A stretch of DNA of 64,000 nt from Alphaproteobacteria bacterium (GTDB lineage Bacteria > Pseudomonadota > Alphaproteobacteria > JANQMY01): NCBI GenBank assembly GCA_028289425.1, contig JANQPL010000018.1, forward strand, positions 186,001 through 250,000, read 5' to 3'. The notes beneath the pieces were generated by a model. The model did no database searches and was not told the origin of the DNA. It saw only the letters and a program-made list of their open reading frames with translations. Each line of letters starts with the position of its first letter. Position 1 is the stretch's first letter. Position numbers and translations under genes: made by a program. Positions 1 through 64,000 of this stretch are shown here, piece after piece.

Positions 1-1
1 G

Positions 2-265
2 GATGGGTCAACTGTTGAAGATCCGACCGGCGACCAAAAGCTTGAAATCATTCTTCGTCACTACACGGACATGCTTCACCATTACGGCACGGAAAGAGGC
101 ATGCGCAATGCCCGAAAGCACTTGTGCTGGTATCTGGAGCCGCATGCGGGCGCCGAAGCAACCCGTCAACGTGTTTGCCGAATGGAAAACCCGAATGAGG
201 TCATCAACGAGCTGACGGACTTTTTCTCGCGCGATCCGGAACCCTGTTTGCGGGAGGCGGCGTGA
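2..265 (+). CDS. dusB: tRNA-dihydrouridine synthase DusB, C-terminal part
   Basis: The reading frame is open from the first complete codon of the window and ends in TGA at 263-265, so only the last 87 residues are present. The segment with HHYGTERGMRNARKHLCWYL is the conserved tail of the DusB/NifR3 family, flavoenzymes that reduce uridine to dihydrouridine in the tRNA D-loop. dusB directly upstream of ntrB is the usual alphaproteobacterial order, which supports the call. Only 3 bases separate its stop from the ntrB start, so they are probably cotranscribed. The catalytic barrel lies outside the window. Confidence 0.9.
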   Translation, partial: DGSTVEDPTGDQKLEIILRHYTDMLHHYGTERGMRNARKHLCWYLEPHAGAEATRQRVCRMENPNEVINELTDFFSRDPEPCLREAA

Positions 266-268
266 GAG

Positions 269-1393
269 ATGGTCGAAGCGGCGCCGATTTCAGGGTCTAC
301 AGTGAACGCCTTCTTAAGCGATCACGGCGCCCTGCTTAACGCGTTGGCGCACCCTATTCTGCATATCAATGCGGAGGGGCGGATTATCTTTGCCAACGCG
401 GCGGCGGAACAATTCTTTGACACAAGTGCCGTCATGCTGCGCCGGCAGCAGATGGAAGAACTGGTGCCGTTCGGCAGCCCTCTCATTGGTCTTATCGAAC
501 AAGTTCAGAGCGCCGGCTCATCGGTCGCGGAATACGGGATCGACTTGTCCTCGCCTCGCATCGGGGAAAAAACCGTCGATGTTCAAGTGGCCGGCGTGCC
601 GGAACAGCCGGGCACCGTTCTGCTCATGATGCTTGAACGCACCATGGCCCAGAAGATGAACCGGCAATTAACCCACCGGGGCGCCGCCAGATCGGTCACC
701 GGCATGGCCGCGGTTCTGGCGCACGAGATCAAGAACCCGCTGGCTGGCATCCGCGCGGCAGCCCAGCTTCTTGAGATTAAGGCGGATACGGATGACCGCG
801 TGATGACCCGCCTTATCTGCGATGAGGCTGACCGCATTCGCAAGCTCGTCGACCGGATGGAGATCTTCAGCGACAGCCGTCCGGTGGAGCGTTCGCCGGT
901 CAATATCCACAAAGTGCTGGAGCGGGTGCGCGCCATCGGCGACACCAGCTTCGCGAAGAACATCAAAATCCAAGAGGAATACGATCCATCGCTGCCACCG
1001 GTGTACGGCAATGAGGATCAACTGATCCAAGTATTCTTGAACCTCTACAAAAACGCCTGCGACGCCGTGCCGTCAGAAGGCGGAGAAATTGTGCTCTCCA
1101 CTGCTTTCCGCCCGGGAATCAGACTGTCCGTCATGTCCAGCCGGGACAGGGTGAGCCTGCCGCTGGAAGTCTGCGTTCGCGACAACGGGGTGGGCGTGCC
1201 CCCGGATCTCAAACAGCACTTGTTCGAGCCGTTCGTCACCACCAAGAATTCGGGCACCGGTTTGGGCCTGGCGCTGGTGGCAAAAATCGTGGGGGATCAC
1301 GGTGGGGTCATCGAATGCGATTCAATTCCCCAACGGACGGTCTTTAGGGTCTTGTTGCCCATGTACATCTCTTCAGAGAAAGAAACCGATTAG
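269..1393 (+). CDS. ntrB: Nitrogen sensor histidine kinase NtrB
   Basis: A soluble 374-residue kinase that phosphorylates and dephosphorylates NtrC according to nitrogen status, normally under control of the PII protein. There are no membrane segments. An N-terminal PAS-like domain covers about residues 20-125. The H-box [10 protein letters not shown] places the phospho-acceptor at His152. The N-box (NACDAV) and G-boxes ([16 protein letters not shown]) of the ATPase domain follow. Length is normal for NtrB. The stop abuts the ntrC start codon with no gap, indicating translational coupling. Confidence 0.96.
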
Positions 1394-2833
1394 ATGCCTG
1401 CAGGAACCATACTTGTCGCCGATGACGATGTCTCGATCCGGACCGTGCTCAATCGCGCATTAGGTCAGGTGGGTTACAATGTGCGCGCGACGGGGAATGC
1501 CTCCACATTGTGGCGTTGGACGCAGCAGGGCGATGGCGATCTCATCATATCCGATGTCATCATGCCCGACGAAAATGCGTTCGACCTGCTGCCGCGTATC
1601 AAGAAACTCCGGCCGGACCTGCCGGTGATTGTGATGAGCGCTCAGAACACCTTGATGACCGCCATCACAGCAGCCGAAAAAGGCGCCTACGAATATTTGC
1701 CCAAGCCGTTCGATTTGAACGAGTTGATGAACGTGGTCGAGCGCGCCATGTCGCGGCCAAAATCAACCCCGTCGTCCGGTGACATCGAGGGCGATGAAGA
1801 AATGCCCTTGATCGGTCGCTCTCCGGCCATGCAGGAGATCTACCGGGTGCTCGCCCGGCTGATGCAGACCGATTTGACCGTCATGATCTCAGGCGAATCC
1901 GGCACCGGCAAGGAACTTGTTGCCCGCGCGCTCCATGAATATGGCCGCCGGCGGAAGGGGCCGTTCGTGGCCGTCAACATGGCGGCGATCCCGAGGGAGC
2001 TCATTGAAAGCGAACTCTTCGGACACGAGAAAGGGGCTTTTACAGGGGCGGCCAACAAAAGTGCCGGCCGCTTCGAGCTGGCCGATGGCGGCACACTGTT
2101 CCTGGACGAAATCGGGGACATGCCCATGGAGGCACAGACCCGATTGCTCCGTGTGCTGCAAGAAGGCGAGTACACCACTGTGGGCGGTCGGGCGTCCATC
2201 AAGACAGACGTGCGGATTATTGCCGCCACCAATAGGGATCTTCGTCAGCAAATTAATCAGGGGCTGTTTCGCGAGGATCTGTTCTTTCGTCTCAACGTTG
2301 TGCCGCTGCGTCTTCCGCCGCTTCGAGAACGTGCCGAGGACATTTCGGACCTTGCCCGCCATTTCCTGCGCCTGGCCCACGAAGAAGGGCTGCCGCTTAA
2401 GACCATTGATGCGGATGCCATGGAGGTATTGAAGCGCTACAGATGGCCCGGCAATGTTCGGGAGCTTGAGAACCTTATTCGCCGCCTGGCGGCACTATAC
2501 ACCGAAGAAGTGATCAGCGCGGAGGCAGTGGCCACGGAATTAGCGGACACAGCGCCCCTGGACGGTCCAGCCCCTGATACGCCGGCGGAAACGCTGAGCG
2601 CTGCCGTCGAGCGGCAATTGGTGCAGTATTTTGAGGAATTTGGTGAGGCCCTGCCACCGCCGGGCCTCTATGACCGAATCTTAAAAGAGGTGGAGAAGCC
2701 TCTGATCAATATGAGCCTGAGTGCGACGCGAGGAAATCAGATCCGGGCGGCAGAGATGCTGGGGCTCAACCGGAACACATTGCGTAAGAAAATCCGCGAC
2801 TTAGACATACGTGTCATTCGCGGATTGAAATGA
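1394..2833 (+). CDS. ntrC: Nitrogen regulation response regulator NtrC
   Basis: A sigma-54-dependent activator of nitrogen assimilation genes and partner of NtrB. The receiver domain has its acidic pocket at D10-D12 and the phospho-acceptor at Asp54. The AAA+ domain carries Walker A GESGTGKE at 167-174 and an intact sigma-54 contact loop GAFTGA at 214-219. A Fis-type helix-turn-helix ([16 protein letters not shown]) closes the 479-residue protein. All features needed for sigma-54 activation are present, in contrast to NtrX downstream. The start codon immediately follows the ntrB stop. Confidence 0.97.
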
Positions 2834-2957
2834 TGCACCCACGCAACATTGTTGTTATAGTGGCACGCTAGTCGCCTGGTTCACCCTACGGTACTGATGT
2901 ATTGTAGGCACGATTCTGGCGATTTGCGGTGGATTTGCAACACAGGCGGCCGGGGTA

Positions 2958-5333
2958 GTGTCCTCGATCACGGGATTAGGTGAGAAGGGCTTTGGCGAAG
3001 ACCTCGTAAGGTGGGTCCGGTCCCTGGCGCGCGCCCGGGTTTTGGCGCTTCTCCTATTCCTATCGGCTTGCGTCGCATTCGCGCTGTTCTATTCAACGCT
3101 ACTAGGCCTGGCGCCTTTCGGCCTTGGCGAGGAGACGGTCACTGTTCTCGCCATGGTTAACGTGGCGGTCCTCCTTCTTCTTGGGACGCTGCTTGGGTCG
3201 CGGCTCATCGGCATTGTGATGGCGCGGCGATCCGGGCTTGCCGGTGCCCGCCTTCATGGCAAGCTGGTCACACGGTTCGCCTTGGTAACGGTAACGCCTG
3301 CCATCGTCCTGGCCACATTTGCCACCCTCACCTTAAACCGTGGGGTTGAGCAGCGCTTCAGTGAGCCAATTCAAACGGCCTTCGATACGGCCATTGCGGT
3401 TTCTCGGGAATTCGTCAGTGCCCATCGCAAAACGTTGAGCGTCAATATGCTGAATGTGGCTTCGACGCTGAACACGGTGGAGCGATCATTTCTATCTCAA
3501 TCGGATCAGTTTCAGTCGCTGATTAGCCGCCTTGCGAGCGAGCAAGGATTGGACGGCGTATACATCATCGACGGCACCGGGGCGATCCTTGTACAGACCC
3601 AAAAGGGCATTCAGGTGCCGGCCAGCGTCACCGAAGGCGTGGATGGCGGCGTTGAGCAACCCACTTATATCTTTCCCGAGATCTTCGAAGTGCCGCGCCC
3701 GGAAGGATCGGAAGGGGGCACCCAAGATGCATTTGCGTTGGCGGACGACGGCAAGCTCGCCATTTGGGACGATGGCAGGACCGAATTCCGCGGCCTCGTG
3801 AAGCTGGATTATGCGGATCCGGTTTACCTTTATGCGGTTCGCCTGCTTGACCCACAGGTTGTCAGCTACCTGGTTCAAACCGGCGAAGCAAAATCGCAGT
3901 ACCTGTCAGCGGTTCAGAACCAGACCAGAACCCAGATACAATACGGACTTGCTTATTCTGTCGCCGTATTGCTGGTTTTGTTCGTGGCAATTAACAGCGG
4001 GTTCCGCGCTGCCAATCGGATCGTGACACCGATCGGGGGCCTTGTAGACGCCGCCGAAAAAGTCAGTGAAGGCGATTTGTCCGTGCGCGTGGAGGTGGGG
4101 CCGGACGACGACGAACTCGGTACGCTGGGGCGTGCCTTCAATCGCATGACCGGCCAGCTCGAAAGTCAGCGCGATGAGCTTATCGAAGCAAACCGCCAAT
4201 TCGATCTGCGTCGGCGGTTTACCGAGGCGGTGTTGTCTGGGGTAACCGCGGGCGTGATCGGCTTGGACGCAAGCGGCAATATTAATCTGGTGAATCGGTC
4301 GGGCACTCAGCTCCTCGACACCGACTTGAGAGACCTAATCGGAAAACCGCTCAAAACAGCGGTTCCGGAATTTGCCCCTTTGCTTGATGAACCCTTTGCC
4401 AAATCTGACGGCATTGCCCAAGAACAGATCGATCTTGTGCGAGGCGGGCGGGCACACAATTTGATGGTCCGAATCGCCCGTGATCCCGGCATTGAAGACG
4501 CACAAGGGTTGGTGGTTACATTCGACGACATAACGGAACTCGTGTCCGCACAAAGAATGTCCGCGTGGGCAGATGTCGCGCGCAGGATTGCGCATGAAAT
4601 CAAGAATCCTCTCACCCCCATTCAATTGTCGGCAGAACGGCTGCGCCGGAAATATCGGAAAGAGATCGACTCTGATCCATCTGTATTCGAACAGTGTACA
4701 GAGACAATTATCCGTCAGGTGAGCGATATCGGACGCATGGTAGACGAGTTTTCATCCTTTGCGCGCATGCCGACTCCGGTCCTAAAGCCTCATGATTTAT
4801 CGGAAATTGTCCGTCAGGCTGTATTTCTGCAGCGGGTCGCGGCTCAAAACACGACGATTGATATGAAGGGCGTTGATGAGGCAACGATGCAAACCTGCGA
4901 TGGGCGCCTCATTTCTCAAGCGCTCACCAATTTGCTTAAAAACGCGACCGAAGCCGTCGCCGCGCGACTCAACAGCGATCAGCCCGACATTAGCGAAGGA
5001 CGAATTCTCATATCGCTGTCTCAGGACGCAACAAACACCATCATCAATGTGGTGGATAATGGATGTGGTCTGCCAAAAGCCGATCGAAACAGGCTGACCG
5101 AACCCTACATGACCACACGGGCAAAAGGCACCGGTCTTGGCCTGGCGATCGTGAAGAAAGTCATGGAAGACCATGGGGGAACGCTCACGCTGGAAGATGC
5201 GGACAAACATCAATCAGAATTTTCGGAAGAGCTGACGGGCGCCCTAGCGCGGCTTACTCTTCCGCGAGATTTGTCAGCAACAAACGACCAACCAGTTACC
5301 AAGGGGCAACAGGAAGTAAGTAATGGCGCCTGA
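2958..5333 (+). CDS. ntrY: Membrane sensor histidine kinase NtrY
   Basis: A 791-residue membrane kinase paired with NtrX, involved in nitrogen and redox responses in alphaproteobacteria. The N-terminus has several hydrophobic segments (about residues 25-120) and another near 335-350, bracketing a periplasmic domain. A HAMP region, a PAS domain and HisKA/HATPase domains follow. The H-box [11 protein letters not shown] puts the phospho-acceptor at His546; the G-boxes are DNGCGLP and GTGLGLAIV. The annotated start is GTG at 2958; the exact start is uncertain. The 3' end overlaps ntrX by 11 bp. A 124-bp gap from ntrC suggests its own promoter. Confidence 0.95.
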   Translation: MSSITGLGEKGFGEDLVRWVRSLARARVLALLLFLSACVAFALFYSTLLGLAPFGLGEETVTVLAMVNVAVLLLLGTLLGSRLIGIVMARRSGLAGARLHGKLVTRFALVTVTPAIVLATFATLTLNRGVEQRFSEPIQTAFDTAIAVSREFVSAHRKTLSVNMLNVASTLNTVERSFLSQSDQFQSLISRLASEQGLDGVYIIDGTGAILVQTQKGIQVPASVTEGVDGGVEQPTYIFPEIFEVPRPEGSEGGTQDAFALADDGKLAIWDDGRTEFRGLVKLDYADPVYLYAVRLLDPQVVSYLVQTGEAKSQYLSAVQNQTRTQIQYGLAYSVAVLLVLFVAINSGFRAANRIVTPIGGLVDAAEKVSEGDLSVRVEVGPDDDELGTLGRAFNRMTGQLESQRDELIEANRQFDLRRRFTEAVLSGVTAGVIGLDASGNINLVNRSGTQLLDTDLRDLIGKPLKTAVPEFAPLLDEPFAKSDGIAQEQIDLVRGGRAHNLMVRIARDPGIEDAQGLVVTFDDITELVSAQRMSAWADVARRIAHEIKNPLTPIQLSAERLRRKYRKEIDSDPSVFEQCTETIIRQVSDIGRMVDEFSSFARMPTPVLKPHDLSEIVRQAVFLQRVAAQNTTIDMKGVDEATMQTCDGRLISQALTNLLKNATEAVAARLNSDQPDISEGRILISLSQDATNTIINVVDNGCGLPKADRNRLTEPYMTTRAKGTGLGLAIVKKVMEDHGGTLTLEDADKHQSEFSEELTGALARLTLPRDLSATNDQPVTKGQQEVSNGA

Positions 5334-6720
5334 TATCTTGATTGTAGACGATGAGGAAGATATCCGAGATCTCATTTCTGGCATTTTGGAAGACGACGGA
5401 TATAGCACCCGAACCGCGGCCGATTGCGATGCCTGTCTGGAAGCGATCGCGGAACGCCGGCCGGCTCTCATCATCTTGGATATATGGCTTCAAGGCAGCC
5501 GGTTGGACGGTCTTGAATTGCTGGATGTCATTCGGACGGAACATCCCGGTGTTCCCGTCATCATCATCAGTGGGCACGGGAACATTGAAACGGCTGTTTC
5601 CGCCATCAAGAAAGGTGCCTATGATTTTATCGAGAAACCGTTCAAGGCAGACCGTCTTATTCTCATCGTCCAACGCGCCCTGGAAGCCAATCGGCTGCGG
5701 CGTGAAGTAGACGAGTTGCGTGCGCGCGCGGGCGAAGATCGCGAACTCTGCGGTAACTCGGCGGCGATCGCCAATGTGCGTCAGATGATCGACCGGGTGG
5801 CGCCCACGGGCAGCCGTGTTCTCATAACGGGCGCGGCCGGATCGGGCAAAGAAGTTGTCGCTCGCTTAATCCATCACAACTCCAAACGGGCCGAGAATCC
5901 GTTCATCGCCATCAACGCCGCGACCATGGCGCCGGACCGTGTCGAAAGTGAGCTGTTCGGCGTGGAAGAAGGCGTCAATACGGCGCGGAAGGTCGGCGTA
6001 TTTGAACAAGCCCATGGCGGCACGCTGCTTCTTGATGAAGTGGCCGACATGCCCCTCGAAACTCAGGGTAAAATACTCCGCGTACTGGTGGATCAGAGTT
6101 TTGAACGGGTCGGTGGAAACAAGAAGGTTCAAGTCGATGTTCGGGTCATCAGTTCTTCGTCCCGCGATCTCAGAGAAGAAATCGCTGAAAACCGATTTCG
6201 AGAAGATCTGTTTCACCGTCTCAACGTGGTGCCGCTGAGGGTGCCATCCTTGTCCGAGCGACGGGAAGATATTCCGCTTTTGGTTGGGCATTTTATGGAG
6301 AAAATTTGCGCCTCGACCGGACTTCCCAGCCGCAAGATTGGCGATGACGCCATGGCCGCCCTGCAGACGCACCATTGGCCGGGGAATGTCCGGCAGCTGC
6401 GTAACAATGTAGAACGTCTCTTAATCCTAGCTTCCGGCGATGCTGACGAAACGATCACAGCCGAAATGCTGCCCGCCGAAATCGGTGCATCCGCACCGTC
6501 CCTGCATCCAGGAACCAGTGGCGAGAACATCATCTCTTTACCCTTGAGAGAAGCACGGGAATTGTTTGAGCGGGAGTATTTGGTAGCCCAAATTAACCGA
6601 TTTGGCGGTAACATCTCGCGCACGGCGGCCTTTATCGGTATGGAGCGTTCGGCGCTCCATCGGAAACTGAAATCCCTGGGCGTCTCCGGAAATGGGCGCG
6701 CGCCAGAGGCAAGTCTGTGA
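5323..6720 (+). CDS. ntrX: Response regulator NtrX (degenerate GAFTGA loop)
   Basis: A 465-residue NtrC-family regulator partnered with NtrY. The receiver domain has the phospho-acceptor at Asp53. The AAA+ domain keeps a Walker A (GAAGSGKE, 170-177) and a Walker B-like LLLDEVADMP, and a Fis-type helix-turn-helix ends the protein (ISRTAAFIGMERSALHRKL). The sigma-54 contact loop GAFTGA is absent; GVNTAR occupies that place at about 217-222. Family knowledge: many alphaproteobacterial NtrX proteins lack this motif and probably do not activate sigma-54 polymerase. The start overlaps ntrY by 11 bp. Confidence 0.95.
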   Translation: MAPDILIVDDEEDIRDLISGILEDDGYSTRTAADCDACLEAIAERRPALIILDIWLQGSRLDGLELLDVIRTEHPGVPVIIISGHGNIETAVSAIKKGAYDFIEKPFKADRLILIVQRALEANRLRREVDELRARAGEDRELCGNSAAIANVRQMIDRVAPTGSRVLITGAAGSGKEVVARLIHHNSKRAENPFIAINAATMAPDRVESELFGVEEGVNTARKVGVFEQAHGGTLLLDEVADMPLETQGKILRVLVDQSFERVGGNKKVQVDVRVISSSSRDLREEIAENRFREDLFHRLNVVPLRVPSLSERREDIPLLVGHFMEKICASTGLPSRKIGDDAMAALQTHHWPGNVRQLRNNVERLLILASGDADETITAEMLPAEIGASAPSLHPGTSGENIISLPLREARELFEREYLVAQINRFGGNISRTAAFIGMERSALHRKLKSLGVSGNGRAPEASL

Positions 6721-6825
6721 GGCCACCGGATCGCAGTGAGGTCAGCGTCCCGACTCGCTGTAGTCTCGACTTGGGCATCGGGCGCCTAATCCAAATCGTC
6801 CGATGTCACAGTTTCTTTGATGGTC

Positions 6826-6869
6826 GCGCCGGTGAAGCGAAAAACCGGAGTCCACTTTTTCGCCGGCGC
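6826..6869. terminator. Imperfect hairpin between ntrX and trkA
   Basis: Outer arms GCGCCGG (6826-6832) and CCGGCGC (6863-6869) can pair, and an inner GCGAAAAA can pair with TTTTTCGC after a small bulge. It lies in the 182-bp gap after ntrX and ends about 33 bp before trkA. It could terminate the ntrYX transcript or attenuate trkA. There is no clear U-tract after it, so the terminator role is an inference. Confidence 0.35.
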
Positions 6870-6902
6870 TCTAAAATGGAAAGTTTGAAGAGCTTCTAAT
6901 CG

Positions 6903-8279
6903 ATGAAAGTTATCATTTGTGGCGCCGGCCAGGTTGGTTTCGGAATCGCGCGCCAACTGTCCCTCGAACAAAACACGGTAACGGTCATCGACCAATCGCC
7001 GGATTTAGTTCGCCGTATCGGTGATCAACTCGACGTGCGCGGTGTGGTGGGCCATGGATCTCACCCGGATACCCTCGACCGGGCGGGGGCGGCGGATGCG
7101 GACATGCTCATTGCCGTCACCTTCTTCGACGAAGTCAACATGGTGTCGTGCCAAGTGGCACATTCATTGTTCAATGTGCCGACGAAAATTGCCCGCGTGC
7201 GCGCACAAAGCTATCTGTCGCCGATCTGGCAGGATTTGTTCTCGCGCGACCAGATGCCGATCGATGTTATCATCTCGCCCGAACTGGAAGTGGGGCGCTC
7301 CGTCTTGCGGCGTCTCAACGTGCCCGGCGCGTTCGAAACGCGCGGATTTGCGGACGAACGTGTGCAGATGATCGGTGTGCATTTGGAAGACGATTGCCCG
7401 ATCGTCGACACACCGCTCAGTCAGCTTTCGGAGCTTTTTCCGGATCTCAATATTACGGTGGTCGGCATCAGCCGGGACGACAAAATGTTTGTGCCCGACA
7501 AGTCAGACCAAATGATGATCGGCGACGACGTCTATTTTGTTTGTGCGCAGGAACGCGTGACGCGGGCTTTGGATGTCTTTGGTCATACCGAGACGGAGGC
7601 GCGCCGTGTGGTCATCATCGGTGGCGGCAATATTGGTCTTTATGTTGCTCAGCAGCTTGAGGTCACCAATAGCGGCATCCGCGTAAAAATCATTGAGGCT
7701 GACAAAGAACGCGCCGAAGCGGCAGCCGACGAGCTACAACGGACCGTCGTTTTGTGGGGCGATGGCCTTGACGAAACCGTGCTGTCCGAGGCCGGCGCAA
7801 GCAATGCGGAGGCGGTTCTTGCTCTGACCAATGACGATGAAGTGAACATTTTGGCCTCGTTGATCGCGAAGCGCCTTGGCGGGCAGAGAACACTGTCATT
7901 GGTGAACAATTCGACCTATTCCCCGTTGGCGAAGTCGTTGGGGATCGACTCGTCCATCGACCCGAGGGCGACCACCGTCTCTACGATCCTGCGCCACGTA
8001 CGGCGCGGACGTATTCGGGGCCTCTACAGCGTCCACGATGGGTCTGCCGAAATGATTGAGGCGGAAGCCCTCGAGACATCACCGATGGTCGGAAAACCCT
8101 TGCGGGAAGTGTCGTTGCCCGATGGTATTATCGTCGGCGCCATCGTTCATGGCGACGAAGTGATCAATCCCCGAGGCGACACACGCATCCAGACTGGCGA
8201 TAAGGTGATCATCTTTGCGCTGTCCGACATGGTGCGGAAAGTGGAGCAGCTGTTCCGTGTCAGCATTGATTTCTTCTAA
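6903..8279 (+). CDS. trkA: Trk potassium uptake regulatory subunit TrkA
   Basis: A 458-residue cytoplasmic NAD(H)-binding subunit that gates the TrkH potassium channel. It shows the duplicated RCK layout: a first Rossmann fold beginning ICGAGQVGFGIARQL and a second beginning at IIGGGNIGLYVAQQL near residue 235, each followed by a TrkA-C domain. Length matches the family. trkA directly after ntrYX is standard alphaproteobacterial order, and trkH lies 48 bp downstream, so both K+ uptake parts are probably expressed together. Confidence 0.96.
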   Translation: MKVIICGAGQVGFGIARQLSLEQNTVTVIDQSPDLVRRIGDQLDVRGVVGHGSHPDTLDRAGAADADMLIAVTFFDEVNMVSCQVAHSLFNVPTKIARVRAQSYLSPIWQDLFSRDQMPIDVIISPELEVGRSVLRRLNVPGAFETRGFADERVQMIGVHLEDDCPIVDTPLSQLSELFPDLNITVVGISRDDKMFVPDKSDQMMIGDDVYFVCAQERVTRALDVFGHTETEARRVVIIGGGNIGLYVAQQLEVTNSGIRVKIIEADKERAEAAADELQRTVVLWGDGLDETVLSEAGASNAEAVLALTNDDEVNILASLIAKRLGGQRTLSLVNNSTYSPLAKSLGIDSSIDPRATTVSTILRHVRRGRIRGLYSVHDGSAEMIEAEALETSPMVGKPLREVSLPDGIIVGAIVHGDEVINPRGDTRIQTGDKVIIFALSDMVRKVEQLFRVSIDFF

Positions 8280-8327
8280 GCCCAATTTCCTCCGCATGGT
8301 GGCGCCCCTTTCGATGGACAGGCATTA

Positions 8328-9782
8328 ATGCGGTACGCAAGTGCCTTTTACGTGTCCGGATGGCTCGTGACAGTGCTTGCGGGGGCCATGCTGATTCCGG
8401 CGTCATTCGCCCTTTACTTTGAAGATAACGACTCAGCTATTGCATTCGTCTTCCTCAGTGGGCTGACGGCGTTTGTGGGGGGCAGCTTTGTCTTGGCGCT
8501 GAGAGGGGCGACCAGACTTGCGTCGACACGCGAAAACATTCTGCTCGTGGCCATCGCTTGGCTCGCGCTTCCGGTTTTCGCGGCACTACCATTCATTGCG
8601 ACACAGAGCACCGTGTCATTCTCGTCGGCCTATTTCGAGGCGGTCTCCGGTCTGACCACCACCGGAGCAACTGTGTTGGGGCCCATCGAGACGCTGCCCG
8701 AATCCGTCTTGATCTGGCGCGCGCTGCTACAATGGCTCGGCGGATTGGGGGCCATCATCATGACCATCTCAATCCTGTCGGGTCTTGGCCGGGGACAAGA
8801 TGAAGCCCATGGCCCCTTGCCGGGGTCCGGCCGTTTTGCGTCATCGACCGATACATTCGCCTTCACCGCGCAGACAGTGACCTACATCTATGGCACCGTT
8901 ACACTGTTGGGCCTGGCGGGCATCTGGCTCAGCGGTATTTCATTCTTCAACGCTATGTGTTTAAGCCTTTCCGCCATTTCAACGGGTGGGTTCACCTGTT
9001 CGGAAGGGGGCACACAGAACCTGCATTCCCCCTTGGCCGAACTGATCATCGCCTTCCTCATGATATATGGGGCCATCAATTTCTTGCTGCACTGGGCGGT
9101 CTTGAGAGGGCGTCCCTTGACCTATGTGCGCGACCCGGAGCCCTCATATCTGTTGCTGACCATTTTCGGTGTTGCGGTCGTCCTGTTTTTTGCGACGGGT
9201 GGAAACGCGTCAGCGGATCGGGCGGTCAGCAATTTTGGGTTTGCCGTATTCAATGCGGCATCGCTCCTTACCACGACGGGTTTTTGGGTCGGCGATCTTA
9301 CCGTGTTGTATGAGCTGCCCCTCATCATCCTCATCCTCGGCGCGTTGATCGGCGGATGCTCGGTGTCCACAGCAGGCGGCGTGCGCGTCATGCGGATCCT
9401 CCTGCTTATCCGACAAAGCTTGGGCGAACTCAGCCGCCTGGCCCATCCTCATGGGGTGGTGGGTATCCATTACGGACGATGGGCGGTGTCCGATCAGATG
9501 ATGTTTGGCGTTTGGGGTGTGTTCGTGAGCTTCCTTTTGGCGCTTGCTTGCTTAAGTATTATTTTCGCGGGGTCCGGCTTGCGGCTTGAACATGCGCTGT
9601 TGGGGGCCATCAGTTTACTGAGTAATATTGGGCCGTTGTACGGTTTGGCCGGCGAGGACGCTTTGGCCTTTTCGGAATTCAGTCCGGCTCTCAAATACGT
9701 CATGTGCTTTGGAATGATTCTGGGCCGACTTGAAGTGATGATTATTCTGAGCCTTTTCAGTTTGATGTACTGGCGCGACTAA
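8328..9782 (+). CDS. trkH: Trk potassium uptake channel subunit TrkH
   Basis: A 484-residue integral membrane protein forming the K+ pore of the Trk system. It is strongly hydrophobic throughout. Four pore-loop signatures, each with a glycine at the selectivity filter, are visible: SGLTTTGATV, AISTGGFTC, LLTTTGFWVG and LLSNIGPLYG. The last is the most divergent, as expected for this fourfold pseudo-symmetric family. The GGCSVSTAGG motif and conserved Arg/Lys-rich helices also fit TrkH/KtrB. It sits between trkA and the aminotransferase gene. Confidence 0.94.
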   Translation: MRYASAFYVSGWLVTVLAGAMLIPASFALYFEDNDSAIAFVFLSGLTAFVGGSFVLALRGATRLASTRENILLVAIAWLALPVFAALPFIATQSTVSFSSAYFEAVSGLTTTGATVLGPIETLPESVLIWRALLQWLGGLGAIIMTISILSGLGRGQDEAHGPLPGSGRFASSTDTFAFTAQTVTYIYGTVTLLGLAGIWLSGISFFNAMCLSLSAISTGGFTCSEGGTQNLHSPLAELIIAFLMIYGAINFLLHWAVLRGRPLTYVRDPEPSYLLLTIFGVAVVLFFATGGNASADRAVSNFGFAVFNAASLLTTTGFWVGDLTVLYELPLIILILGALIGGCSVSTAGGVRVMRILLLIRQSLGELSRLAHPHGVVGIHYGRWAVSDQMMFGVWGVFVSFLLALACLSIIFAGSGLRLEHALLGAISLLSNIGPLYGLAGEDALAFSEFSPALKYVMCFGMILGRLEVMIILSLFSLMYWRD

Positions 9783-9802
9783 AGGGCGGAAAAGGGACGC
9801 GC

Positions 9803-10660
9803 ATGCCGCGCATAGCCTATGTAAACGGTCGATATTTGCGTTATCCGAACGCGACCTTGTCAATCGACGATCGCGGTCTGCAATTTGGCGACAGCGTTTA
9901 CGAGGTGATTGCTGTCCGGCACGACCGGTTTGTCGAACTGGACGATCATTTGGCACGTCTGTGGCGCTCGCTGGAGGCACTACGAATGGCTTCTCCGGTG
10001 TCGGAGCCCGCCCTTCGCATTGTATTGCGGGAAATCAAACGGCGGAATCACGTGCAAGACGGCCTCCTCTATCTTCAGATCACGCGGGGAATTGCGCCGC
10101 GCAACCACAAATTTCCCGATCGGACCGTGCGGTCCACATTGATCGTGACCGGCGCACAGCGAACAAGCACCGATCAGCTAATGGCGCTGCGCGAGGGGGT
10201 CACCGTTGTAACGCTGGAGGATGCGCGTTGGCGACACTGCGATATTAAGTCGACTAATCTCCTTCCAAATGTATTGGCGAAGCAGACTGCAATCGATGCG
10301 GGTGCGCGGGAAGCTTGGCTGGTCGACGAAGAGGGCTTTATTACTGAAGGCACCAGCTCAACGGCTTGGATTGTCCTTGAGAACGGTCACGTGGTGACGA
10401 GACCGTTGTCCACACGCATCCTGCCGGGGGTCACACGCCTCAACCTTCTCGCGGTTTTGAAACAAATGCAGATCGAATGCGTCGAACGACCATTTACGGT
10501 CCAGGAAGCCGAGTTCGCCAAAGAGGCGTTTTTGACCAGCGCAAACAACCCGGTGACCCCGGTTGTGACGATCAACGGCGTCGTCATCGGTGATGGCACG
10601 CCGGGTCAGGTCACGCGATTGTTGCAGAGTGCTTATCAAACAGGCAACGGTGCGTCATAA
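9803..10660 (+). CDS. dat: D-amino-acid aminotransferase-like class IV PLP enzyme
   Basis: A fold-type IV PLP transaminase of 285 residues. The PLP lysine is in DIKSTNLLPN, and the phosphate-binding segment GFITEGTSSTAWIV follows. The N-terminal YVNGRYL and DRGLQFGDSVYE segments fit D-amino-acid or branched-chain aminotransferases and 4-amino-4-deoxychorismate lyases. The position between trkAH and hfq is where alphaproteobacteria usually carry a gene annotated as D-alanine aminotransferase. A ribosome binding site (AAAAGGGA) precedes the start. Substrate specificity cannot be fixed from sequence. Confidence 0.85.
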   Translation: MPRIAYVNGRYLRYPNATLSIDDRGLQFGDSVYEVIAVRHDRFVELDDHLARLWRSLEALRMASPVSEPALRIVLREIKRRNHVQDGLLYLQITRGIAPRNHKFPDRTVRSTLIVTGAQRTSTDQLMALREGVTVVTLEDARWRHCDIKSTNLLPNVLAKQTAIDAGAREAWLVDEEGFITEGTSSTAWIVLENGHVVTRPLSTRILPGVTRLNLLAVLKQMQIECVERPFTVQEAEFAKEAFLTSANNPVTPVVTINGVVIGDGTPGQVTRLLQSAYQTGNGAS

Positions 10661-10672
10661 AAGCGAATTCAA

Positions 10673-10704
10673 TCACAAAACAACAAAAAATAAGCCTTTT
10701 GTGA
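10673..10704. other. Inverted repeat upstream of hfq
   Basis: TCACAAAA (10673-10680) and TTTTGTGA (10697-10704) form 8-bp arms around a 16-base A-rich spacer just after the aminotransferase stop. It may act as a weak terminator or as a protein-binding site for hfq expression. The role is not established. Confidence 0.3.
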
Positions 10705-10846
10705 TGTTTCGCACTTGCAGCACGCCCCATGGTGTATCATCTTTCTTGTGCGATCGGCGCGTTGCGTTCCATGCCGGAAGAATCCTAGCGAAGAAAGCAA
10801 AAGCACCAGCGCATATTTGGGCCAAACTATAAAATGGGGTTCACCC

Positions 10847-11104
10847 ATGTCTTCTGAGAAGATTCAGAATCTGCAAGATACTTTTTTAAATAGCGTTAGA
10901 AAAAGCAAAACACCACTCACCGTATTTCTCATCAATGGAGTCAAGCTGCAGGGCGTGATCACCTGGTTTGACAATTTTTGTGTGTTGTTACGGCGGGATG
11001 GAAATTCGCAGCTTGTCTACAAGCATGCGATTTCGACGGTGATGCCATCGACGCCAGTGCAACTATTTGAGCCGGAAGTCGAGCAATCCGCATCTACGGA
11101 GTGA
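10847..11104 (+). CDS. hfq: RNA chaperone Hfq
   Basis: An 85-residue Sm-like protein forming hexameric rings that pair small RNAs with mRNAs. The Sm1 segment ([20 protein letters not shown]...GVKLQG) and the Sm2 signature YKHAIST are clear. The start is set at the ATG at 10847, giving [11 protein letters not shown], the usual Hfq N-terminus; the open frame extends 44 codons further upstream but that part has no Hfq character. hflX follows 49 bp downstream, the classical hfq-hflX pairing. Confidence 0.97.
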
Positions 11105-11153
11105 CGGTCGGCTTCAGCGCGGGCAGTAAGACGACGGCCCCGCACGACACAAT

Positions 11154-12566
11154 ATGAGCCGAAAAAAAACCGAACTCATTGAGACACGGCAACAAACGAC
11201 TCGTTGCCTGGTCGTCCATGCGGCCATGCGGGCTGCGTCAGGGCGGGGTGCGCCCGCTGCGCCACGTTCCGATGATGCTCAGCTTGACGAAATTCTGGGG
11301 CTTTCCCGGGCCATCGATTTGAACATCGTGGAGGGGCTGACACTTCACATCGATCAGATTCGACCCTCGACCTTTCTGAAATCGGGTCAAGTTGAAGGGG
11401 TGAAGGCCCAGGTCGCGGGGCAGGACATCGGACTTGTGGTGATCAATGCCGGCCTGTCCCCGATCCAGCAGCGCAATTTGGAAAAAGAGCTGGGCTGTAA
11501 GGTGATCGACCGGACGGGGCTGATCTTGGAAATTTTCGGTGCCAGGGCAGCCACCCGTGAGGGACGTCTCCAGGTGGAACTCGCCCATCTCACCTATCAG
11601 AAGAGCCGTTTGGTCCGATCCTGGACCCACCTGGAACGGCAGCGCGGCGGCGCCGGATTCTTGGGCGGTCCTGGCGAGACCCAGATCGAAGCGGATCGCC
11701 GGGTCATTGACGACAAGATTGCCAAGCTCAAGAAACAGTTGGAAGGTGTTGTTAAAACGCGGCAATTGCATCGCAAGGCGCGCAAGAAAGTGCCTTATCC
11801 GATTGTCGCCCTGGTGGGCTACACGAATGCGGGCAAATCCACTCTCTTCAATCTGCTCACATCTGCTGATGTGATGGCGCGGGATCAACTGTTCGCAACC
11901 CTAGATCCCACCATGCGCCAATTGGTGCTGCCCAGCGGCCGGCAAGTCATCTTGTCGGACACGGTGGGCTTTGTGTCCGATCTGCCGACCCAATTGGTGG
12001 CGGCGTTCCGGGCCACCTTGGAAGAGGTGCTTGAGGCAGATGTGATCATCCATGTACGGAACATGGCGGATCAGGATACGGTGGCACAGCGCCAAGATGT
12101 CCTTACGATTCTGGAAGATCTGGGCATTGCGCCGGACCAAGACGATCGTCAGTTCATTGAGGTTCAAAACAAGATCGATTTACTCGATGACGATGAAACG
12201 GAGCATTTGCGGTCGCGACAGCTTTATGCGGAAAAATCCGGGCGGTCGCATGTGGTGCTGATGTCCGCCACCGATGGTGACGGGGTCGGCGACCTTCTGG
12301 CGACGCTCGATGACGTGCTTGCCCACGCGCAGAAAGTGGTCGCCGTCTCGCTGCCGCCGCAGAATGGCGCCTTGATGGCGTGGCTCTACCGCCACGGGGA
12401 TGTTAAAGCCCGTTCGGTCGATGACGACGGGGTTACGCGCCTTACGGTAAGCATGGACGTCGATAATCTGGAACGGCTGAAGGCGAAACTGCCTGATGGG
12501 TGCCGCATCGAGCGTGCGGACCCGCCCTCCGGTCTTAAGATGCCTGAAAGTGCCGTCATTGGATGA
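11154..12566 (+). CDS. hflX: Ribosome-associated GTPase HflX
   Basis: A 470-residue OBG-HflX superfamily GTPase that splits stalled ribosomes under stress. The N-terminal HflX domain contains the conserved GGPGETQIEADRR stretch. The G domain shows G1 GYTNAGKST, G3 DTVGFVSDLP and G4 NKIDL. A C-terminal domain completes it. No strong ribosome binding site is visible before the ATG. The stop overlaps the next start by 4 bp (ATGA), implying translational coupling to the phosphatase gene. Confidence 0.96.
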   Translation: MSRKKTELIETRQQTTRCLVVHAAMRAASGRGAPAAPRSDDAQLDEILGLSRAIDLNIVEGLTLHIDQIRPSTFLKSGQVEGVKAQVAGQDIGLVVINAGLSPIQQRNLEKELGCKVIDRTGLILEIFGARAATREGRLQVELAHLTYQKSRLVRSWTHLERQRGGAGFLGGPGETQIEADRRVIDDKIAKLKKQLEGVVKTRQLHRKARKKVPYPIVALVGYTNAGKSTLFNLLTSADVMARDQLFATLDPTMRQLVLPSGRQVILSDTVGFVSDLPTQLVAAFRATLEEVLEADVIIHVRNMADQDTVAQRQDVLTILEDLGIAPDQDDRQFIEVQNKIDLLDDDETEHLRSRQLYAEKSGRSHVVLMSATDGDGVGDLLATLDDVLAHAQKVVAVSLPPQNGALMAWLYRHGDVKARSVDDDGVTRLTVSMDVDNLERLKAKLPDGCRIERADPPSGLKMPESAVIG

Positions 12567-13378
12567 GTTCACTCACCGATAAAGTCTCGGCGTTGATCGC
12601 CGAGGTGGCGGCGGACAAAATCTTGCCGCGGTTTCGGCAGCTATCTAAATCCGACATTGATGATAAGGGCGGCGGCGACCCAGTCACCATTGCGGACATT
12701 GAGGCCGAACAAGCCCTCACCCCAAGACTGATGGCGCTGGTGCCGGGCAGCCGGGTCATTGGCGAAGAAGCGGTTCACGAAAACCCCAAGCTTCTCGACG
12801 ACTTGGCGGACGACGATCCCTTGTGGATTGTCGATCCGGTGGACGGCACCAAAAACTTCACCAACGGGTCACCCAACTTTGTGGTCATCGTGGCGCTGTT
12901 AAAAGCTCGGCAAACGGTCGCCGGATGGATTTATCAGCCAACGGAAGAAAAAATGACCGTGGCGGAGAAGGGGGCAGGGGCCCATGAAGGAGACCGCCGC
13001 CTTTTCACGTCGGACACAACAGAGCTGCGCGACATGCGGGCCGCCATACATACAGGAAACATTGTCAAAGAGCGTCGGCCCCTTCTTAATGAAAGAGCCG
13101 AGATTTTCGCGTCCAACCAACCCCTTTATTGCGCCGGGATGGTCTATCAGCAACTAGCGCGGGGTGACCTGGACTGTTCCTTTTTCGGCCGCACCAAGCC
13201 TTGGGATCATGCCGCCGGGGCGCTCATTTTGGCCGAGGCCGGCGGACATACCGCCTTTACGAATGATGGTGTCACCTATGTGGCGGACCGTGGCGACCGC
13301 ATCGGCCTCATTGCCGCAAGCTCGGAAGCCGTTTGGCAGTCCGTCCGTACAGAGATTATCAAAGACCTAGTCTTTTGA
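12563..13378 (+). CDS. Inositol monophosphatase family protein
   Basis: A 271-residue Mg2+-dependent phosphatase of the IMPase/CysQ/HisN superfamily. The metal-binding residues are in GEEAV (about residue 68), DPVDGTKNF (about 92-100) and the C-terminal WDHAAGALILAEAGG. Candidates for the substrate include histidinol phosphate (HisN-type), inositol phosphate and 3'-phosphoadenosine phosphate; the motifs do not decide. It is translationally coupled to hflX, and its last 12 bases overlap the end of convergent mazG. Confidence 0.88.
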   Translation: MSSLTDKVSALIAEVAADKILPRFRQLSKSDIDDKGGGDPVTIADIEAEQALTPRLMALVPGSRVIGEEAVHENPKLLDDLADDDPLWIVDPVDGTKNFTNGSPNFVVIVALLKARQTVAGWIYQPTEEKMTVAEKGAGAHEGDRRLFTSDTTELRDMRAAIHTGNIVKERRPLLNERAEIFASNQPLYCAGMVYQQLARGDLDCSFFGRTKPWDHAAGALILAEAGGHTAFTNDGVTYVADRGDRIGLIAASSEAVWQSVRTEIIKDLVF

Positions 13379-14194
13379 CGCGTGCTCCTCTTTCTTGATC
13401 GACTGCCACAACGCCTCCATTTCATCCAAATCTGCTTCTTGCGGTGAGGTTCCCTTGGCTTCAAGCCGGCTTTCGATCTCACGAAAACGCCGGCGGAACT
13501 TCGCGTTCGTACTGCGTAAGGCCGCTTCCGGATCGATTTGCAGGTGCCGGCACAGATTGGCCACCACGAACAAAACATCCCCCATCTCGTCTTCAAGGCG
13601 TTCGGGTGCCGCCCCGTTTGCCATTTCGTGTTTCAGTTCGCCCACCTCTTCGGTGAGCTTGTCGAAAATGGGGGCTGCTTCCGACCAATCGAACCCGACC
13701 CGGGCGGCCCGCTTCTGAAGTTTCACGGCCCGGGTCAATGCGGGAAGGCCCACCGGCACATCATCGAGAATACTGCGCGCTTCTCCTTTGGCCGCGCGTT
13801 CGGCCGCCTTCTGATCCTCCCACGCGGCGGTTTGACCTTCCGATGTGCGTTCTTCCGCATCGGCAAATACGTGCGGATGCCGACGGATCATCTTGTCGCT
13901 GATGGCGTCAGCCACATCACCGAAGTCGAAATGGCCGGCTTCCTTGGCCATCTGGGCGTGGAAGACCACCTGGAACAAGAGGTCCCCTAATTCATCTTTG
14001 ATCGCGGCCGGGTCGTTCTGCTCGATGGCATCGGCCACTTCATAGGCTTCTTCGATGGTGTAGGGGGCGATGGTCTTAAAGGTTTGCTCCAGATCCCACG
14101 GGCAGCCGCCCTTGGGGTCCCGCAGGCGCGCCATGATCTCAAGCAGCGCAGTGACCCCGGCATTTGCTTGGGATTCGTCGTCGCCTGTCGTCAT
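13367..14194 (-). CDS. mazG: Nucleoside triphosphate pyrophosphohydrolase MazG
   Basis: A 275-residue all-alpha NTP pyrophosphohydrolase that hydrolyses (d)NTPs and limits (p)ppGpp-related stress. The first MazG domain has GGCPWDLEQT and the metal-binding EEAYEVADAI...DELGDLLFQVVFHA pattern. The second domain shows EEVGELKHEM...DEMGDVLFVVANL. This tandem-domain form is the usual proteobacterial one. It converges on the IMPase gene with a 12-bp overlap and its start overlaps the upstream transporter stop by 4 bp. Confidence 0.95.
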   Translation of the reverse strand: MTTGDDESQANAGVTALLEIMARLRDPKGGCPWDLEQTFKTIAPYTIEEAYEVADAIEQNDPAAIKDELGDLLFQVVFHAQMAKEAGHFDFGDVADAISDKMIRRHPHVFADAEERTSEGQTAAWEDQKAAERAAKGEARSILDDVPVGLPALTRAVKLQKRAARVGFDWSEAAPIFDKLTEEVGELKHEMANGAAPERLEDEMGDVLFVVANLCRHLQIDPEAALRSTNAKFRRRFREIESRLEAKGTSPQEADLDEMEALWQSIKKEEHASKD

Positions 14195-15693
14195 GATTTC
14201 TCCGGCGCATCCGGGTCCGGCCTAAGATCGGTCTTCTGTTCTGCGACCGGACTGGTCTGGTCTTTTGCCGTCACCGCGGCCGCCGACAGGCTCGGCATGG
14301 GCTGGGGCGCAGGTCCGCCAATCGACACGCTCTTACCCCCTTTGGCGAAGGCCAGATTGGGCTGGCGCCCTTGAAGCGCGTCTTGCAGCCCTTCTTGAAC
14401 CCGCTGATCGAGCGGGAAGTCCCACATGATCCACCCTGCCAAGGCCAGAAGCACTGCCGGAACGCCCACATAGATGACCTTCAACGCCAACAGACCCTGC
14501 GCCGTGTTTTGAGCATCGGCCCCGGTCTCAACACCGAAATACTGGATCACCGGAAGGGTCAGCAGTGCCGTGGCATAACCGATCTTGTTCGTCAGTGTGA
14601 GGAGCGAATAATAGATACCGGTTTTGTCTTGACCGGATTCAACGGCGTCTTGGTCTTTGATGTCGGCCATCATCGCGCGCAACAGGAACGAGGCCGCGCC
14701 ATAGGCCAGCCCGAACAGCGTGAAACCCGTAAGGGTGATCCAGAAATGGCCCGGCGGGATGATCAGCAAGGGCAGGGCCGCAAGCGCGCCATAAAACATG
14801 GCCCAGGCAAAGGTGCGATGTTTGCCGATCTTATAACTCAGATGGATCCAGGCCGGCACGGCAATGACGCCAGCGAGGAAGTAAAACAGGAGCAGGAAAT
14901 TCGCCATGCCATGCATTTGAAGGATCAAGGGCACGAACCAGAAATAGAGCGTGCCCGTCACGCCGGTGGCAGCCGCCTGTAGAAAATCCGCCGCAAGCAA
15001 ATAGCGCAACGGCCTGTTGTTTGCGATGACCCGCAAGGCTTCACGCCAGTCGATCGGTTCTTTCGGCGGCGCGGGCCGTTCGTGAACCAGAGACACGGCA
15101 GCCGCAACACCAATCGGCAGCAAGATGATGATGAACAGGCCCATATTGCGGACCACATCCACCTTGGCCACTTCGTCCATAACCAGTTCCATGACCGCCG
15201 GCATGGCGAGCACCCCGAACATGCCGCCGATCAAAGCGAATTCACGCCAACCCTGAATGCGGCTGCGTTCATGATAATCGCCCGAAAGTTCGGCGCCCCA
15301 AGACATGTGGGAGATGGTGATGAGCGTCCAGCCGATATAGAGGACGAACATCCAGAAGCCCAAATGGAAGGCCCCCGCACCCTCGGGCGGCATAAACAGG
15401 TAATAGGTGGCCAGCGCGATGATCGGCACGGCAATGACCAACCAGTGGCGGCGGCGCCCCCATCTTGTCGAGTAGCGGTCGCTCACCACCCCCAAGACCG
15501 GGTCTGTCACCACATCCCAAAGCCGCATGAAGAACAAAACATAGCCGACGGCGGCGGCGCTCATGCCCACATGGTTTTCGTAGAAGAAAGGCAGGTGCAC
15601 CACCAGCGGCAGGCCCAGCGCGGAAATCGGAATGGCGGGCAGCACGAAGGCTGCAATTTGCCAGCCCTTTAGTTTCTGTTCTTGGGCCGTCAT
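14191..15693 (-). CDS. GPH-family (MFS_2) cation symporter-like transporter
   Basis: A 500-residue polytopic membrane protein of the glycoside-pentoside-hexuronide:cation symporter family. The family signature DVVTDPVLGVVSDRYSTRWGRRRHWL is in the loop after the second helix. About 12 hydrophobic segments follow. The last 60 residues form a hydrophilic, Pro/Ala-rich cytoplasmic tail. It is one of three GPH-type proteins in this window (others at 39.6 and 52.1 kb). Substrate is unknown: distant family members carry sugars or sulfonates. It overlaps mazG by 4 bp. Confidence 0.85.
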   Translation of the reverse strand: MTAQEQKLKGWQIAAFVLPAIPISALGLPLVVHLPFFYENHVGMSAAAVGYVLFFMRLWDVVTDPVLGVVSDRYSTRWGRRRHWLVIAVPIIALATYYLFMPPEGAGAFHLGFWMFVLYIGWTLITISHMSWGAELSGDYHERSRIQGWREFALIGGMFGVLAMPAVMELVMDEVAKVDVVRNMGLFIIILLPIGVAAAVSLVHERPAPPKEPIDWREALRVIANNRPLRYLLAADFLQAAATGVTGTLYFWFVPLILQMHGMANFLLLFYFLAGVIAVPAWIHLSYKIGKHRTFAWAMFYGALAALPLLIIPPGHFWITLTGFTLFGLAYGAASFLLRAMMADIKDQDAVESGQDKTGIYYSLLTLTNKIGYATALLTLPVIQYFGVETGADAQNTAQGLLALKVIYVGVPAVLLALAGWIMWDFPLDQRVQEGLQDALQGRQPNLAFAKGGKSVSIGGPAPQPMPSLSAAAVTAKDQTSPVAEQKTDLRPDPDAPEKS

Positions 15694-15829
15694 TCAGTCT
15701 CCCATTGGGTCATCGGACACGTTGTGCGCGCAGATGGGTAGACATATGGCATGGGAACAGGCCTTGAAAAGAGAAAGCCGCACGCTGTTACGGCATTGTT
15801 ACACAATTTTTCGATAGGAGGGCCCATGG

Positions 15830-16249
15830 TCAGCTTTCCGGATTGCGCGGGAAGATGGGCCAGCTTGGCGCGCCTTTCAGCCATTCGTGCTCCCGTTCCC
15901 CCCAATAGGCGGCATCGGGCTTCAGCCAAGACGGGTCATCCAGCGTGCCGGCCTTGATGAATTCCACTTCCGGCGAGAATTCGGCGCGGGTGATCAGCGG
16001 CGATCCGCATTGGTTGCAGAAATAGCGCAGCACAGCGCCGCCGCTTTCGCCTATGTCCTGGTAGGCGGTCAAACTGTCACCGGACGCGTCCAATGAGCCT
16101 GCCGGGAAAGCCACCACAACACTCAACGCCGACCCGCTTTGTTTCTGGCAGTTACGGCAGTGACAAACAGCCGTGGTGATGGGCTCCGCGTCCGTTCGGT
16201 AGCGGACCTTGCCGCACAAACAGCCGCCTTCAATCTTGGTCATGATCAT
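15830..16249 (-). CDS. GFA/CENP-V domain zinc protein
   Basis: A 139-residue protein of the GFA family, named after the glutathione-dependent formaldehyde-activating enzyme. Zinc-binding cysteines are in GGCLCGKVRY near the N-terminus, CHCRNCQKQSGS near residue 30 and FCNQCGSPL near residue 80. Most members have no proven activity, so formaldehyde chemistry should not be assumed. The ATG at 16249 or the one at 16243 could be used. It is followed by a 136-bp gap before the GPH transporter. Confidence 0.85.
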   Translation of the reverse strand: MIMTKIEGGCLCGKVRYRTDAEPITTAVCHCRNCQKQSGSALSVVVAFPAGSLDASGDSLTAYQDIGESGGAVLRYFCNQCGSPLITRAEFSPEVEFIKAGTLDDPSWLKPDAAYWGEREHEWLKGAPSWPIFPRNPES

Positions 16250-16309
16250 TTCCTTTTCTTTTTGTTGTTTCGTCCGGGACCGTTAACTCTAACAAGGTTT
16301 CGCATGGAG

Positions 16310-16330
16310 ATGGGTGCATGGGGTTCATCC
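16310..16330. repeat. 21-bp direct repeat, left copy
   Basis: The sequence ATGGGTGCATGGGG followed by TTCATCC at 16310-16330 recurs exactly at 16437-16457. The two copies bracket the 28-bp-stem hairpin. A shorter match (ATGGGGTTCA) lies just before hfq near 10834, probably by chance. Confidence 0.9.
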
Positions 16331-16347
16331 GCATATTGGCCCCCGCA

Positions 16348-16420
16348 CCTCCCCGCTCCCCCGGCCCAACCACCCGTAGCAGGGTACCCTTGGGGTGGTT
16401 GGGCCGGGGGAGCGGGGAGG
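16348..16420. repeat. 28-bp perfect inverted repeat (long hairpin)
   Basis: The left arm at 16348-16375 (beginning CCTCCCCGCTCCCCC) is the exact reverse complement of the right arm at 16393-16420. The 17-base loop contains a further 10-base palindrome AGGGTACCCT at 16381-16390. The element is far longer and more GC-rich than a normal terminator and has no U-tract. It is framed by the 21-bp direct repeats. Confidence 0.92.
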
Positions 16421-16436
16421 AGAGGCTCGATCAACA

Positions 16437-16457
16437 ATGGGTGCATGGGGTTCATCC
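16437..16457. repeat. 21-bp direct repeat, right copy
   Basis: An exact copy of 16310-16330, starting 17 bases after the right arm of the hairpin. Both copies have the same orientation. Confidence 0.9.
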
Positions 16458-16503
16458 AAGTTTTTGCCGGTGACCCCCTTGATTGATGTCCAAATACACC
16501 AAA

Positions 16504-16521
16504 GGCCCGCATTCGCGGGCC
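16504..16521 (-). terminator. Terminator-like hairpin downstream of the DMT gene
   Basis: GGCCCGC (16504-16510), a 4-base loop and GCGGGCC (16515-16521) form a strong 7-bp stem. On the minus strand it is followed by TTT and mixed bases. It lies about 170 bases beyond the stop of the DMT transporter gene and could end that transcript. Confidence 0.45.
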
Positions 16522-16692
16522 CCAATAGTGTTTCGGATTTCGGTTCCATGTCGGCCTTCCTTCGTGTCGACGGCGGCCTCCCCATCCTGTCAGACTATCA
16601 CAATTGCATCGGCGTTTCGTGGCCGATGTCACGGAGCGTGGTGGGACGAACATCGTGCTTAACAAAGAAGAACTACTCCTGGTGGCAGCGCT

Positions 16693-17142
16693 CTAACCGC
16701 TGCTCTCCACCAGCGCGGCGCCGGCGAGCACAAGACCAAGGCCCAAAAGCTTAAGGGCATTGACGGGCTGTTGTTGCACACCGAAGGCCCCCACATGGTC
16801 CGCCAGCGTTGCGCCCAGCAATTGTCCCCCGACGATACACACAAAGAACAGGGCAACCCCCAGTACCGGCGCGATCATGACGCCGCCCACCACAAAGAAA
16901 ACGCCGATCAGCCCGCCCAGGGCGACCCACCAGGGCAAACTTCGCACCTGGGAGAGATCTCCGTGCCCTTTCCCGAGCGTCAGCCAAATCGCCACAACCA
17001 AGGCAAGACTGATCGCCACCGAAATGGCGGCGGCCAGTAAGGTGCTGTCCAAGCGCCCGGCCATGGCCGAATTGATCGGCGGCTGAAAGGACAAGGCGGC
17101 GCCCACCGCAATGGCAGCGAGGATGTAAAGGGGATAGGCCAC
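16693..17142 (-). CDS. DMT-superfamily transporter, YdcZ/DUF606 type
   Basis: A 149-residue integral membrane protein with about five hydrophobic helices. The N-terminal AVGAALSFQPPINSAMAGRL and the central VGGVMIAPVLGVALFFVCIVGGQLLG segments fit the DUF606 branch of the drug/metabolite transporter superfamily, half-size proteins that probably work as dimers. The substrate is unknown. It is a single gene on the minus strand, divergent from the alpha/beta hydrolase gene across a 140-bp gap. Confidence 0.82.
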   Translation of the reverse strand: MAYPLYILAAIAVGAALSFQPPINSAMAGRLDSTLLAAAISVAISLALVVAIWLTLGKGHGDLSQVRSLPWWVALGGLIGVFFVVGGVMIAPVLGVALFFVCIVGGQLLGATLADHVGAFGVQQQPVNALKLLGLGLVLAGAALVESSG

Positions 17143-17282
17143 GAATTCACTCCTTGTTTAGGCGATCATGATGAAGCTTTGCGCAGGTGCATGCTTCGGC
17201 AGTCACCGATTTTGCTTTTCAACGCGTCCAAGAGGTAATCTACATCAACGAACAGGACGCGGTTCAATAGGGGAGGCGAGCC

Positions 17283-18191
17283 ATGGCAGGCTTCGAGGGA
17301 ACCAAGACCGTACGGGCCAACGGGGTAGAACTTGCGTATGTGGAACAGGGCGGCGGCGACCCTGTGGTCTTTGTCCATGGGGCGATTAGCGATCTGCGCA
17401 CCTGGGAGAATCAGCTGCCGGCCATTGGATCGCGGTATCGCGCCATTGCCTACAGCCGGCGGTTCGCGCGCCCCAATGTGGACTTGCAGCCGTCGGGAGA
17501 GGATCCGTGGGGGCGCCACGTTCATGACTTGGTTGCGTTCCTTAAGGAAGTGGGGGCAGCGCCCGCCCATCTGGTGGGCAATTCGCAAGGGGCTTTCATC
17601 AGTCTACTGACGGCGTTACATCATCCCACGGTGGTGCGCAGTCTGGTTTTGGAAGAGCCGGCGGCGATCTCGATCTGGGGGGTGAGCATTCCGCCGAAAC
17701 TATCCGAACTTGTGCGCCTTGCCCTGTCACAGCCGCAATCGGCATTAGCACTTTTGCGCTCCGCCATTAGCATGCAGATTCCCATGCAGCGCGCCTTTAA
17801 GCGCGGCGATGATGAAGAAGCGGTGGAGATTTTCGTGCGGGGCGTCCTGGGGGATAAGGCTTATGAAAAGCTGCCGGTGCCCCGGCTTCATCAGATTGAC
17901 GAAAACATAAGCACGTTGAAAGCTTTGGCCTTGCGGGCCGACTTGCCCCCTTTATCGGAAGGGCCGGTGCGCCATATGCCGATCCCCACATTGCTGATCA
18001 ATGGCACAGAGAGCCCGGACCTGCTGGTCCGCTTGCTGGAGCGGCTGGAATTCCTGCTGCCGAATGTAGAACGGCTGGAAGTCAAAGGCGCGTCCCACTT
18101 CATGCATGAGGACGATCCGGCTACGGTCAATCAGGCGATCCTGGATTTCCTTAAGCGGCAGAACATCGATGCCGAGCAAGAGGCGGCTTAG
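17283..18191 (+). CDS. Alpha/beta-fold hydrolase
   Basis: A 302-residue soluble alpha/beta hydrolase. The oxyanion-hole motif VFVHGAISDLRTW is near residue 35. The nucleophile elbow GNSQG gives a serine near residue 102. The acid is likely in INGTESPDL and the histidine in GASHFMHED near the C-terminus. All three catalytic positions are therefore present. Similar proteins include haloalkane dehalogenase- and ester-hydrolase-like enzymes; the substrate is not identifiable. A good ribosome binding site (GGGGAGGCG) precedes the ATG. Confidence 0.85.
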   Translation: MAGFEGTKTVRANGVELAYVEQGGGDPVVFVHGAISDLRTWENQLPAIGSRYRAIAYSRRFARPNVDLQPSGEDPWGRHVHDLVAFLKEVGAAPAHLVGNSQGAFISLLTALHHPTVVRSLVLEEPAAISIWGVSIPPKLSELVRLALSQPQSALALLRSAISMQIPMQRAFKRGDDEEAVEIFVRGVLGDKAYEKLPVPRLHQIDENISTLKALALRADLPPLSEGPVRHMPIPTLLINGTESPDLLVRLLERLEFLLPNVERLEVKGASHFMHEDDPATVNQAILDFLKRQNIDAEQEAA

Positions 18192-18217
18192 CGGTTACGA
18201 TAAGGCACTCACAGCCC

Positions 18218-18655
18218 ATGGACAGCACATTTATGGATCGGGCCTACGGGCTCGCGCTGAAAAGTTTCAATGAAGGGGGGCTTCCTATCGGCGCCGTTTT
18301 GGTGCGTGACGGCCAGGTGATCGGGGAAGGCCATAATCAGCGGGTTCAACAGGGAGATCCGATCGCCCACGGGGAGATGGATTGTTTCCGCAAGGCCGGC
18401 CGCCAGAAAACCTATACCGATACTGTTCTGTATACGTCGCTCTCACCTTGCATGATGTGCGCCGGTACGATCGTCCAGTTCGGTGTGCCCAAAGTGGTGA
18501 TCGGCGAAAACGAAAACTTCGGCGGCAATGAAGAGTTTCTTAAGAGCCGGGGGGTGGAGGTGGTGATCTTGGATCACGCCGATTGCAAGGCGCTGATGGC
18601 CCGCTGCATCAACGAGCGGCCTGACTTGTGGCACGAAGACATCAGCGAAAGCTGA
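18218..18655 (+). CDS. Cytosine deaminase, yeast-type nucleoside deaminase fold
   Basis: A 145-residue zinc deaminase. Zinc ligands are His51 (with catalytic Glu53, HGEMDC) and Cys78/Cys81 in SPCMMC. The framing segments FNEGGLPIGA, GHNQRVQQG, GENENFGG and the C-terminal ERPDLWHEDIS closely resemble yeast cytosine deaminase Fcy1, including the Asn of GHN and the Asp near the C-terminus that contact cytosine. This differs from the large amidohydrolase CodA typical of bacteria. Related guanine or tRNA adenosine deaminases fit less well. It lies 26 bp after the hydrolase gene. Confidence 0.82.
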   Translation: MDSTFMDRAYGLALKSFNEGGLPIGAVLVRDGQVIGEGHNQRVQQGDPIAHGEMDCFRKAGRQKTYTDTVLYTSLSPCMMCAGTIVQFGVPKVVIGENENFGGNEEFLKSRGVEVVILDHADCKALMARCINERPDLWHEDISES

Positions 18656-18682
18656 ATCTCGGCCTTGGCTGCGTGGCGCGGC

Positions 18683-19549
18683 TCACCCATGGGCCGCGAA
18701 TTCGGACACGGGGTCGCCGGCAATCCGAGAGTGATACATGACCCGGGGCTCGCTCATATCCCAGGGGCAGGCCTGGTGGAGTAGGCACCGATTATCCCAA
18801 AGAATGGCGTCCCCGGCGGTCCAATGGTGGTGATAGACCCGCGGCGGGCGGCAGGCGAATGTCACCAGTTCGTCCAACAGCGCTTCGGACTCCGCCTCTG
18901 ACAGCCCAGGAATGCCATAGGCGTGGCGGCCAATGACCAGCGATTTGCGCCCAGTTTCCGGATGGGTCTTCACCAGGGGGCGCAGCGGCGGGTCCTGCCC
19001 GTGGAAGCCATAGCCGCTATATTCGCTGTCCTTGTCTTGTTTGTAGACATGGCCCGCTTTGGCTTCGCTGTGATAGAGCGAATGATAGGCCGACAGGCCC
19101 TCAATCCGTGCCTTCATCTCATCGTCCAGCGCGTCGTAGGCTGCGCGCATATCGGCAAAGCCCGTTTCTCCGCCTGCGGACGGAACCACATGCGCCGTGA
19201 ACACGGCTCCTTTCGCTTGCACCGGCATATAAGTGCTGTCGCAATGCCAGCCCATATTGCCGTGCAGGATCTTCATGATGTCGTCGCTGCCGTCATCGGG
19301 CCGTAAACTGCCGTCTTCCTTCACATTGCTGAGTGCCGCGATGTCGAATTCCAGAGCGCCGAAGCGTTTGGCAAAGGTGATTTGCTCCGCATTCGTCAGA
19401 TGTTGGTCCGGAAAGATCAGCAGGGCGTAGTCGAGCCACAAATCGTAAAGACGCGCGAATTCCGATGCCTCCAGCGTGGCAAGTTTCGGCCCCTTGATCA
19501 CGGCGCCAAAGGTGGCGTCGACGGTTTGGACCGAAAGGGGCGGGGTCAT
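18683..19549 (-). CDS. TauD/TfdA-family Fe(II)/2-oxoglutarate dioxygenase
   Basis: A 288-residue dioxygenase of the TfdA group. Iron ligands are His102 and Asp104 in WHCDST and distal His258 in CLLHQAC; the 2-oxoglutarate arginine is near residue 269-275 (PRVMYHSRIAG). The segment GGETGFADMRAAYDAL is typical of TfdA-like enzymes. The start at 19549 was chosen because a GGAGAGG ribosome binding site precedes it and the protein then begins as family members do; an upstream frame would overlap the DUF1232 gene. The substrate (aryloxyalkanoate, sulfonate or other) is unknown. Confidence 0.87.
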   Translation of the reverse strand: MTPPLSVQTVDATFGAVIKGPKLATLEASEFARLYDLWLDYALLIFPDQHLTNAEQITFAKRFGALEFDIAALSNVKEDGSLRPDDGSDDIMKILHGNMGWHCDSTYMPVQAKGAVFTAHVVPSAGGETGFADMRAAYDALDDEMKARIEGLSAYHSLYHSEAKAGHVYKQDKDSEYSGYGFHGQDPPLRPLVKTHPETGRKSLVIGRHAYGIPGLSEAESEALLDELVTFACRPPRVYHHHWTAGDAILWDNRCLLHQACPWDMSEPRVMYHSRIAGDPVSEFAAHG

Positions 19550-19569
19550 CGTCAACGGCTGAACCTCTC

Positions 19570-20124
19570 CTACCAGACCCGGCCACGCCGTTTGTTGCGT
19601 CGTTGCCGCATGCGATGGTGTAGAACGGCGCGTTGGTCGGCGAGCCAATCTTCTTTGCCGATGTCGGTGGACAGCCCCTGTTTGGCCCGTTTTTCCGCTT
19701 CCAGGGTGCGGAACTGGCAGAATTCCTGGTAGGCGTCGATATCGTCCTGCAGGTTCTCCACAATTAGTTCCACCATGATCGCGTCATCCAGAAAACCGAT
19801 GCCCGGAATGTGGTCGTGGATCATATCGTTCGGATTGGCAAAATAGGCCATGGCGCCGCGTACCCGTGCTAGTTCGTCGTCGGGCAATTGCCATTCCTTG
19901 TCGGATACCATGTCGACCAAAATTTCGAGTTTGGCGAGCCGGGTTGAAATGAACTCAGGCAGATCCGTGTTGCTGGTGGATTGTTCGAAGACCTTACGGG
20001 CTTCCGACACAATGGTGTCGCCATCGACTTTTCCGTCAGTCACGGCTTGCTGAGCTGTCTGGGCGACAGACTTGAAGTGCTCGAGGTCTTTGTCGCTAAG
20101 CTCGATGGAAATTTGCAATGGCAT
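19570..20124 (-). CDS. DUF1232 (YkvA-like) protein
   Basis: A 184-residue protein. The central part AYFANPNDMIHDHIPGIGFLDDAIMVELI matches the DUF1232 pattern, in which a short amphipathic hairpin contains the PxDxIPD..P..G..DD signature. The rest is hydrophilic and helical, with an Arg-rich C-terminus. Its function is not known for the family. It lies 20 bp upstream of the dioxygenase gene on the same strand, so they may share a transcript, but a functional link is not apparent. Confidence 0.72.
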   Translation of the reverse strand: MPLQISIELSDKDLEHFKSVAQTAQQAVTDGKVDGDTIVSEARKVFEQSTSNTDLPEFISTRLAKLEILVDMVSDKEWQLPDDELARVRGAMAYFANPNDMIHDHIPGIGFLDDAIMVELIVENLQDDIDAYQEFCQFRTLEAEKRAKQGLSTDIGKEDWLADQRAVLHHRMRQRRNKRRGRVW

Positions 20125-20222
20125 AAGCGTTCCCTTGTTTTACGGTGTTTGGTCTATGATAGGCGCTCTGCCGTGGGCGTCAAAGGGGCAAGGCAAAAGG
20201 CGCCGATGGGGTTACTTTCCGC

Positions 20223-20567
20223 CTACGCCTCGGGCTCCGGGACCGGCAGGTCCGTCTGCTCGACTTCCTTGCACTGACAATTCGGTGCATTGGCGCCTGG
20301 TTGCGCCTCCCCGCAGGAAATCGTCAGGCTATCCAAATCGAGAAGCACATCGTCCAGTTGAACACTGCAGCACTGGATGAGGGCAGGGCATTCAAATACC
20401 ATCTCCATGGATTTCACTTTGAAGGGTGTTTGGTGCACAGGCCCTTCCACTTCCGTGATTGTGTTGGTGACGGTCACATTGGTGCTGCCGACCACCACAA
20501 TCGCGATAACGGCACTGACGGCCACCATCGCCACAAGCCCCACAATCGACGCGTGAAACCAAGACAT
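20223..20567 (-). CDS. Small membrane-anchored Cys-rich protein, unknown
   Basis: A 114-residue protein with one N-terminal membrane segment (about residues 6-27, VGLVAMVAVSAVIAIVVVG) followed by a hydrophilic domain. That domain carries six cysteines, including CPALIQCC and CQC, which suggests disulfides in the periplasm. I do not recognise a family. It is a single gene on the minus strand, 98 bp upstream of the DUF1232 gene. Acidic C-terminus (PVPEPEA). Confidence 0.6.
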   Translation of the reverse strand: MSWFHASIVGLVAMVAVSAVIAIVVVGSTNVTVTNTITEVEGPVHQTPFKVKSMEMVFECPALIQCCSVQLDDVLLDLDSLTISCGEAQPGANAPNCQCKEVEQTDLPVPEPEA

Positions 20568-20773
20568 GGCTTCAGTTTAGCGCTTCAAGCCTTTGATTTC
20601 GATGATGCTTGAGCCTTTGAGCCTATTCTCATGACGCTCTGTTGCCCTAAAGCCACGTGCAAAGCCCCAGAGATCACGGAACAGCCCAGCGATTTGCCGG
20701 TTTCCCATTGACTAGGAAGCCGGATTTGGGAACAACTCGGGCCAAATCCACCGCAATTTTGGAGAGTACGCGC

Positions 20774-21193
20774 ATGGACATTGGACCGCTAAATCATGTG
20801 GGCGTGGCTGTTCCCTCGATCGAGAAGGCAGCGCAGACCTATCGGGAGCTTTATGGCTGTGACGACATTACCGAACCGGGCGAGCTGCCGGAGCAGGGGG
20901 TGCGCTTCTGTTTCGTCAACCTGCCGAACAGCCAGATCGAGCTGATCGAGCCGATCAATGACGACTCGCCCATCACGAATTTCCTCAAGAAAAACCCAAA
21001 GGGCGGTCAGCACCATGTGTGTTTTGAAGTGCCGGATATCTACGAAGCCAAAGCGTTGATGGAAAAGCGTGGCGCCACGGTGCTGAACGAGCCGCGTATC
21101 GGTGCCCACGGTACACTGATTATTTTTGTGCATCCGAAGAATACGGACGGGGTGCTGGTGGAGTTGATGGAAACCCCGAAGGGCGATCATTAA
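20774..21193 (+). CDS. mce: Methylmalonyl-CoA epimerase
   Basis: A 139-residue VOC-fold enzyme interconverting (R)- and (S)-methylmalonyl-CoA in propionyl-CoA catabolism. It shows LNHVGVAVPSIEKA at the N-terminus, QIELIEP, GGQHHVCFEV and VLVELMETP, which supply the His-Gln-His-Glu metal set of the family. The start at 20774 follows a GGAGAG ribosome binding site and gives the standard N-terminus; the longer open frame upstream is not supported. The last 4 bases overlap the convergent TetR gene. Confidence 0.93.
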   Translation: MDIGPLNHVGVAVPSIEKAAQTYRELYGCDDITEPGELPEQGVRFCFVNLPNSQIELIEPINDDSPITNFLKKNPKGGQHHVCFEVPDIYEAKALMEKRGATVLNEPRIGAHGTLIIFVHPKNTDGVLVELMETPKGDH

Positions 21194-21837
21194 GCGCTGT
21201 AGGCACGCAGGAACAATCTAACGGCGCGTTCGGCATGGGCATTAAGCGCCGTTCCTTGCATAGGCGGATCGACACCCAAAACCACGCGCATCAAGGCGGA
21301 TCCCACCAGCAGATCCAAAAACGCATCCGCCGCGTCGTGGCGGTTGTCGATGTCTAGGCCGGCTTCCTCGCCTTCTGTTGCAAAGAGATGTGCGAGGGAT
21401 TGCTTCACGCGCCCCATGCTGGCCCGGTAGAACTGATCCGTGAGCTCGGGAAAGCGCACCGCTTCCGCAATCATCATGCGGTAAAGCGCGACAGGTTCAG
21501 GTTTCATGGCCACGGCGAACATATCGTGGGCGATCCGCTGCAGTTTCCCTTCAAGCGAGACGTTTGCGTGGTCCGGTTCAAGGGCCGGCCAAATCTCTTC
21601 AAGCTGGACCTGCATCACATCCAGAAACAGCTGCTCTTTGCTGTCGTAATAGTTATAGAGCGTGCGTTTGGAGACGCTGGCCGCGTCCACAATCGCATCC
21701 ATGCTCACGCCGCCAAAGCCGTGCTCCAGAAAAAGCTGGGTAGCGGCACCGATGATCTGCTGCTGCTTGATCCGGCGGCGCCGCTCCCAGCCAGTTGGGG
21801 AGGTAGTTAGGCCCAGATTTTCTGCACTTTCGGACAC
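21190..21837 (-). CDS. TetR-family regulator of the adjacent efflux genes
   Basis: A TetR-type repressor. The N-terminal helix-turn-helix is IIGAATQLFLEHGFGGVSMDAIVDAASVSKRTLYNYYDSKEQLF; the C-terminal ligand domain is of the TetR_C type. The GTG at 21837 is proposed as start because a longer frame from TTG at 21900 would overlap the divergent efflux gene. The start is uncertain. It is transcribed away from the emrA/emrB-like pair, the usual arrangement for a drug-responsive repressor. A palindrome in the shared promoter is a likely operator. Confidence 0.87.
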   Translation of the reverse strand: MSESAENLGLTTSPTGWERRRRIKQQQIIGAATQLFLEHGFGGVSMDAIVDAASVSKRTLYNYYDSKEQLFLDVMQVQLEEIWPALEPDHANVSLEGKLQRIAHDMFAVAMKPEPVALYRMMIAEAVRFPELTDQFYRASMGRVKQSLAHLFATEGEEAGLDIDNRHDAADAFLDLLVGSALMRVVLGVDPPMQGTALNAHAERAVRLFLRAYSA

Positions 21838-21855
21838 GGACGGGGTGAAGACCTC

Positions 21856-21884
21856 TTGAGAAAGTAAACGGTACGGTGTAGTAT
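21856..21884 (+). promoter_or_regulatory. Promoter and TetR-type operator before the efflux operon
   Basis: TTGAGA (21856-21861) and TAGTAT (21879-21884) are separated by exactly 17 bases and fit a sigma-70 promoter reading into the membrane fusion gene. The imperfect palindrome TAAACGGTACGGTGTA (21865-21880, 12 of 16 positions symmetric) fills the spacer, a good place for repressor binding. Predicted transcription would start only a base or so before the ATG at 21892, suggesting a leaderless message or a start at the ATG at 21967. Confidence 0.55.
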
Positions 21885-21891
21885 ATCGATT

Positions 21892-23040
21892 ATGGAGCAA
21901 AGTTCAAGGGACGATCCCTCCGCGACAGACCAACAGGGCGAAAAAGCGAGGCCCAAGAAACCGACGATGACGAGGCAGTCGCTGTCGCTTGGCGTGTTGT
22001 TGGGAGGCGCCGGGTTCGCAGTGTTTTGTCTGGCGGCGGCCGGGTGGCTCTGGGTTACCGATTGGCGGTTCGTTGAGACCACCAATAATGCCTATGTTCA
22101 GGGCGAGATCACGGCCATCCGGCCGAAAGTATCGGGCTATGTGAAAGACCTGTACGTCACCGACAACCAACAGGTGCGTAAGGGCGATCCACTGCTGCGC
22201 ATTGAGGATGCGGAAGTCCGCCAGCAAATCGCCGGCGTGGAAGCGGACCTGAAGCGCTATCAGGCGGAAATGGTAGCGCTCACGCAGCGGAAGAAGCTCC
22301 AGGAATTGGCGATCGAACAGGCGGACGCGGAAGTCGCCATCGCCCAAGCGGAACAAGATCGCGCGAAGGCGGAACTTGCACGCTCTCAAAGATTGGCAAA
22401 GGCAGGCAATACCAGCAAACAGGCCCACGAAATCAATGTGGCTGCCCACAGCCAGGCCATCGGGGCCGTGGCGCGGGCGGCGGCCCAGTTGGAAGCCGCC
22501 AAGCTGGAAGTGTCGGTGTTGGATGCGGAAGAACAGAAGCTTACGGCGCTGATCCAAAAGACGCGTGCCGACCTTGCCATTCTGAATATTCGATTGGACG
22601 ATACGTTTTTGAAGGCCCCCATTGACGGGGTGGTAGGTAACAGATCCGTTCGGGCCGGTCAGTTGGTGGAGCCCGGCCGCTTCCTGATGGCGATCGTGCC
22701 GCTCGACAAGGTTTGGGTCGATGCGAACTTCAAGGAAACGCAGCTCACCCATGTGGAAGTGGGCCAGGAAGCCGAAATACGCATCGATACGTTTCCCAAT
22801 CAGCCTATCAAGGGCGTCGTCGCCAGCGTTGCGCCGGCAAGCGGGGCGGAGTTCAGCATATTGCCGCCCCAGAATGCGACCGGGAACTTCACGAAGATCG
22901 TCCAGCGGATCCCTGTGAAGATCGCCATCGATGAGGACGATCCGATGATCGGCCGGTTGCGCCCGGGTATGTCATCCGTGGTGTCGATCGACACGAAAAG
23001 TAAACCACAGCACACGGAACAGCTCGCCCAAGAACGATGA
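21892..23040 (+). CDS. HlyD/EmrA-family membrane fusion protein
   Basis: A 382-residue periplasmic adaptor for a drug efflux pump. One N-terminal membrane helix (about residues 30-55) is followed by NNAYVQGEITAIRPKVSGYV, the first half of the lipoyl domain, a long coiled-coil region (about 115-215), then LKAPIDGVVGNRSVRAGQLVEPG, the second half. This is the EmrA layout. It overlaps the transporter gene by 4 bp. An alternative start at 21967 (MTRQSLSLG) is possible. Confidence 0.92.
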   Translation: MEQSSRDDPSATDQQGEKARPKKPTMTRQSLSLGVLLGGAGFAVFCLAAAGWLWVTDWRFVETTNNAYVQGEITAIRPKVSGYVKDLYVTDNQQVRKGDPLLRIEDAEVRQQIAGVEADLKRYQAEMVALTQRKKLQELAIEQADAEVAIAQAEQDRAKAELARSQRLAKAGNTSKQAHEINVAAHSQAIGAVARAAAQLEAAKLEVSVLDAEEQKLTALIQKTRADLAILNIRLDDTFLKAPIDGVVGNRSVRAGQLVEPGRFLMAIVPLDKVWVDANFKETQLTHVEVGQEAEIRIDTFPNQPIKGVVASVAPASGAEFSILPPQNATGNFTKIVQRIPVKIAIDEDDPMIGRLRPGMSSVVSIDTKSKPQHTEQLAQER

Positions 23041-24623
23041 CAGACGCTGCGCTTGACGCCCGCGAGGCGGAGTTTGAGCTGACAGCTAAACAGGTGCTGG
23101 CCTTTGCCGCCATCGTTTTGGGCGTGTTTCTCGCGATGCTCGACATCCAGATTGTGGCAAGTTCCATCGGTCCACTGAGTGTGGCGTTGGGCGCCACCAT
23201 CGAGGAAGTGGCCTGGGTCCAGTCGGCCTATCTGATCGCCGAGGTCATCGTCATTCCGCTTGCCGCCTGGCTCACGGCGGCGCTGTCGACCCGTTACTTG
23301 TACCTGATCGCCATCAGCGGTTTCACGGTGATGAGCATCGCCTGTGCCGCCGCGTGGGATCTGCCGTCCATGATCATTTTTCGCCTCATCCAAGGCGCCA
23401 CCGGCGGCATGATGGTTCCTATCGTGATGTCGGCGGTCTACATTATTTTTCCACCCTCTAGGCAAAGAACCGCTTTAGCGATCGCCGGGTTCTCAGTTCT
23501 CTTTTCAGCGATTTCGGGCCCGGTTATCGGCGGATGGATCACCGAGCTTTTGTCATGGCATTGGCTGTTTCTGATCAACGTGCCGTTGGGCATCTTGGTT
23601 GCCCTGGGGGTCTACTTTTTTGTGGACTTTGACGAACCTGACTTCAGCTTGTTGAAGCGCTTTGATGGTTGGGGCGTCCTGTTCATCGCCCTGTTCTTGG
23701 GAAGCAGCGAATTCGTTTTGAAAGAGGGCACCAAGCACGACTGGTTTGAATCCGACGCCATCTTCCGGCTGACAATCGTGGCCGTCATTTCGTTTGCGTT
23801 TTTGATATATCGCGAACTCACAATAGAAGAGCCCGTGGTCAATTTGAGGCTGTTTCAAGATCGAAATTTTGCGGTCGGCTGCGTTCTCTCCTTCGCGACC
23901 GGTTTGGTCCAATTTGGGTCCATCTATTTGATACCGGCAATTCTCGCGACCATTCGCGGGTTCAATAGTTTGCAGATCGGCAACACCATGTTTGTCATGG
24001 GCGTATTCCTGGCCCTCGGAATGATGACCGCCAACATTGCTGCGCGAAAGGTGGACGAGCGTGTCATCATGGCTGCCGGATTGTTGGTCACCGCCGTTGG
24101 GATCTGGGTTGACGGGGACCTCACCAATGAAGTGGGGAGCGCACAGCTGTTCCTCGGTCAGGCGCTGCGCGGGTTTGGGCTCGCGATGATTATGCTCACT
24201 GTCACTAACATCACTATTGGTGGCCTTGCGGAAAAAGACGTGCGCAATGGCAGCGGGCTTTACAATCTGATGCGCAATTTGGGAGGCGCCGTGGGGCTCG
24301 CGATTATCACTTGGCTTATTCAAGTGAGACAGGACCTTCACTATCACCGCCTATCCGAAAATCTGACGTCTGGAAAACTGTCGATCGACGCCGTTCAAGG
24401 CTTGCCGGTACCCGACATTTCGTTGGACGAGAAACTTCCAGGATTCGACCGCTCTCAAACGGCCATCATCGAAATGGCGACAGGCATGGCAGAACGGGAG
24501 GCGCTCGTGATGGCCTACAACGATGTGTGGTTGGTGCTGACGGCGATCATCGCGGTGAGTACATTCCTGGTGGCCTTCCTGCGACGCCCGGCAACCGGGG
24601 CCCCTCCCGTCGCGGCCCATTGA
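23037..24623 (+). CDS. EmrB/QacA-type (DHA2) MFS drug exporter
   Basis: A 528-residue 14-helix transporter of the DHA2 family. Motifs include AMLDIQIVASSIGPL at helix 1, the EVAWVQSAYLIAEVI segment and GPVIGGWITE (motif C of exporters). With the coupled membrane fusion protein and an outer-membrane channel encoded elsewhere, it would form a tripartite multidrug pump. No outer-membrane TolC-type gene is adjacent. Regulation by the divergent TetR protein is likely. Confidence 0.92.
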   Translation: MTDAALDAREAEFELTAKQVLAFAAIVLGVFLAMLDIQIVASSIGPLSVALGATIEEVAWVQSAYLIAEVIVIPLAAWLTAALSTRYLYLIAISGFTVMSIACAAAWDLPSMIIFRLIQGATGGMMVPIVMSAVYIIFPPSRQRTALAIAGFSVLFSAISGPVIGGWITELLSWHWLFLINVPLGILVALGVYFFVDFDEPDFSLLKRFDGWGVLFIALFLGSSEFVLKEGTKHDWFESDAIFRLTIVAVISFAFLIYRELTIEEPVVNLRLFQDRNFAVGCVLSFATGLVQFGSIYLIPAILATIRGFNSLQIGNTMFVMGVFLALGMMTANIAARKVDERVIMAAGLLVTAVGIWVDGDLTNEVGSAQLFLGQALRGFGLAMIMLTVTNITIGGLAEKDVRNGSGLYNLMRNLGGAVGLAIITWLIQVRQDLHYHRLSENLTSGKLSIDAVQGLPVPDISLDEKLPGFDRSQTAIIEMATGMAEREALVMAYNDVWLVLTAIIAVSTFLVAFLRRPATGAPPVAAH

Positions 24624-24713
24624 TTCTCCAGTTTTGCCGCTGTTTTTTACCGCATCTTCATAGTTCAGCTAACGCAATACGAGTAGGCTATTGAAAAACC
24701 TTCATCTTTTGGC

Positions 24714-24737
24714 GGCAAATAATGGTTAACGTTTGCC
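24714..24737. other. Palindrome in the gap before the first secreted-protein gene
   Basis: GGCAAA at 24714-24719 and TTTGCC at 24732-24737 flank a 12-base core containing GTTAAC. It lies about 55 bp before the start of the small secreted protein gene and could be a regulator site. There is no U-tract, so it is not an obvious terminator for the exporter gene. Confidence 0.3.
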
Positions 24738-24791
24738 TCGTTTTGTGATTATCTCCCCGGCGCAAAACAACCAAGCAGTGGGGAAGCACTC

Positions 24792-25121
24792 ATGATCAGA
24801 ACATTTGGACTAATTGCCGTTGCCGGTCTTTTCGCCACGGCGGCCCATGCCGCGGTGACCACCATCGAATACCAACCGGCGGAAGGGGACGCGGTCGTCG
24901 TCGCCTATGACGATGCAACCTCAACGGCGACAAACAAAACGAGCGGTAACTCGGGTCCCTACACTTGGGACGAAGCGTCCAGCACGGTTTGCAGCAATGA
25001 TGCGGACGGCAATGAAGTGTGCGTGACCTTCGAAAGCGCGGGCACCGAAGTCGGCCACAAAACACCATTCACCACCAATGACGGCCGGTCCGGCACTGCG
25101 ACCATCGTCTCCGTCGAATAA
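24792..25121 (+). CDS. Small secreted protein, tandem paralogue 1
   Basis: A 109-residue protein with a signal peptide (MIRTFGLIAVAGLFATAAHA, cleavage after AHA). The mature part is acidic, rich in Asp/Thr/Ser, with two cysteines in TVCSNDADGNEVCVTF that probably form a disulfide, and ends NDGRSGTATIVSVE. It is clearly paralogous to the next gene, with near identity in the signal peptide and the AAVTTIEY start of the mature protein. Function unknown; likely periplasmic or extracellular. Confidence 0.8.
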   Translation: MIRTFGLIAVAGLFATAAHAAVTTIEYQPAEGDAVVVAYDDATSTATNKTSGNSGPYTWDEASSTVCSNDADGNEVCVTFESAGTEVGHKTPFTTNDGRSGTATIVSVE

Positions 25122-25303
25122 CTCTCACTTTAGGACTGGGTCACGAGTACCCGGCGCGATTGGCGAAACGCTCTTTGCGCCGACATGTGTTGCGTATACT
25201 GAGCAATCATCCTGTCCCAAAATGCGTATTGGTTTTTTTGGGGAGTCACCTGCGTTCGGCGGCTGTCCGCTGTGCGCCCTTTTCCAGATAGGGGAAACTA
25301 TCC

Positions 25304-25645
25304 ATGATGAGAACTTTAGGTGTCCTTTTTGCCTCTGCCATGTTTGCAACCGCTGCTCATGCCGCTGTAACCACCATTGAATACACTGGCTCGGACGGTA
25401 ACTCCGCAACGATTGCCTATGACGATTCGACCAACACGGCGACGGTTGTCGGTGGTGAGAGTGATGGCCAGTCAGCACCTTATACCTACGATGAGGCAAC
25501 CAATACGATTTGCGGATCGGACAACGAAGGTAAAGAAGTCTGTGTGACCTTCGCGAACCCGGGCGAAAATGTGGGCGACGCCTCTGACTACACGACGAAT
25601 GACGGCCGCACCGGCACTGCAAAGATCGTGGACGTTCAAGAATAG
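25304..25645 (+). CDS. Small secreted protein, tandem paralogue 2
   Basis: A 113-residue paralogue of the preceding gene. It has a signal peptide ending in ATAAHA, the same mature start AAVTTIEY, and matching segments PYTYDEATNTICGSDNEGKEVCVTF and TTNDGRTGTAKIV. The Cys-x10-Cys spacing is kept in both. A 182-bp gap between the copies suggests each has its own promoter. A GGGG ribosome binding site precedes the ATG. It is followed by a strong terminator. Confidence 0.8.
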   Translation: MMRTLGVLFASAMFATAAHAAVTTIEYTGSDGNSATIAYDDSTNTATVVGGESDGQSAPYTYDEATNTICGSDNEGKEVCVTFANPGENVGDASDYTTNDGRTGTAKIVDVQE

Positions 25646-25680
25646 CGATTGAATTGAGCCGACTGACATCGGCACTTAGG

Positions 25681-25712
25681 GCGCGGCGGAGGAAACTTCG
25701 CCGCGCTTTTTT
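25681..25712 (+). terminator. Rho-independent terminator after the secreted-protein pair
   Basis: GCGCGGCG (25681-25688) pairs with CGCCGCGC (25699-25706) around a 10-base loop, followed directly by six T (25707-25712). This is a textbook intrinsic terminator 36 bp after the second paralogue's stop. Confidence 0.88.
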
Positions 25713-25774
25713 GTGTCTGCGCCGACCGTTGGCATGTATTCTGCCGTTATCGCGCGACCAAGAGGAGGCATAAG

Positions 25775-26227
25775 ATGTCGGCAGATGACTTAACGTTTCT
25801 CGAACGCACAAGGATCCAAATGGAATATGTGGTGCCGCTCATTCGTGACCTGCAGCGCATACTGGGCGAAGAGGCGGTGAATGCGGCTTTGGCACAACGT
25901 ATTAAGGATCTAACGAGTGAGGCCAAGAAGTCGGACGCAATGTACGAGGACTTGTCGCAGATGGTCGATGGGGTCAAAACCTATGCGGCCGGCGGTGCCC
26001 TCGAGTATGACGTCTTGCGCGCCGACAAGGATCACTTCGATATAAACGTAACCGGCTGCCAGTACGCCAAGCTGATGGAAGACCTTGACGCGCAAGACCT
26101 CGGTTACCAACTGATCTGCGGCTTCGATATTCCGTTTGCGGAACAACAGGGAATGACGTTGACACGCACCCAAACATGCATGCAGGGCGCCAGCCATTGC
26201 GATTTCAGATACACGAAACGGTCTTAG
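25775..26227 (+). CDS. ATC hydrolase-family protein (L-2-amino-thiazoline-4-carboxylate hydrolase type)
   Basis: A 150-residue protein whose C-terminal half, FDINVTGCQYAKLM...LGYQLICGFDIPFAEQQGMTLTRTQTCMQGASHCDFRY, matches the conserved core of the ATC hydrolase family. Known members of that family open a thiazoline ring during cysteine formation from ATC. Many homologues have no assigned substrate. The N-terminal half is helical. It lies 18 bp before a ThDP enzyme gene, so the two are probably cotranscribed and may act in one pathway. Confidence 0.77.
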   Translation: MSADDLTFLERTRIQMEYVVPLIRDLQRILGEEAVNAALAQRIKDLTSEAKKSDAMYEDLSQMVDGVKTYAAGGALEYDVLRADKDHFDINVTGCQYAKLMEDLDAQDLGYQLICGFDIPFAEQQGMTLTRTQTCMQGASHCDFRYTKRS

Positions 26228-26245
26228 GCCAGTGGGAATAAGCTG

Positions 26246-27979
26246 ATGGCGACTCTGAACGGCGGCGGGCTCATGGCGCAGACCTTGGCGCGGTTGGGGG
26301 TTGCCCACGTTTTCGCTCTACATGGCGGGCATCTGGACGCTTTTCTTGTGGCGGCCGTGGATGAGGGGATTACACTGATCGACACCCGCCACGAAGCCAC
26401 GTGCGGACATGCCGCCGACGGCTATGCGCGGGTCACCGGCGGTAAGGTGGGCGTCGCGGTAATCACCGCCGGTCCGGGCTTTACCAATGGTCTGACCCCC
26501 ATGGCAAGCGCCTATCTTGACGCCATTCCCACACTGTTCTTCGCCGGTGCGCCGCCCTTGCGGGAGACAGAAACCAATCCGTTGCAAGGCGGCTTCGACC
26601 AAGTGGCCATGGCGGCGCCGGTCTGCAAATGGGCCCACCGGATCACCGATGTGGAGCGCATTCCCGACCTTATCGAGAAGGCCATGCGCATCGCCAAGAC
26701 CGGCCGGCCCGGACCGGTGTTCCTGGAAGTACCCATCGACATCATGTTTGCACCCGGCAGACCCTTGATGCTGCCCGTGGAAGACGCACGGGGGATCGAC
26801 CGGCTGCGGGCGCCGGCACCGTCCACTCAAGCGGTGGCGGAGGCACTTCAATTGCTGACATCGGCGTCGAAGCCCGTCATCATCGCGGGCGGCGGCACCA
26901 TCTTGTCGCCCACGTCCGAACCATTGCGCCGCTTCGCGGAGATCAGCGGCATTCCGGTCGTCGCCAATGGACGTGCGCATGGGGTGCTGCCGCCGGATCA
27001 TCCGAACTATTGCGGCGGTGTGGATGCGATCGGGGTGGCAGCTCTGTCGGGTGAGATGCCCGATGTGGTGGTGCTGGCCGGCGCGCGCCAAGGACTGTTC
27101 ACCGGCGGCCGGACCGGGGGCGTGATCCCACCGGATGCCAAGCTTATTCAAATCGATACGGATGGGAGAGAGCTCGGCCGGTTGAAAACGCCCGACATTC
27201 CCATCATCGCCGATTGCGCCGAGACCTTCGAAGCACTCGTTCGGGCCGCAGGTGAGACCAAATGGCAAGATCTGTCCGCGTGGCGCAACACCCTGCAACA
27301 AAGCAGGGGAGCGGTAAACACGCTGTTCGAGGAAGCGCTGGCTCAATCCCGTGCGGGTGCGATCCACCCCTACCATGCCGCCAAAGCGGCGATGCAGGCG
27401 TTAAAACCAGAAACCGCCATCGTCTGCGACGGCGGCGAGGCCGTGTCTTGGGCGTCCATGCACTTGCGTATTCCGGCGCCCGGGCGATTCATGGCCAATG
27501 GCTACCTGGGATGTCTTGGGGTTGGCCCCGGCATGGCCATTGGGGCGGCCGTCGCCGAACCGGAGCGGCCGGTGGCCGTGGTGATGGGCGACGGCGCCGC
27601 CGGCTTCAACATTCAAGAATTTGACACCATGGTGCGGCACAAGCTGCCGATCCTCACCTTTGTCTTCAACAATTCCTGCTGGGGCATGTCACAGCACGGA
27701 CAGGATCTGGTGTTCGGCCCTAATCGGCGCAGTGCCGTTGCCTTGGGCGATACCAATTACGATCAAGTAGCGCGCGGCTTCGGTGCCGATGGAGAGCGGA
27801 TCGACCGGTTCGAGGACATCGCCGCCGCCGTCAAACGCGCCCAAGCGTCGGGCAAACCCACATGTCTTAACATTGTGACCGATCCGGACATCGCCCATCC
27901 GGTGACGGCGACAATGATCGGCGACATCAATGCGGAAAACGAAATCGCCATTCCGTACTATGAAAACATCCCGGTTTAA
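26246..27979 (+). CDS. Thiamine diphosphate-dependent enzyme, acetolactate synthase-like
   Basis: A 577-residue ThDP enzyme with the three-domain layout of acetolactate synthase and oxalyl-CoA decarboxylase. The catalytic Glu is in DTRHEATCGHAADGYAR near residue 50. The central domain starts about residue 190. The ThDP/Mg2+ motif GDGAAGFNIQEFDTM...NNSCWGM is near residue 450-480. The substrate is unresolved: no ilvN-type regulatory subunit is nearby, which argues against a housekeeping IlvB. Context with the ATC-hydrolase-like gene suggests a catabolic role. Confidence 0.87.
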   Translation: MATLNGGGLMAQTLARLGVAHVFALHGGHLDAFLVAAVDEGITLIDTRHEATCGHAADGYARVTGGKVGVAVITAGPGFTNGLTPMASAYLDAIPTLFFAGAPPLRETETNPLQGGFDQVAMAAPVCKWAHRITDVERIPDLIEKAMRIAKTGRPGPVFLEVPIDIMFAPGRPLMLPVEDARGIDRLRAPAPSTQAVAEALQLLTSASKPVIIAGGGTILSPTSEPLRRFAEISGIPVVANGRAHGVLPPDHPNYCGGVDAIGVAALSGEMPDVVVLAGARQGLFTGGRTGGVIPPDAKLIQIDTDGRELGRLKTPDIPIIADCAETFEALVRAAGETKWQDLSAWRNTLQQSRGAVNTLFEEALAQSRAGAIHPYHAAKAAMQALKPETAIVCDGGEAVSWASMHLRIPAPGRFMANGYLGCLGVGPGMAIGAAVAEPERPVAVVMGDGAAGFNIQEFDTMVRHKLPILTFVFNNSCWGMSQHGQDLVFGPNRRSAVALGDTNYDQVARGFGADGERIDRFEDIAAAVKRAQASGKPTCLNIVTDPDIAHPVTATMIGDINAENEIAIPYYENIPV

Positions 27980-28034
27980 TATCGTGTAGCGGTGTAGGGT
28001 GCATTGCGCTTCGCCTGCCTTCGAGCTGTTTTGG

Positions 28035-28448
28035 TTACAAGGCTTCGCCGGGTAGCTTGATGGCTTGCTTTACCCAGTCTTCAATCTGCGCTTCATCCAA
28101 CCCGTCATCTTCATAAATATTGTAATAGCGCGTGCCGTCCACTTTGGATGTGACGGGCGGCATGGGCTTAAGCCCGGTGCCGCGCATGAACGTCAACTGG
28201 ACATATTTTTTGTAGCAGTACATCCCCATGAAGTAGCCGTCTTCCTTGCCAAAAAGCGGGGTATTCCATTTGACGGCCTTTTGCACCTCAGGGAACACAC
28301 CCTCCACGATTTGGTCGATCCGTCGTCCGATGTCGCTCTTCCAGCCCGGCATGGCGGCGATATACGCCTGTACCGGCGCGTCCCCGTGTCCTTTGGGGAT
28401 CTGCGGGTTGCCGCTGGACAACAGTTTGGGTGTGTCTTTCTTGCTCAC
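28035..28448 (-). CDS. DUF1801 (YdhG-like) protein
   Basis: A 137-residue protein of the DUF1801 family. Typical features are the PVQAYIAAMPGWKSDIGRRIDQIVEGVFPEVQKAVKWNTPLF helix-strand region, then GYFMGMYCYKKYVQLTFMRG and a terminal DEAQIEDWVKQAI. The family includes Bacillus proteins proposed as iron chaperones, but function is largely unproven. It is a single gene on the minus strand, divergent from the TetR gene that follows. Confidence 0.8.
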   Translation of the reverse strand: MSKKDTPKLLSSGNPQIPKGHGDAPVQAYIAAMPGWKSDIGRRIDQIVEGVFPEVQKAVKWNTPLFGKEDGYFMGMYCYKKYVQLTFMRGTGLKPMPPVTSKVDGTRYYNIYEDDGLDEAQIEDWVKQAIKLPGEAL

Positions 28449-28528
28449 GGCATTAGTTTAACATGCCGCAGGTCTGCATTCGTCACTCATTCTGTTCATC
28501 ACTACGTGACTTGAAACACCACTTGACA

Positions 28529-28574
28529 CTCAAGTGTACAGCGTATACTTGTATGTATACACCGTACACTTGAG
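28529..28574. promoter_or_regulatory. 46-bp operator palindrome before the TetR/Rieske operon
   Basis: A left arm at 28529-28548 (beginning CTCAAGTGTAC) and a right arm at 28555-28574 (ending GTACACTTGAG) match in 18 of 20 positions around a 6-base centre. Within it lies a further GTATAC repeat. A consensus -35 box TTGACA sits at 28523-28528 directly before it, and TATACT at 28544-28549 could be the -10 (15-base spacing). The right arm runs into the GAGGA ribosome binding site. Binding here would block transcription, which strongly suggests autoregulation by the TetR protein. Confidence 0.72.
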
Positions 28575-28584
28575 GAAACAGCCT

Positions 28585-29229
28585 ATGCCCGCGGCAGCAC
28601 CGAAAAGACAAGCAGCTTCGCCCACAAAATCACGAACCCTCACCCGCAATGCCATCGTGAGCAAGGCCCGCACCCTTCTTCAAGAGGAGGGGATCGGCGC
28701 CCTTTCCATTCGTCGGCTGGCGGGCCGTTTGTCCGTGTCACCGATGGCGCTCTATCGCCATGTGGCCGACCGGCAGGATCTGCTGGAAGCCGTGCTGGTC
28801 GACATCATCCGGCACGACGATATCGCCGCCCATGATGAAACGGATTGGCGCGCCTGGCTTGTGGAAACGTGCAAGCGCATGCGGCGCTCGCTCATGCAAA
28901 ACCCAGAGATTATTCCGATCTTTGCCGAAACCGACCGCATGTCGGCGGCGGAACTTGCAAGCTTCGACCGGGTGCTGTCCCGCTTAAGCGAAGCAGGGCT
29001 GTCCGATGAAATGGCGGCCAAAGCCTTCCATGTGACCGTCAGTTTTACCTTCGGGTCGCTGGCCTATGAGCAATTCAAGTTCCGCAAGCTGACGAACAAA
29101 AAACTGCCGACGAAGAAGGAGCTCGCCGCATCGCACCCATCTGTGGCCCGTGCCGCGCGGCACTTGGCGACCCCTTTGTCGGACACGGAATTCGAAGCGA
29201 GCCTTAAACGCATTCTGCAAGGGTTCTGA
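28585..29229 (+). CDS. TetR-family regulator of the Rieske/amidohydrolase operon
   Basis: A 214-residue TetR regulator. The DNA-binding region is IVSKARTLLQEEGIGALSIRRLAGRLSVSPMALYRHVADRQDLLEAVL. The start at 28585 was chosen because GAGGA precedes it and the upstream part of the open frame lies inside the operator palindrome. The C-terminal domain is of the TetR_C_1 (Tet repressor) type in outline. Only 1 base separates its stop from the next start, so regulator and enzymes form one operon. Confidence 0.88.
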   Translation: MPAAAPKRQAASPTKSRTLTRNAIVSKARTLLQEEGIGALSIRRLAGRLSVSPMALYRHVADRQDLLEAVLVDIIRHDDIAAHDETDWRAWLVETCKRMRRSLMQNPEIIPIFAETDRMSAAELASFDRVLSRLSEAGLSDEMAAKAFHVTVSFTFGSLAYEQFKFRKLTNKKLPTKKELAASHPSVARAARHLATPLSDTEFEASLKRILQGF

Positions 29230-29230
29230 C

Positions 29231-30094
29231 ATGCATCCAAACTTCAAAGCTATCGATTTGATGATGGGCATCCCGTCCGATGAAGATCGGCGTGAGTGGT
29301 ACGAATTCATGAAGCCGCTGCTCATGGATGAGGAAAGCCGCACCATGATGCAAATGCCGGCCCAATTCCTGTTTAAGGACCTGCCCCAGACCGGGGGCCA
29401 TGAAGACTTTATCGGTTATGTCACCGGCCAAATGGATGCCCATGGAGTAGAAAGAGCCATGGTGGGCTTCTACGAAGACTCACCCATCCTGCAAACGGCC
29501 TGGAAGGACCATCAGGATCGGTTCTTCTTCGACCTGCCGGTCAACGCTAATCTGGGCATGGACGAAGTGCGCAGGATCAAACGCCTGCAGAAGGAATATA
29601 ACATTAAGGCGGTGAGCGCGTTTCCCTGCGGCATCAACCCGCAAGTGCCCATCAATGACAAGAAATGGTACCCGATCTACGCCACCTGCGTGGAATTGGA
29701 CATTCCGTTTTGTTGCTGCGTCGGCGTGCCGGGTCCCCGCCTGCCCATGGAGGCCCAGCGTGTCGATTTGATCGACGAGGTGTGTTGGTTTTTTCCGGAG
29801 CTCAAATTTGTTATGCGCCACGGCGCCGAGCCTTGGGAGGACATGGCCGTCAAGCTGATGCTGAAATACCCCAATCTCTATTATTCAACCAGCGCCTTTG
29901 CGCCCAAACATTACCCGAAAGCCATCGTCGACTATGCCAACAAGCGCGGGCCCGACAAGGTCATGTATGCCGGCTATTTCCCCATGGGGCTGAGCCTGGA
30001 ACGGATTGCGCGGGATATGCCAAACGTTCCGTTTAAGGATGAAGTGTGGCCCAAATTCTTACGCGAAAACGCCATTCGCGTCTTTAAGCTCTAA
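29231..30094 (+). CDS. Amidohydrolase-2 family metal-dependent hydrolase
   Basis: A 287-residue protein of the PF04909 amidohydrolase family, which includes aromatic-pathway decarboxylases and lactonases. Visible features are VERAMVGFYED, KAVSAFPCGINPQVPIND, FVMRHGAEPWEDMAVKLM and a C-terminal RENAIRVF tail typical of the family. The usual N-terminal DxHxH metal motif is missing; the N-terminus reads KAIDLMMGIPS, so metal binding may be altered. The start at 29231 is coupled to the TetR stop. It precedes a Rieske oxygenase gene by 22 bp. Confidence 0.82.
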   Translation: MHPNFKAIDLMMGIPSDEDRREWYEFMKPLLMDEESRTMMQMPAQFLFKDLPQTGGHEDFIGYVTGQMDAHGVERAMVGFYEDSPILQTAWKDHQDRFFFDLPVNANLGMDEVRRIKRLQKEYNIKAVSAFPCGINPQVPINDKKWYPIYATCVELDIPFCCCVGVPGPRLPMEAQRVDLIDEVCWFFPELKFVMRHGAEPWEDMAVKLMLKYPNLYYSTSAFAPKHYPKAIVDYANKRGPDKVMYAGYFPMGLSLERIARDMPNVPFKDEVWPKFLRENAIRVFKL

Positions 30095-30116
30095 CGGAAG
30101 GTTACGAGGCAAGGTC

Positions 30117-31091
30117 ATGACAGCACTGGCAAAACAGGAAGACCGTATCCCCTTACCCATGCCCTTTGGCTGGTTCGGCGTGTGCTATTCGAACGACCTG
30201 CCGGAGAAAGGCGTTAAGGCGCTCGAATATTTTGACAGTCATATCGCGCTTTACCGCGGAGAGGACGGCACGCCCCGGGCCCTTGATGCCTACTGCGTCC
30301 ATATGGGCGCTCACTTGGGTGTGGGGGGCGAGGTGATCGGCAATACGCTCGCCTGTCCCTTTCATGCCTGGCAGTACGATGACGAGGGTAAGTGCGTCCA
30401 TATTCCGTATGCGACCAAAATTCCCGCGGCAGCAAAAGAGCCTTGTTTGAAAACGTGGTTCTGCGCGGAAGTAAACCAGATGATTTGGATCTGGTATCAC
30501 CCGGATAATGTGGCGCCCCTATGGGAGCCGCCGGTCTATGCCGAATGCAATGACGAAAATTGGAGCGACTTTGAAACCTATGACTGGATGATCAAAACCC
30601 ATCCCCAGGAAATGGCGGAAAACTCGGTAGATGCCGCCCATTTCCGTTATGTGCACAAGGCCGCCGATTATCCCTCCGATTGGACGTCGTCCTATGACGG
30701 GCCTCTACGCCATGCCTGGCTTGAAATGAAGATGGATACACCCAAGGGCAGCGTGACGGGTCGCATCGAAAATGGCAATGACGGGCCGGGGCAGGCTTGG
30801 ACCCGGTTTTCCGGCATTTGCGACACGTTCCTCATGGCGTCGATCACGCCGGTTAGCCGCGAACTGGTACACACACGATTTGCTTTCACCCAACCAAAAG
30901 CCGATGTGGATGGGCCGCGGGGCGGGGTGGCCAAGGCCTTTGTTCAGGAAATCGTCCGTCAGCTGAACGAAGACATTCCCATTTGGGAGAACAAGAAGTA
31001 TCTCCATCGCCTGCGTTTGTGTGATGGCGACGGTCCGATCATGGAAATCCGTCATTGGTTCAAACAGTTCCTCATCGACGGCGCGCCGTAA
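30117..31091 (+). CDS. Rieske non-heme iron oxygenase, KshA-like
   Basis: A 324-residue oxygenase alpha subunit. The Rieske [2Fe-2S] ligands are Cys60/His62 (CVHMGAHLG) and Cys80/His83 (CPFHAW). The mononuclear iron site is ENSVDAAHFRYVH, with Asn169, Asp172, His175 and His180, the pattern of 3-ketosteroid 9-alpha-hydroxylase KshA and related monooxygenases. The start at 30117 follows a GAGGCAAGG site. No ferredoxin or reductase gene is adjacent, so electrons must come from a distant partner. The substrate is unknown; steroid-like or aromatic compounds are candidates. Confidence 0.9.
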   Translation: MTALAKQEDRIPLPMPFGWFGVCYSNDLPEKGVKALEYFDSHIALYRGEDGTPRALDAYCVHMGAHLGVGGEVIGNTLACPFHAWQYDDEGKCVHIPYATKIPAAAKEPCLKTWFCAEVNQMIWIWYHPDNVAPLWEPPVYAECNDENWSDFETYDWMIKTHPQEMAENSVDAAHFRYVHKAADYPSDWTSSYDGPLRHAWLEMKMDTPKGSVTGRIENGNDGPGQAWTRFSGICDTFLMASITPVSRELVHTRFAFTQPKADVDGPRGGVAKAFVQEIVRQLNEDIPIWENKKYLHRLRLCDGDGPIMEIRHWFKQFLIDGAP

Positions 31092-31882
31092 ATTGGAGTT
31101 TCAATAGGGTCTGACCCTATTGAAACTGGACCGCCACCATCATCAGTCAGGATTTCGCCGGACCGGTTTGGATCGTCGATGACCAAACCTGCAAACCCTG
31201 CGGTGTCCTCTGAAGGTAGTGCGTAGGACGAACGCGGTGCGTCGAATACCTGCAGTTCCAGGCTTGTATAGGGGCGCTGCCAAAGCCATTCCCGGTTTTC
31301 GACCGCTCGAAGATCCTCACGGGGCGGTGTGTCGTCGGTAAAGGCCAGGAAATAGAGCGTGAAACCGTGTTGAGGCACAGGTTGGATCGACAGAAGCCGC
31401 ATGCCTAGCCGGTCTCGATAAAAGGCCAAGGCCTGGTCAACGTCATGGGTCCGCAAGGTCACCTGACCGATTCCCGAAAACACATGGTTTGAAACCAGAT
31501 AGCCCAACTTCTTCGGACGTCCCTGGAAGGTCTGCTGCAACAGCTCGATTTTGAAGCCTTCCGGATCGTCCAGATGCGCCATATAGCCGATGTCGTGAAA
31601 CTGGTGCGGGTCGCTTACCTCTATACCGGCGCTGCGCAGGGCCGACCATGCAAGATCGAGATCCGGCACTGAGATGCCGATCTTCCAATACCGGTCCGTG
31701 TCTTTGTGTTGGTAGGATTTTTGGGCGTTGGCCTCATGCAGTTCGATCTCAACATCCGGTTCGCCATATGACAGAGTGATCTTTGCATCCTCCTCGCGCG
31801 CCTGCATGCCCAAATGTTCCGTGTAGAAATCGGCAAGCAGTCGTGGTGATTGGCACCGAAGAATGAGTCTCGCTAAGCGCAT
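31052..31882 (-). CDS. Two-domain VOC protein (glyoxalase/extradiol dioxygenase fold)
   Basis: A 276-residue protein with two VOC modules: LARLILRCQSPRLLADFYTEHLGM at the start and GIGQVTLRTHDVDQALAFYRDRLGM from about residue 140. The second has TPPREDLRAVENREWLWQ, as in glyoxalase I relatives. The start at 31882 is chosen since the upstream 61 codons have no family character. Its 3' end overlaps the convergent Rieske gene by 40 bp, and its last codons read through a palindrome, so the C-terminus may be recently altered. Confidence 0.78.
   Translation of the reverse strand: MRLARLILRCQSPRLLADFYTEHLGMQAREEDAKITLSYGEPDVEIELHEANAQKSYQHKDTDRYWKIGISVPDLDLAWSALRSAGIEVSDPHQFHDIGYMAHLDDPEGFKIELLQQTFQGRPKKLGYLVSNHVFSGIGQVTLRTHDVDQALAFYRDRLGMRLLSIQPVPQHGFTLYFLAFTDDTPPREDLRAVENREWLWQRPYTSLELQVFDAPRSSYALPSEDTAGFAGLVIDDPNRSGEILTDDGGGPVSIGSDPIETPIYGAPSMRNCLNQ
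31097..31127. repeat. REP-like palindrome with GGGTCTGACCC core
   Basis: AGTTTCAATAGGGT (31097-31110) and ACCCTATTGAAACT (31114-31127) form a perfect 14-bp stem with a 3-base loop CTG. It begins 5 bases after the Rieske stop and lies inside the C-terminal codons of the convergent VOC gene. It may terminate both transcripts. The GGGTC(T/A)GACCC core resembles REP-type elements mobilised by Y1-family (RAYT) transposases. Confidence 0.85.
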
Positions 31883-32083
31883 GGCGCCACTATAGCGTCC
31901 TATTGCGTTTCCAGGTGAAATGGAGTGAAGCGCCGTAGGCCCTGAACGTTTACCGCCAGGAAACGCGCAAAACAAAGAATCCGGTGCCGGTTTGTGTCTC
32001 CAAGAAAACCAAAACGGCTCTGGATGAACTGTTTCGAGGAATGGGCTAGGGTGGTGGTTAACCAATCAATCAAGGATTAAAGC

Positions 32084-33535
32084 ATGCGTTGGGTTTGGCG
32101 GGGGCTTCTGGGGCTAGGCGTTATTGCCGCTATCCTCGGCGTTGGTTATTCGAACCTGTTTCCGCCCCGGCTGCCGGTTCCGCCTCAGAAGGACCTGGTG
32201 ATCAGCGGTGTCACGGTCATCAATCCAGGTCAAGTCCGCAAAGCAAACCAATCAATCGTTGTCGAAGACGGGAGCATCGTCGACATCAGAGATCGACAGG
32301 CGGGCGACCCGGAGCCTCTTTGCCCGAACTGTTTTGCCGTGCCCGGATTGATTGATGCCCATGTGCACACACCCCCGCGCATCGCCATCGGTAACCAGGA
32401 GCTGTTCGCGTTGCTCTATCTTCGGTACGGCGTTACCAGCGTGCGGGATGTGGGGCAGTCGGAAAACAGCGTGGCGGCGCTGGCCGCAAAGCTGAACGGG
32501 GGCAAGCTCGTCGGTCCCCGCATGTATCGCTGCGGTCCCATCATCGAAAGCCCGCCCACTTCTTGGCCCTTGGCAAAGGTGGTGACCAACGCAGACGAAG
32601 GGCGTGCGGCTGTAGAGCAGTTGGCCGGCGAAGGGGCCGATTGCATCAAGGTTTACAACGAACTGACACGCGAGGCCTTCGACGCCATTGCCGATGCGGC
32701 GCGGGAGCGAGGGCTCCCCTTGATCGGGCATGTGCCCCACGTTTTGTTGCTCAACGAACTATCCGACTTTGAAAGCCAGCACTTTACCGGCGTGCCCTAT
32801 CTCACCCGGCCGCGGCCGCCTCATGGCACGGATTTCCGGGACGAAGACGTGCAAGATATGGGGATGCAGGAAATCGAGTCCGTCTTCGACATCGCCAAGG
32901 CCAACAATGTTTCGTTCACGCCAACTCTTGCCAATCTTAGCCTTCGATTGACGGCGTCGGACCGCAGCCGCTTTCCACCGTCAGAAGGTGCAGCAGATTT
33001 GCCGACATTTTGGGCGGGCGCTTGGAACCTGATTGCCGGCCACCCAAAAACGGAAGCGGCGATCGCACTACGCGTGGCGACCCAACCCTTGATGCGGGCA
33101 CTTGCCGCCAAAGCGCGCGAGAAAGGCGTCGATGTTTTGGCAGGCACAGACACGCTCATGCCTTGGGTGGTGCCGGGCGAAGCGCTGCATCTGGAAATGG
33201 CGGCACTGGCAGAGGCCTTCGGAGATAGCGAAGCGGCGCTTACGGCTGCAACGCACATTAACGGAACGCACATCGACGAGGGTGTGATCGGGGGTCTCAA
33301 TACTGGTGCTCGGGCCGACATTTTGTTGTTGGCCGACGATCCAATTGAAGATCTCAATGCTCTGCGGGATTGGAAGGTATTGATCGCCGACGGCAGGCTC
33401 TACGCACGAGACATGATTGATGCGTGGACGGAGCGGTACCGTCGCCATTTCCGAGGCACTTACTACACAACAATCATGGGAACAGTCGTCGGATGGGTGG
33501 TTGGCGACTACGCCCATGTGGAGTCTGAAGGTTAG
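32084..33535 (+). CDS. Amidohydrolase, imidazolonepropionase-like, membrane-anchored
   Basis: A 483-residue metal-dependent hydrolase of the PF01979 type. An N-terminal hydrophobic helix (about residues 4-22) suggests membrane anchoring or export. The metal ligands follow the family order: HVH in GLIDAHVHTPP near residue 92, a lysine in CIKVYNEL, histidines near LIGHVPH and ESQHF, and an aspartate in LAGTDTLMPW. The C-terminal GARADILLLADDP closes the composite beta-sandwich. Relatives include prolidase-like Xaa-His/Xaa-Pro dipeptidases and organophosphate-acting enzymes. Substrate unknown. Confidence 0.84.
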   Translation: MRWVWRGLLGLGVIAAILGVGYSNLFPPRLPVPPQKDLVISGVTVINPGQVRKANQSIVVEDGSIVDIRDRQAGDPEPLCPNCFAVPGLIDAHVHTPPRIAIGNQELFALLYLRYGVTSVRDVGQSENSVAALAAKLNGGKLVGPRMYRCGPIIESPPTSWPLAKVVTNADEGRAAVEQLAGEGADCIKVYNELTREAFDAIADAARERGLPLIGHVPHVLLLNELSDFESQHFTGVPYLTRPRPPHGTDFRDEDVQDMGMQEIESVFDIAKANNVSFTPTLANLSLRLTASDRSRFPPSEGAADLPTFWAGAWNLIAGHPKTEAAIALRVATQPLMRALAAKAREKGVDVLAGTDTLMPWVVPGEALHLEMAALAEAFGDSEAALTAATHINGTHIDEGVIGGLNTGARADILLLADDPIEDLNALRDWKVLIADGRLYARDMIDAWTERYRRHFRGTYYTTIMGTVVGWVVGDYAHVESEG

Positions 33536-33641
33536 CACTTTCGATCCGCAGCGTGCCTGCTATCAGCTCCTGGTTGTGAGAGACATCGATGCATGGCTGT
33601 AACGGAGCCGAAGCTTGTCGCTCCCAAGGATTCCCGGTTAA

Positions 33642-34856
33642 ATGGCGCCAAACAAAGAACAGATGGTGAGGACCCTCATGGCCTATGCCCCCGCGACCTA
33701 TGACTTTTACGATGCCGACAGCCACATCATGGAGCTGCCGGACTTTCTGACGAAGTATGCCGACCCGGATATCCGCAGCGAAATCCCTGACGTCAGCTAT
33801 TCGGCCTCTATCGTCACCGATGAAGAGGTGGCGGAAATCATGGCCCAAGGGGGCAAGCACAGCGATGCTCACCGCCAGACCCAGATCGATTTGGGCGACC
33901 GCCTCATCGAGAAATCGAAAGAGATTCAGGCATTAGGCGCTTTCACGGCGGCCGACCGATCCGTGGCCATGGACCTGCTGGGCTTCAAGAAACAATTGGT
34001 GTTTGCCACCCACAGCGTGGCCTTTCCGTTTCACCCCAGCTCCAAGAAACCGCTTCACCTGCGCTATGGGGCAACGCGGGCGCACAATCGCCATATGGTC
34101 GATTTCTGTGCGGAGGATGCACGGCTTATGGGGGTGGGGATCGTGCCCATCGACGACCCCGAGTACGCCATTTCAGAATTAGAGTGGGCAATCGAGCAGG
34201 GCCTCAAAGCCATTTGGGTGCCGCACCGGGCGCCGCTTGAGCGGGCCCCCGGGCATGTGGAGCTGGAAGGCTTCTGGGCCCGGCTCGCGGAAGCGGGTGT
34301 GCCATTCCTTCTGCATGTGGGCGGCGCGCCGCTGCAGGTCCGCGATCCGTGGAGCAATAACGGCCGGGGTGCCACGAAGGATTGGCTGGGCGGCGGCGAA
34401 AATGTACGAACCAAGGATGCCACGGTCCTCCACCAGGCACCGGAAATGTTCCTGAGTATGATGGTCATCGACGGCGTGTTCGAGCGGCACCCCACTCTGA
34501 AGGGCGCGGCCGTGGAACTGGGGGCAGGGTGGGTGCCCGAAATGTTGCGCCGGCTGGATGCCATCACCAAGGTCTACAGCCGCAATGACACGTCGGTGCG
34601 TTTTGAACGGACGCCGACGGAGCAGCTCACTCAGCAGATGGGCTTCACGCCGATGCCCCACGAAGACGTCGCAAACATGATCGCTCAATCCAATGCGGAG
34701 CTTTATTTGTTCTCCAGCGACTATCCGCATATCGAAGGCACACGCGACCCCATCGGCCGTTTCGAACGCACGATCGGGGATCTCGACGAGCAGGTCAAAA
34801 CTCAGTTCTATACGGAGAATTTCCTGCGGCTGTTCCCCGAGGCCCGCGTCGCATAA
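33642..34856 (+). CDS. Amidohydrolase-2 family protein
   Basis: A 404-residue PF04909 hydrolase. The N-terminal metal motif is DADSHIME (about residues 24-31), then AGVPFLLHVGG gives a central histidine and LFSSDYPHIEG gives the conserved aspartate near residue 360. The tail TENFLRLFPEA is a hallmark of the family. Unlike the amidohydrolase at 29231, the metal set looks intact. Such enzymes act in aromatic ring degradation as decarboxylases or hydratases. It is followed 15 bp later by an alpha/beta hydrolase gene. Confidence 0.87.
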   Translation: MAPNKEQMVRTLMAYAPATYDFYDADSHIMELPDFLTKYADPDIRSEIPDVSYSASIVTDEEVAEIMAQGGKHSDAHRQTQIDLGDRLIEKSKEIQALGAFTAADRSVAMDLLGFKKQLVFATHSVAFPFHPSSKKPLHLRYGATRAHNRHMVDFCAEDARLMGVGIVPIDDPEYAISELEWAIEQGLKAIWVPHRAPLERAPGHVELEGFWARLAEAGVPFLLHVGGAPLQVRDPWSNNGRGATKDWLGGGENVRTKDATVLHQAPEMFLSMMVIDGVFERHPTLKGAAVELGAGWVPEMLRRLDAITKVYSRNDTSVRFERTPTEQLTQQMGFTPMPHEDVANMIAQSNAELYLFSSDYPHIEGTRDPIGRFERTIGDLDEQVKTQFYTENFLRLFPEARVA

Positions 34857-34871
34857 GGACACTCTAAGGTA

Positions 34872-35777
34872 ATGCGTTTTGTTTGGGCCTTTGGCGCCCT
34901 CATCATTGCAATGGTGGGCGGCTGGATCTATTTGATCCAACCGTTTCCCGGATCGACCGCGCGCGACGCGCTGGGCGACCGCCAAACCGTCGAGCGGGAC
35001 GGCCGAACCATCGTCTATTACACCCAAGGGACCGGTCCGCGTGTGGCCTTTGCCGCGAGCGCCGGGCGTGAAGCCAGCGACTTCAACGAATTGACAATCG
35101 CTCTCGTCACAGCGGGTTACCGCACTGTCGCCATCGAGGCGCCTGGTATCAACGGCACGCGTATGCCACGAGAAGTATTCAACCTCTATGACCTGGCGGC
35201 CGACATCGATGCGGTTCTGAAAGCAGATCGCGCGGCTGTCGGCGGGGCCGCCACTATTCTGGTAGGCCATGCATTCGGCAATCGGGTCATGCGGGCCACC
35301 GCGCACAAATATCCGGGCGGCATTCAAGGCGTGGTTCTGATTGCGGCGGGCGGACAAAAGCCGGTGCCGGAAGATGCCGCCATCGCGCTGAGGAACTGTT
35401 TCGACCCTTTGCGCACCGGCGCCCAGCGCTTGGAAGATGTGCGCTATGCCTTTTTCGCCATGGATAACGGTATTCCGCGGTTTTGGTTGCGCGGTTGGCA
35501 TGGCAATACGGCGATTTTGCAAGGGAAGGCGTCACCGGCAACGCCAGATGACCTCTGGCAACAGGCCGGCACTGCGCCGATCCTCATCCTTCAGGGCGCA
35601 CAGGACCGGATTGCGCCCAAGGAAGACGCAGCGGATGTTTTGGCTGCTAGTCTGGGCGACCGCGTTGACGTGGTCGTGCTCGACCCCGCCGGTCATGCTA
35701 TTCTGCCGGAACAGCCCGATCAGGTCGCAGACGCGGTCATCGCCTTTGTCGAACGCGTTGTTGAGAGCGATGATTAG
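34872..35777 (+). CDS. Alpha/beta hydrolase-fold protein without the nucleophilic serine
   Basis: A 301-residue alpha/beta hydrolase with an N-terminal membrane helix (about residues 5-22). The nucleophile elbow reads GHAFG (132-136), placing Ala134 where Ser, Cys or Asp is expected. The acid (LQGAQDRIAPKED) and the histidine (DPAGHAILPEQ) are retained. The protein may be non-catalytic or use a different mechanism, as some cofactor-free dioxygenases and lyases of this fold do. It follows the amidohydrolase by 15 bp with a TAAGG site before its ATG. Confidence 0.82.
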   Translation: MRFVWAFGALIIAMVGGWIYLIQPFPGSTARDALGDRQTVERDGRTIVYYTQGTGPRVAFAASAGREASDFNELTIALVTAGYRTVAIEAPGINGTRMPREVFNLYDLAADIDAVLKADRAAVGGAATILVGHAFGNRVMRATAHKYPGGIQGVVLIAAGGQKPVPEDAAIALRNCFDPLRTGAQRLEDVRYAFFAMDNGIPRFWLRGWHGNTAILQGKASPATPDDLWQQAGTAPILILQGAQDRIAPKEDAADVLAASLGDRVDVVVLDPAGHAILPEQPDQVADAVIAFVERVVESDD

Positions 35778-35803
35778 GGGCGGCCAGTCCGAAGGACACT
35801 GCC

Positions 35804-36343
35804 ATGCCGATCGAAGATGCTCTTTCCCGTGCGGTGCCGATCACGCTGGAAGACGGCACCCGACTTTTGATGCGCCCCATCAGCGCGTCCGATGCCGCCG
35901 ATTTCAAGGAGGGCCTTGAACGGCTTTCGAAACAATCGCGCTATTTCCGCTTTTTCTCCCACATGAAAAAGATGCCCGATTGGATGGCAACCCAGCTGAC
36001 ACGTGTCGATCACCATGACCACGAAGCCTGGGTGGCGATCGATGTGTCGACGGATCATCCGATCGGCGTGGGCGTGGCGCGGTACATCCGCTCGGACGAT
36101 GATCCGCATACGGCGGAAGTGGCCATCACGGTCGTCGACAGTCATCAACACCGCGGTGTGGCCACCCATTTGGTGCAGCAACTGGCCAAATCGGCGCGGG
36201 CAAATGGGATCGATAAGTTCAGCGCGAGTGTCTTGGGGGATAATGACGCGGTTCAAGGATTGGCGCGGAGTTTCGGTGGACACACCACGGAAGTGGGCGT
36301 CGGGCAAATGGCATTGGAGTTCGATCTCAGCCACAAGAGCTAA
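35804..36343 (+). CDS. GNAT-family N-acetyltransferase
   Basis: A 179-residue acetyltransferase. The GNAT core is seen as DGTRLLMRPISASDAADF at the N-terminus, then ARYIRSDDDPHTAEVAITVVDSHQHRGVATHLVQQL, where the acetyl-CoA pyrophosphate loop normally reads Q/RxxGxG/A and here is QHRGVA. The C-terminal DNDAVQGLARSFGG is also typical. The substrate is unknown. Similar domains occur in protein acetyltransferases of the Pat type. A GAAGGA site lies before the ATG, 26 bp after the hydrolase gene. Confidence 0.84.
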   Translation: MPIEDALSRAVPITLEDGTRLLMRPISASDAADFKEGLERLSKQSRYFRFFSHMKKMPDWMATQLTRVDHHDHEAWVAIDVSTDHPIGVGVARYIRSDDDPHTAEVAITVVDSHQHRGVATHLVQQLAKSARANGIDKFSASVLGDNDAVQGLARSFGGHTTEVGVGQMALEFDLSHKS

Positions 36344-36379
36344 TAGACTGCGTTAATTGCTAAAAAAGGGGAGGGCACC

Positions 36380-36916
36380 ATGACTCTAAAGTCCATGAGC
36401 TTTGTTTTTGGTTTGTTCCTAACTGCTATGTTGACGATGTCAACACTGTCACTCTTCGCGGAAACGTACAAAGACGGTTTGCGGTGCACGTCGCCAGAGG
36501 AAAGCGCGGACCATGTGGTTCATTTCTGCACCAAGGTCATCGACTCGGGAGATGCGAACGGCGAACAGATGGCCCTTGCCCATTACCATCGCGGACGTGC
36601 GCAGGCGGCTCTGGGAAATCACTCGGAAGCGATTTCGGATTACAACCAAGCGATCACCTATGGCTATGAAAGCAGTATGATTTTGTGCGACCGCGGCAAC
36701 GCCTATGGGGCGCTTGAGCAATACGACAAAGCGGCCGCCGATTGTCAGCGTGCGGCGGAAGAGAACCCGGAACAAAGCACGGCCTGGTCATCCGCGTGCA
36801 AATGGTATCGGCGCGACGGCAGGCCGACAGAAGCCGAAGCCGCGTGTGCGCGCGCCAAAGCGCTCGACCCCAATTGTGAGGTGTGCACGTCCGCAGGAGT
36901 GACGGTGACGGAGTAG
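36380..36916 (+). CDS. Exported TPR-repeat protein
   Basis: A 178-residue protein with an N-terminal signal peptide (hydrophobic to about residue 27, cleavage near LFAET). Three tetratricopeptide repeats follow: ALAHYHRGRAQAALGNHSEAISDYNQA, SMILCDRGNAYGALEQYDKAAADCQRA and STAWSSACKWYRRDGRPTEAEAACARA. Seven cysteines in the mature part suggest disulfides in the periplasm. TPRs mediate protein contacts; no partner is evident. A strong AGGGGAGGG site precedes the ATG. It converges on the acyl-CoA dehydrogenase gene. Confidence 0.82.
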   Translation: MTLKSMSFVFGLFLTAMLTMSTLSLFAETYKDGLRCTSPEESADHVVHFCTKVIDSGDANGEQMALAHYHRGRAQAALGNHSEAISDYNQAITYGYESSMILCDRGNAYGALEQYDKAAADCQRAAEENPEQSTAWSSACKWYRRDGRPTEAEAACARAKALDPNCEVCTSAGVTVTE

Positions 36917-36921
36917 GTACC

Positions 36922-38130
36922 CTACAAGCCCAAGATCGCCTTGGCCATGATATTGCGCTGGATTTCGTTCGATCCTGCATAAATCGACGCGGCGCGGTCG
37001 TTGAGATACTGAGGCATGGCCGTCAAAGCGTTGTCGGGTCCAACCGGCGCGACATTGGCGCCGGGATCAAGTGCTGCGGGCTGAAAGACGCCCGAGTAAT
37101 AAGCCGCGGCTTCGATGGCCAATTCCGTCACGCGCTGACGCAACTCGGTGTTGCGTACTTTGAGCACCGATGACATGGCTCCCGTGGGTTCGCCGCGGCC
37201 TGCCGCCCCAAACACTTTCGATTCCAGCGCCTCGAGCGTATCCAATTGAATGGACGCGTCTGCGAGCTTTTGGGCAAAAGCCGGGTCGCTTGTCAGCGGG
37301 GCGCCCGTCTCTTCGAATTCGGCAGTGGCCAATCGTTTCACTTCCGCCAATTTAACCTGCAGACTGGGCGAAGCGGCATTGCCACGCTCAAACTGCAGAA
37401 GGTACTTGGCCACGGTCCAGCCGTCATTCTCGTCGCCTAAGAGGCCGGAGACCGGCACCTTCACGTCGTCGAAAAACACCTGGTTCAATTCGTGATCGCC
37501 GGAGATGGAAATGATCGGCTTAATGGTAATGCCCGGCAGACCCAAATCGAACAAAAGGAATGTAATGCCTTGCTGGGGCTTGCCGCTATTGTCCGTGCGC
37601 ACCAAACAGAACATTTTGTTCGACCACTGAGCATGTGTGGTCCAGATTTTGGTGCCGTTGATGATGTAGTGGTCGCCCTCCCGTTTGGCCTGGCATTGGA
37701 GCGATGCAAGATCGGAGCCTGATCCGGGTTCGGAATACCCTTGGGCCCACCAATCCTCGCCGGTGCGAATGCGCGGCAGGATTTCCGTTTTCTGTTCTTC
37801 CGTTCCAAACGCGATAACCACCGGCCCCACCATACGGGTGGCGTTGGGGGTCACGACAGGCGCCGATGCCAACATCAATTCCCGCTGAAACACGTGATGC
37901 TGCGCCAACGTCCAGCCGGTGCCGCCATGTTCGACCGGCCAAGCGGGCACGGCCCACCCTTGCTCGTTGAGAATACCAAGCCATTCTTGCGCCACCGGAC
38001 GGTCCGAATAGATGCCGGCGCAGAGTTCACCGGCGCGCTTGAGCTCCGGCGTTAGACGGCGGTCCAAAAAATCGCGTACCTCTTGCGCAAACGCCTCAAG
38101 GTCGACAGGCGGTTCAATCTGTGGCGGCAT
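36922..38130 (-). CDS. Acyl-CoA dehydrogenase family protein
   Basis: A 402-residue FAD enzyme of the acyl-CoA dehydrogenase family. The segments EHGGTGWTLAQHHVF, GYSEPGSGSDLASLQC (FAD-binding) and YLNDRAASIYAGSNEIQRNIMAKAILGL (C-terminal) are diagnostic. This branch is frequent in steroid- and terpenoid-degradation gene sets, where such proteins act as heteromers, but no partner subunit gene is next to it. The start at 38130 (MPPQIEPPVD) has an AGAAGAG site upstream and was preferred over a frame starting 13 codons earlier. Confidence 0.9.
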   Translation of the reverse strand: MPPQIEPPVDLEAFAQEVRDFLDRRLTPELKRAGELCAGIYSDRPVAQEWLGILNEQGWAVPAWPVEHGGTGWTLAQHHVFQRELMLASAPVVTPNATRMVGPVVIAFGTEEQKTEILPRIRTGEDWWAQGYSEPGSGSDLASLQCQAKREGDHYIINGTKIWTTHAQWSNKMFCLVRTDNSGKPQQGITFLLFDLGLPGITIKPIISISGDHELNQVFFDDVKVPVSGLLGDENDGWTVAKYLLQFERGNAASPSLQVKLAEVKRLATAEFEETGAPLTSDPAFAQKLADASIQLDTLEALESKVFGAAGRGEPTGAMSSVLKVRNTELRQRVTELAIEAAAYYSGVFQPAALDPGANVAPVGPDNALTAMPQYLNDRAASIYAGSNEIQRNIMAKAILGL

Positions 38131-38232
38131 AAACTCTTCTTTCTCTAAAGCTGTCGCAATCGGTCCCAAAGTGTATCAGAGGGCGGATCGGTCAGGACAG
38201 GGGACAAATTGCCGATTAGGCTTGCGGGATCG

Positions 38233-39177
38233 ATGTTCAAGAGTGTGATGTTGATGGGCGCGAAATCGGCCTTAGCCTTTTTGATGATGTACTGGTTTGC
38301 TTGGCTTACATCCGCGACGGCGCATGACGTGCTGCCCCTGGGGGATGGCAAGATCAGCAACGGCCCCGAAGCAGGATACTTGTTTGCGTGCCAACAGCGC
38401 TTCAATCCTAATGCGCCGGGCGCCCATCGGCGCGGCGATTGGATCAAGGGCGATGAGTGGTATCCGGCTCAAAAAGTGACGGTGGACGGCGCCGTGGCCT
38501 GGCCAAACGCCAAGATCGAAATCACTGTAGAAGGCGGCCGGCGGATTGTCAGCGCCAACAATTTGCCGCTCCATGAAACCGGCATGTTCCCCATCCGCAG
38601 GGACGATGACGCCTATCGCTATGACCGCAATCCTGGGCGCATTGAGGAACAGATCATTCTGCTCGACCTGCCTCGGGTTCCGAAAGTCGCCAATACGCTA
38701 AGCTGTGTGCCCATGGGGATGATTGGGTTTACGCTGTCGGGAGCTGCGCTCTACAACGCCGTGGATGCGCGGGGCAACGATGCGCCCGCCCACGAAATCC
38801 AAGACAAATGCAACGGCCACCCTCAACAGACGGGGCAATATCACTATCACAATTATTCCGACTGCCAGACCGACACCCGATCCCAAGCGGGCGGCCATTC
38901 TGACCTATTGGGCTATGCGCTTGACGGCTTCGGCATTTTTGGGATTTACGGCGAACAGGGCGCGGAGCTGTCCACAAGCGATTTGGACGCCTGCCACGGA
39001 CATTCGCATGACGTGACATGGGATGGTGTGGCGACGACCCTATATCACTACCATTTCACCTATGATTATCCGTATACGGTGGGGTGCTTCCGGGGGACAC
39101 CCATCAGAACGCAGACCCCCCGGTTCCTTGGTCCGCCGGACCGGCCACCGCCGCCGTTTGGAGCGCCGCCCCGTTAA
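38233..39177 (+). CDS. Exported YHYH-domain protein
   Basis: A protein of about 314 residues with an N-terminal signal peptide (hydrophobic, ending near TSATA). It carries two copies of the name-giving motif: TGQYHYHNYSDC and TLYHYHFTYDYPYTVGC, plus many cysteines and histidines (DACHGHSHD) that could bind metal. The YHYH family is found in marine and soil bacteria and has no established function. The start is uncertain: ATG at 38233, TTG at 38209 or ATG at 38248. The C-terminus is Pro-rich. Confidence 0.83.
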   Translation: MFKSVMLMGAKSALAFLMMYWFAWLTSATAHDVLPLGDGKISNGPEAGYLFACQQRFNPNAPGAHRRGDWIKGDEWYPAQKVTVDGAVAWPNAKIEITVEGGRRIVSANNLPLHETGMFPIRRDDDAYRYDRNPGRIEEQIILLDLPRVPKVANTLSCVPMGMIGFTLSGAALYNAVDARGNDAPAHEIQDKCNGHPQQTGQYHYHNYSDCQTDTRSQAGGHSDLLGYALDGFGIFGIYGEQGAELSTSDLDACHGHSHDVTWDGVATTLYHYHFTYDYPYTVGCFRGTPIRTQTPRFLGPPDRPPPPFGAPPR

Positions 39178-39186
39178 GCGGCGCGC

Positions 39187-39558
39187 TTAGGCGCTTAGGG
39201 CTTTTGTATAGGTGCCCATATCAAAATAGTCGCGCCACACGGCAATCTTGCTATCCCGCATTTCAAACACACCCACACAAGGCAGATTGACGGGCTTGCC
39301 GTCGGCAATGGTCTTGTCCATGCGCTCTGCGATGACCGTGTCGCCTTGCGCGATCAGGGTGACAATTTCCCAATCCGTTTTGCTCCAATTGGCGAGGAAG
39401 GCTTTGATGAAACCGCGCAGGGCATCCGTACCCTGAACCGGGTCGATGGGCATGTTGTGATAAATGCCGTCGTCAGTGAAATAGCCGACCAGTTCGTCCA
39501 CATCCAAGCGGGACCAAGCCGCAATAAAGTCCCGCACTACTTTTTCGTTGTTGTCCAT
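39187..39558 (-). CDS. Limonene-1,2-epoxide hydrolase-family protein
   Basis: A 123-residue cone-shaped SnoaL/LEH-fold protein. The residues known as catalytic in the Rhodococcus enzyme have counterparts: Tyr and Asn in IYHNMP, Arg and Asp in AERMDK, and Asp in WRDYFD. Known members open epoxides of terpenes. The substrate here is open; other NTF2-like enzymes are alternatives. It converges on the YHYH gene with a 9-bp gap. Confidence 0.8.
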   Translation of the reverse strand: MDNNEKVVRDFIAAWSRLDVDELVGYFTDDGIYHNMPIDPVQGTDALRGFIKAFLANWSKTDWEIVTLIAQGDTVIAERMDKTIADGKPVNLPCVGVFEMRDSKIAVWRDYFDMGTYTKALSA

Positions 39559-39647
39559 GGGAGACCTCCTGTTTATTGGAGCACTCTACCATGAGGGAAC
39601 GTCATCCTGATGATATGGATCAACCGGGCTTGGGACGTCGCGGGTCA

Positions 39648-41006
39648 TTACGCCTGCGCTGGGCGGGCTGCAACAGGCGGTGACCCGGTTTCCAAGCTGT
39701 AGCGCATCATGACCATTGCCGCTGCCAGGTTTAAGATCACCGGCACCAGGCCGTAGAGCGCCGCCAAGGCGAACAGGCCAAGACGTCCATTTTCGCCCTG
39801 GGCATCGAACCCGACCCATCCCAGCACAAGAAACGAGACGCCGGCCGCAAGGGCAGCGGAGAGTTTCGCGATTGATCCCCACACGGAGAATAAGATGCCG
39901 GCGCGCGAGGGGCCGGAACCGCCGCGATCTTGCTCCACAATATCCGCCAGCATCGATGCGGGCAGGGTGAGATTGGCCCCGGAACAAATGCCCGTGGCAA
40001 TGACGATGATGGTGTAGATCATATCATCGCCTGCGCCCAAAAACGGGCTCCAGACAAACAGCGCGCACGCTCCGATCATGCCCGCCACCCAAGCATTGCG
40101 CTTGCCGACGCGGCGGGAAAGCCAGGGCCACAGGGGCAGGGAGGCGATGGTCGATCCGAAGAAAAGAACGAGCCATAGGCCGGCCGACTCCGGCGCTTCG
40201 ATCTTGTGCTTCGCATAAAGCAGAAAGAGCCCCGCCGGCAGTCCGGTGGCAATGTTGTTGAGCAAGAACGACCCATACAAGGTGCGCAATGGGCGGTTTG
40301 CCCAAAGGTCCTTCACGATCGGCACAACGAAAAATCGGTCTTTGCGCAAATTGCGGTGATGCGCCGGATCGGGGGCACTTGAAATGGCGGCCAACAAAAG
40401 AAACGGCAGGGCAATAACGCCCATGGTTCCGATCAGGGCGCTGCTCTTGCGCACTTCATCCGTGCCGTAGCCCAACAGAGCGGGGGTCACCAAGGCGATG
40501 ACGACGCCAATCAATCCGGTGCCGATGCGGAAGGCCTGCACGCGCGTGCGCTCATGTACATCGTCGGTAAGTTCGGCGCCCCAGGCGTTCATGGGCACCA
40601 CCAGCATGGTGCCGAAGGTATAGACCCCGATCAGACTCAACAGCAAATGCCAAAACCCGGCATTGTCAGGAGGCAGGAACAACATCCATGCGGAAACGAG
40701 AAGAAGCGGCAATCCGGCGACCATCCAGGTCCTGCGGCGGCCGAAGGGTGTGGGCAAGCGATCGCTCAGTATACCAATGACCGGATCGGTGAACATGTCC
40801 CACAGGCGGGCGATAAGCAAAACAGTGCCGATGGTGGTCAGGCTGATGCCGATTTCTTGGGCGTACAGGGTTGGCACGAACACTTGAAGGGGAAGGGCCA
40901 ACATGGCCAAAGCGGCAGCGGGCGCTGCGTACCCTGCAAGGCGCCACGTGGGAACCCGACCGGCAAAGTGGCTTACATGGGAGACAGAAAAACGCGGTTT
41001 CGTCAT
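39648..41006 (-). CDS. GPH-family (MFS_2) transporter, second copy
   Basis: A 452-residue polytopic membrane protein. The signature WDMFTDPVIGILSDRLPTPFGRRRTWMVAG is that of GPH cation symporters, like the proteins at 14.2 and 52.1 kb. About 12 hydrophobic segments are visible. Two ATG codons (41006 and 41033) are possible; neither has a clear ribosome binding site. It is divergent from arsR, with the arsR operator between them. Substrate unknown. Confidence 0.83.
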   Translation of the reverse strand: MTKPRFSVSHVSHFAGRVPTWRLAGYAAPAAALAMLALPLQVFVPTLYAQEIGISLTTIGTVLLIARLWDMFTDPVIGILSDRLPTPFGRRRTWMVAGLPLLLVSAWMLFLPPDNAGFWHLLLSLIGVYTFGTMLVVPMNAWGAELTDDVHERTRVQAFRIGTGLIGVVIALVTPALLGYGTDEVRKSSALIGTMGVIALPFLLLAAISSAPDPAHHRNLRKDRFFVVPIVKDLWANRPLRTLYGSFLLNNIATGLPAGLFLLYAKHKIEAPESAGLWLVLFFGSTIASLPLWPWLSRRVGKRNAWVAGMIGACALFVWSPFLGAGDDMIYTIIVIATGICSGANLTLPASMLADIVEQDRGGSGPSRAGILFSVWGSIAKLSAALAAGVSFLVLGWVGFDAQGENGRLGLFALAALYGLVPVILNLAAAMVMMRYSLETGSPPVAARPAQA

Positions 41007-41078
41007 AAGTCGGCAGACTGCCCGTGGTGTCATAGAGTCGAAGAATTCTACGTTGAAAAATGCCGATTGGATTTGACC

Positions 41079-41106
41079 TTGAAATAACTAGAAAACTAGT
41101 TATATA
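41079..41106 (+). promoter_or_regulatory. arsR promoter with ArsR operator
   Basis: TTGAAA (41079-41084) and TATATA (41101-41106) form a plausible promoter with 16-base spacing. Between them, ATAACTAG (41084-41091) and CTAGTTAT (41096-41103) form a perfect 8-bp inverted repeat around AAAA. A near copy lies before arsI at 41451-41472. The arsR ATG at 41114 is only about 8 bases from the -10 box. Confidence 0.7.
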
Positions 41107-41113
41107 GTCCAGT

Positions 41114-41434
41114 ATGAGCAAACTGACCGACCAAAACGCCGCAAAAACCTTCGCGGCTCTTGGAAACTCCACACGGCTAATGGTGCTGCGCCAATTGGTT
41201 CAAGCCGCCCCAGAGGGCCTGACCGTCGGCGATATTCAACGCCTCACAGATGTCCCGGCCTCCACTTTGGCCCATCACCTGGCGTCCCTAGTGTCCGTGG
41301 GGATCGTGGATCAGGAAAAGCAGGGTCGGGAAATGATCAATCGGGTCAATTTCGCCACGATTGAGCAGCTCTCCGGTCACTTGCTCGAGAATTGTTGCGC
41401 CGGTCTTGCTTCGACCCGTGAGGATGCGGCGTAA
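41114..41434 (+). CDS. arsR: ArsR-family metalloregulator with a Cys-Cys pair
   Basis: A 106-residue winged-helix repressor. The helix-turn-helix is LTVGDIQRLTDVPASTLAHHLASLVSVGIV. Near the C-terminus Cys94-Cys95 (LENCCAG) form an adjacent pair and there is no third nearby cysteine. Family knowledge: arsenite sensors of the Acidithiobacillus type use three cysteines, while some methylarsenite-selective ArsR proteins use only such a pair. The adjacent arsI gene makes methylarsenite sensing attractive, as an inference. It is autoregulated through the operator at 41084-41103. Confidence 0.87.
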   Translation: MSKLTDQNAAKTFAALGNSTRLMVLRQLVQAAPEGLTVGDIQRLTDVPASTLAHHLASLVSVGIVDQEKQGREMINRVNFATIEQLSGHLLENCCAGLASTREDAA

Positions 41435-41450
41435 AAAAATTTGGCCCTAA

Positions 41451-41472
41451 ATAACCAGAAAACTAGTTTTAT
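41451..41472 (+). promoter_or_regulatory. Second ArsR-type operator before arsI
   Basis: ATAACCAGAAAACTAGTTTTAT is almost the same as the operator before arsR (ATAACTAGAAAACTAGTTATAT), differing at two positions. It lies in the 61-bp gap between arsR and arsI, 24 bases before the arsI ATG. An AAAGGA ribosome binding site follows. This suggests a second repressor-controlled promoter or roadblock site. Confidence 0.7.
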
Positions 41473-41495
41473 CGATCTAAAGAAAGGAAAATCCG

Positions 41496-41948
41496 ATGAC
41501 CATCCCAAACAGGCTTCATGTGCACATGACCGTCAACAATCTTGAAGAGTCGGTTGCCTATTACAGCGCCCTTTTTGGCACAGGCCCGACCCGCGAAAAG
41601 CCCAGTTACGCCCAGTGGCGCCTGGATAATCCCAGCGTCAACTTTGCCATCTCCACCGCGTGCGGCGACAGCGAACAGCCGGGGCTCAGCCATCTGGGCA
41701 TTCAGGTGGACAGCGATGACGCGCTGACAGAACTCAATGATCGCATGCAGGCCGCCGAACAAACCACTGTGGAAGATGCCGACGCCATTTGTTGTTACGC
41801 CCGGTCGGACAAACATTGGTCCAAGGACCCGGCCGGCGTGACGTGGGAATTCTTCCACACCCACGAAGATCTAGAGACATTCGGCACGGCGCAAATCCCG
41901 ACGGAAACAAAAGCGCAGAAGACGTTTTCCAGCGGCGGGTGCTGTTAA
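41496..41948 (+). CDS. arsI: ArsI/CadI-family C-As lyase-like VOC protein
   Basis: A 150-residue non-heme iron VOC protein. Proposed iron ligands are His8 (RLHVHM), His66 (GLSHLGIQV) and Glu118 (VTWEFFHTH). The vicinal cysteine pair Cys99-Cys100 (AICCYARSDK) is the organoarsenical-binding signature of ArsI, the dioxygenase that breaks the C-As bond of methylarsenite. An extra Cys-Cys ends the protein (SGGCC). The CadI label used for similar proteins describes cadmium induction. Paired with arsR and an operator copy. Confidence 0.86.
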   Translation: MTIPNRLHVHMTVNNLEESVAYYSALFGTGPTREKPSYAQWRLDNPSVNFAISTACGDSEQPGLSHLGIQVDSDDALTELNDRMQAAEQTTVEDADAICCYARSDKHWSKDPAGVTWEFFHTHEDLETFGTAQIPTETKAQKTFSSGGCC

Positions 41949-42093
41949 TTCCGTGCAAGTCATAGGCAATTGTTGTGTGTTTATAAGTTGGCTATGAGCC
42001 AGACAGCATTTCTTGGATGAACCAATTCACATCGTCGCCCTCCAATGAGTGACAGAATTGCTTTCGGGCAGCAAAGGTCATTGGGGGGCGGTG

Positions 42094-43605
42094 ATGTCGA
42101 CGCTTGGGATCCGATGTGCAGCGGCAGTTCTTATTATGGCGGTGGCAGGATGTTCTGTCATCAAAACAACCCAACAACAAGCCGATCTAGCCTGTCCAAA
42201 AAAGGGCCCCCTCATCTGTCCGGTTGCCCAAGATTCTCCGGAGCGCAATCTGGATCTTAAGAGAGTCTCACATGGCGCGAACTACTTCCTGCCATTGCAA
42301 AGGTTGAAGTTTGAAGCATCACGCAGCTTCAAAAAGGTGGGGGATATAAAAAAGCAAAAAGCCGAAGTCGAACAGAACCTCCAAACTGTCGAAAAATCCA
42401 TCGAAGATACTGAGCAGCGGATAAAGGTCGAAACGAAAGATCTGGAAACGCTAACAAAGACAGATCCCAAAAAGACTAAGGAGAAAGAATTCTCCGTCCA
42501 GAAGCAGCGGACCGTGATCGACTTGTTAGGAGCAAGACTTAAGACTTTGAAGAATGACAAGGCCCGGCTCACCAAAGCCAAGTCCGTCTTGGATGAGGCA
42601 TTGGCGGTCGCGCCGAATGACGACAACGCTCTTATTCCTCAATACAAATTCGATCTAAAATTGCAAGCCCCTGAGCCGGATCCGGCGTTCGCTCTGCAAG
42701 CTGATTTTCGTCATATGCCGTGGCGGGACGACGATCTAAAGCTTAGTGTTACGGAAGACGGGCTGCTGTCATCCAGCAAGACGGAATCGACAGATCAAAC
42801 CGGAGAAATCTTGGTCCAAATCGCAAAAACCGTCGCTTTTTTTGTTTCGGGAACGCCCAGCGTTCCTCAAACAGTTCAGTTTCTTAAGGGCCCCGACGAC
42901 AAATCACGTCCGACCGTCTTCGCCAAACCGTTCGTCTACAAACCGATCTTTGACCCGACAAATCCGCCTGAAATCGACGACATAAATGTGAAACTCCTGA
43001 CACATCATCTAGCACCGTACTGCTTGCGTGTTACTGGAGTGGCGTCGAACAAAACCAGTTCGCCCCATTCCGTTGGCATCGAGAAGAATCGTGGCGTGCC
43101 TGGTCTGGTTTATCGCAGCCGGTTGCCATACAAGGTTGAAATTATTGAGCTTACAGACCCAGACCCAATCATTAAGGACTCAGCAGGTCTTCCTAACGAA
43201 TTATGCGGCGTCCAAACAAGAAGTTTAAAAGATACAAACGCCACCATGAAACCTAGCGGGCATCCAATCGACTCTTCAATCGTTCTTTTGCCTAACAAGG
43301 GGCCCGTGGGTCTCATCCCTTTCAAGGCCGGTTCATTTGTAAAAACAGTCCATGATGTGGAATTCAAGAACGGCCTTTTGACCAAATGGGATACAAACAA
43401 ACCAAGCGAGATCTTAGCAATCGTTCGTGTGCCACTTGACATCGTCGATGGCATCTTTGAGGGGCTGTCGAAGCTCGTTCCTTTCCAAACGAAGCAAGTG
43501 ACAAACGAATCTGACCTTCTGAAGGCCCAAGCCGAACTCTTCAAGTCGCAGACCGAACTGCTCGAGGCACAACGGAGTCTGGAGGCCGCGTCGGCCGCTC
43601 AGTAG
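42094..43605 (+). CDS. Large lipoprotein with coiled coil, unknown function
   Basis: A predicted 503-residue lipoprotein. The start at 42094 gives a signal ending in the lipobox VAGC (about residue 20); a GGGGGGCGGTG stretch precedes the ATG. Residues about 65-160 are strongly charged and heptad-like (KQKAEVEQNLQTVEKSIED...), indicating a coiled coil, and the C-terminus has a second short one (AQAELFKSQTELLEAQ). The middle is a beta-rich domain I do not recognise. Codon use is more AT-rich than in its neighbours, hinting at separate origin. Confidence 0.68.
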   Translation: MSTLGIRCAAAVLIMAVAGCSVIKTTQQQADLACPKKGPLICPVAQDSPERNLDLKRVSHGANYFLPLQRLKFEASRSFKKVGDIKKQKAEVEQNLQTVEKSIEDTEQRIKVETKDLETLTKTDPKKTKEKEFSVQKQRTVIDLLGARLKTLKNDKARLTKAKSVLDEALAVAPNDDNALIPQYKFDLKLQAPEPDPAFALQADFRHMPWRDDDLKLSVTEDGLLSSSKTESTDQTGEILVQIAKTVAFFVSGTPSVPQTVQFLKGPDDKSRPTVFAKPFVYKPIFDPTNPPEIDDINVKLLTHHLAPYCLRVTGVASNKTSSPHSVGIEKNRGVPGLVYRSRLPYKVEIIELTDPDPIIKDSAGLPNELCGVQTRSLKDTNATMKPSGHPIDSSIVLLPNKGPVGLIPFKAGSFVKTVHDVEFKNGLLTKWDTNKPSEILAIVRVPLDIVDGIFEGLSKLVPFQTKQVTNESDLLKAQAELFKSQTELLEAQRSLEAASAAQ

Positions 43606-43744
43606 GCCCCGAGGCAAATTAGCGTTTCTACTGGCCCAGCGAACGCCGTTCCCTTGGGGCCAAAGCTGGATCGCACTGGTTTCTCAACGCCCACACATCC
43701 GGTATGCTGACCCCCGCTAACCATCATGGGGCGGGGGGCAGCAT

Positions 43745-44074
43745 ATGGAAACGGTGTGGCTTTATTTGGATCAAGCCCTGGATTTCATGCGGCGTGGCTA
43801 TGCCAATGTGAACGCCGTTCAGGGTTTGTTAATTGCCCTTGTCGCTACTTATCTGCTGCACGATTACCGTCGCATTTTGGCCATATCTTTAGGGGCAACT
43901 CTGGTCCATCTTGCGGTCGATCTGATGTTGCCGGTTTTGGCCGACAATGCGGCGTTTAGCCTGCCCGACATATTCGCTCGATGGTATTGGGAATATGCGT
44001 TGTCGTTGTTCGTTGGATTTGTGATCGTGATCTCAATATTTTTCCTCATTAAACGCGTGTTGTTGAGGCGTTAG
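43745..44074 (+). CDS. Small integral membrane protein, unknown
   Basis: A 109-residue protein with about three hydrophobic helices (roughly residues 25-42, 45-65 and 84-104) and a basic C-terminus (KRVLLRR). No family is recognised. It is followed 20 bp later by a small lipoprotein gene and may share its transcript. The 139-bp gap from the large lipoprotein gene holds no recognisable element. Confidence 0.62.
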   Translation: METVWLYLDQALDFMRRGYANVNAVQGLLIALVATYLLHDYRRILAISLGATLVHLAVDLMLPVLADNAAFSLPDIFARWYWEYALSLFVGFVIVISIFFLIKRVLLRR

Positions 44075-44094
44075 AGGGTGACAAGGAGGACAAA

Positions 44095-44286
44095 GTGCAA
44101 CTCTCACTCAAAGAGCTAAAGGTTATCTCGCTGCTGTTGGTGGCGGGGCTCGGAACCAGCGGCTGCGTGGCCGGCGCGATCGCCGCGGCCGGTGCGGGCT
44201 ATGTGATCGCCGACGAGCAAAGCGAAGGAGACGGCAATTTCGATCCGCTGGAAAATGTACGCGGCGAAGGTGACGGCAAGAACTAG
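44095..44286 (+). CDS. Small lipoprotein with Ala/Gly-rich segment
   Basis: A 63-residue product starting at GTG 44095 after an AAGGAGGA site. The signal ends in a lipobox GTSGC (about residue 24). The mature part has GAIAAAGAGYVIADE, like glycine-zipper segments of small envelope lipoproteins, then an acidic tail. Function unknown. A terminator follows. Confidence 0.65.
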   Translation: MQLSLKELKVISLLLVAGLGTSGCVAGAIAAAGAGYVIADEQSEGDGNFDPLENVRGEGDGKN

Positions 44287-44310
44287 CTCAGCCGGTTTGG
44301 AACATTGGCG

Positions 44311-44338
44311 AAAGGCGGCTTGCTTCGGCCGCCTTTTT
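44311..44338. terminator. Terminator between convergent lipoprotein and radical SAM genes
   Basis: AAAGGCGGC (44311-44319) pairs with GCCGCCTTT (44328-44336) across an 8-base loop, followed by further T on the plus strand and preceded by A-rich sequence for the minus strand. It can serve both convergent genes. Confidence 0.8.
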
Positions 44339-45897
44339 CATTGCGCAGCGACCGCGGCGCTCTGCACCTTGTGGAGATAAGCGTTTTGTTCGTGTTCAAG
44401 AGCGCCATCCGGCAAATGGTCCCAAAACGCGCCCAGATCATTTCGCACGCGGTCCACGTAGAACTGCGGAACGGCTTCGGTCTCGCGCTCGAAGAAAGCG
44501 CGTAGAGATTTATCGGTCTCGAGCCGTGCCAGCATGTCCGAATGATATTTGATCCGTCCCCAACCTTCGGACGAGATGGCGCGCACCACATTCATCCATT
44601 TGGGAATCCAACCAGCGGTCGCCTGGGCCCGCCGCGCTATGGCCTTCACGCTGAAGGAATGCTTCTTCAGATCGATAAGACGTGAATAAAACTCCGGCCA
44701 CGAATAATGGAGCGGTTTGACATTCATGGCCTGATTGTTGTTCAAGAAATGGAAGGGAAACCGCAACACGCGGTTCTGCTTTTGAAGTTCCAGATTGAGC
44801 GGCGCTGCTTCGCCGAACGCCGAGAATAGGGAATAGGCGGGAAACGCCCCCGGGGTGCGGTCCAGAAATTCCTTGGTGAGTTCAAACGGCTCGGGGCCCT
44901 CATCCGAATCCAGACCCATGACGAAATTCGCCTGCACATAGGGAATGTGGCGCATGATCATGTTCACATGATCGGCCACTTGAAGCATTTTCTCGCGCGC
45001 CTGCTTAGCGCCCGTCTTCGATTTGGCCCCCATGTCGTACCAGGATTCAATACCGGGCAGAACGGCTTCAAATCCCGCATTGGCCAGGCGCTTTACCTTT
45101 TCTTCCGACATCAAGGAAAGGCTGCTCTCGGCGATAAAACGCATGCGGCGGTCGGGGTCTGCTTGTTCAATCACCGACAGATAATCGTCGAACCGCACGC
45201 CGAAATTCGGGTCGTGCCAGCCGACAATGGGGCGTTTGAATTTCGTCAGCAGAAATTGGAGATCGTCGCGGATGACCCCAAAATCGAGCGGCTGATATTT
45301 GACGACAGAGTCAATACAGAAACTGCACGTATACGGACAGCCAAGACTGCCGATCATGGGCACGATTTTGAAATTTGTCGCGGTCTTTGCAAGCGTTGCC
45401 TCGATGAATTTCCAACGCTCGCGCACGCCGGGCAGATCCACCGGCTGCCCCCGCGCGCTCATCAACAGCCCCATGGGCCGATGCTGGCTGCAATCGGCCA
45501 ACACGTCAGTTACAAGTGGTTTGTCGGTGAAGCCCAACACATAATCGAAATAAAGCTGCGCATCTTCCGGATAACAGCGCGCATGGGGCCCGCCCAGGAC
45601 CGTAGCGACCCCTTTCTTGCGGAATAGATTACTCACCGCATAGGCGAGCTGCGCACTTTGGGTGAATGCACCGATGAACAGTATGTCCAGCTCATCCGGA
45701 AAGGCCGTGAACAGATCTTCGACCGCCGTATAACAGACGAAGGTGACGTCGTGCCCTTCCTCTTCGCACCAAACGGCAATGGCCTGGGGCATAATGCTGG
45801 CGAGATTGCCATGCATCACGCGCCCGTAAAGCGTCGGTCGCGGTCGCCTTGTAACGATGTCAAGTATGCCGACCTTGAGCTTCTTCTTGCCCGTCAT
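44338..45897 (-). CDS. B12-binding domain radical SAM protein
   Basis: A 519-residue enzyme. The N-terminal cobalamin-binding-like domain (residues about 8-140) has the ILDIV start and GGPHARCYPED segment. The radical SAM cluster motif is Cys187-x3-Cys191-x2-Cys194 (GCPYTCSFC). The C-terminal 150 residues form an accessory region. Such proteins carry out methylations or rearrangements at unactivated carbons. A methyltransferase gene lies upstream on the same strand across 240 bp. A GGAGGGG site precedes the start. The substrate is unknown; no biosynthetic cluster is evident. Confidence 0.88.
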   Translation of the reverse strand: MTGKKKLKVGILDIVTRRPRPTLYGRVMHGNLASIMPQAIAVWCEEEGHDVTFVCYTAVEDLFTAFPDELDILFIGAFTQSAQLAYAVSNLFRKKGVATVLGGPHARCYPEDAQLYFDYVLGFTDKPLVTDVLADCSQHRPMGLLMSARGQPVDLPGVRERWKFIEATLAKTATNFKIVPMIGSLGCPYTCSFCIDSVVKYQPLDFGVIRDDLQFLLTKFKRPIVGWHDPNFGVRFDDYLSVIEQADPDRRMRFIAESSLSLMSEEKVKRLANAGFEAVLPGIESWYDMGAKSKTGAKQAREKMLQVADHVNMIMRHIPYVQANFVMGLDSDEGPEPFELTKEFLDRTPGAFPAYSLFSAFGEAAPLNLELQKQNRVLRFPFHFLNNNQAMNVKPLHYSWPEFYSRLIDLKKHSFSVKAIARRAQATAGWIPKWMNVVRAISSEGWGRIKYHSDMLARLETDKSLRAFFERETEAVPQFYVDRVRNDLGAFWDHLPDGALEHEQNAYLHKVQSAAVAAQ

Positions 45898-46137
45898 CCT
45901 GGTGCCCCTCCAATGGCTCCGCCGCTAACCGTTGGTAAGCTGACGGACAAAGAAGCGTGGCGGGTCCGGCCAGGGATCAGCGATATGCCGACCGTAACTG
46001 ATCCGGCGGCAATCGCCTAACGGAAACGCCTTGTCCTGTGTCCGAGTGGACCTGGTCCTTAAAGAGGGCATTTAAGCCTTTGAACTTATGGTGAAAATAG
46101 AAGCTGAATGTGTGCGATGAACTGTGTGCATCGAGGC

Positions 46138-46971
46138 CTATTTCGTAGCTTCAAGGCACAACGCGGGGATCGTCATGGCCAAATCACCGTCTTCTCTTGC
46201 GCGATCATTTAGGTTTTTCTCTAGCGCCGCGAACACTCTGACTTGATCCGCTTTCGGAACAATCGACTTCCAAGCCGGCAGGAAACCCAGGCGGATGAAC
46301 CAATGATTGAGAAACGCGGAGCCGTTTGCATACCGCATGATAAAGGATGTGGACGCCTCCGACGTCACGCGAAACCCGGAAGTCTGGAGCAATTGCCGAG
46401 CCTCTTCTTCGGTGCCACGGTGGGCTTCATTCTCATCGACGGCGGCTAGACAGTCCTCCAACCGAAGGTCCAAAAGTGTCGCGCGGAAACCGTCATAGAA
46501 TTCCCGCATATGCCCCACCGTATTGGTGGTGACGATCAGCCGCCCGCCGGGCTTAACGATCCTGAAGCATTCGCGCAGGACGCCATGCGGATCATCGAAA
46601 TTGTTAATGCCCAGATTCGACACGATCACGTCGACCGAAGTATCCGGCAAGCCGGACTGGGCGGCATCGGCTTCGATGATTTGGATATTCGAAAGGCCGT
46701 AGAAAGCGGTTTTTTGCCGAAGGCGGTCAACCGCCGCCGCCCACGGATCGACTGCTATGACTTTGGATTGCGCGCCGCAACGTTGGGCCAGTTCGATCGA
46801 CAGGAACCCGGTTCCGCACCCCACATCCAGTATGGTCTGCCCGGCCTGTAGCGGTACGCGCTCAAGCAACAGTGCCGCAAAAGGGGCAGACCACAGCGGC
46901 AGCTCGTCATAGAAGTCGCAGAAGCCGGGTTGGTCAAAGTCAATCGATTCAAGGTAATCTGTAAGAGGCAT
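46138..46971 (-). CDS. Class I SAM-dependent methyltransferase
   Basis: A 277-residue methyltransferase of the UbiE/Methyltransf_11 type. Motif I is ILDVGCGTGFLSIELA near residue 48, followed by the acidic residue in VIAVDPWA, then DVIVSNLGINNF (motif II) and RIVKPGGRLIVTTNT (motif III). The C-terminal third is atypical and could hold the substrate pocket. The substrate is unknown. It is on the same strand as the radical SAM gene, but the 240-bp gap means a shared transcript is uncertain. Confidence 0.86.
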   Translation of the reverse strand: MPLTDYLESIDFDQPGFCDFYDELPLWSAPFAALLLERVPLQAGQTILDVGCGTGFLSIELAQRCGAQSKVIAVDPWAAAVDRLRQKTAFYGLSNIQIIEADAAQSGLPDTSVDVIVSNLGINNFDDPHGVLRECFRIVKPGGRLIVTTNTVGHMREFYDGFRATLLDLRLEDCLAAVDENEAHRGTEEEARQLLQTSGFRVTSEASTSFIMRYANGSAFLNHWFIRLGFLPAWKSIVPKADQVRVFAALEKNLNDRAREDGDLAMTIPALCLEATK

Positions 46972-47174
46972 GGCGGCAGCTCAAGAATGAGTCGATGTGT
47001 CCGAACAAGGCGGAAGTATTGCACAGAAGGGCCCGACCCAATCCAACGTTGCACCCAAGCAAGGGGTTGCCGCAGCAGATACAGTGCTCACAGCTCACAT
47101 CAGGGCGCCCTGGGGCATGATCTGCCGCCGGCGCGGATACGTAAGGATTTGAAATCACTCATCGAAGGGACCTC

Positions 47175-47738
47175 ATGATGCGCCTACGCCTGCTTTTAAC
47201 CGCATTCGTTGCCTTCTTCGCTTCTACCGCCATTGCGGCAGAACAATCCGCCTATGATTTCAGCTTCACATCCATTGACGGGGACCCTTTGCCTCTCTCC
47301 ACCTATCAGGGCAAGACGGTGTTGATCGTCAACACGGCGTCGCGCTGTGGCTTTACCCGGCAATACGGCGATTTGCAGAGCGTGTGGCAGACCTATCGGG
47401 ACCGCGGCCTGGTGGTGCTGGGGGTGCCGTCAAACGATTTCGGTAATCAAGAGCCGGGCACGGAAGCGGAGATCAAACGGTTTTGCGAAGTGAACTTCAA
47501 CGTGGATTTTCCGATGACGGAGAAAGTCACCGTGAAGGGCGCCGGCGCACACCCATTCTATCAGTGGGCGGCCCAAACCTTAGGCCCCCAGGCCGTACCC
47601 GGTTGGAACTTCCACAAATATTTGATCGGTCCGACAGGCGAATTGGTGGACTGGTTCGCCTCGCCCGTCGCCCCCACCTCGGGCGCCGTGACAAGTGCGA
47701 TTGAAGGACAATTGGACCGGGCCGCGGGTGGCTCGTAG
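47175..47738 (+). CDS. Glutathione peroxidase-like thiol peroxidase, exported
   Basis: A 187-residue peroxidase with a signal peptide (cleavage near AIAAE). The catalytic tetrad is present: Cys58 in NTASRCGFT (cysteine in place of selenocysteine), Gln in PSNDFGNQEPG, and Trp-Asn in GWNFHKY. Bacterial enzymes of this kind usually use thioredoxin or glutathione to reduce lipid and hydrogen peroxides. Export suggests protection of the periplasm. It is a single gene. Confidence 0.92.
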   Translation: MMRLRLLLTAFVAFFASTAIAAEQSAYDFSFTSIDGDPLPLSTYQGKTVLIVNTASRCGFTRQYGDLQSVWQTYRDRGLVVLGVPSNDFGNQEPGTEAEIKRFCEVNFNVDFPMTEKVTVKGAGAHPFYQWAAQTLGPQAVPGWNFHKYLIGPTGELVDWFASPVAPTSGAVTSAIEGQLDRAAGGS

Positions 47739-47883
47739 CGCCGTCGCTCCGCCCGTTCGACAGGATTTCAGGCGACGATCGCCTCATTGCCACAGGGTCT
47801 CCCACCGCCGCGCTTAACGTGCGGCCCGTTCGCTGGTATGCATAGGCCATCAAGAAATCCAGTACCCCAGGAGACCCAAGGAA

Positions 47884-49131
47884 ATGGCAGAACTCAACCA
47901 AGAACTATTCAATCTGGCCATGTCGGACGAGGCGCGGCCGCTGATGGCGGCGGTCAAGACCCACATGGCCGAAAATGTGGACCCCATCACCGAAGAATTC
48001 TTCGCGTTGGACGCGGAAAAGAAGGATCGGTGGAGCTGGCACCCAAGACAGCTTGACTTGCTGGAGGGGGCAAAGAACAAGGCCAAGGAAAGCGGGCTGT
48101 GGAACTTCTTCCTGCCCGAATCCGAAATCGGACAGGGCCTGACCAATCTGGATTATGCCTATATCGCCGCCGAACTCGGCAAGTCGCCGCTCGCCTCGGA
48201 ATCTCTTAACTGCAGCGCGCCGGACACGGGCAATATGGAAGTGCTGGAGCGGGTCGGCACGCCGGAGCAAAAGAAGCAATGGCTGGAGCCGTTACTCAAT
48301 GGAGAGATCCGCTCGGCCTATGCCATGACCGAACCGGGGCTGCCCTCATCGGATGCCAAGAACATCAGCACCAGCGCTGTGCTGGAAGGTGACGAATGGG
48401 TGATCAACGGCGAAAAGTTCTACATCTCTGGTGCCGGCGACCCCCGCTGCAAGATCATGATCACCATGGTGAAGACCGATCCGAACGCGGCGCCGAGCCG
48501 GCAGCAGTCGCAAATTCTGGTGCCCATCGACACGCCCGGCGTTGAAATCCTGGAAGGCATGGAGGTGTTCGGACACGATCACGCACCGCGCGGCCACATG
48601 CACATTAAGTTCAATAATGTCCGTGTACCGAAGGAAAACATGTTGCTGGGTGAGGGCAGGGGATTTGAGATCTCACAAGTGCGGCTCGGCCCCGGACGCA
48701 TCCACCACTGCATGCGCTCCATCGGCAAGGCGGAAAAAGCACTGGAACTGCTGTGCAAGCGGGCCGGCTCGCGGGTTGCGTTCGGCAAGCCCATCGCCAA
48801 GCTCGGCAAGAATGTGGAAGTGATCTCCCGCGCCCGGATCGAAATCGACGCCATGCGCCTCATGGTGCTACAAGCCGCCAAAGCCATGGACGTGCTGGGC
48901 AACAAGGAAGCCCGCGTCTATGTAAGTGCCGTGAAAGCCATGGTGCCCGAGAAAGTGTGTCTGATCATCGATCAGGCGATCCAAGTGCATGGCGCGGCGG
49001 GCGTTTCCCAATGGACACCGCTGGCGGACATGTACACCGACATGCGCCATCTGCGCTTCGCCGACGGTCCCGACGAAGTGCACCACATGGTGGTCGGCCG
49101 CGCCGAGCTGCAAAAGCACGAAATGTGGTAG
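47884..49131 (+). CDS. Acyl-CoA dehydrogenase, ACAD10/11-like
   Basis: A 415-residue FAD-dependent dehydrogenase. Segments YAMTEPGLPSSDAKN, GRGFEISQVRLGPGRIHHCMR and HLRFADGPDEVHHMVVGR are characteristic of the ACAD10/ACAD11-like branch, which acts on unusual or long-chain acyl-CoA. It is a different branch from the enzyme at 36.9 kb. A GGAGACCCAAGGA stretch precedes the ATG. No kinase/phosphotransferase partner is next to it. It converges on the MFS gene. Confidence 0.92.
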   Translation: MAELNQELFNLAMSDEARPLMAAVKTHMAENVDPITEEFFALDAEKKDRWSWHPRQLDLLEGAKNKAKESGLWNFFLPESEIGQGLTNLDYAYIAAELGKSPLASESLNCSAPDTGNMEVLERVGTPEQKKQWLEPLLNGEIRSAYAMTEPGLPSSDAKNISTSAVLEGDEWVINGEKFYISGAGDPRCKIMITMVKTDPNAAPSRQQSQILVPIDTPGVEILEGMEVFGHDHAPRGHMHIKFNNVRVPKENMLLGEGRGFEISQVRLGPGRIHHCMRSIGKAEKALELLCKRAGSRVAFGKPIAKLGKNVEVISRARIEIDAMRLMVLQAAKAMDVLGNKEARVYVSAVKAMVPEKVCLIIDQAIQVHGAAGVSQWTPLADMYTDMRHLRFADGPDEVHHMVVGRAELQKHEMW

Positions 49132-49156
49132 GGAAACGGCGGCCAACTTGTCCAAA

Positions 49157-50353
49157 TCAGGTTGGCCGCCGGACCCTCTGCTGTAACAGGATTGCACCGG
49201 CGGTCATGGAAACTGCGATCGCCGTCAGCAATAACAGGCCGGCGGAGAATCCCGCGCTGGGGTCGTGCAAGAGTCCGAGAGTGAGGGGTCCCAACACGCC
49301 GCCAATCTCGGCGGCGGAGAAAAACAGACCGCTTGCAACGCCCGCGTAACGCTCCCCGATTTCAGGCAATTCGACGAGGGTTAAGATCAGGACGGTCATC
49401 AAGCTCGACCGCGCGATGCCTTGCAGCAACAGGCCGGAAAGCATGGTGCTGGGCTCGCTAAAGCGGAGCAGAAGGCTCGCCAACACGGCAACAACACTTA
49501 ATCCGATCAAGATATGAAACCGTCGTTCGGGTGTGGCGAGCCGCGGAATGATGAGGGAGCCGGCAATGCCGATCACGGTGGGGATCGCCGCCCAATATCC
49601 AGCATTTGTAGGCGACAGACCGTGGGATTGCAGCAGCGCGGGCAGCCAATTGTTGAGACCGTGATTGAACATGAACACGAAGATGCTCATGAACAAGACG
49701 ATGATGACCGTCTGCTTACGAACTAACTCGGAAATCACCTGTAGCTGTGGCGGTCCCTTCCGCTTAGTGTCACCATCGGCGTCCGCACGCACGAATGTGG
49801 CCAACAAGAACCAGATCACCGTCGCTGCTAGAGAAACGCCGCCCCACAGGCCCATCACCGACCGCCAGGAATTGTCAAACAGAGGCAAGAGCAGGGCGTG
49901 GGTCGCCGTCAGCGAGACAACGCCCCCAATGGCCGGACCGGTCATGTAGATGCCCATGGCCAAGCCGCGCGATTGTCCTTCGAAGGAGGACACCACCACT
50001 TTGGGGGCGCCCGCAGAGATGATGGGGCCGCCGAGGCCGAATAACATGACGGCCAGGATCAATGTGGTGGAATCGACGGCAAACATGCGCGCCAAGGCCG
50101 ACAGGGCGATCAGTCCTCCGCCCAGCGCCAGGGCGAAGCGGGGTTCGACCCGGTCGAGCAACGCGCCCGCGGGCACGGCTGCAAAGATGTAGACCAATTG
50201 CCATGCGCCCATGGCCATGCCCATTTGGCCATGGGACATGTTGAGGTCCGCGATCATGAGCGACGCCATGGGAGCCAGGCTCGTCACCGTCAGCCCAAAG
50301 GACCCGTAGAGCAGCCAAACGCCAAACAGGAGGAGCCAGTTACCGTGCTTCAC
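49157..50353 (-). CDS. MFS transporter, MFS_1 type
   Basis: A 398-residue protein with about 12 membrane helices. The first loop reads LNMSHGQMGMAMGAW, and GALLDRVEPRFALALGG fits MFS motif A. A long central loop with RADADGDTKRKGPP separates the two halves. It resembles cyanate/nitrate or organic-anion MFS carriers in outline; the substrate is not identifiable. It ends 26 bp from the convergent dehydrogenase gene. Confidence 0.83.
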   Translation of the reverse strand: MKHGNWLLLFGVWLLYGSFGLTVTSLAPMASLMIADLNMSHGQMGMAMGAWQLVYIFAAVPAGALLDRVEPRFALALGGGLIALSALARMFAVDSTTLILAVMLFGLGGPIISAGAPKVVVSSFEGQSRGLAMGIYMTGPAIGGVVSLTATHALLLPLFDNSWRSVMGLWGGVSLAATVIWFLLATFVRADADGDTKRKGPPQLQVISELVRKQTVIIVLFMSIFVFMFNHGLNNWLPALLQSHGLSPTNAGYWAAIPTVIGIAGSLIIPRLATPERRFHILIGLSVVAVLASLLLRFSEPSTMLSGLLLQGIARSSLMTVLILTLVELPEIGERYAGVASGLFFSAAEIGGVLGPLTLGLLHDPSAGFSAGLLLLTAIAVSMTAGAILLQQRVRRPT

Positions 50354-50413
50354 AAAAACACTCGCTCATGCAGAAGCGCCGGCGGACTCTCGGTTTGATC
50401 GAACTGTTGATCA

Positions 50414-50860
50414 TCAGGCCCCGGAACTTTCGGCAAACTCTTTGAACCGTTTCATGAAGGTGAGGGTTTGTCTTTTGAACATACCCGGCAAAAAAATGGT
50501 CATCAGTCTCATGACAAAGTTCGAACACTTCAATTCAGACTGAAGTATCCAATGAGTCCTTTCGGCGCCTGCCTCCAGAAGGCGGTTCTCGATGAGATTC
50601 CAAACACCATCCGATTCATAAGTCGCGGAGAACTCGTCCGGGTAGTTGTGGGCCGTAATGGTCTCTATGACCTCCACGTCGCGTCCGCCCATTTTGTGAG
50701 TTTGCTTCGTCTTGGCGCCCACATCACGTGGCCCATCGCCGCTGATGCGCTCAACACTCACGAGATCAGGCTGCCATTTAGTGAGATTGTCGGGGTCGAG
50801 GAATAACTCGACAACACGCTCGCGGGGCCGGTCGATGTCCAGTTCAAGTTGGTAGCGCAT
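50414..50860 (-). CDS. SRPBCC-family (START-like) protein
   Basis: A 148-residue protein of the SRPBCC/polyketide-cyclase-like superfamily. The start MRYQLELDIDRPRERVVELFLDPDNLTKWQPDLVSVE is typical: a first strand, then a helix with a conserved W near residue 29. The C-terminal helix (FMKRFKEFAESSG) closes a ligand-binding cavity. Members bind lipids or hydrophobic compounds. It is divergent from the TetR gene at 51.1 kb across 218 bp. Confidence 0.8.
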   Translation of the reverse strand: MRYQLELDIDRPRERVVELFLDPDNLTKWQPDLVSVERISGDGPRDVGAKTKQTHKMGGRDVEVIETITAHNYPDEFSATYESDGVWNLIENRLLEAGAERTHWILQSELKCSNFVMRLMTIFLPGMFKRQTLTFMKRFKEFAESSGA

Positions 50861-51021
50861 GAGTGTTTCCTGACCGCTTAGACGCTTGCGCTCTCAAATG
50901 GTTCCCAGCACCACTCTTATCATCTTGGCCAGATTGAGTTCCATTACCGCCGCGCCGATTTCGGCTTAAATCGTAGGTCGGTTCCCGGCTCAAACAAATC
51001 CAACCAAACTCGCAAATTCAC

Positions 51022-51065
51022 TTGCATTTCTCTCGCCTTTAATTAAACTGACTGACCGTCAGTCA
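51022..51065 (+). promoter_or_regulatory. Promoter and perfect operator before the TetR-VOC-GPH operon
   Basis: TTGCAT (51022-51027) and TAAACT (51044-51049) have a 16-base spacing. The perfect palindrome TGACTGACCGTCAGTCA (51049-51065) overlaps the end of the -10 box and the likely start point, 13 bases before the TetR ATG. TGAC/GTCA arms of this kind are common TetR operators, so autoregulation is likely. Confidence 0.75.
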
Positions 51066-51078
51066 TTTTTGTAAGAGC

Positions 51079-51660
51079 ATGAGCCAGGCAGCAAGAAGAA
51101 GGCAGAAGAGGGACCGGCGGTCGGACCTGATCGAGGCGGGCATCGCCTTACTTGCGCGTGAGACGCTGCCACGGGTCGAGGACATCACCGCAGCGGCCCG
51201 GACGGGGAAGGGCACGTTCTATCTCTATTTTGACCGCTGGGAGACTTTCCTGGCGGCGGTGAGAGACCGTCTGCTCGAAGACTACCAAATGGACATGCAG
51301 ATCCGTTTGGTGGCGATGAGCAAAGACACCTATTGGCACATCCTGGAAACCGAAATTGAGCTGTTCGTCCGTTGGCTGATGAGCCATGGGCGCATTCACC
51401 GTGTGGTTTTTCACGGCGCGGAAGCAGGGCCGCCGATCCCTTCCGAGTTAGCAGCAACCGGCACGATCGCTAAGCTCATTGAAATCGGGCAGGAATATTC
51501 GCTGGTGTCACCAGATGTGTCGGCACCCATTGCCGCCCAACTCATCCTTGGTGTTTTACATGCGGGTGTCGATCGGATCGACCACGAAACCATCGACGAA
51601 GCCATCCCCGAAATCGTCCGCTTCGTAACATCAGCGCTCGTACGACAGGAGGTACAGTGA
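51079..51660 (+). CDS. TetR-family regulator
   Basis: A 193-residue repressor. The DNA-binding region DLIEAGIALLARETLPRVEDITAAARTGKGTFYLYFDRWETFLAAV is a standard TetR helix-turn-helix. The ligand domain is variable. It is the first gene of an operon with a VOC protein and a GPH transporter and probably senses their substrate. The perfect palindrome at 51049-51065 is its likely target. The C-terminal stop overlaps the start region of the VOC gene. Confidence 0.9.
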   Translation: MSQAARRRQKRDRRSDLIEAGIALLARETLPRVEDITAAARTGKGTFYLYFDRWETFLAAVRDRLLEDYQMDMQIRLVAMSKDTYWHILETEIELFVRWLMSHGRIHRVVFHGAEAGPPIPSELAATGTIAKLIEIGQEYSLVSPDVSAPIAAQLILGVLHAGVDRIDHETIDEAIPEIVRFVTSALVRQEVQ

Positions 51661-52118
51661 TGAGATTTCTTGGTATGCGGCATATCGCCATTGTCGTTTC
51701 CGATCTGAAACGGTCGGCCAAATTCTACATGGACGCATTCGGCATGATTCCGTTTGGGCCGGTCAAGAATGACGGAAGAACGATGCCGCTTGTGTCGCCG
51801 CGTATGCGCGATCAAATCACGCTGGTGACGAAAGAAGAGGAGGGGGAGGCCGGGCATAATTTGAACGAGCCCGGCATGCATGGGGGCATCGACCATTTCG
51901 GCTTTTTTGTCAGCGCCGGAACAAATTTGGATCGGTTGCGCACCAAGATCGAAAAGGCAGGGGGCACTTTTGTCGGCCGCGCGGACATCGCCAAATGGGT
52001 GCCAAGCCTGTTCTTTCGGGACCCGGACGGATATCTGTTTCAGATCACGCGCTTTCCACGCCTCACCAGGTTGTATGTGACCTATCTCAATTTGGCTGCC
52101 ATGTTCGGCCGCCGGTAA
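51660..52118 (+). CDS. VOC-family protein
   Basis: A 152-residue single- or two-module VOC protein: MRFLGMRHIAIVVSDLKRSAKFYMDAFGM at the start, GGIDHFGFFVSAG in the middle, and FFRDPDGYLFQIT near the end, giving His, His and a C-terminal Gln rather than the usual Glu as possible metal ligands. The ATG at 51660 has AGGAGGT 6 bases upstream. Function may be ring cleavage or binding of a hydrophobic compound. It is translationally coupled to the TetR gene and lies 3 bp before the transporter. Confidence 0.8.
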   Translation: MRFLGMRHIAIVVSDLKRSAKFYMDAFGMIPFGPVKNDGRTMPLVSPRMRDQITLVTKEEEGEAGHNLNEPGMHGGIDHFGFFVSAGTNLDRLRTKIEKAGGTFVGRADIAKWVPSLFFRDPDGYLFQITRFPRLTRLYVTYLNLAAMFGRR

Positions 52119-52121
52119 TCC

Positions 52122-53423
52122 ATGAACGCCCCCCAGCACCGCGCTCCCGAGGAAGCCGGTGCGATATCGGTGATTGTGTACGCGGGACCGTTTCTCGGCG
52201 GTGCGGTCATGTTGTTTACGGTGCAGTTTTTCTTCCTCAAATACGGCACTGACGTTTTGTTGCTGTCGCCTGCGGCCCTCGGACTATTGTTTGGCGCCTC
52301 AAAGATTGTCGACGCCATCACCGATCCGCTCATCGGTCTTTGGAGCGATCGGACCAAACACGGGCTGGGGCGCCGGAGGCCCTGGTTGTTCGGTGCAACG
52401 CCATTGCTTGGATTGTGTTTCGTGGCAATCTGGCTACCGCCGCAGATGGATCACCTTTCGACCATGATGTGGGTGACGGTCTGGCTCATTTTTTTCTACG
52501 TGATTTTTACCGCCTATAACGTGCCGCACTTTGCTCTGGGGGCGGAGATTTCGAAATCGCCCCACAGCAAGACACGCCTCTATGGCGCCAGGCAGATGGT
52601 GGAAACCGTGGGCATGTTGATTGCTTTCGCCGTTATGCAAGCGGTTTCGACCGCGAGTGTGCCGAGGGAAACGGCAGGCACCGTCATGATCCCACTGGCA
52701 TTGCTAGCCATGGTGTTCCTACTTGGAACACCAATCCTTCAACCGGAATACGCGGAACACCGGCGCAGGCGCCGCGCGATCAGATCTTCCTTGCGGGACA
52801 TCTTCCTCAATCCCCATGCCACAAGACTGTTTGCCGCTTGGGCCTTGGTGCTTTTCGGCTTGAGCAGCCTTGGCATTATGGGGCCTTTCGCGGCCGAATA
52901 TGTACTGGGGCGGCCCGACCTCATCGCTGTTATTCCCGGCGTTTTCCTGATTGCGAGCCTTGTGTCCATCCCTTTGTGGATCCGCCTTGCGGGCACCTTC
53001 GGCAAGATCCGTACGTGGCATTGGGGCCTTGTCGGCGGCGCCGTGGCGATGCTTAGTTTGTTTCTGCCGACCGGCGGCAACGTTTATTGGTTCGTCGGCG
53101 CTGTTGCAGCGGCGGGTTTTTTTCTGGCCGCGTCCACGGTACTCGGCCCGTCGGTTCTGGCCGACGTGATTGATGACGATGAACGCCGAACCGGAGAGAG
53201 GAAGGAGGGAGCTTACGCATCGCTCTTCACCCTTGTCAGCAAAATAGGCGCGGCTTTGGTGACGGTCTTGATCGGTCTGCTGCTCAGTTTTGGCGGCTAT
53301 GTTCCCAATGAAGTGCAGTCTGAGGGCGTGAGAAACTTTCTTCTCGGCGCGTTCGCCGGAATACCATCTGCCGCGTGCGTCCTTTGCGCCTTGGTCCTGC
53401 GTGGCCTTGACATCCGCCGATGA
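52122..53423 (+). CDS. GPH-family (MFS_2) transporter, third copy
   Basis: A 433-residue membrane protein. The signature IVDAITDPLIGLWSDRTKHGLGRRRPWLF identifies the GPH cation symporter family. It is shorter than the copies at 14.2 and 39.6 kb, with no long tails. As the third gene in the TetR operon it probably imports the compound that relieves repression. The substrate is unknown. Confidence 0.86.
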   Translation: MNAPQHRAPEEAGAISVIVYAGPFLGGAVMLFTVQFFFLKYGTDVLLLSPAALGLLFGASKIVDAITDPLIGLWSDRTKHGLGRRRPWLFGATPLLGLCFVAIWLPPQMDHLSTMMWVTVWLIFFYVIFTAYNVPHFALGAEISKSPHSKTRLYGARQMVETVGMLIAFAVMQAVSTASVPRETAGTVMIPLALLAMVFLLGTPILQPEYAEHRRRRRAIRSSLRDIFLNPHATRLFAAWALVLFGLSSLGIMGPFAAEYVLGRPDLIAVIPGVFLIASLVSIPLWIRLAGTFGKIRTWHWGLVGGAVAMLSLFLPTGGNVYWFVGAVAAAGFFLAASTVLGPSVLADVIDDDERRTGERKEGAYASLFTLVSKIGAALVTVLIGLLLSFGGYVPNEVQSEGVRNFLLGAFAGIPSAACVLCALVLRGLDIRR

Positions 53424-53528
53424 ACCGGATCACCACAATCGCAACTTGTCGCCAAGGTCGTAGGTTCATGATATCAACGGCCCGCGAGCCCATTAGGGGC
53501 TCATGCGCTGCAAGTTCGAAGGTGATCC

Positions 53529-53792
53529 ATGTTTGTTATTGAGGATGAAGCCCATGCTGAACGTCAGCGCGGTGACTTCCAGACCCGCGAAGATGCCATG
53601 GCCGAATTGCGGAGGAGGGCATCGATACCTTGGGATGAAGCGCCCAATGCTGCTCCGTGCACAAATTGGCGAAACTGCGGCCGCCGATATGAAATCGTGG
53701 AATATGACGTTTCCACAAGACCGTGGAGAGAACTGACCCGGCGCTTTATGCTGGAAATAGACGCCAAAGGCGTCCGCTGGGCGTCTTCTTGA
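53529..53792 (+). CDS. Conserved hypothetical protein with Cys motif
   Basis: An 87-residue protein beginning MFVIEDEAHAER with the segments EDAMAELRRRASIPWDEAPN, CTNWRNCGRRYEIVEYD and PWRELTR. I recognise this pattern from uncharacterised proteins in proteobacteria, where the Cys-x5-Cys pair is kept. Function unknown. A frame starting at 53503 overlaps it but is less likely. It lies 105 bp after the transporter gene. Confidence 0.68.
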   Translation: MFVIEDEAHAERQRGDFQTREDAMAELRRRASIPWDEAPNAAPCTNWRNCGRRYEIVEYDVSTRPWRELTRRFMLEIDAKGVRWASS

Positions 53793-53952
53793 TCGTCGGC
53801 GTGTCCAACACAGCCAAGAAGAATTGACCATAGAGTGGGCAAGCTTCTTTGTGTATCTGCTACCAAATCAAAGGCGCATAATATATATTATGGAAAATTA
53901 TTTATGTGGCCGCGGCAGCAGTCAAAACCGTGAGATGTTCGCGTAACGGCTT

Positions 53953-54324
53953 CTAACCACTCTCAATATTGTGCCCAATCCGCCAACAAACACCGCTTGG
54001 GTCGATCAGCACGAAATCCCGCAGCCCCCAATCCCGGTCCGCTGGAGGCTCGGCGCGGGCATCGAACACTTTCAGAAGGCCTGTATGTTGGATGTGCGCC
54101 GACCAGGCATCTGCATTCTTGACCAACAGGTGCATCTGAAAGCTTTCGGCGAAACGCTGTTCAAAATAATTCTGCAACAGGAACGAAGACGTGCCGTGAT
54201 GGAAATACGCCAGATCCTCAGACGACCATGCACAGGTAAAGCCCATGGTCTCGTAGAACGTTTTCGACGTTTCAAAACTCTTCGCCGGCACGAAAGCCTT
54301 AGCTTCGATCGTTTCTAAGGTCAT
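53953..54324 (-). CDS. VOC-family protein
   Basis: A 123-residue single VOC module: MTLETIEAKAFVPAKSFETSKTFYETMGFTCAWSSEDLAYF, then HLLVKNADAW and a C-terminal VLIDPSGVCWRIGHN. Metal ligand positions are poorly kept, so it may be a binding protein (bleomycin-resistance type) rather than an enzyme. The start at 54324 is preferred over one 15 codons upstream because family members begin there. Single gene. Confidence 0.76.
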   Translation of the reverse strand: MTLETIEAKAFVPAKSFETSKTFYETMGFTCAWSSEDLAYFHHGTSSFLLQNYFEQRFAESFQMHLLVKNADAWSAHIQHTGLLKVFDARAEPPADRDWGLRDFVLIDPSGVCWRIGHNIESG

Positions 54325-54432
54325 GTGGGTTACGGTCCCGTGTCTTGTGATGGATCGAACAAGAAACATGTTGCCAAGATGATTGGCTCAAACACAAGGA
54401 TTATGACGGCGGGTGTGTGCTTCGAAGTTCGC

Positions 54433-56982
54433 TTATGCAACGACCGATTTTTTCTGGTCGTCATTGTCCAGCAATTCAGACATCACTGTGGTTAGCTCCG
54501 CCAAATCTAGCGGCTTTGAGAGATAGCTTGAAGCGCCGGCGCGAAGATATCGACTACTTTGACCGGTCAGCGCGTTAGCCGTGATGACAATAATGGGAAC
54601 ATCCGCATACGCCTTGTTTGATGTGCGAATCTTTCGAGTTGCCTCTTCGCCGTTCATAACCGGCATGTTGATGTCCATCAGGACGATGTCAAACGGTTCT
54701 CGGTCTAGGGCCTCAATGGCTTCTGCCCCGTTTTCGACCATGTGGCATTCGAAATTGTGGTCCACGCATGCCGAGAGCGCTTGGCGCACCACCTCTTGAT
54801 TGACCGGGTTGTCCTCCGCCACCAGCACCCGGGTTATCGGCACATTGTCTTGGCCTGAGGTCCCACCGTTTCTGTCGGCAACCGACTTCAGCTCATCAAT
54901 TGCCGTATCCAATTGTTGCTCGGCGGTTTTCAAAGGGAGCGCGATCCAGAAGGTCGCCCCCTCCCCCATGGCGCTCTCAACGCCGATTTGACCCTGCATC
55001 AGGGTCACCAAATCGTACGAAATCGCTAGCCCTAAGCCCGTACCACCATGCTTGCGGGTCACCGAGCCGTCAGCCTGCACGAACCGCTCAAATATGGCGC
55101 GTTGTTGATCAGGGGCAATGCCGGGACCACAATCGGTCACGTCAATTCGAATGGCGCCGTCGCCCGTGCGGTCGGCCTTTATGTCAATGCAGCCTTCATC
55201 CGTGAACTTCACGGCATTTCCGGTCAGATTGATCAGCACTTGCCGGATCCGGTTGCCATCACCAAAGAACAGGCTTGTTCCGTCAAAGACGCGCTCCGCC
55301 CTAATGGTCAAGCCTTTTTGCTGGGCGATGCCTAAGACCGAATCGACCACCTCTTGCAAAATCTCGTCCAAATCGAAGATATCTTCGTCAAGGTGCATGA
55401 GCCCCGCTTCGATTTTGGAAATGTCCAGAATGTCATTGATGAGCGCCAGCAACGCTTTGCCGGAACTCTGAATGGTTTGTGTAAATCGTTTTTGTTTTTC
55501 GTTTAAGGGACTGCGTTCCAGAAGCTGCGCCATGCCCAGCACCCCGTTCAAGGGCGTCCGGATCTCATGGCTCATATTGGCCAAAAATTGGCTTTTCGCT
55601 TCATTGGCGGCCTCAGCTTCGCGCCGCCTGGTCTCCAATTCTTCAGCATTCGCAACGCGATCGGTGATGTCATAACGAATGGACACGAACTTTTTCGGAT
55701 GGCCAGCCAGGTCGCAAATCGGAATGATCATCGAGTCCACCCAATACAGGCGACCGTCCTTTGCCCGGTTGCAGATTTCCCCTTGCCATGGCTTTCCACA
55801 TCTAATGGTGCGCCACATGTCTTCGAAAAAATCTTTCGAATGGGTTCCCGAGTTCAAAATCCGATGGTCTTGACCGAGAAGTTCTTCCCGGTCATAGCCG
55901 CTTACTTCGCAGAAACGGTTATTGGCAAATGTGATTGTGCCGTTTATGTCCGTCATGGCGACAATCATCATGCGGTCGAGCGCGGATTGGTACGCGCTGA
56001 GGTCCGCCAAGGCCTGATCTGCCTTCTCCAGAGCCTCTGCCAAGGAGGCGCGTTCTTGCTGCTGCACGGTGATGTCTTGGAATGCGCCAAAAAGTTTGTA
56101 TGGGGCCCCATTCTGAAGCACGCGATGACCAACAGTTCGTACCCAGATGTGACGTCCTTTAGCCGTAATCACCGGGATTTCTAAGTCAAACGGTTCTCCG
56201 TATTTGATGCACTTTTGGACCTCTACATTGAGTTCCGGCTGAACTTCCTTGGGAATAAACTCAGCCACCTGCTCCATTGTTGGAACGTAATCCGCTTCCA
56301 CGTCGTGAATGGAACGCATCTGGTCGCTCCAAATTATCGTCCCGTTCTGTAGATCCCATTCCCAAGCCCCCACATTCGCCGCTTTGGACATGCTTGTAAG
56401 CATGGATTGTTTTTGTTGCACATCCATTCCGCTGAGGCTCATCTGACGCGCCGAAATTGTTGACGCCACAAGGACAAGTGTTATTGCGATGCATAACAGA
56501 AATGCGGCGGCAAAACGGATGGCTTCTGGTTCGAAGGGAGACTCCATAACCAATCCGCCGACGTCGGCAATATACAATGCGACCACGCAGACGATCGACA
56601 AAAGTCCGAATACAAATGTGGAACGCATTCCAAGGAAGAAACCGGCTGCAATTGTCGGCACAATGAGAAGAGGCGCAACGTAACCGTCGGCACCGCCATT
56701 AATTGAGGCGGCTCCCGCTGCGCATATCATCATTGTAAAGATAAATACAGCAGCGGGGCGCGTAATGGTTCTGGTGACCAGAGACCAGAAACCGACCACG
56801 AGGAATGTGACGACAGCAATCAGCCCGACGATCATCCCGCCCCGCACTTGCCCGAACAGAATGAACACGCCCAACAGATACAGACCGATTAGAGCGGCGA
56901 AACCGAAGGCCGACCACATGAACGCCTTTCGAACCGGTTCGCGGTTCGGTAATTCTGAGACGCTGTGTTCGATTTCAGTCAT
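54433..56982 (-). CDS. Hybrid sensor histidine kinase/response regulator
   Basis: An 849-residue membrane kinase. About six or seven hydrophobic helices fill residues 22-180. Two PAS domains follow (about 205-310 and 335-450; the second has FANNRFCEVSGYDREELLGQ). The HisKA H-box SHEIRTPLNG gives phospho-acceptor His472, the ATPase domain has DCGPGI and GGTGLGLAIS, and a C-terminal receiver (VLVAEDNPVNQEVV) has its acceptor Asp near 770 (LMDINMPVMNG). The nearby pseudo-GGDEF-EAL and receiver genes suggest a signalling module. Start at 56982 is ATG; a TTG lies six codons upstream. Confidence 0.92.
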   Translation of the reverse strand: MTEIEHSVSELPNREPVRKAFMWSAFGFAALIGLYLLGVFILFGQVRGGMIVGLIAVVTFLVVGFWSLVTRTITRPAAVFIFTMMICAAGAASINGGADGYVAPLLIVPTIAAGFFLGMRSTFVFGLLSIVCVVALYIADVGGLVMESPFEPEAIRFAAAFLLCIAITLVLVASTISARQMSLSGMDVQQKQSMLTSMSKAANVGAWEWDLQNGTIIWSDQMRSIHDVEADYVPTMEQVAEFIPKEVQPELNVEVQKCIKYGEPFDLEIPVITAKGRHIWVRTVGHRVLQNGAPYKLFGAFQDITVQQQERASLAEALEKADQALADLSAYQSALDRMMIVAMTDINGTITFANNRFCEVSGYDREELLGQDHRILNSGTHSKDFFEDMWRTIRCGKPWQGEICNRAKDGRLYWVDSMIIPICDLAGHPKKFVSIRYDITDRVANAEELETRRREAEAANEAKSQFLANMSHEIRTPLNGVLGMAQLLERSPLNEKQKRFTQTIQSSGKALLALINDILDISKIEAGLMHLDEDIFDLDEILQEVVDSVLGIAQQKGLTIRAERVFDGTSLFFGDGNRIRQVLINLTGNAVKFTDEGCIDIKADRTGDGAIRIDVTDCGPGIAPDQQRAIFERFVQADGSVTRKHGGTGLGLAISYDLVTLMQGQIGVESAMGEGATFWIALPLKTAEQQLDTAIDELKSVADRNGGTSGQDNVPITRVLVAEDNPVNQEVVRQALSACVDHNFECHMVENGAEAIEALDREPFDIVLMDINMPVMNGEEATRKIRTSNKAYADVPIIVITANALTGQSSRYLRAGASSYLSKPLDLAELTTVMSELLDNDDQKKSVVA

Positions 56983-57000
56983 CTGCCCGTCACTTCGCAA

Positions 57001-57402
57001 TGTGGGAAGAGTGACTGTTTAAGATACAACCTATAGACTAAGTAAAAGTTTAAGATCCGGATGGCGTGTTGCCGCGCAACCAAACACTACAACGTCTGGT
57101 CCGCCCACCGGTCTAGTTGTCAAGAACAAACAGCCCCTCACTTGCGGTTGTTCGAGAGGACAACTGTAGACTTTAATTGAAGCCCGTAATCGAAACGCAG
57201 ATGGAGAATCCGCCCATGGAGTATATTCTAAGTAATTGATTATAATACGATTTTAGACTCAAGATGAATATATCTTAATTGTACCAAAAAGCCTGTACGC
57301 CACTTTAGGTATGATAACCAAAATAAATTATAAATGTTTTTCACAAATACTTGTAAAAGTTGAGAAGAGCAAATTTGGACATAAGGAGGCAAAAGATCTG
57401 CC
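57001..57402. other. 402-bp AT-rich intergenic region
   Basis: No gene is visible between the divergent hybrid kinase and pseudo-GGDEF-EAL genes. The right part (about 57230-57370) is markedly AT-rich and includes TATAAT at 57241-57246 and several A/T runs, suitable for promoters or nucleoid-protein binding. A clear AAGGAGG ribosome binding site lies at 57383-57389. Confidence 0.6.
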
Positions 57403-58608
57403 ATGTCCATGGCGCCGAAAGTTTTTGTTACAGAGCAACAAAAACAAACACTCAGTGGACTGTTGGAAACGCAAGCGGAGATATTCGGGTCTCGGGTCTC
57501 GTTTATCAACCTTGCAGACTATAAGCAGACATATAAGAGTGATTGGCCCGCCCGCCTCGCGACCTTGCGCAAGATTTGCCTTAAAGTATTGAACGAAAAA
57601 CTTGACGGCAACTCAGCCATGATCGATTTGGGTGAGTCCTTTGTCGCCCTCTTCTTCAACAATTTTGGAAAAATCCAAAACAACCTAATGGTGGAGGTTG
57701 CGCGGCAGATCGATATGGCGATCAAGTCCCATCCGGATTTCACAAACGCCGAAATCGACTGCCGCGCTAGCACCCTGGGACCCGAAGAACTGAAAAGCTT
57801 GCTTGTGCCTGGACAAGCAAAGGAGAGTGACAATGGCGCGTGGGGCGACGACGGCAATGCCGACAGCAAGACCAATGAGGTTCTGTATCAAGCTGTTGTG
57901 GCTCTTGGCCGGCAATCTACGATCGCGCTAAACTGCATGCCGCGCGAATTGATCCGAAGCACCAAACAAGCAACCGAAAAAAAATATTTGTCCGAGAGCC
58001 TGGAATCGAAGCAGATCGACTTGCTGGCATTCGAACATGCCCTAAGCATCGCCTACCGTATGGCGCGGAAGAAGGATGCGCGCCGCATCGTCTTTTCGAT
58101 CAACTTCAACAATTTGAAAGTTCCACAGTTCCGACAAGAATATGAGCACGCCCTAAAACAGGCCCCCAAAAACACTCTTGAGCGGCTCATTCCGAAACTT
58201 GTCCGTGTGCCCCAGAATACGCCTACGTCAACTGTGGAAAACAGCATCGCAACGATCCGACACTACTTTAACTATTTGGCGGTCGAAGCCTCCTACTCAA
58301 AACGCACACCAAAGATCGTGGTCGACGACGCCACGCAACGAACTTTGACATGTGTCTATATCCCGTTTCTGCGGGGCATGGAGGGGGAGCCCCTCAACGC
58401 CGTTCATCGGAAGCTGAGCCTTGCCAGTAACAACACAAAAAGCCGCGTGCTAGGACATGGCATTGAGACACAAGAAGATCTGGCAATTGCGAAAGCGCTA
58501 AATGTGGACTTCGTTTGCGGGTCGGCCGTTCATGCATTTACGATCGCATCAGACGTTCCGTTGTCTGTCGATTTGGCGAATGCACACTTTGACCGCGTGC
58601 GCGTGTAG
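57403..58608 (+). CDS. Putative degenerate GGDEF-EAL protein
   Basis: A 401-residue soluble protein. My reading is an N-terminal degenerate GGDEF-like domain (ARLATLRKICLKVLNEKL...MIDLGESFVALFF...MVEVARQIDMAI) and a C-terminal degenerate EAL-like domain (LLAFEHALSIAYRMA...RIVFSINFNNLKVPQF...RVLGHGIETQEDLAIAKALNVDFVCGSAV). The last part parallels the EGVET..Q...L..LG.D..QG tail of EAL domains. Catalytic motifs GGDEF and EAL are absent, so it would be a c-di-GMP sensor or scaffold rather than an enzyme. The assignment is tentative. An AAGGAGG site precedes the ATG. Confidence 0.6.
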   Translation: MSMAPKVFVTEQQKQTLSGLLETQAEIFGSRVSFINLADYKQTYKSDWPARLATLRKICLKVLNEKLDGNSAMIDLGESFVALFFNNFGKIQNNLMVEVARQIDMAIKSHPDFTNAEIDCRASTLGPEELKSLLVPGQAKESDNGAWGDDGNADSKTNEVLYQAVVALGRQSTIALNCMPRELIRSTKQATEKKYLSESLESKQIDLLAFEHALSIAYRMARKKDARRIVFSINFNNLKVPQFRQEYEHALKQAPKNTLERLIPKLVRVPQNTPTSTVENSIATIRHYFNYLAVEASYSKRTPKIVVDDATQRTLTCVYIPFLRGMEGEPLNAVHRKLSLASNNTKSRVLGHGIETQEDLAIAKALNVDFVCGSAVHAFTIASDVPLSVDLANAHFDRVRV

Positions 58609-58633
58609 TCAAAAGCCGCCCGACGCTCTTGCG

Positions 58634-59008
58634 TTAGACAACTTCCTCCGAAAGGAGTTGGCTGGATACGGATATGAACTCTTCTAGGTCGAGCGGTTTT
58701 CTAACGATCGCGTCGGCCGCAAACTCGGATTTAGTGCGGGTTAAATCGCTCCCGTCTGCGGCGGAAACGACCAATATTTTCACATCCCGATTTCGTTCGG
58801 AAGCGCGAGCATGTTTTCCGACCGCGAACCCGTCCACATCAGGCATGTAAAGATCTAGCACGATCAAATCGAAGGCCCGCTCGTCAAGAGCACGAATGGC
58901 GTCTTGGCCGTTGCTTGTTTCAACAATGTCGTGCCCCTCATCGCCCAATAACTCGACAAATATCTCGCGATTTACCAAATTGTCTTCAACAATCAAGCAC
59001 TTAGCCAT
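58634..59008 (-). CDS. Single-domain response regulator (CheY/DivK-like)
   Basis: A 124-residue receiver with no output domain. The acidic pocket is in LIVEDN, the phospho-acceptor Asp is in LIVLDLYMPDVDG near residue 53, and the conserved Lys is in VRKPLDLEEF. It resembles the receiver at the end of the hybrid kinase (both have EDN-VN start and KPLDL end). It converges on the pseudo-GGDEF-EAL gene with a 25-bp gap. A phosphorelay role with the hybrid kinase is plausible. Confidence 0.9.
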   Translation of the reverse strand: MAKCLIVEDNLVNREIFVELLGDEGHDIVETSNGQDAIRALDERAFDLIVLDLYMPDVDGFAVGKHARASERNRDVKILVVSAADGSDLTRTKSEFAADAIVRKPLDLEEFISVSSQLLSEEVV

Positions 59009-59096
59009 GACATCGCCTGCAGGGTTTCCGTGGTTATAGCGGCGACACTAGCAACCGCTGGTTACACAAGCTTTAACCGCCCGACACTCCAGGGGG

Positions 59097-59795
59097 CTAA
59101 ACCTCACCAATGCCGAACACGTCGCGCAAGGCCGTTTGACCAGCCGGCGTTATCGTTACGGCCCGACTATCCTTCAGCCTACGGACATAGTGGTGCTCCA
59201 GGAAGTGCGTGCATATGGCGGCGCCCAGCTTCCCGGCCACATGTGGCCTACGCTCGGTCCAATCGAGACACGGGCGGCAAATGGGGCGGCGGGATTTGGT
59301 CTTGGCGAATTTCGGATCGATGCCGGCACGGGTAAGGAATAGATGACCCTGCTCCGTTATGGCTCCTGCCTCATCGTCGAACTCAATCACGCCTTTTGCC
59401 CGTAAAGCATCGGTAATGGCGACACCCAGCCTGCCGGCAAAATGGTCGTAGCATGTACGCGCCGTTCTCAATGCGACATCTTTCGTCCCTACAGAGAGTT
59501 TTTGGGTCTGCGGCGCCGTGCGTAGCGACAACGCCATCATATCTTCGATCACCTGTGCCACCTCTGCCGAGGCCAGCCGGTGGTAGCGATGGCGCCCTTG
59601 CTTTTCAACGCGCAGCAGTTCGGCTTCCGTCAAACGAGACAGATGGCTGCTTGCCGTCTGGGGCGTGATATTGGCGCAGCGCGCAAGTTCCGATGCGGTG
59701 AGCGCCCGTCCATCCATAAGGGCCGTGATCATGGCGGCGCGGGTTGGATCCCCCACCAGCTGACCGATCGCGGCAAGGCGATTTGGACTGACCAT
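59097..59795 (-). CDS. ArsR-type winged-helix regulator with C-terminal extension
   Basis: A 232-residue regulator. The N-terminal winged helix is GDPTRAAMITALMDGRALTASELARCANITPQTASSHLSRL. The rest forms an extension with CRPCLDW and other Cys/His residues that could bind metal or a ligand. It is longer than typical ArsR proteins (about 100 residues). A GAGGAGG site precedes the ATG, and a palindrome lies at its promoter. The upstream neighbour is a DsbA-fold isomerase gene. Confidence 0.87.
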   Translation of the reverse strand: MVSPNRLAAIGQLVGDPTRAAMITALMDGRALTASELARCANITPQTASSHLSRLTEAELLRVEKQGRHRYHRLASAEVAQVIEDMMALSLRTAPQTQKLSVGTKDVALRTARTCYDHFAGRLGVAITDALRAKGVIEFDDEAGAITEQGHLFLTRAGIDPKFAKTKSRRPICRPCLDWTERRPHVAGKLGAAICTHFLEHHYVRRLKDSRAVTITPAGQTALRDVFGIGEV

Positions 59796-59839
59796 GGGTA
59801 TGCCTCCTCACGGTCTTATAGCAGGCAACGGGTGTGGAT

Positions 59840-59859
59840 GGTTCGAGGTGCGTCGAACC
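59840..59859 (-). promoter_or_regulatory. Palindrome at the ArsR-type gene promoter
   Basis: GGTTCGA (59840-59846) and TCGAACC (59853-59859) flank a 6-base core. It lies 45-64 bases before the regulator's ATG at 59795. A TATAAG -10-like hexamer reads on the minus strand around 59815-59820, so the palindrome overlaps the expected -35 region. Autoregulation is likely. Confidence 0.55.
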
Positions 59860-59866
59860 TTCAGCG

Positions 59867-60466
59867 CTATTGGCGGGCCGCCAGTTGATCCTCGATGAAC
59901 TCCATGCGGTCTTTGCCCCAGTAAAGCTCGTCGCCAATGGCAATCGAGGGGACACCGAATACGCCCCGCTCCATGGCATTGTTGGTCGAGTCAATGAGCG
60001 CTTGACGCACTGTCTCGCTTTCGGCGGCGTCCTCGAAGGCTTGCCCGTCAACCCCGAGGGACTGGGCAAGGGGCCTCAACGTGCCGTAGTCGCCAATCGT
60101 CCCCACATTGTTTTCCCAATAGGCCGAAAAGATTGCTTCCATGAATTCGAGCTCTTTGTCCCACTGGCGCATGGCAATCGCCCCGCGCAGTGCCCGGCTG
60201 GTCTTGATGGGAAACTTGTCGGGCATGCGAAACGGCAGATTGTATTTCCTGGCCCAGCGCATCAGGTCGTCGCGCCGATTCCTGAGCTTTGCTTTGGGTT
60301 CCTCCATAAGCACGTAATTGTTGGATTGGAAGACGTACCCCAGATTGAACGGATGCCAACTGATCTGAGCGTCGTATGTCGCAGCGAGTGGCTGAATGAG
60401 CTTTAGCGCGAAGTAGGTGTTTGTGCTGCCGATGTCCCAGTAGAAATCAATCGTCTTGCCGGTCAT
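59867..60466 (-). CDS. 2-hydroxychromene-2-carboxylate isomerase-like DsbA-fold protein
   Basis: A 199-residue protein of the DSBA-like thioredoxin fold, kappa-class GST relatives. The start TIDFYWDIGSTNTYFALKLIQ is typical, with Ser in the CxxC-equivalent place. The GVFGVPSIAIGDELYWGKDRMEFIED segment near the C-terminus is diagnostic for the HCCA isomerase family, which handles aromatic catabolites with glutathione. The substrate here is unknown. It starts 3 bp after the GNAT gene's stop. Confidence 0.87.
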   Translation of the reverse strand: MTGKTIDFYWDIGSTNTYFALKLIQPLAATYDAQISWHPFNLGYVFQSNNYVLMEEPKAKLRNRRDDLMRWARKYNLPFRMPDKFPIKTSRALRGAIAMRQWDKELEFMEAIFSAYWENNVGTIGDYGTLRPLAQSLGVDGQAFEDAAESETVRQALIDSTNNAMERGVFGVPSIAIGDELYWGKDRMEFIEDQLAARQ

Positions 60467-60469
60467 GGC

Positions 60470-60919
60470 CTATCCTGTCTGATTGGTTTTCAGGCCCATG
60501 AATTTTGAATCGGCAATTCGCTCAAAGCCAAAGCGCGCATAGAAATCGAAAGCGTCGTCGGTGGAAAGCATCCAGCGGCGCATGGTCTGAAAGTCGGGAT
60601 GATTCAATACGCATTCCATCAGCCAAGCGCCTAATCCCTGCCCCTGCCAGGCGTCGTTCACGTAAACGTCGCTGATCCACGCAAAGCGTGCAAGATCGGT
60701 CGCCACCCGTGCAAAGCCAATTTGCCCCGCAGCCGCTTCATAAAGCCCGAACGGCACGGACCCTTCAACGGATTTCCAAACGAGATCGGACGGCAATGTG
60801 GCCGCCCAATAGCTGGCGCCGAGCTCTTGTAAGACCCGCCCGCGGTCAAGGCGCTTGGCATCCGTGGAAATTTCGAAAGTGCCGCGCTGCCAATGCCTGG
60901 GCTTGGGGGCGGTCATCAC
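60470..60919 (-). CDS. GNAT-family N-acetyltransferase
   Basis: A 149-residue acetyltransferase. The acetyl-CoA loop is QGQGLGAWLME near residue 90, preceded by IGFARVATDLARFAWISDVYVN (strands 4-5 of the fold). The C-terminus FDFYARFGFER is a standard GNAT ending. Its start overlaps the stop of the MBL hydrolase gene by 4 bp and it is followed closely by the isomerase gene, so all are in one operon. Substrate unknown. Confidence 0.87.
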   Translation of the reverse strand: MMTAPKPRHWQRGTFEISTDAKRLDRGRVLQELGASYWAATLPSDLVWKSVEGSVPFGLYEAAAGQIGFARVATDLARFAWISDVYVNDAWQGQGLGAWLMECVLNHPDFQTMRRWMLSTDDAFDFYARFGFERIADSKFMGLKTNQTG

Positions 60920-61731
60920 GCCGGCAACTCTATGACCATGCCGTCATACGCAGGCTCCACGCCCACCGGCAAGGTCGACCGTAGTGTCTGGTAGTCCAAG
61001 TCCACATGCATATTCGTCAGTATACTGTGTTTTGGTTTGGCGCGGGTAATCCAATGAAGCGCCATATCCACATTGGCATGGGTGGGATGGCGGGTATAGC
61101 GCAACGCATCCACAATCCAACAATCCAAATTCTGAAGGCGTTCGAAACCTTCATCGGAAATCCCCACCACATCGCTGGAATAGGCAAGCCCGCCGATGCG
61201 AAATCCCAGGGAGGGGATCTTGCCGTGATCTTGCCAAAAGGGAATGGCTTCGATGGTGCCCCCTGCCCCGTCAATCACAACCGGATCTAACGTGTCGGAA
61301 ATCAAGTGGTCGTTGAGGATGGGGGGATAATCGCTGCCCGGTGGCGTTTTGAAACAATAGCCAAAGCGATCCATGAGGACTTCGTGGGTGCGCGTGTCGG
61401 CATAGACGTCCACACGACGCCACATATTCATGGCCACCATACGCAGATCGTCGATCCCGTGCATCTGGTCCGCATGTTCATGGGTAAACAGCACGGCATC
61501 GATTTTGGACACGTTGGCGTCGAGCAACTGTTCGCGAATGTCGGGTGAGGTATCGATGAGCACGGTCGTCGGCTCATCCCCCTGATCGAACCGCTCGACC
61601 AGCAAGGAACAGCGCCGGCGCCGGTTTTTGGGTTCGGCAGGATCACAGGCGCCCCAATGGCCGCCAATACGCGGCACCCCGCCGGACGACCCGCAGCCTA
61701 ATATCGTAAAGCGAAGGAAAGGCCGCTCCAT
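60916..61731 (-). CDS. MBL-fold metallo-hydrolase, PhnP-like
   Basis: A 271-residue metallo-beta-lactamase-fold protein. The metal motif is THEHADQMHG at 83-92, where the residue after Asp88 is Gln rather than the usual His. ILGCGSSGGVPRIGG at the N-terminus and ILTNMHVDLDY near the end fit the PhnP group of phosphodiesterases. It is next to tatD in many alphaproteobacteria. Its ATG overlaps the tatD stop by one base (TGATG), showing coupling. Confidence 0.9.
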   Translation of the reverse strand: MERPFLRFTILGCGSSGGVPRIGGHWGACDPAEPKNRRRRCSLLVERFDQGDEPTTVLIDTSPDIREQLLDANVSKIDAVLFTHEHADQMHGIDDLRMVAMNMWRRVDVYADTRTHEVLMDRFGYCFKTPPGSDYPPILNDHLISDTLDPVVIDGAGGTIEAIPFWQDHGKIPSLGFRIGGLAYSSDVVGISDEGFERLQNLDCWIVDALRYTRHPTHANVDMALHWITRAKPKHSILTNMHVDLDYQTLRSTLPVGVEPAYDGMVIELPA

Positions 61732-62519
61732 CAGGCAGCGTCCCGGGGCGCGGCCTTGCTGAACAAGGAAAAGAAGTTCTCGGTGGTGCGGGCCGCCATG
61801 TGCTCCGGTGACACGCCGCGCACTTCAGCCAACCGGTTGAGCGTATGCACCACGAAGGATGGTTCGTTGCGTTTGCCGCGATGAGGCATGGGTGCCAAGA
61901 AAGGCGCATCGGTCTCCACCAATAACCGATCTTCGGGGACCGTTGCCGCGATGTCCCGCAGGTCTTGCGCGTTCTTGAACGTCAAAATGCCCGAGAACGA
62001 AATATAGAGACCAAGCTCGATCGCCGTCTTCGCGAGGGCCGCACTGCTGCTGAAACAATGAAGTACGCCGGAAAACGAGGCCTTGGCCATGTTGGTCGAC
62101 AAGATGGCCGCCATGTCGTCATCCGAGTCGCGTGTATGGACAATCAGCGGAAGCCCGGTTTCCTGAGCAGCTTCCACATGGGTTTGAAAGCAGGCCTTCT
62201 GCATGTCACGGGGGCTGTTGTCGTAATAATAATCAAGACCGGTTTCACCGATGCCGACTACCTTCGGATGGGCAGCCCTGCTTTTGAGATCGGTGACCGT
62301 TGTGTCGGGCTCCTGGGCTGCCTCGTGCGGGTGGACGCCCACCGAACAGAAAACGTTGTCGAACCGGTTGGCCACGCCGAAGACTTTGTCGAAACCGGCA
62401 AGGGTTGTTGAAATTGTTAACATATGGGAGACGCGCGCGGACCGAGCACGCACGACCACGTCCGTTAGGTCATCGTCGAACTTGTCGAAGTCTAGGTGGC
62501 AATGGCTGTCAACAATCAT
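61731..62519 (-). CDS. tatD: TatD-family deoxyribonuclease
   Basis: A 262-residue metal-dependent hydrolase of the TatD family (3'-5' nuclease role in DNA repair or RNA decay). Metal motif MIVDSHCHLDF opens the protein; IGETGLDYYYD, LPLIVHTRDSDDD, VLHCFS and VETDAPFLAP follow in family order. Length is normal. It lies 25 bp after holB. In most alphaproteobacteria metG stands between these two genes; it is missing here. Confidence 0.95.
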   Translation of the reverse strand: MIVDSHCHLDFDKFDDDLTDVVVRARSARVSHMLTISTTLAGFDKVFGVANRFDNVFCSVGVHPHEAAQEPDTTVTDLKSRAAHPKVVGIGETGLDYYYDNSPRDMQKACFQTHVEAAQETGLPLIVHTRDSDDDMAAILSTNMAKASFSGVLHCFSSSAALAKTAIELGLYISFSGILTFKNAQDLRDIAATVPEDRLLVETDAPFLAPMPHRGKRNEPSFVVHTLNRLAEVRGVSPEHMAARTTENFFSLFSKAAPRDAA

Positions 62520-62544
62520 TCAGCACACATACAAACTTTAAGCC

Positions 62545-63636
62545 CTAAAATGCCAGCGGCCGCGCGGCGCCTGCGCTCACACTCCCCAACTGATTAAATG
62601 CGGAGAGAATCACCTGGCGCTTGTCGAGCGACACCGCGTCGGCCCGGGCAAACAGGCGGCGAAGGTTCTCCCACACCAACAGCCAATCATCAAGGCTGCC
62701 GGTTCCGGCCACGTGGGCATAGGCTGTTTTCTCGGGACCGGTAGAAAACGTTGCACCGCCCCCGGTTGCCGCACCCTTAATGAGGCGCTCGAGCAGGCCG
62801 ATCAGAAGTGCGCTCATCAATTGATAGCTTTGCTCGGCCGCCGGCCGGCTCAGCCGATCCCCCAGATCCATGACCCGCAGCGTATCCACCTGCGGCAGTC
62901 CGGCCACCATTTCCGTGAGCTCTTGGTAAAGCGGCAGGCCGTCTTCGGCCGCCAGCTGGTAGGCATAGCCGATGCTTCCTTCCGCAAGCGAGGCGATCGT
63001 CTGTTGGCCGTCGGCGCCCAGATCCGGAAAAGCATCGGCCAGCGCTTGGGCAATCACCTCAGGTGCAAGGCGGCCAAGCTTCAGCATCCGGCAGCGCGAG
63101 CGGATGGTCGCCAATGTGCGGCCCGCATTGTGGCATACCATCAGGAAGACGGACCGTTCGGGCGGCTCTTCGAGAATCTTCAAGAGCGCGTTAGCCGCAT
63201 TTCCATTGAACTCGTCGACACAGTCGACGATGCAGACGCGCCAGCCGCCCTCTCCTGCATGGGAACCGAAGAAGCTGTTGGTCCGGCGCACCTCGTCGAC
63301 GGTTATGTCCCGTTTCAACCGGCTGGCCTTGTCGTCCCAGGGCCGGCGCAGGAGCAACAAGTCCGTATGACCCAAGGCCTCAATGCGGCGGGCAACCGGA
63401 TGGTCCGGCCCCACGGTGCCCAGGGTCGTCTGCCCGGCCAGCAGCGTTCGGGCGATTTGATAGGCGAACGTCGCCTTTCCGATTCCCTTGGGGCCGGTGA
63501 TGAGCCATGCATGCGGAAAGCGGTCTTGCGAAAGGGCCTGGTTGAGGGTTGCCACCGCGTCGTCATGGCCAAATAGCCGGTAGACTTCCCGCGGATGGGG
63601 GAAGCTGCCGAGACGGTCACTTTCGAGCGGATCCAT
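62545..63636 (-). CDS. holB: DNA polymerase III subunit delta'
   Basis: A 363-residue clamp-loader subunit. The Walker-A-like segment is ITGPKGIGKATFAYQ near residue 47-60. The sensor region and the segment NGNAANALLKILEEPPERSVFLMVCHN are diagnostic for delta'. The C-terminal domain is variable. It stands 38 bp after tmk, the usual order in alphaproteobacteria. The Cys residues of the zinc module are poorly visible. Confidence 0.92.
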   Translation of the reverse strand: MDPLESDRLGSFPHPREVYRLFGHDDAVATLNQALSQDRFPHAWLITGPKGIGKATFAYQIARTLLAGQTTLGTVGPDHPVARRIEALGHTDLLLLRRPWDDKASRLKRDITVDEVRRTNSFFGSHAGEGGWRVCIVDCVDEFNGNAANALLKILEEPPERSVFLMVCHNAGRTLATIRSRCRMLKLGRLAPEVIAQALADAFPDLGADGQQTIASLAEGSIGYAYQLAAEDGLPLYQELTEMVAGLPQVDTLRVMDLGDRLSRPAAEQSYQLMSALLIGLLERLIKGAATGGGATFSTGPEKTAYAHVAGTGSLDDWLLVWENLRRLFARADAVSLDKRQVILSAFNQLGSVSAGAARPLAF

Positions 63637-63674
63637 GAAGCGGGACTATTGTGAGCGCAGGCGCGGATTTCAAC

Positions 63675-64000
63675 CTATTTCTCGAGGAATTGGCGCTGGA
63701 CCCGGTCGCGAATAGCTTCCGCGACGGCGTCTTTTGGGGCGCTTGCATCGATCAAACAACAGCGATCCTGATTGTTTTCCGCAAGGGCGCGAAAGGCGCT
63801 CGCCAGTTTTTTGTGCCAGTCCAGGGGAAATTGCTCGAACCGGTTTTCTGCGTGGCCACGTTCCTGGGTTCGCGCAAGCGCCACCGACGGATCAATATCC
63901 ATCACGAAGGTCAGGTCCGGCATGGTCTCGCCAACCACCATTTCGGTCAGTCGATCGAGTTGCTCTTTGGGCATGCCCCGGGCGTCGCCTTGATACACAT
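63675..64000 (-). CDS. tmk: Thymidylate kinase, C-terminal part
   Basis: Only the last about 108 residues are in the window; the gene runs past its right edge. The segments MPDLTFVMDIDPSVALART and FEQFPLDWHKKLASAFRALA fit the lid and C-terminal part of thymidylate kinase, which phosphorylates dTMP to dTDP. holB follows on the same strand as expected. The ATP-binding N-terminus cannot be seen. Confidence 0.9.
   Translation of the reverse strand, partial: VYQGDARGMPKEQLDRLTEMVVGETMPDLTFVMDIDPSVALARTQERGHAENRFEQFPLDWHKKLASAFRALAENNQDRCCLIDASAPKDAVAEAIRDRVQRQFLEK

Follow-up and report, generated by a model that had tools for sequence, protein, structure and literature searches.

A long intergenic hairpin framed by direct repeats is probably one unit of a dispersed composite repeat in an alphaproteobacterial genus

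Rhizobium intergenic mosaic elements (RIME) and the Brucella repeats are intergenic palindromic elements of Alphaproteobacteria with a length of about 100 bp; bracketing by direct repeats is not a known trait of theirs. REPs measure 20 to 40 bp, and those of the CGTC type carry stems of 8 to 9 bp and a terminal CGTC tag (PMC3733652). Together with Br-REP1 of Bradyrhizobium (PMC5082802), the CGTC REPs of Alphaproteobacteria are dispersed intergenic palindromes with tens to hundreds of copies. MITEs, such as those of Coxiella (PMC5896051), are short, non-coding, and dispersed, and the TM-ECO intrastrand triplex motif, with a consensus of a 37-nt stem plus a third strand, comprises intergenic G/C-rich hairpin repeats tied to unstable loci (PMC4666352).

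The element described here lies in a window of 64 kb (the whole stretch of DNA that was analyzed), taken from a genome of 5.42 Mb (the source genome, G000; its congener is referred to as G001). Like REP/BIME families, its hairpins are dispersed, non-coding, often located beside stop codons, and divided into lineage-specific variants, and their number (at least about 75) makes them a high-copy extragenic palindrome. Unlike REPs, however, they have a conserved stem of 24 to 26 bp (28 bp in the window), arms of up to 33 nt, a loop of 15 to 17 nt, and no GTAG or CGTC tag at the foot of the stem, and the units of the source genus are bracketed by direct repeats. The element resembles REP/BIME and MITE families but falls outside the REP/BIME definition in size and tag. 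The resemblance to MITEs extends to outer inverted repeats (such as CTAGACTCGTTTT/AAAACGAGGCTAG) around the hairpin in some other lineages only, whereas the outer repeats of the source genus are direct and neither a target duplication nor a parent transposon was identified. In size, intergenic position, and palindromic nature, the hairpin is also like RIME and the Brucella repeats, a likeness of general description rather than of sequence; TM-ECO differs from it in both sequence and architecture. Finally, a strict direct repeat alternating with an exchangeable segment at a constant period is reminiscent of CRISPR and integron cassette arrays, but the sites reported here are dispersed, consist mostly of single units, and carry variants of one palindrome. 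A CRISPR array was ruled out, with one or two segments per dispersed unit, all of them the same palindrome, and no cas gene recognized among the flanking proteins.

Table 1. Features of the element and of its surroundings, in window positions
Feature	Position	Strand	Remarks
Left direct repeat (DR), ATGGGTGCATGGGGTTCATCC	16310-16330	+	Core of a conserved box of ~24 bp, AARATGGGTGCATGGGGTTCATCC
Right DR, ATGGGTGCATGGGGTTCATCC	16437-16457	+	100% identical to left DR; followed by the flank AANTTTTG-N8-CCCC, common to solo DRs
Left hairpin arm, C-rich	16348-16375	.	28 bp; covariance model agrees
Right hairpin arm, G-rich, with G3+N1-7 x4 motif	16393-16420	.	Perfect reverse complement of left arm
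Loop, 17 nt, GTAGCAGGGTACCCTTG	16376-16392	.	Palindrome AGGGTACCCT inside, at 16381-16390
Extended hairpin (HP)	16343-16425	.	Member of class-wide hairpin family; arms 16343-16375/16393-16425
One DR-HP period, 127 bp	16310-16436	+	Unit missing at the congener's orthologous site
Terminator-like hairpin ending in a T-rich tail; belongs to the YdcZ-type (-) gene upstream	16502-16523	-	From terminator scan; adjoins the element, not part of it
GFA-family gene (glutathione-dependent formaldehyde-activating enzyme-like)	15830-16249	-	Start ~60 bp from left DR
YdcZ-type transporter (exporter) gene	16693-17142	-	Other flank of the intergenic region

The initial annotation, which described a perfect hairpin with a palindrome in its loop, framed by two identical 21-bp direct repeats in non-coding DNA, proved right to the base: the arms are exact reverse complements, the loop palindrome and both repeats are present, and the element is intergenic, between two minus-strand genes (Table 1). 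When extended to 33 nt, the arms are still 94% complementary. The hairpin is the sole close-armed inverted repeat of at least 18 nt within the 64-kb window, and the numbers expected by chance are about 3e-10 for a perfect 28-bp inverted repeat with a spacer of up to 100 and about 4e-6 for a pair of exact 21-bp repeats less than 200 bp apart. As RNA, the element folds at -98.2 kcal/mol (z = -5.7 against shuffles), with z values of -5.7 and -6.2 for the two strands, both far better than shuffles. An Rfam search of the window gave 0 matches. The observation that the stem lacks a T-run holds on both sides, a separate terminator lies at 16523 to 16502, and the 28-bp stem was rejected as an intrinsic terminator; the stem is not in the list of our terminator scan, which takes loops of 3 to 8 nt only. 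A single-copy terminator conserved in place is likewise excluded; hairpin and DR are both multicopy, and the congener's site has no hairpin.

The suggestion of a repeat unit of a dispersed family was borne out directly by copies of both HP and DR throughout the genome. Queried with the 191-bp window region, the genome yielded dozens of matching places, and a covariance model built from 47 G000 hairpins detected at least about 75 distinct ones among the 150 strand-specific candidates to which scoring was limited. When up to 2 mismatches were allowed, the 18-bp core of the DR gave 85 hits in the genome, compared to 0 for the reversed control. Four layouts were found, namely, DR-HP-DR (the majority), tandem DR-HP-DR-HP-DR (L076 in G000 and L163 in G001), solo DR, and HP without DR. 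Spacing from DR to DR is narrowly distributed, with a mode of 126 bp (16 of 38 pairs) and 29 of the 38 pairs falling within 123 to 129 bp. Many copies are truncated or interrupted, and the hairpins are intergenic wherever their context was read. Those without DR often lie no more than about 10 nt from a stop codon, within or between operons (L052, L057, L087, L088, L102, and L104), as judged with a home-made codon-usage gene caller. In some hairpins (L062, L099, L069, and L095), the loop or an arm encloses another structured sequence, examples being GGTCCGCGCTTCGCGCGGCCC and a stretch of about 90 nt, GCGCGGGCC...CGCGCACC, and other hairpins in G001 have inserts close to AAAAACCGACATTGG. Separately, short palindromes of the GTCGCCCCTGCGAAAGCAGGGGCCCATA or GGGACGACG type, which resemble CGTC-type REPs of Alphaproteobacteria, occur at many DR loci (L060, L065, L086, and L105 in G000, among others).

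Beyond the source genome, the hairpin was sought across the class and found in 11 of 190 genomes, 2 of the source genus and 9 from other families; in a sample of the phylum, 12 of 398 genomes were positive, all 12 of them Alphaproteobacteria. The hairpins fetched from several lineages share their arms and, in most cases, a loop motif of the AGGRTAC type, while their outer flanks vary by lineage, with inverted repeats (such as TAGACCATTTTCGA or GAGACCGTTTGAGA) in some and the DR in the source genus only. Compensatory changes affect 7 of 24 stem pairs within G000 and 10 of 26 among 36 hairpins from several lineages of the class. Double-changed cells numbered 94, compared to 25.5 in shuffles, a comparison inflated by the relatedness of the sequences, and to at most 13 with slid partner columns, a control that keeps this relatedness but favors a structure derived from the same sequences. 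Such a conserved, covarying fold is compatible with a function as either DNA or RNA, and arm complementarity can also be maintained by quasi-palindrome correction. A G-quadruplex, the motif of which is present in 43/47 and 34/36 G-rich arms, was rejected as a conserved feature; column shuffles equaled these counts in 88 to 89 of 500 cases, so that composition alone may explain the motif. In several lineages (L205, L206, L233, and others), the element ends in TAGANC, and neighboring genes, even convergent ones, thereby obtain a TAG stop codon from the element. A plasmid search with the window hairpin returned no copies; with the hairpin of another lineage, relatives were found on plasmids of Sphingomonas, Novosphingobium, and Sphingopyxis, where no empty site was close enough to define a target duplication.

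The DR, by comparison, appears to be confined to the source genus in the genomes sampled; four exact matches in unrelated genomes are near the number expected by chance (estimate, about 2) and were discounted. Its proximal side faces a gene start at 35 of 48 loci (P = 0.002), versus 21 of 44 for the distal side, and loci at which the two sides are discordant favor the proximal one by 14 to 3 (P = 0.013), gene starts here being those of the home-made caller. The commonest DR is GGTGCATGGGGTTCATCC in G000 and GGCGCATGGGGTAGATCC in G001, a difference seen at the same loci: position 3 is T in 70 of 86 G000 copies and C in 40 of 40 G001 copies, and positions 13 to 15 are mostly TCA and AGA, respectively. 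We read this genome-wide, species-specific sequence as concerted evolution. The left and right DRs of a locus tend to carry the same minority allele (Fisher's exact test, P = 0.03 in each species), which indicates that DR copies are also coupled locally. Genome-wide, the penultimate base varies in left DRs (ATGC, ATAC), whereas right DRs nearly always read ATCC, and the two copies are therefore not equivalent. Solo DRs are also well conserved, which suggests a separate role for the DR in addition to recombination. A regulon was considered and rejected, the genes adjoining annotated DR loci having no common function by eye. Four DR loci (L071, L088, L099, and L103) adjoin genes for N/G-rich repeat proteins, apparently of one paralogous family, three of the four proteins beginning with MKPLWILG or similar. 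Operator-like palindromes of the GTCCCTTTTTGGGAC type recur near gene starts upstream at L051, L068, L075, L079, and L101.

The only congener compared, and the sole other genome of the genus, family, and order in the comparison, is G001, a draft assembly in 630 contigs (contamination, 10%), whose genes are about 70 to 90% identical to those of G000. At its counterpart of the window site (C330), a solo DR, GGCGCATGGGGTAGATCC, occupies the same position between the GFA gene and the terminator, and there is no hairpin. We probed 17 further loci, picked from the G000 side, by means of gene fragments and found 9 of them in G001. With the window included, the hairpin is common to both species at 1 of these 10 loci (L059), and at 5 of the 10 G001 has a DR without an intact hairpin (the window, L064/L214, L072/L215, L103/L218, and L066/L216, the last with a remnant of a hairpin arm). 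DR-less hairpins are missing from G001 at another two (L104/L212 and L084/L213), L080 has neither DR nor hairpin there, and L079 has a degenerate hairpin and no DR. Between the two species, the hairpin has been either lost or gained at such loci. The idea of a small non-autonomous mobile element was upheld in part: presence or absence between the two species and the lack of coding capacity fit it, but neither a transposase nor a target-site duplication was found, the flanks of the empty sites at L104/L212, L084/L213, and, in Sphingomonas, L210/L231 being too diverged to define one. Two RAYT-like Y1 transposase genes are present in G000 (L101:1952-2626, minus strand, and L118:1396-1911, plus strand), one of which scores just under the NCBIfam cutoff. 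The L101 gene lies 325 bp from an HP-DR unit, yet the repeats on its borders (GTGCACTGTCACCG) are its own and bear no relation to the hairpin, and we regard it as an unlikely mobilizer.

For 17 orthologous pairs, we compared the G000 hairpin with its G001 orthologue, against other G001 hairpins; the pairs are few, and the outcome relies on global alignment scores. DR-flanked pairs (n = 11) had a mean score of 0.593, versus 0.614 for random DR-type G001 hairpins, and their orthologues ranked 11 to 46 of 47. Pairs without DR (n = 6) had a mean of 0.770, versus 0.703 for random ones (20 of 400 random sets were as high), with ranks of 1, 3, 4, 10, 11, and 47, the last being a lone pair (L134/L143), one copy of which has an inserted stretch. 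Ranks differed between the two groups (P = 0.017), which separate completely once two interrupted pairs are left out. Since DR-flanked orthologues are no more alike than random hairpins, these hairpins have been replaced or independently inserted since the species split; if the two species had each gained a different hairpin at a shared DR, the resulting pattern would be indistinguishable from that of exchange. The loop of one orthologous pair (L055/L149) is flipped in orientation.

As judged from sequence comparison, the best reading is that the hairpin in the window and its two DRs make up a single unit of a composite repeat, DR-HP-DR, specific to the genus. HP is an approximately 100-bp palindromic module from a hairpin family found in several alphaproteobacterial lineages, and the DRs would be the portion of the locus that changes less. 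We consider it on balance probable that this is a REP/MITE-like dispersed element, the flanking DRs of which serve as a recombination substrate by which hairpins are deleted, reacquired, and exchanged between loci. Recombination between DRs, slippage, or single-strand annealing would remove the hairpin and leave a solo DR, and ectopic exchange among DR-bounded copies could restore a hairpin, add tandem units, or swap one variant for another, in whichever direction a given locus may have changed, as well as homogenize the DR sequence genome-wide. Replication forks stall at long hairpins, which SbcCD-type nucleases cleave; the likely trigger would therefore be the palindrome itself, with repair then making use of the DRs, and neighboring genes may be affected as a consequence. 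This composite-repeat model economically covers the solo, single, and tandem states, the DR shift, the restriction of swaps to DR-bounded copies, and the L055/L149 loop inversion.

We think it unlikely, by comparison, that the DR is the binding or promoter-proximal site of a trans-acting factor with species-shifted specificity and that the hairpin, a REP/MITE-like insertion distinct from it, targets the DR by preference and was acquired by each lineage on its own. The orientation of DRs toward gene starts, the retention of a solo DR at the window site, and the existence of DR-less hairpins of variable presence would all be in keeping with it, but 13 of the 48 DRs point to no gene start, the starts themselves come from our own caller, DR-linked genes share no evident function, and DR conservation is stricter than is usual for regulator sites. 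Quite improbable, in our view, is a site-specific cassette, with the DR as the attachment site of a dedicated recombinase and HP plus one DR (126 bp) excised and inserted in an integron-like or Xer-like fashion. The fixed register and period, the near-invariant DR of about 21 bp (absent from the reversed control), the solo and tandem states, and exchange at occupied sites argue for it; against it, no integrase or recombinase gene was recognized by eye beside the 48 annotated DR loci, except for one RAYT with repeats of its own, and the shared minority allele of both DRs at several loci is more readily explained by local duplication or conversion than by import of an attachment site. We give slightly less credence still to a protein-free cassette system, in which hairpins of about 105 bp would be shuffled among sites of about 21 bp near gene starts by a predicted dedicated recombinase, altering neighboring transcription units.

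Lastly, the element might be inert, ancient MITE-like debris, the arms of which are kept complementary only by quasi-palindrome template-switch correction and the solo DRs of which are random deletions. The loop reversal at L055/L149 is what template switching would produce, and truncated or interrupted copies are numerous. Arm sequence and loop motif persist in distant lineages with double-sided changes, however, and a species-wide DR shift is unexpected for inert DNA, so that we regard this as highly unlikely.

In the papers searched, also by means of the arm sequences, there was no description of the hairpin, whose stem covaries and whose loop motif is conserved in several lineages of one class; the window copy has no Rfam match. 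Dispersed palindromes are common, but the evidence for their movement tends to be indirect. In this genus, a locus can be seen in an empty, a single, or a tandem state, and the flanking repeat tells exchanged hairpins from inherited ones. The idea that palindromes bring about their own turnover via flanking repeats thereby becomes open to a direct test.
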